A stretch of DNA of 13,135 bases from Nitrospinae bacterium RIFCSPLOWO2_12_FULL_45_22 (GTDB lineage Bacteria; 2-12-FULL-45-22): the NCBI GenBank assembly GCA_001803565.1, contig MHDQ01000181.1, positions 1 through 13,135 on the forward strand, written 5' to 3'. Of the stretch, positions 1-13,135 are shown in pieces. The notes beneath the pieces are model-generated. The model had not been told where the DNA came from and made no database searches. It worked only from the letters and a program-made list of their open reading frames with translations. The position numbers and the translations under genes were made by a program. Within the stretch, counting starts at the first letter, position 1. The number at the start of each line of letters is the position of its first letter.

Positions 1-23
1 GCACGAATAGAATTGATGCCTAC
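1..23. repeat. Degenerate GTAGGCAC-type palindrome
   Basis: GCACGAATAGAATT at 1-14 is identical to 1824-1837 and is followed by ATGCCTAC, so it resembles the same palindrome family as 4333-4362 with a mismatched stem. Cut by the window edge. Confidence 0.4.
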
Positions 24-65
24 AAATGAGGCTGACCTTGTTATTGCGCGCAGAGCGAAATTGAG

Positions 66-92
66 GGTAGCGGGGGACGAGCCCCCGCTACC
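66..92 (-). terminator. GC-rich hairpin after the copy 1 DUF1329 stop
   Basis: Perfect 11-bp stem (GGTAGCGGGGG at 66-76 with CCCCCGCTACC at 82-92) and a 5-base loop, five bases beyond the stop codon. There is no proper T-tract after it on the minus strand (CTCAATTTCG), so it may act as a weak terminator or as a 3' end stabiliser. Confidence 0.5.
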
Positions 93-97
93 ATACC

Positions 98-1489
98 TTA
101 TTTCAGCTCCTGGAACTTGGTGCCATTGGCCCAGCCCCAGGCATCAAACCCACCCCGGGCCTTCCACATATCCTGGTACCGCGTGACCTTGGCCTTCATC
201 TCCGGGTCAAGCCGCGCTACCCCAGCCCGATCCTTATGCGTTTTTTCTTCATATAGGGGAACGTAGGGCGGGAATTGTTCGGCCTTGGTTACTGCTCGAT
301 AGCCCGGTGCAGATCGCCAGAAATACTCCTTACTCAGCTCGGTCATGGTATACTTAGTATCGGGGATCGGCTGTCCAAACTTGAAACCCCCATACCAACC
401 ATAGCCTCTATAATCTCGCTGCCAATCGCCTATGGCAATAGTGGTTCTCCCCCAGGCTGTTCTACCATTATAGCTATTAGGATAGGGCTTCCAGGTTTGT
501 TCGCCAAGTCCAATCCGGACATAGTTACCTTCATGGTCATACTGCTCCTCATGCAGTTGGAGCTTGGTATGTTTCTCTATCCAGTAGAGGATATACCCAA
601 GATAGTAATTTGGATCTTTAGGTATAGCCTTGACCACCCAGCACTCTATGCCCCCATCCTCCCGGTAGGGGTTCTGACTATCACCCCAGACCCCCTGGCC
701 CGGATAGACCGGGTTGTCTACAATGACCTTGGGGTCCCCCAGGATGTCATGACCCTTTATCCCATTAACCTCATAGAGGACATCCTCAGCGATAATCTCA
801 TAGGTATACTCCCAGAATTGCCGCTCGCCATTGTCATCATTGCTTGCGGGAAAACCGAGGGTATCGTCCTGGCGGTCACCTCCGGCCGAGCGCCTCACTC
901 GCCTCAGGGCCGGCACCCAGGAGTAGCGGTCCGGGTCCTTCCATTTACCCGGGGCATTATCATACTTGACTACCAGTTGGGCAAGCCCCCGGATCTCGGG
1001 TGGGTTATCCAGGATAGTGAAGGCCTTCTGGTAGATACTACTGATCCCCTGCCTATAGTGGATCACCTCATCAAACCTCTCCCAGGAATGGGTCCGCATG
1101 ATATAAAAGTTCTTGCTAATCACCAAACCCCGTTTGTTTATAGTAGGCAGATAACCAAAATAATCCTGGGTCTTACCCCCCTCGGCCCCCCAGAAGGCGC
1201 ATTCCCTGAACCAGAGCAGCTCCTCACCGGTATAGGGGACATCCTTGCGGGGCCAGGAGGGCTTCCAGGGGAAGGGGTCTTTAAGCACCCAGGGGTACTG
1301 CGGGTGGCGTTTATCCGGGGCAGTCAAGTCCTTTACTGGCTCAGCATAAGGGGTCCAGCCTTTAATGGTGACTGGTGCTGGGGCATATTTGTCTGCCGGC
1401 TGTTGCGCTAATACCGTACCTGGCTGGAGCCACCAGAACCCCAGGGCAAGCAAGGCAACCATTAGAAACATCATCTTTCTCTTTTGCAT
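98..1489 (-). CDS. DUF1329 family periplasmic/outer-membrane protein, copy 1
   Basis: Encodes 463 residues. A signal peptide is visible (basic MQKRK, hydrophobic core, cleavage probably after VLA near residue 28), so the protein is exported. Family evidence: the Arg-rich motif ALRRVRR at 194-200 followed by an acidic/Gly stretch (GGDRQDD), the overall length, and an adjacent DUF1302 gene. Known of the family: DUF1329 proteins have a LolA/LolB-like lipid-binding fold and are encoded next to DUF1302 barrels; no reaction is established. The chain is very rich in Trp and Tyr. Cys97 and Cys283 are conserved in both copies in this window and could form a disulfide. Start chosen at ATG 1489 because AAAGGAGGAG lies just upstream on the minus strand. 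It follows the DUF1302 gene by 384 bases, a gap widened by repeats compared with 132 bases in the other pair. About 80% identical to the copy at 4372-5763. Confidence 0.88.
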   Translation of the reverse strand: MQKRKMMFLMVALLALGFWWLQPGTVLAQQPADKYAPAPVTIKGWTPYAEPVKDLTAPDKRHPQYPWVLKDPFPWKPSWPRKDVPYTGEELLWFRECAFWGAEGGKTQDYFGYLPTINKRGLVISKNFYIMRTHSWERFDEVIHYRQGISSIYQKAFTILDNPPEIRGLAQLVVKYDNAPGKWKDPDRYSWVPALRRVRRSAGGDRQDDTLGFPASNDDNGERQFWEYTYEIIAEDVLYEVNGIKGHDILGDPKVIVDNPVYPGQGVWGDSQNPYREDGGIECWVVKAIPKDPNYYLGYILYWIEKHTKLQLHEEQYDHEGNYVRIGLGEQTWKPYPNSYNGRTAWGRTTIAIGDWQRDYRGYGWYGGFKFGQPIPDTKYTMTELSKEYFWRSAPGYRAVTKAEQFPPYVPLYEEKTHKDRAGVARLDPEMKAKVTRYQDMWKARGGFDAWGWANGTKFQELK

Positions 1490-1586
1490 GAGCTATCTCC
1501 TCCTTTCTCCGATTCTACTGCGCTTAATCAGTGGGCCATAATATCCATTAGTGTAATTGCCCAATATCTTGTGCGGAATTAATATC

Positions 1587-1711
1587 ACCGCAGAGACACA
1601 GAGAAGACCCGTAAGGCGTGAGAGCGTTAGGCATAAGGAGATGCCCCCTCACCCTCACACCTTACTCCTTACGATCCGTAAGAAGACTCTGCGCCTCAGC
1701 GTCTCTGCGGT
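1587..1711. repeat. Inverted-repeat element with ACCGCAGAGAC ends and inner heptads
   Basis: The terminal arms ACCGCAGAGAC (1587-1597) and its exact complement (1701-1711) frame a 125-base non-coding element. Inside are 7-base-spaced units: GTAAGGC, GTTAGGC and ATAAGGA on the left (1611-1639, one 8-base unit among them), and CCCTCAC, ACCTTAC, TCCTTAC on the right (1652-1672), which are reverse-complement versions. A similar CACAGAG-type element lies at 12680-12750. Confidence 0.65.
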
Positions 1712-1795
1712 TCAATGGCATCTTCTACAACTTATTGAGTAATTACCCATTAGTAACAACTCTGTCATCTCACCCCCTTTCTCCTCACTTTGTAG

Positions 1796-1841
1796 GCACG
1801 GATTTATCCGTGCATTATAAATAGCACGAATAGAATTCGTG
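1796..1841. repeat. Two adjacent short palindromes
   Basis: GCACGGATTTATCCGTGC (1796-1813) and CACGAAT-AGA-ATTCGTG (1825-1841) are two hairpins of the same GTAGGCAC family as 4333-4362. Neither is followed by a T-tract on the minus strand. Confidence 0.55.
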
Positions 1842-1848
1842 TGCAGGC

Positions 1849-1866
1849 CGGGGGCTTGTACCCCCG
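1849..1866 (-). other. GC-rich hairpin after the copy 1 DUF1302 stop
   Basis: CGGGGG (1849-1854) pairs with CCCCCG (1861-1866) around a 6-base loop, seven bases past the stop. There is no T-tract, so read-through into the DUF1329 gene is expected; a role in 3' stability is possible. Confidence 0.5.
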
Positions 1867-1873
1867 CCCTGGC

Positions 1874-3529
1874 TCAAAACTCGTACTTGACCTTGAACTC
1901 GACATAGTTCCGGTCGTTCAATGGCCCCCAGGCTAAATCGTTTGGGTGGCCATAGAAGTAGTGAAAGAGCACAGAGGCCGTGAGGTAGTTAGAGAAGGTA
2001 TAGCTGGTCCCGAATGTATTTTGCGAGGTCATGCGGTTAAAGGGGGTGATCATATTGATCCAGGTGATAGACCAGCGGTCTTCTGTAAAGGGAGCGCGCC
2101 AGGTTAGTGCTGGGAGGTAAATGGCACTGATATTATTTGCGGGGCTGGCAGGCTGCGGCACCGGTATCCCACCATCCCGGCCAAAGAGATAGGTAAATGA
2201 CCAGTAGAGCATGAAGCTAAAATCCTGCCGGAAATAGCTCTCTACCCCCCAAATCTGTCTATACAGGCTCCGCTTACTATAGCCATCATACTTATTCAGC
2301 AAGGGGTTAGTCAACCCCAGGGCGATAACACTCTCATTCAGGTTCGGGAGATACTTATTCAGGTCCAGGGCATTCTCAAAGAACATGCCCCAGTTTCGGT
2401 TTAGGAACCAGAAACTTTTATCCAGGGCTAGGCCCATAGTATGCAGCCGGGTAGGCTTGGGCTCGACAAAGTACCGGGGTGCCCCTCCTACTATGCGGAA
2501 GGCCCGGCGGAAACCGGTCATGGACTTGTCCCAGTAATAGGCATAGAAGAGGTGTCCGTTCCAGCCGCCATAATTGAACCCCAGCCGGGTGATCCACTCA
2601 TGGTCTTTGACATTCCAGGTAGGCATATCGGCCCGCATCCGGGTAGTCAGGGCCGCCGGGTTAATACCAATGTCTGAGGGGCTTCCTTGGGGCCAGACAT
2701 AGCCCGCAGGATAATAATAGTTCCGCTCATAGTCAAAGTTCCAGATCAACTGAAAATAGAGGTTAGGGGTGAATTGCCTGATGACCGAGAGCATCCAGGT
2801 AGGGAGATTGACATACTCAAAGTCGGTCTGGGTAAGGCGGGGGTTGGCGGCAGTGCCATACCTGAGGTCTACCGGGAAGACAGAATCATGCACCTTGGTA
2901 TCTACCTTGGCCCAGATATGCTGCTGCTTACCGAGTTGGATGATCCAGCCCGGCGGGGTCCATTTGAGATAAAGCTCACGCCAGATGCGCTTGGTATCGT
3001 TATAATACTCATCGGCCTCCTTGACTGCCGGGTAAAGGTTACGGCGGGCAGCACTGCGAGTACCACCAAAGCTGTGCTTGAAGCTATGGTCCCAATCATA
3101 CAGGGCATTGTAGCGGAAGTCCCAGATGCTGACAAACTCCAGGCTCGGTATAGCCGGTGGGACATAGCGGGCCTCCAACTCCGTGAACCACTCGATCTTC
3201 TCCAGGTTATAGTTCCGCTTCCGGAGAGCACCCGCGGGCAGTCCTGGGTTAGAGTTATAGCGGCCGGCGGCAGGCGGGTTGGGATTGCCCCGCATAGTCT
3301 TACCTCCACCTTCTCTCCCTCTGCCATTCAGGAACAAGCCGGTGTCATTCCAGAGAACCCCCTTCAGCCACAGGCCCGGGACCGCTTCTTCCACATTATT
3401 CAGGGCATGACCAAAGGGATCAAAATTACTCAGGTCAAACCACTTACCCTCCTCCTGGGCCTGGGCCAGCGTACTCAGGAACCCCAGGGCCAGGAGACAG
3501 ACTATTACTGAGAACATATGCCTTTTCAT
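1874..3529 (-). CDS. DUF1302 family outer-membrane beta-barrel (porin-like), copy 1
   Basis: Encodes 551 residues with a signal peptide (cleavage near LAQA, residue 24). The segment at about 185-223 carries the DUF1302 hallmark: an aromatic strand, then LGKQQHIW (199-206), then FPVDLRYG (218-225). The rest alternates aromatic and polar residues as in transmembrane beta strands, and the chain ends KVKYEF with a terminal Phe, the usual signal for BAM-mediated outer-membrane insertion. The family is believed to form porin-like channels for hydrophobic compounds; substrate unknown here. Start ATG 3529 has AAAGGAGGG four bases upstream. It is the first gene of a unit with the downstream DUF1329 gene. 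Transcription probably begins at the promoter at 4270-4298, giving a leader of about 735 bases that contains mobile-element remnants. About 88% identical to the copy at 5896-7551, with long stretches fully identical. Confidence 0.9.
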   Translation of the reverse strand: MKRHMFSVIVCLLALGFLSTLAQAQEEGKWFDLSNFDPFGHALNNVEEAVPGLWLKGVLWNDTGLFLNGRGREGGGKTMRGNPNPPAAGRYNSNPGLPAGALRKRNYNLEKIEWFTELEARYVPPAIPSLEFVSIWDFRYNALYDWDHSFKHSFGGTRSAARRNLYPAVKEADEYYNDTKRIWRELYLKWTPPGWIIQLGKQQHIWAKVDTKVHDSVFPVDLRYGTAANPRLTQTDFEYVNLPTWMLSVIRQFTPNLYFQLIWNFDYERNYYYPAGYVWPQGSPSDIGINPAALTTRMRADMPTWNVKDHEWITRLGFNYGGWNGHLFYAYYWDKSMTGFRRAFRIVGGAPRYFVEPKPTRLHTMGLALDKSFWFLNRNWGMFFENALDLNKYLPNLNESVIALGLTNPLLNKYDGYSKRSLYRQIWGVESYFRQDFSFMLYWSFTYLFGRDGGIPVPQPASPANNISAIYLPALTWRAPFTEDRWSITWINMITPFNRMTSQNTFGTSYTFSNYLTASVLFHYFYGHPNDLAWGPLNDRNYVEFKVKYEF

Positions 3530-3548
3530 AACACCCTCCTTTCTCTTT

Positions 3549-3634
3549 AGTGAGCAGTGAGGAGTAAGCAGATAATCTCGAATTTCGAAATTAGGGTCGT
3601 TAACGGCTCACGGCTTTACTGTTCACTACTCACT
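3549..3634. repeat. Heptad-repeat inverted pair (AGTGAGN units)
   Basis: The left arm is three 7-base units AGTGAGC, AGTGAGG, AGTAAGC (3549-3569). The right arm, read in reverse complement, is AGTGAGT, AGTGAAC, AGTAAAG (3614-3634); 16 of 21 positions match. It overlaps the next element, implying nesting or joint decay. Confidence 0.5.
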
Positions 3635-3730
3635 CTATTAACCCTTAGCGCTATCTACAACTAGCGATAACTACACAAAATTTAAAAGATTTTCCTGAAT
3701 TCTGTTAACTGAACCCCCGGGAACTGTTAC
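3599..3730. mobile_element. Degenerate GTAA-ended MITE-like element
   Basis: The right end GGGAACTGTTAC (3719-3730) and the left end GTTAACGGCTCACGG (3599-3613) correspond, with mismatches, to the ends of the element at 12523-12665. The inner flank (AAATTTAAA..., CTGTTAACTGAACCCCC) also resembles 12616-12653. No flanking duplication is visible. Probably an old copy. Confidence 0.45.
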
Positions 3731-3743
3731 CCCAAATTAAACG

Positions 3744-3887
3744 GTAACCGTTCAGCCACGAAGAAGTGCAAAGTGTAAAACTACGGTAAATTATTCCTCA
3801 GCTTTGCACTTTTAGCTTTGCATTTTCCGCCCTCCTGGGCCTTTGTGCCTTAACGGCAGATAAAAGGTTATCCCGGTGAACGGTTAC
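3744..3887. mobile_element. IS66-type MITE with near-perfect 8-bp direct repeats
   Basis: Perfect 11-bp terminal inverted repeats (GTAACCGTTCA at 3744-3754; TGAACGGTTAC at 3877-3887) enclose 144 bases without a gene. The flanks are ATTAAACG (3736-3743) and ATTAAACT (3888-3895), a 7/8 match consistent with an 8-bp target duplication. IS66-family elements are known for GTAA ends and 8-bp duplications; the assignment is inferred from those two traits. The interior contains GCAAAGTG / CTTTGCACTTT repeats. Confidence 0.65.
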
Positions 3888-4269
3888 ATTAAACTGATAA
3901 TCCTTGACCGAATTTGGGATAAGGTGATAGGACCCAGTTATTAGGTAAGTGCGATGATATTTCGAGGAACAGCCGGAGGTATGAGCAGATAGCAGGGACT
4001 TTAGCGGCAACTTTTATGGATCATCTGAGCCAGGTGACGATCCTACTCTCACAAGCATTATGGAATTAAGTACAAAAGAAATGGACACTTTAACGGTCGT
4101 TCCAGCTAAGACCAACTCGGTCACATTATTCTGGACGCCTTAAGCTATCTTCAGCCGACCCACATAACCCATCACCCCCCTTACCTGCCTTGAACAGTAT
4201 GGAAAATACCTGCTTACCTTCAGTAGGTAGGAAACAAAGGCAAATTACTACTCCTCAAATGTGAAAGGC

Positions 4270-4298
4270 ACTTTAAACTAATAGCGCCTTTTTGTCAA
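4270..4298 (-). promoter_or_regulatory. Sigma70-type promoter for DUF1302-DUF1329 pair 1
   Basis: On the minus strand TTGACA (4298-4293), a 17-base spacer, then TAAAGT (4275-4270). An A/T-rich tract (AAAAAAAAGTC) lies immediately upstream like an UP element. It begins about 30 bases after the terminator of the preceding gene, where a new unit would be expected. Confidence 0.6.
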
Positions 4299-4326
4299 GA
4301 CTTTTTTTTGGGGCTAAAATTTTTAC

Positions 4327-4362
4327 AAAAAAATGTAGGCACGGATTAATCCGTGCCTACAT
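4327..4362 (-). terminator. Strong intrinsic terminator after DUF1329 copy 2
   Basis: Bases 4333-4362 form a perfect 30-base palindrome (ATGTAGGCACGGATT and its complement), nine bases after the stop. On the minus strand it is followed directly by seven T (4333-4327; the outermost A-T pair overlaps). Stem plus T-run is the classical rho-independent layout. The palindrome belongs to the same family as those at 1796-1841. Confidence 0.8.
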
Positions 4363-4371
4363 ACAATGCCG

Positions 4372-5763
4372 CTACTTCAGCTCCTGGAACTTGGTACCAT
4401 TGGCCCAGCCCCAGGGATCATAACCACCACGGGCCTTCCACATATCCTGGCTGGCCCTGGCCTTCTTGATCAGCTCCGGGTCGAGCCGTTCTACCCCAAC
4501 CCGGTCTTTACACTTCTTCTCTAAATAGAAATAGGGGTAGGGGGGGAAATGATCAATCTTGGTTACTGGCCGATAGCCCGGTACCGGGCGCCAGAAATAC
4601 TCCTTTTGCAGCTCGGGTATAGTATACTTGGTATCAGGGATGGGCTGGCCATATTTGAAGCCACCATACCAGGCCATCCCCCAAAAATCTCTCTGCCAAT
4701 CACCCAATAAGATAGTGGTCCTGCCCCAGGCCACTCTACCTTTATAGGAATTGGGATAGGCCTTCCAGCTTTGTTCGCCTATCCCCATCCGGATATAGTT
4801 GCCTTCATGGTCATACTGCTCCTCATGCAGTGGCAGCTTGGTACGCTTCTCTATCCAGTCGAGGATATACCCTAGATAATATTTCGGGTCTTTAGGCGTG
4901 AGCTTAACTACCCAGCACTCTAAGCCCCCATCCTCCCGGTAGGGGTTCTGACCATCTCCCCAGACCCCGGCTCCAGGATAGATCGGGTTGTCCACAATAA
5001 CCTTGGGGTCTCCCAGGATGGCCTGACCTCTTGCCCCATTAACCTCATAAAGGATGTCTTCACCAATGATCTCATAGGTATATTCCCAGTATTGCCGCTC
5101 GCCATTATCGTCATTGCTCAAGGGATAACCCAGGGAGTCGTCCTGCCGGTCACCACCGGCCGAGCGCCTCACCCGCCGCAAAGCCGGTACCCAGGCATAG
5201 CGGTCCGGGTCTTTCCACTTGCCCGGGGCATTGTTGTATTTGACTACCAGTTGCGCAAAGCCCCGCAGCTCGGGCGGGTTATCCAGGATAGTGAAGACTT
5301 TTTGGTAGAGGCCATTGACCCCCATCTTGTAGTGGATGATCTCATCAAACTTCTCCCAGTAATGGGTGCGCATGATATAGAAGTTTTTGCTGACGACCAA
5401 GCCCCGGCGGTTCCGCATGACGGAATACCCACAATAATCCGCGGTCTTACCTCCCTCGGCCCCCCAGAAGGCGCATTCCCTAAGCCAGAGCAACTCCTCA
5501 CCGGTATACGGGACATCCTTGGTGGGCCAGGAGGGCTTCCAGGGAAAGGGGTCTTTAAGTACCCAGGGGTACTGTGGATGGCGCTTATCCGGGGCAGTCC
5601 AGTCCTTTACCGGCTCAGCATAAGGTGTCCAGCCCTTGATGGTTGATGGTGCAGGGGCATACTTGTCTGCCGGCGCCTGCGCTGACACTACAACTGGATT
5701 AAACCACCAGAACCCCAGGCTCAGCAATAAAACCATTAGGAACATCATCTTTCTCTTCTGCAT
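4372..5763 (-). CDS. DUF1329 family periplasmic/outer-membrane protein, copy 2
   Basis: Encodes 463 residues, collinear without gaps with the copy at 98-1489 and about 80% identical. Signal peptide near residues 1-28 (VVVSAQA region). It keeps the ALRRVRR motif (194-200) and Cys97/Cys283, and adds two cysteines absent from copy 1, Cys111 and Cys418, so a second disulfide is possible. The ends (first 10 and last 13 residues) are identical between copies; the most divergent stretches are about residues 112-118 and 400-440. Start ATG 5763 has AAGGAGGAGG about 8 bases upstream. It follows its DUF1302 partner by 132 bases and is closed by a strong terminator at 4327-4362. Family role as inferred for DUF1329: a lipid- or hydrophobe-binding partner of the DUF1302 barrel; not demonstrated here. 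Confidence 0.88.
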   Translation of the reverse strand: MQKRKMMFLMVLLLSLGFWWFNPVVVSAQAPADKYAPAPSTIKGWTPYAEPVKDWTAPDKRHPQYPWVLKDPFPWKPSWPTKDVPYTGEELLWLRECAFWGAEGGKTADYCGYSVMRNRRGLVVSKNFYIMRTHYWEKFDEIIHYKMGVNGLYQKVFTILDNPPELRGFAQLVVKYNNAPGKWKDPDRYAWVPALRRVRRSAGGDRQDDSLGYPLSNDDNGERQYWEYTYEIIGEDILYEVNGARGQAILGDPKVIVDNPIYPGAGVWGDGQNPYREDGGLECWVVKLTPKDPKYYLGYILDWIEKRTKLPLHEEQYDHEGNYIRMGIGEQSWKAYPNSYKGRVAWGRTTILLGDWQRDFWGMAWYGGFKYGQPIPDTKYTIPELQKEYFWRPVPGYRPVTKIDHFPPYPYFYLEKKCKDRVGVERLDPELIKKARASQDMWKARGGYDPWGWANGTKFQELK

Positions 5764-5870
5764 GAGCTATCCTCCTCCTTATCTACGATTCTGCTGCAGT
5801 TAAGCCGTAAACTTTTAGTATCTTTTTATTAACAAACCTATCCTCTCACCCCCTTTCTCCTCATTACTGA

Positions 5871-5888
5871 CGGGGGGATGGCCCCCCG
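5871..5888 (-). other. GC-rich hairpin after the copy 2 DUF1302 stop
   Basis: CGGGGGG (5871-5877) pairs with CCCCCCG (5882-5888) around a 4-base loop, seven bases past the stop. No T-tract follows, so transcription probably continues into the DUF1329 gene 132 bases away. Confidence 0.5.
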
Positions 5889-5895
5889 CTCCAGC

Positions 5896-7551
5896 TTAAA
5901 ACTCGTACTTGACCTTGAATTCGACATAATTCCGATCGTTCAATGGCCCCCAGAGTAAGTCGTTCGGGTGGCCATAGAAATAGTGAAAGAGCACCGAGGC
6001 CGTGAGGTAGTTAGAGAAGGTATAGCTGGTCCCGAATGTATTTTGCGAGGTCATGCGGTTAAGGGGGGTGATCATATTGATCCAACTGATAGACCAGCGG
6101 TCTTCGGTAAAGGGAGCGCGCCAGGTTAGTGCCGGGAGGTAAATGGCGCTGATATTATTTGCGGGGCTGGCAGGCTGCGGTGCCGGTATCCCTCCATCCC
6201 GACCAAAGACATAGGTAAATGCCCAGTAGAGCAGGAAGCTAAAATCCTGCATGAAATAGCTCTCTACACCCCAGATATGTTTATACAGGGTCCGCTTACT
6301 ATAGCCATCATACTTATTCAGCAAGGGGTTAGTCAACCCCAGGGCTATAACACTCTCATTTAGATTCGGGAGATATTTGTTAAGCAGAAAATAATTCTCG
6401 AAGAACATGGCCCAGTTGCGCTTCAGGAACCAGAAGTTGGTATCCAGGGCAATACCGGTATAATGCACCCGGGTCGGCTTGGGCTCGACAAAGTAGCGCG
6501 GCGCACCCCCTACTATGCGGGAGGCCCGGCGGAAACCAGTAAGAGACTTATCCCAGACATAGGCATAGAGCAGGTGCCCGTTCCAGCGGCCGACATTAAA
6601 CCCAAGCCGGGTGATCCACTCATGGTCTTTGACATTCCAGGTGGGCATATCGGCCCGCATCCGGGTAGTCAGGGCCGCCGGGTTGATACCGATATCTGAG
6701 GGGCTCCCCGAAGGCCAGACATAGCCCGCAGGATAGGTGTAGTTCCTTTCGTAGTCAAAGTTCCAGATCAACTGAAAATAAACGTGTGACCCTAACTGTT
6801 TGGTGGCCGAGAGCATCCAGGTAGGGATATTGACATACTCATAGTCAGTCTGGGTAAGGCGGGGATTGGCAGCAGTGCCATACCTTAAGTCCACTGGGAA
6901 GAGGTCATCATGAACCTTGGTGTCTACCTTTGCCCAGATATGCTGCTGCTTGCCTAATTGGATGATCCAGCCCGGTGGGGTCCATTTGATATAGAACTCC
7001 CGCCAGATGCGCTTGGTATCGTTATAATACTCATCGGCTTCTTTTACGGCTGGGTAGAGGTTACGGCGGGCAGCACTGGTAGTAGCACCGAAGCTGTGCT
7101 TGAAGCTATGGTCCCAGTCATACAGGGCATTGTAGCGGAAATCCCAGATGCTGATAAACTCAAGGTTCGGTATAGCCGGTGGGACATAGCGGGCCTCCAG
7201 CTCCGTGAACCACTCGATCTTCTCCAGGTTATAGTTCCGCTTCCGGAGAGCACCGGCGGGCAGTCCTGGGTTAGAGTTATAGCGACCCGCCGCAGGTGGG
7301 TTGGGATTGCCCCGCATAGCCTTACCTCCACCTTCTCGTCCTCTGCCATTCAGGAACAACCCCGTATCATTCCAGATAATCCCCTTCAGGTAGAGGCCCG
7401 GGACACACTCTTCGACATTGTCCAGGGCATGGCCAAAGGGATCGAAATTACTCAGGTCAAACCATTTGCCCTCCTCCTGTGCCTGCGCCGTACCCAGGAA
7501 GAACATGCATAGGAGCAAGCACAAACTCAGAACACTCATCTTCGCTTTCAT
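5896..7551 (-). CDS. DUF1302 family outer-membrane beta-barrel (porin-like), copy 2
   Basis: Encodes 551 residues from ATG 7551. An in-frame ATG also exists at 7575, but its first codons would themselves form the ribosome-binding site AAAGGAGGG (7558-7566). Starting at 7551 places that site 6 bases upstream and makes the protein exactly the length of its paralogue, so 7551 is preferred. A signal peptide ends near TAQA (residue 24). The LGKQQHIW and FPVDLRYG motifs and the terminal KYEF are conserved. Against copy 1 I count about 68 differences in 551. Apart from the signal peptide they cluster at 248-258 and 361-390, whereas 80-128 and 285-319 are nearly unchanged, suggesting strong constraint or gene conversion. 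It carries an extra mature cysteine (Cys49, Ala in copy 1). Likely co-transcribed with the DUF1329 gene that follows and perhaps read from the cupredoxin-fold gene upstream. Confidence 0.9.
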   Translation of the reverse strand: MKAKMSVLSLCLLLCMFFLGTAQAQEEGKWFDLSNFDPFGHALDNVEECVPGLYLKGIIWNDTGLFLNGRGREGGGKAMRGNPNPPAAGRYNSNPGLPAGALRKRNYNLEKIEWFTELEARYVPPAIPNLEFISIWDFRYNALYDWDHSFKHSFGATTSAARRNLYPAVKEADEYYNDTKRIWREFYIKWTPPGWIIQLGKQQHIWAKVDTKVHDDLFPVDLRYGTAANPRLTQTDYEYVNIPTWMLSATKQLGSHVYFQLIWNFDYERNYTYPAGYVWPSGSPSDIGINPAALTTRMRADMPTWNVKDHEWITRLGFNVGRWNGHLLYAYVWDKSLTGFRRASRIVGGAPRYFVEPKPTRVHYTGIALDTNFWFLKRNWAMFFENYFLLNKYLPNLNESVIALGLTNPLLNKYDGYSKRTLYKHIWGVESYFMQDFSFLLYWAFTYVFGRDGGIPAPQPASPANNISAIYLPALTWRAPFTEDRWSISWINMITPLNRMTSQNTFGTSYTFSNYLTASVLFHYFYGHPNDLLWGPLNDRNYVEFKVKYEF

Positions 7552-7557
7552 AAGAAA

Positions 7558-7566
7558 CCCTCCTTT
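7558..7566 (-). promoter_or_regulatory. Ribosome-binding site fixing the DUF1302 copy 2 start
   Basis: On the minus strand this reads AAAGGAGGG, six bases before ATG 7551. The matching site AAAGGAGGG before the paralogue (3534-3542) supports the same start. It lies inside the longer alternative reading frame from 7575, which argues against that start. Confidence 0.8.
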
Positions 7567-7920
7567 CGTTACCATTTTCCACCTTAGATTGAACTAATTA
7601 GCTTTGTACGGCTAGCTCTCTCTCCTGCTACCATCGTTACCTCAGCATCAGGATTTTCGCTTGATCGAGCAGTGTTCGTTTGGCGCAATATAAACTATCT
7701 GGAATCAAAATATTCTCAACCCATAAATCATCACCTCCCCCTGCCTTTCTTATACCAGTTCATCATATTTAATAGCATTCAGCAATCAGCCGTCAGCTCT
7801 CAGCTTAACCCATTGGCAAGTAAAATTCTTTTTCCCCTCAGCATCTCATCCCTTACTCCTAACGCCTTAGGAAAAATCTTGCTGAGCGCTGATAGCTTAC
7901 AACTGAACCCTTACTAGATA
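7567..7920. other. Intergenic region between the cupredoxin-fold gene and DUF1302 copy 2
   Basis: No gene is supported; an 81-codon plus-strand frame here runs through repeats and is rejected. It holds a repeat element (7771-7900) and a block near 7716-7747 resembling the leader of the other DUF1302 gene. I found no convincing promoter or terminator, so pair 2 may depend partly on read-through from upstream. Confidence 0.6.
7771..7900. mobile_element. Degenerate GTAA-family element rich in heptads
   Basis: The left end AATAGCATTCAGC (7771-7783) and right end GCTGATAGCTTAC (7888-7900) are decayed versions of the GTAAGCGTTCAGC ends at 9453-9600. Four 7-base units TCAGCAA, TCAGCCG, TCAGCTC, TCAGCTT run from 7779 to 7806, and five more (CCTCAGC, ATCTCAT, CCCTTAC, TCCTAAC, GCCTTAG) from 7836 to 7870. 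No target duplication is visible. Confidence 0.5.
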
Positions 7921-8379
7921 TTATTCTACTGTGATAGTACCTTTGGTCTCTTTGCCGATGGGCGCCTGGGGCCGATAGACTAACTTGGCGGGTACGACCG
8001 TGTACTCAAAGGCACCTTTCTCGACAAAGCAGAGACTGGCCACGGCACCCGGTGGTATCCGGTCAGAATAGAACCCCCCTTCTGAAGGGTTGGCAATGAA
8101 ATGTACTGGGGATTTGCAGGCTACCTCTACCTGCTTACCGCTAAAGAAGATTTCTACATAATCACCCGTAGTGTTTACCCAGATCACGGTAGTACCGGCC
8201 TTTACCTTGGCTTCTTGGGGATAAATCCCAGCCTGCTCGATAATCCGTACCAGGAAAGTACCTAGTTCTTCCCCTTTGATCCGCTCCTTTTTGTCTTGCG
8301 CACCTAACGGCACCAACAAAAAAGTAATGCCAATAAATAGGGCTACGAAAAGGACACTACACTTTGAATATTTTAACAT
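7921..8379 (-). CDS. Secreted cupredoxin-fold protein without copper ligands
   Basis: Encodes 152 residues: signal peptide 1-27 (cleavage LGA/QD), then a small beta-rich domain. The pattern IYPQEAKVKAGTTVIWVN (52-69), followed by a strand, a Gly/Pro turn (GGFYSDRIPPGA) and a final strand ending GTITVE, is the plastocyanin/cupredoxin layout. The usual type-1 copper ligands are not visible: no His after the VIWVN strand and no Cys-x-His-x-Met loop near the C-terminus (the segment is FEYTVVPAKL). Cys88 and Cys117 remain and might form a disulfide. A binding or structural role is therefore likelier than electron transfer; this is inference. Start ATG 8379 has GGAGGGAGGG upstream. It begins 94 bases after the SUMF1-like gene with no clear terminator between, so the two are probably one unit. 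Alternative: another beta-sandwich family resembling cupredoxin. Confidence 0.7.
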   Translation of the reverse strand: MLKYSKCSVLFVALFIGITFLLVPLGAQDKKERIKGEELGTFLVRIIEQAGIYPQEAKVKAGTTVIWVNTTGDYVEIFFSGKQVEVACKSPVHFIANPSEGGFYSDRIPPGAVASLCFVEKGAFEYTVVPAKLVYRPQAPIGKETKGTITVE

Positions 8380-8473
8380 CTTCCCTCCCTCCTATAATAA
8401 TGGGTTAATAATAAACGGCATAAAGCCACCTACACCTCCTCTAAAACCTTAAGCCTCCTCATTTGTCTAGTCC

Positions 8474-9292
8474 TCAATCTTTAGCGCAGCGGAAGCCGAT
8501 ACCATTGCTTTTGGTGCCGGGTTCGGCCAGGACCCGGCTAAATGTTTGCGCATCTTTAGCATCACTGCTCCAGGCCCCACCCCGAACAATGAGCATCGTA
8601 TACCACAAATCCTGGCCATCACTGCCTTTTTCTCTGGGAGAATGCTGGTATTGGCGGTATTCCATACTGGTCCATTCCATGACATTGCCCGCCAGGTCAT
8701 ACACACCATAAGGGCTCTTGCCCGCCTCGTATTTCCCTACTGCATGGATGCTTTTTGCGCCGGCTTCCCAGGTATTGGTCTTAGTCTTATCAAATTCTTT
8801 ACCCCAGGGGAATTCCCGGGCATCAGCCCCCCGGGCGGCCTTTTCCCACTCCTCTTCGCCTGGTAATCGTTTCCCCGCCCAATTACAATAGGTCTTAGCA
8901 TCCCACCAGGCAACAAACGTTACCGGATAATCGTCTTCGCCCTCAGGATAAGCGCCGGTATGCTGCCAATGATCCGGTAGCCGGTACCTGGTCTCATCTA
9001 CAAATTTCTTGTATTGCCTATTAGTCACCTCATATTTATCCAGGTAAAACCCCTTCAAGTATACCACCCGCTTTTTTCTCGGTTCTTGGAATTTAGTAGC
9101 ATAGCCATAGGGATTTCTTAAGATACGGAACTCTTCATTATCGGTACCCATGATAAATTTTCCACCGGCTATATAGACCATATCGCTGGTAGCAGATGTA
9201 TCCCCGGCCAGGGAGTACCTCAGCAACCAGTAGGAAAGGGCTGGCACCAGCAAAACAAATAGAGCTATAAGGATTAACTTTTTGCTGGACAT
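8474..9292 (-). CDS. Membrane-anchored SUMF1/FGE-fold protein, non-catalytic
   Basis: Encodes 272 residues from ATG 9292. An N-terminal hydrophobic segment (about 5-22) anchors a periplasmic domain with the SUMF1 (formylglycine-generating-enzyme-like) signature: GGKFIMGTD (43-51), DKYEVTN (85-91), YPVTFVAWWDAKTYCNW (122-138), YDLAGNVMEW (198-207), VRGGAW (236-241) and GFRC (266-269). In true FGE a cysteine pair follows the RGG-S/A-W motif; here it reads SSDAKDAQTFSR, so both catalytic cysteines are missing and sulfatase activation is unlikely. Such SUMF1-fold proteins often serve as binding or complex subunits (NirV-, GldK-like). A TTG at 9319 could extend the frame by 9 codons, but the promoter at 9332-9360 would start transcription near 9325, leaving no room for a ribosome site; GAGGGG (9306-9311) serves ATG 9292, although its 13-base spacing is long. 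Likely co-transcribed with the cupredoxin-fold gene. Confidence 0.85.
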   Translation of the reverse strand: MSSKKLILIALFVLLVPALSYWLLRYSLAGDTSATSDMVYIAGGKFIMGTDNEEFRILRNPYGYATKFQEPRKKRVVYLKGFYLDKYEVTNRQYKKFVDETRYRLPDHWQHTGAYPEGEDDYPVTFVAWWDAKTYCNWAGKRLPGEEEWEKAARGADAREFPWGKEFDKTKTNTWEAGAKSIHAVGKYEAGKSPYGVYDLAGNVMEWTSMEYRQYQHSPREKGSDGQDLWYTMLIVRGGAWSSDAKDAQTFSRVLAEPGTKSNGIGFRCAKD

Positions 9293-9331
9293 CTTTATCT
9301 CAGGTCCCCTCAATGACAAATTTTACGGCTT

Positions 9332-9360
9332 ACTGTAGACCAGAATAAAAGAAATGTCAA
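9332..9360 (-). promoter_or_regulatory. Sigma70-type promoter for SUMF1-like and cupredoxin-fold genes
   Basis: On the minus strand TTGACA (9360-9355), a 17-base spacer, then TACAGT (9337-9332). A run of T/A (AATTTTTTTTTG) lies directly upstream, as in an UP element. The predicted start of transcription near 9325 leaves a leader of about 33 bases before ATG 9292. Confidence 0.65.
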
Positions 9361-9452
9361 CAAAAAAAAATTAAAAATTATTTTCGCTCATAGCCGATTA
9401 CAGACCTCTCCAGGCAAATAAGGAATTGCAAATAGCTTGACTTTGTCACATT

Positions 9453-9600
9453 GTAAGCGTTCAGCCGTCAGCAATCAGTGGTCAGCAAGGCAAATAAAAA
9501 CAACAGCTTATATACAAAACCTTAGCTTGGGAATTATAGACTGTTCTCTTGTGTCATATTGGTTTTGCTGAAAGCTGACGGCTAATAGCTGAACGCTTAC
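9453..9600. mobile_element. IS66-type MITE with perfect 8-bp target duplication
   Basis: Perfect 13-bp terminal inverted repeats (GTAAGCGTTCAGC at 9453-9465; complement at 9588-9600) enclose a 148-base element with no gene. It is flanked on both sides by GTCACATT (9445-9452 and 9601-9608). Inside each end are 7-base units: TCAGCCG, TCAGCAA, TCAGTGG, TCAGCAA on the left (9461-9488) and a matching reversed set on the right. GTAA ends with 8-bp duplications are characteristic of IS66-family transposition; no transposase is present, so it would be moved in trans. Confidence 0.8.
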
Positions 9601-9606
9601 GTCACA

Positions 9607-9633
9607 TTTATAGCAAACTGATTAGCTTGACAA
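9607..9633 (-). promoter_or_regulatory. Possible extended -10 promoter beside the MITE
   Basis: On the minus strand TTGTCA (9633-9628), a 15-base spacer and TGC-TATAAA (-10 at 9612-9607). The short spacer makes it weak. Transcription would begin at or inside the MITE end. Confidence 0.25.
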
Positions 9634-9652
9634 TGTCAGGCGACTAACAATC

Positions 9653-12502
9653 TTATTTCGTAGGGGCCAGGTTAGGGTTCAGGCGGAGGGCCTGCTGGTA
9701 TGCCTGAGCGGCTTCCTGTCTCCAGCCTTTAGCAAAAAAGGCATCTGCCAACAAATAGTATACTTCAGCCAGATCAGGCTGTAGCTCCAGGATAGATTTG
9801 TATAAGGCGATAGCCTCATCGGGCATCCCCTTAGCTAGATGCTCCTCACCCCAGCTAAGGGCCAGGTCAGTTAAGGCATAACCTGCTTCGGCATCCATAG
9901 GATTAAGGCTGAGGCCCTTTTTTAGTTCTTGTAAGGCAAGATTCCCCTGGCCAGCCAGCATGGCCCGAATTCCATTGGCAATGTATAACCTGGCCTGATA
10001 GACCCCCCTGAGGGCCTTTTCTCGTCCCTCTCGATCTGCGCCCCAATTATGTATTAGAGGCAGGATGGGCTTTCGGTGCGGTGCGAGCCCTTCCAGGAGC
10101 TTATCGGTCTGGATGGGCCGATACAGGTCTTGCGAGGCGCGGTATTCGATCAGATTATTATTGTCAGTATGGATAGGGGCATCATGGGCATATAAGGCCG
10201 CTTCTGTGCCATCCATCACAAAAATCCCTAAGATATTATACATATTAGCTTTACCAATCCGGGCCAGATCAGCCTGGACTTTGGCCTGGGCCAGGCTATG
10301 CTCCAGCCGCGGGAGGTCTATCTTTAGGGCCTGCTGGCTGCCTATGAGGAGATAATCACCACCAGTAGAGATTTCCCAGAGGGAAGAGTAGGGGAAGGCC
10401 TGGCTAAAGGTCTTGAGGAGGGAGCGGAAGCTCCTGGCTGAGAGGTTATATGCCTGCACCCATTGGCAGATAAGGCCATTATCGTTTAACCTTTTCTTTA
10501 CTAACGTATAATAATCCCGGGAGAAAAGGCTCCCCATCCCTGCAATCCAGAGGTTGGAGGGTTCTGAGATGATTACATCGTACCTTTTTTCCCTTAGCAG
10601 GAGGTGATTGCGGCCATCACCTATTATGAGGTTGAGGCGGGGGTCGGCTAAGGCATTATGGGTAAAATTTTGAAAGAACCTGGCCGCCTCTACTACTTCC
10701 GGCGATATCTCCACGGTATCAATCTCTTTAACCGGGTACTGCTCGATAGAACCCAGGGTAAGACCGCTACCCAGGCCAATCAGCAGGACCTGTGCCGGGT
10801 GGGGATGAAATAGCAAGGGTAAGTGGGCAGTTAGAATCTGAGTGGGCATATCCCGGTGCCGGGTGGAGGCATCTACTTTGCCATTGATCTGGAGGGTAAG
10901 GGCCCGGTCAATAGCTCGCTCATATACCGAGACCGTGGCACTGACGCCTTCTTTGTGATAGAGGATATTCCCTTGAGATTCCATAACATCTTTGACCCCA
11001 ATGGCATTATTGCCCGGGATAGGTTGATATATCTGATAATAGATATAGGGGCCGCTATTTAGAATATACCGGTTCCACTGGGGGGTATACCAGAGCAATA
11101 GGGGGGTCAGGATCAGACCAAAACCTAACCTTACCGCCTTTCCCAAACTATAGTAACCGGGGTTTATCAGGATAATCAATAACCCCGGTAAGATATTCAT
11201 TAGGGCGGCGGCGATAATAGTCTTCTGGAGTCCTAACCATGGTATCAGGATAAAGCCACCACAAAAGGCCCCCAGGATAGACCCCAGGGTATTGATAGCA
11301 TAGACCCTCCCTATGGAAGGGGTGACTTTTTCCAGGCTCTGGGTATATATCTTGGTTATTAAAGGGAAAGTTATACCTATGAGGAAGGTAGGTATTAGGA
11401 TCAGTAGGAATATAAAGCTAAATTCGATCCCCTGGAGGAGATAGAAACTCTGACCATAATTTTGCAGCACTTTTACTATGAAGATAGACAATTGCTGGAA
11501 GAGGGGGATCAGCAACAGGGCGGCGAACCCAATAGCTAACTGGAGCTGACCAAACAGACCCAGCAGGTCTGCCCGCTTATCCAGGTAGCGGGCCAGGAAG
11601 AGGCTGCCCAGGGCTAAGCCAGTAATAAAGGCGGTCAATATAAGGGTGAAGGCATAATGGGAAGAGCCAATAGCTAAAGATAATACCCTGGTCCAGGCCA
11701 CCTGGTAGGTCATAGAAGCAAAACCTGAAGCAGCTAAAGACCATACCGCTATCTCAGCTAAGATATAAGGGAGGGGTTTAGGGCCAACCAGTTGGGCCTT
11801 GGTTTTGGCTTTAACCCCAGCCCGGGGTAAGGATTTAGGTGGCAGTAGAGGCGAAGGTGCAAGGGCCGGGGGGCTGCGGCGGGCTAGCAGAATGACTGCG
11901 GTGGCAATAGCCAGATTAATAAAGGCCGCCAGATATATAGTAGACCTCATCCCTAAATAAGGGAGCAGGATAAACCCACTAAGTGCAGAACCTAAAGCCG
12001 CACCAAAGGTATTCAGGGAATAAATCTTGCCAATGCTCCAGCCCAGATGGGGAAACTGGTCAACAAAATATTTGCTTAAGACCGGTAAAGTAGCGCCCAT
12101 AAGGGCAGTGGGGATCAGCAGGATAAGGCTGCAGATGGAGAAGCGGAGCAGGCTGAAGAGATAGAAGGAGGTAGTCAACTCATTATATATAAGCTGATAA
12201 AGAGGGATCACGAGCTGCAGTAACCCGGGTATTAATAGGCAATAGAGACCGATTCCCCCTTCTAAAATCCCGTAAACCTTTACGGGATGAAAAGACCTGG
12301 TCATGAGCCGGCCAGCGCCATAACTGCCAATAGCTAAGCCAGCCATAAAGGCAGTTAAGACCGTGGTGACGGAGAATACCGTGTTACCGATAACCAGGGT
12401 CAGGAGCCGGGTCCAGACCACCTCATAAATCAGGCCACAAGCCCCGGATAAAAAGAAAAATACCAGGATCAGCCCCTTATACTCTCTATCCCTTTGCGTC
12501 AT
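9653..12502 (-). CDS. Fused multi-TM / spermidine-synthase-like protein with TPR tail
   Basis: Encodes 949 residues in three parts. Residues 10-205 and 245-445 are two homologous membrane halves of about six helices each: SGACGLIYEVVWTRLL (19-34) matches SGFASMTYQVAWTRVL (259-274), and IPTALMGATLP (130-140) matches IPTFLIGITFP (370-380); a Pro/Lys-rich linker (207-245) joins them. Residues 510-725 form a spermidine-synthase-like Rossmann domain: GLGSG (576-580), DTVEIS (595-600), IGDGR (627-631). Where aminopropyltransferases have the catalytic Asp (D-x-T-D-P region) this reads IISEPSN, so polyamine synthesis is doubtful. Residues about 845-949 are TPR-like (SLNPMDAEAGYAL, ELQPDLAEVYYLLADAF, LRLNPNL). 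Known of the family: fused membrane/spermidine-synthase proteins are widespread and functionally undefined. Start ATG 12502 lacks a clear ribosome site, but the N-terminus matches the family's usual beginning. Confidence 0.88.
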   Translation of the reverse strand: MTQRDREYKGLILVFFFLSGACGLIYEVVWTRLLTLVIGNTVFSVTTVLTAFMAGLAIGSYGAGRLMTRSFHPVKVYGILEGGIGLYCLLIPGLLQLVIPLYQLIYNELTTSFYLFSLLRFSICSLILLIPTALMGATLPVLSKYFVDQFPHLGWSIGKIYSLNTFGAALGSALSGFILLPYLGMRSTIYLAAFINLAIATAVILLARRSPPALAPSPLLPPKSLPRAGVKAKTKAQLVGPKPLPYILAEIAVWSLAASGFASMTYQVAWTRVLSLAIGSSHYAFTLILTAFITGLALGSLFLARYLDKRADLLGLFGQLQLAIGFAALLLIPLFQQLSIFIVKVLQNYGQSFYLLQGIEFSFIFLLILIPTFLIGITFPLITKIYTQSLEKVTPSIGRVYAINTLGSILGAFCGGFILIPWLGLQKTIIAAALMNILPGLLIILINPGYYSLGKAVRLGFGLILTPLLLWYTPQWNRYILNSGPYIYYQIYQPIPGNNAIGVKDVMESQGNILYHKEGVSATVSVYERAIDRALTLQINGKVDASTRHRDMPTQILTAHLPLLFHPHPAQVLLIGLGSGLTLGSIEQYPVKEIDTVEISPEVVEAARFFQNFTHNALADPRLNLIIGDGRNHLLLREKRYDVIISEPSNLWIAGMGSLFSRDYYTLVKKRLNDNGLICQWVQAYNLSARSFRSLLKTFSQAFPYSSLWEISTGGDYLLIGSQQALKIDLPRLEHSLAQAKVQADLARIGKANMYNILGIFVMDGTEAALYAHDAPIHTDNNNLIEYRASQDLYRPIQTDKLLEGLAPHRKPILPLIHNWGADREGREKALRGVYQARLYIANGIRAMLAGQGNLALQELKKGLSLNPMDAEAGYALTDLALSWGEEHLAKGMPDEAIALYKSILELQPDLAEVYYLLADAFFAKGWRQEAAQAYQQALRLNPNLAPTK

Positions 12503-12522
12503 AAGTTAACCGAAATGGTCAC

Positions 12523-12665
12523 GTAACAGTTCACGGGGGTCAGGGATCGGTTGTCAGGCAATCTTTTCCTCAAAGACATCTTTCGCGCAATCTCCAGATA
12601 TTGATGACCATTCAAAATTTAAAGTATTCCCTGAGCCCTGTGAACTGAACCCCGTGAACTGTTAC
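12523..12665. mobile_element. GTAA-ended MITE-like element with 16-bp inverted repeats
   Basis: Perfect 16-bp terminal inverted repeats (GTAACAGTTCACGGGG at 12523-12538; complement at 12650-12665) around 111 bases. The flanks ATGGTCAC and AATGTAAC agree at only 5 of 8 positions, so any target duplication is decayed or absent. Inserted only 20 bases upstream of the 949-residue gene's start codon, which may explain its missing ribosome site. Confidence 0.6.
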
Positions 12666-12679
12666 AATGTAACTATCCA

Positions 12680-12750
12680 GCCACAGAGTCACACAGGATG
12701 AATCTTTTCGATCATCTGTCTTCTTCTCTGTGCCTTTGTGTCTCGGTGGC
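12680..12750. repeat. CACAGAG-type inverted repeat
   Basis: GCCACAGAGTCACACAG (12680-12696) and the reverse complement of 12734-12750 (GCCACCGAGACACAAAG) match at 14 of 17 positions. Related in sequence to the 1587-1711 element. GTAACTATCC just left (12669-12678) may be a further GTAA end whose partner is lost. Confidence 0.5.
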
Positions 12751-12774
12751 AAATTAATAACTATTATGCTGAGG

Positions 12775-12803
12775 AATATAGCAAAGGATCAGATTGAGGT
12801 CAA
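12775..12803 (-). promoter_or_regulatory. Promoter of the 949-residue membrane protein gene
   Basis: On the minus strand TTGACC (12803-12798), a 17-base spacer, then TATATT (12780-12775), preceded by TGC to give an extended -10. The leader would be about 265 bases and includes both repeat elements between it and the start codon. Confidence 0.6.
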
Positions 12804-12900
12804 GCCAGGATAAACCTGGACGTACAGGTTAACCGTTAGTGGACGTAGAGACAGATTAAATAGCGGGACTGATGCCCTTATATGCGGACGGAAAATAAGC

Positions 12901-12929
12901 TTGACAATATGAGGGGGTAATGGTACAAA
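12901..12929 (+). promoter_or_regulatory. Possible plus-strand promoter facing the right edge
   Basis: TTGACA (12901-12906), a 17-base spacer, then TACAAA (12924-12929). No gene follows within the window; a MITE-like element lies just downstream. Confidence 0.35.
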
Positions 12930-12961
12930 TTTCTCTTTAATCCCTCAGATTAAAAAATAGT

Positions 12962-13037
12962 GTAAGCATTCAGCTATCAGCCGTCAGCTTTCAGTATTAT
13001 CCGTCACCACTTACGATAAGCTTTGCTGAACGCTTAC
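12962..13037. mobile_element. Short GTAA-ended MITE copy
   Basis: Ends GTAAGCATTCAGC (12962-12974) and GCTGAACGCTTAC (13025-13037) match in 12 of 13 positions around a 76-base element. Four heptads TCAGCTA, TCAGCCG, TCAGCTT, TCAGTAT run from 12970 to 12997; on the right only the outermost unit remains, so the right half looks truncated. No flanking duplication. Confidence 0.6.
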
Positions 13038-13135
13038 ATCCTGTTAAGCCTGTCTAAAAGTACTGATTAATATTAAGGAGGGGGTTGTAGTAAGGGGCTG
13101 TCAGTTCTCTAAAAACCTGGATCAAGAATAGGTCT

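Follow-up and report, generated by a model that had tools for sequence, protein, structure and literature searches.

A dispersed, gene-less element with GTAA ends and interrupted palindromic arms, and its likely IS66 parentage, in a Nitrospinae genome

The DNA analysed here (the window, 13,135 nucleotides) is one entire contig, C181, of a 3.67 Mb metagenome-assembled genome (MAG) of 321 contigs which is 85% complete. At 9445–9608 it carries a short palindromic stretch between two intact genes, which raises the question of whether this is a transposed element, and if so, which kind of transposase moved it.

Structure of the element and evidence of insertion

The element is 148 bp long (9453–9600) and is bracketed exactly by two copies of GTCACATT, at 9445–9452 and 9601–9608, as expected of a complete element with a perfect 8-bp target-site duplication, which is how an earlier note had read it. 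Of three occurrences of GTCACATT in the window (0.18 expected), two abut the element. The 13 terminal bases are perfectly inverted at both ends, with GTAAGCGTTCAGC at 9453–9465 (plus strand) and its reverse complement at 9588–9600 (minus strand); the same note's description of 13-bp perfect ends beginning GTAA was therefore accurate, as was its statement that the element has no gene, no open-reading frame of 80 aa or more being present inside 9453–9600. Past these ends the arms are ~75% complementary over 44 nt and are built of heptads. The left arm (9466–9486, plus strand) has the cores TCAGC, TCAGT and TCAGC, preceded by the spacers CG, AA and GG (9466–67, 9473–74 and 9480–81), whilst the right arm (9567–9587, minus strand) has the spacers TA, CG and TT and the cores TTAGC, TCAGC and TCAGC, with all right-arm spacer bases mismatched to their left-arm partners.

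The gap that holds the element is flanked by two minus-strand genes, neither of which is broken, one encoding a membrane/spermidine-synthase-like/TPR protein (9653–12502) and the other an FGE-sulfatase-domain protein (8474–9319). A promoter-like site sits at 9360–9332 (minus strand), in the interval from the element to the gene downstream of it, and about as many such sites would be expected by chance.

The comparison genomes comprised one of the same order and a remainder of the same domain only, and paralogous empty sites were used instead to follow insertion. A sister copy, C150, which shares 90% identity with the window element along its length, sits within a repeat that, where it is uninterrupted (L083, L102, L183 and L161), carries the TGACAAAG duplication of C150 just once, with identity continuing through the junction. 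Likewise, the C300 copy has empty sites in L073 and L082, the last base of its duplication being different. The paralogous empty sites of these two sister copies provide the evidence that the family inserts. The repeat that hosts the C150 copy is itself a further dispersed repeat with a CGAGCAAGCTCGACCACTACAAATT palindrome, found in the L072 flank of 9987–10133, in L083 (11490–11606), in L102 (3572–3666), and in L183 and L161.

The window element differs by 10% from the nearest copy found and by ~22–26% from the other copies in its own genome, and a family with this range of divergence is old and diverse, with individual insertions keeping their duplications. The suggestion that the window copy moved fairly recently was an overstatement, as it leant on the intact 8-mer and the nearest copy found is 10% different; an intact 8-mer by itself gives no date for the insertion.

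Folded with RNA parameters the element reaches −57.6 kcal/mol, compared to −32.3 ± 3.8 kcal/mol for shuffles (z = −6.7). This strong predicted fold, the intergenic position and the palindromic arms with TCAGC cores would all suit a palindrome of the REP/BIME kind, or the hairpin of an intergenic RNA such as a terminator or processing site, rather than a transposon. REP and BIME palindromes are also intergenic with a conserved tetranucleotide at the foot, however, they have no target duplication and their tetranucleotide is outside the stem, whereas the GTAA of the 148-bp element falls within the palindrome and many copies have 8-bp duplications exactly at their borders. The empty sites disfavour a hairpin further, no T-run terminator was found in 9300–9700, and no Rfam family matched anywhere in the window. 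Transitions, which would leave G-U pairs on one RNA strand, make up 38% of the spacer mismatches in the family with no depletion; this absence of G-U avoidance speaks against selection acting on RNA. We therefore rejected an RNA function and consider a REP-like or hairpin origin very unlikely.

A dispersed family among several in the host genome

A genome-wide search for the 13-bp end, of the kind the earlier note had proposed, returned 23 exact matches to GTAAGCGTTCAGC in the 3.67 Mb and 80 with at most one mismatch, whereas the reversed control pattern had three. Forty contigs (477 kb), picked without regard to such elements, were also scanned blindly, and all 240 non-palindromic tetramers were tried as ends of 60–420 bp elements having 14-bp inverted ends (≤4 mismatches) and perfect 8-bp flanking repeats. 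GTAA yielded five elements against a mean of 0.013 for the other tetramers, and in the same contigs no GTAA elements had flanking repeats of 5–7 or 9–11 bp, thus the combination of GTAA...TTAC borders with 8 bp is a trait of the mobile fauna of this genome, beyond the single locus. None of 24 GTAA elements was inside an open-reading frame of ≥150 aa, though such frames account for 78% of bases. The 148-bp element is a single copy of a dispersed family recurring across the genome. A chance origin, in which an inverted repeat and a direct repeat merely coincide, has just the short length of the duplication in its favour; it is refuted by the genome-wide copy number and the blind scan, and its probability is negligible. 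In being small, gene-less and intergenic, with inverted ends, an exact duplication, multiple copies and paralogous empty sites, the element conforms to the MITE proposed for it.

At least eight families with GTAA...TTAC borders are present in the MAG: the heptad family and those characterised by GTAACCGTTCACCCGG/AGCCACCAAGG, GTAATTGCTCAATA, GTAAATGTTTAGCC, GTAACAGTTCACGGGG, GTAACTACTCAGG, GTAACYGTTCACC (with internal GTCATTCTGAG) and GTAACGGTTCAGG. These IS66-type families constitute nearly all of the small terminal-repeat elements with clean duplications in the genome. Six GTAA-bounded elements or remnants occur in the window, including, besides the 148-bp copy, a 194-bp GTAA...TTAC element (1553–1746) with a GTAATTGCCCAATA end and a perfect duplication, CCATTAGT, a 144-bp GTAACCGTTCAGCC element (3744–3887) with a near-perfect duplication, ATTAAACG/ATTAAACT, and a 143-bp GTAACAGTTCACGGGG element (12523–12665) with 16-bp perfect ends and a 5/8 duplication. 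The heptad family is further represented by copies that are shortened or degenerate, at 12962–13037 (GTAAGCATTCAGC end) and ~7774–7914 (GTAAGGGTTCAGT end). A two-gene unit of the window is tandemly duplicated (98–3529 and 4372–7575), encoding a LolA-like outer-membrane protein and a protein of 551/559 aa, of which the 551-aa copy is without a Pfam match. The 194-bp element is missing from the paralogous gap of this duplicated gene pair (5678–5863), an empty site that is no more than supportive, given the divergence of the duplicated gap around the junction.

As a class the element is ordinary, since MITEs are known, and it is the regularly interrupted palindrome of its arms that is unusual. 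Chunjie in Geobacter uraniireducens and the IS982-derived MITECca01 in Cardinium are similarly small and non-coding with inverted ends and many copies, and the Chunjie copies are summarised in a review as intergenic, with direct repeats and variable length (PMC10969869). These belong to other parent or end families, whereas the elements here have TCAGC-heptad arms and middles that are unrelated between hosts. Several of the dispersed palindromic repeats encountered when such MAGs are annotated are explained by heptad and other GTAA elements.

Probable IS66 parentage and the missing partner

We consider it highly probable that the element is a non-autonomous IS66-family MITE, with the single-ORF ISBst12 group as its most likely affiliation. 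Complete elements with an IS66 transposase (DDE_Tnp_IS66), taken from other genomes in which the heptad MITE or a relative of it also occurs, measure about 1.5–1.8 kb and have GTAA ends. For example, Pyrinomonadaceae MGR_bin10 contains both the heptad MITE and a 1600 bp element (L134; ends GTAAGCGTTCAGTTGG) with one 498-aa open-reading frame matching Pfam DDE_Tnp_IS66. The L134 end is identical to GTAAGCGTTCAGC over its first 12 bp and diverges afterwards, and no matching duplication was found at its borders. Another IS66-transposase element, L127, has GTAATGGGTCAG ends and an 8/8 duplication, GGCAGCCC, whilst L131 and L126 end in GTAACTACTCAG, L150 ends in GTAATTGCTCAATA, and L143 also has GTAA ends. 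Several MITE subfamily ends, GTAACTACTCAG, GTAATTGCTCAATA and GTAACCGTTCAC, each recur on IS66-transposase elements, and a number of the ends of such elements match other MITE families of the host MAG. Two further candidates for heptad-ended IS66 partners, L129 and L142, were discarded as they are MITE copies near IS66 remnants.

Published members agree with this picture, and with the general association of IS66 with GTAA ends and 8-bp duplications on which the earlier note had drawn. ISDge4 of the ISBst12 group is bounded by GTGACTACTCAGCA/GTAACTGCTCAGCA and flanked by an 8-bp repeat (PMC12898284), the IS66 elements ISPpa5a and ISPpa7 have 8-bp repeats (PMC3281130), and the ends of ISPsko1 (IS66) begin GTAAGCGTCCGG (PMC12888890). 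The ISBst12 group (ISBst12, ISDge4) and the element share GTAA-type ends resembling GTAAnnGTTCA and an 8-bp target duplication, and a truncated IS66-family transposase gene is present in the host MAG; the element differs in having no gene, and its 13-bp end was not found on a complete IS66 there. The assignment is strong because IS66-transposase elements share the end type and published members agree, and with the outcome of the blind scan for GTAA and 8 bp, the IS66-type label is well supported. The literature searched yielded no IS66-derived MITE, which is not proof of absence.

In the mechanism we propose, an IS66-type transposase acting in trans would recognise the GTAAGCGTTCA(GC) ends and join them to a staggered target cut, and host repair of the 8-nt stagger would leave the flanking 8-bp duplication. 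A full IS66 with identical ends, which the earlier note had suggested looking for in the genome, did not turn up. One IS66 transposase gene was found in the MAG, truncated by Ns, and its subfamily end is a different one (GTAACC); the distance inwards from a GTAACCGTTCACCC end to the gene start is 133 bp, and that end is also found on another MITE family of the same genome. In this 85%-complete assembly no IS66 bearing exact GTAAGCGTTCAGC ends came to light, and a second model, PF13007, gave nothing. The contrast is therefore between at least eight MITE families and one broken IS66 transposase gene visible. We infer that the partner was an IS66 transposase which acted in trans, and that it is by now missing from the MAG, left out of the assembly or decayed beyond recognition. 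The one IS66 gene (L083, 7151–8470) is joined over an N gap (8470–8478) to a frame that is not IS66, and this junction is probably an assembly join at a repeat.

Movement by a DDE transposase of another family giving 8-bp duplications would be in line with the failure to find a matching transposase in the 85%-complete MAG, and an 8-bp duplication is also known from the IS6 element ISPpa9 (PMC3281130). However, the GTAA terminus, and GTAACTACTCAG, GTAATTGCTCAATA and GTAACCGTTCAC, recur as the ends of IS66-transposase elements, and we regard mobilisation by another family as unlikely.

Heptad arms and their distribution

Arms of the heptad family follow the pattern GTAAGCGT TCAGC nn TCAGC nn TCAGC nn TCAGC, with a period of 7 nt. 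The cores pair across the arms at 622 of 675 bases, whilst facing spacer bases match at only 12 of 270 positions in register, compared to 185/540 out of register and 115/540 within one arm. In an enlarged sample, collapsed to 44 distinct spacer configurations, 22 of 264 bases matched where register shuffles predict 65 (minimum 35 in 20,000 shuffles), and both bases were mismatched in 115 of the 132 spacer pairs. Taking one element per genome from eight genomes, 4.6% of spacer bases matched, against 22.7% when arms were swapped between genomes. Oriented arm swaps within genomes revealed no coevolution of the arms, the match rate being about equal (5.1% against 8.5% in the OWN set, p = 0.15; SRSF, p = 0.39; KDeep, p = 0.62). 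Copies would thus simply inherit mismatched arms from a master, and the mismatch signal comes from differences between genomes.

Outside the arms, full-length copies from different genomes have largely unrelated middles, which align with a mean score of −2.1 (shuffled, −5.1; within a genome, 44.1), yet total element length clusters at 147 bp (23 of 59). It is possible, rather than probable, that the heptad arms are under selection to remain an interrupted palindrome in which cores pair and spacers are kept mismatched, across unrelated genomes and with differing spacer letters; avoidance of pairing is plausible at this strength because the argument is built on eight lineages that have some of their spacer letters in common. 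If so, the arms would be a structural signal at the DNA level, which might restrict cruciform formation or define where the transposase makes contact, and such a signal would be outside the usual description of IS66 ends or MITEs. A literature search for the arm sequence motif returned only unrelated papers. The conserved arms and length, alongside unrelated middles, make the role of the arm architecture in IS66 transposition directly testable.

An exact search for both 13-bp ends in 84,980 species genomes detected them in several Deltaproteobacteria MAGs, two Pyrinomonadaceae, one Anaerolineales and two unclassified bacteria. The heptad-armed element was present in several Deltaproteobacteria MAGs, two Pyrinomonadaceae and one unclassified marine MAG, and the end-plus-heptad pattern had 227 matches in the K_DeepCast MAG and 100 in Modern_marine.mb.176. 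In the RIFOXY/HGW genomes the ends read GTAAGCGTTCAGCAG and then other sequence, and the arms beyond them are not heptads; these elements show 15 matched, 2 mismatched, ~5 matched and 2 mismatched positions, most clearly in L033. Finally, in the RIFOXYD12 Deltaproteobacteria (L036, L044, L056, L057 and L062) GTAA elements occur with a longer GTAATCGTTCACC/GTAAGCGTTCACC element, which bears a 7–8/8 duplication, with one border in common, an arrangement of nested or composite MITEs.
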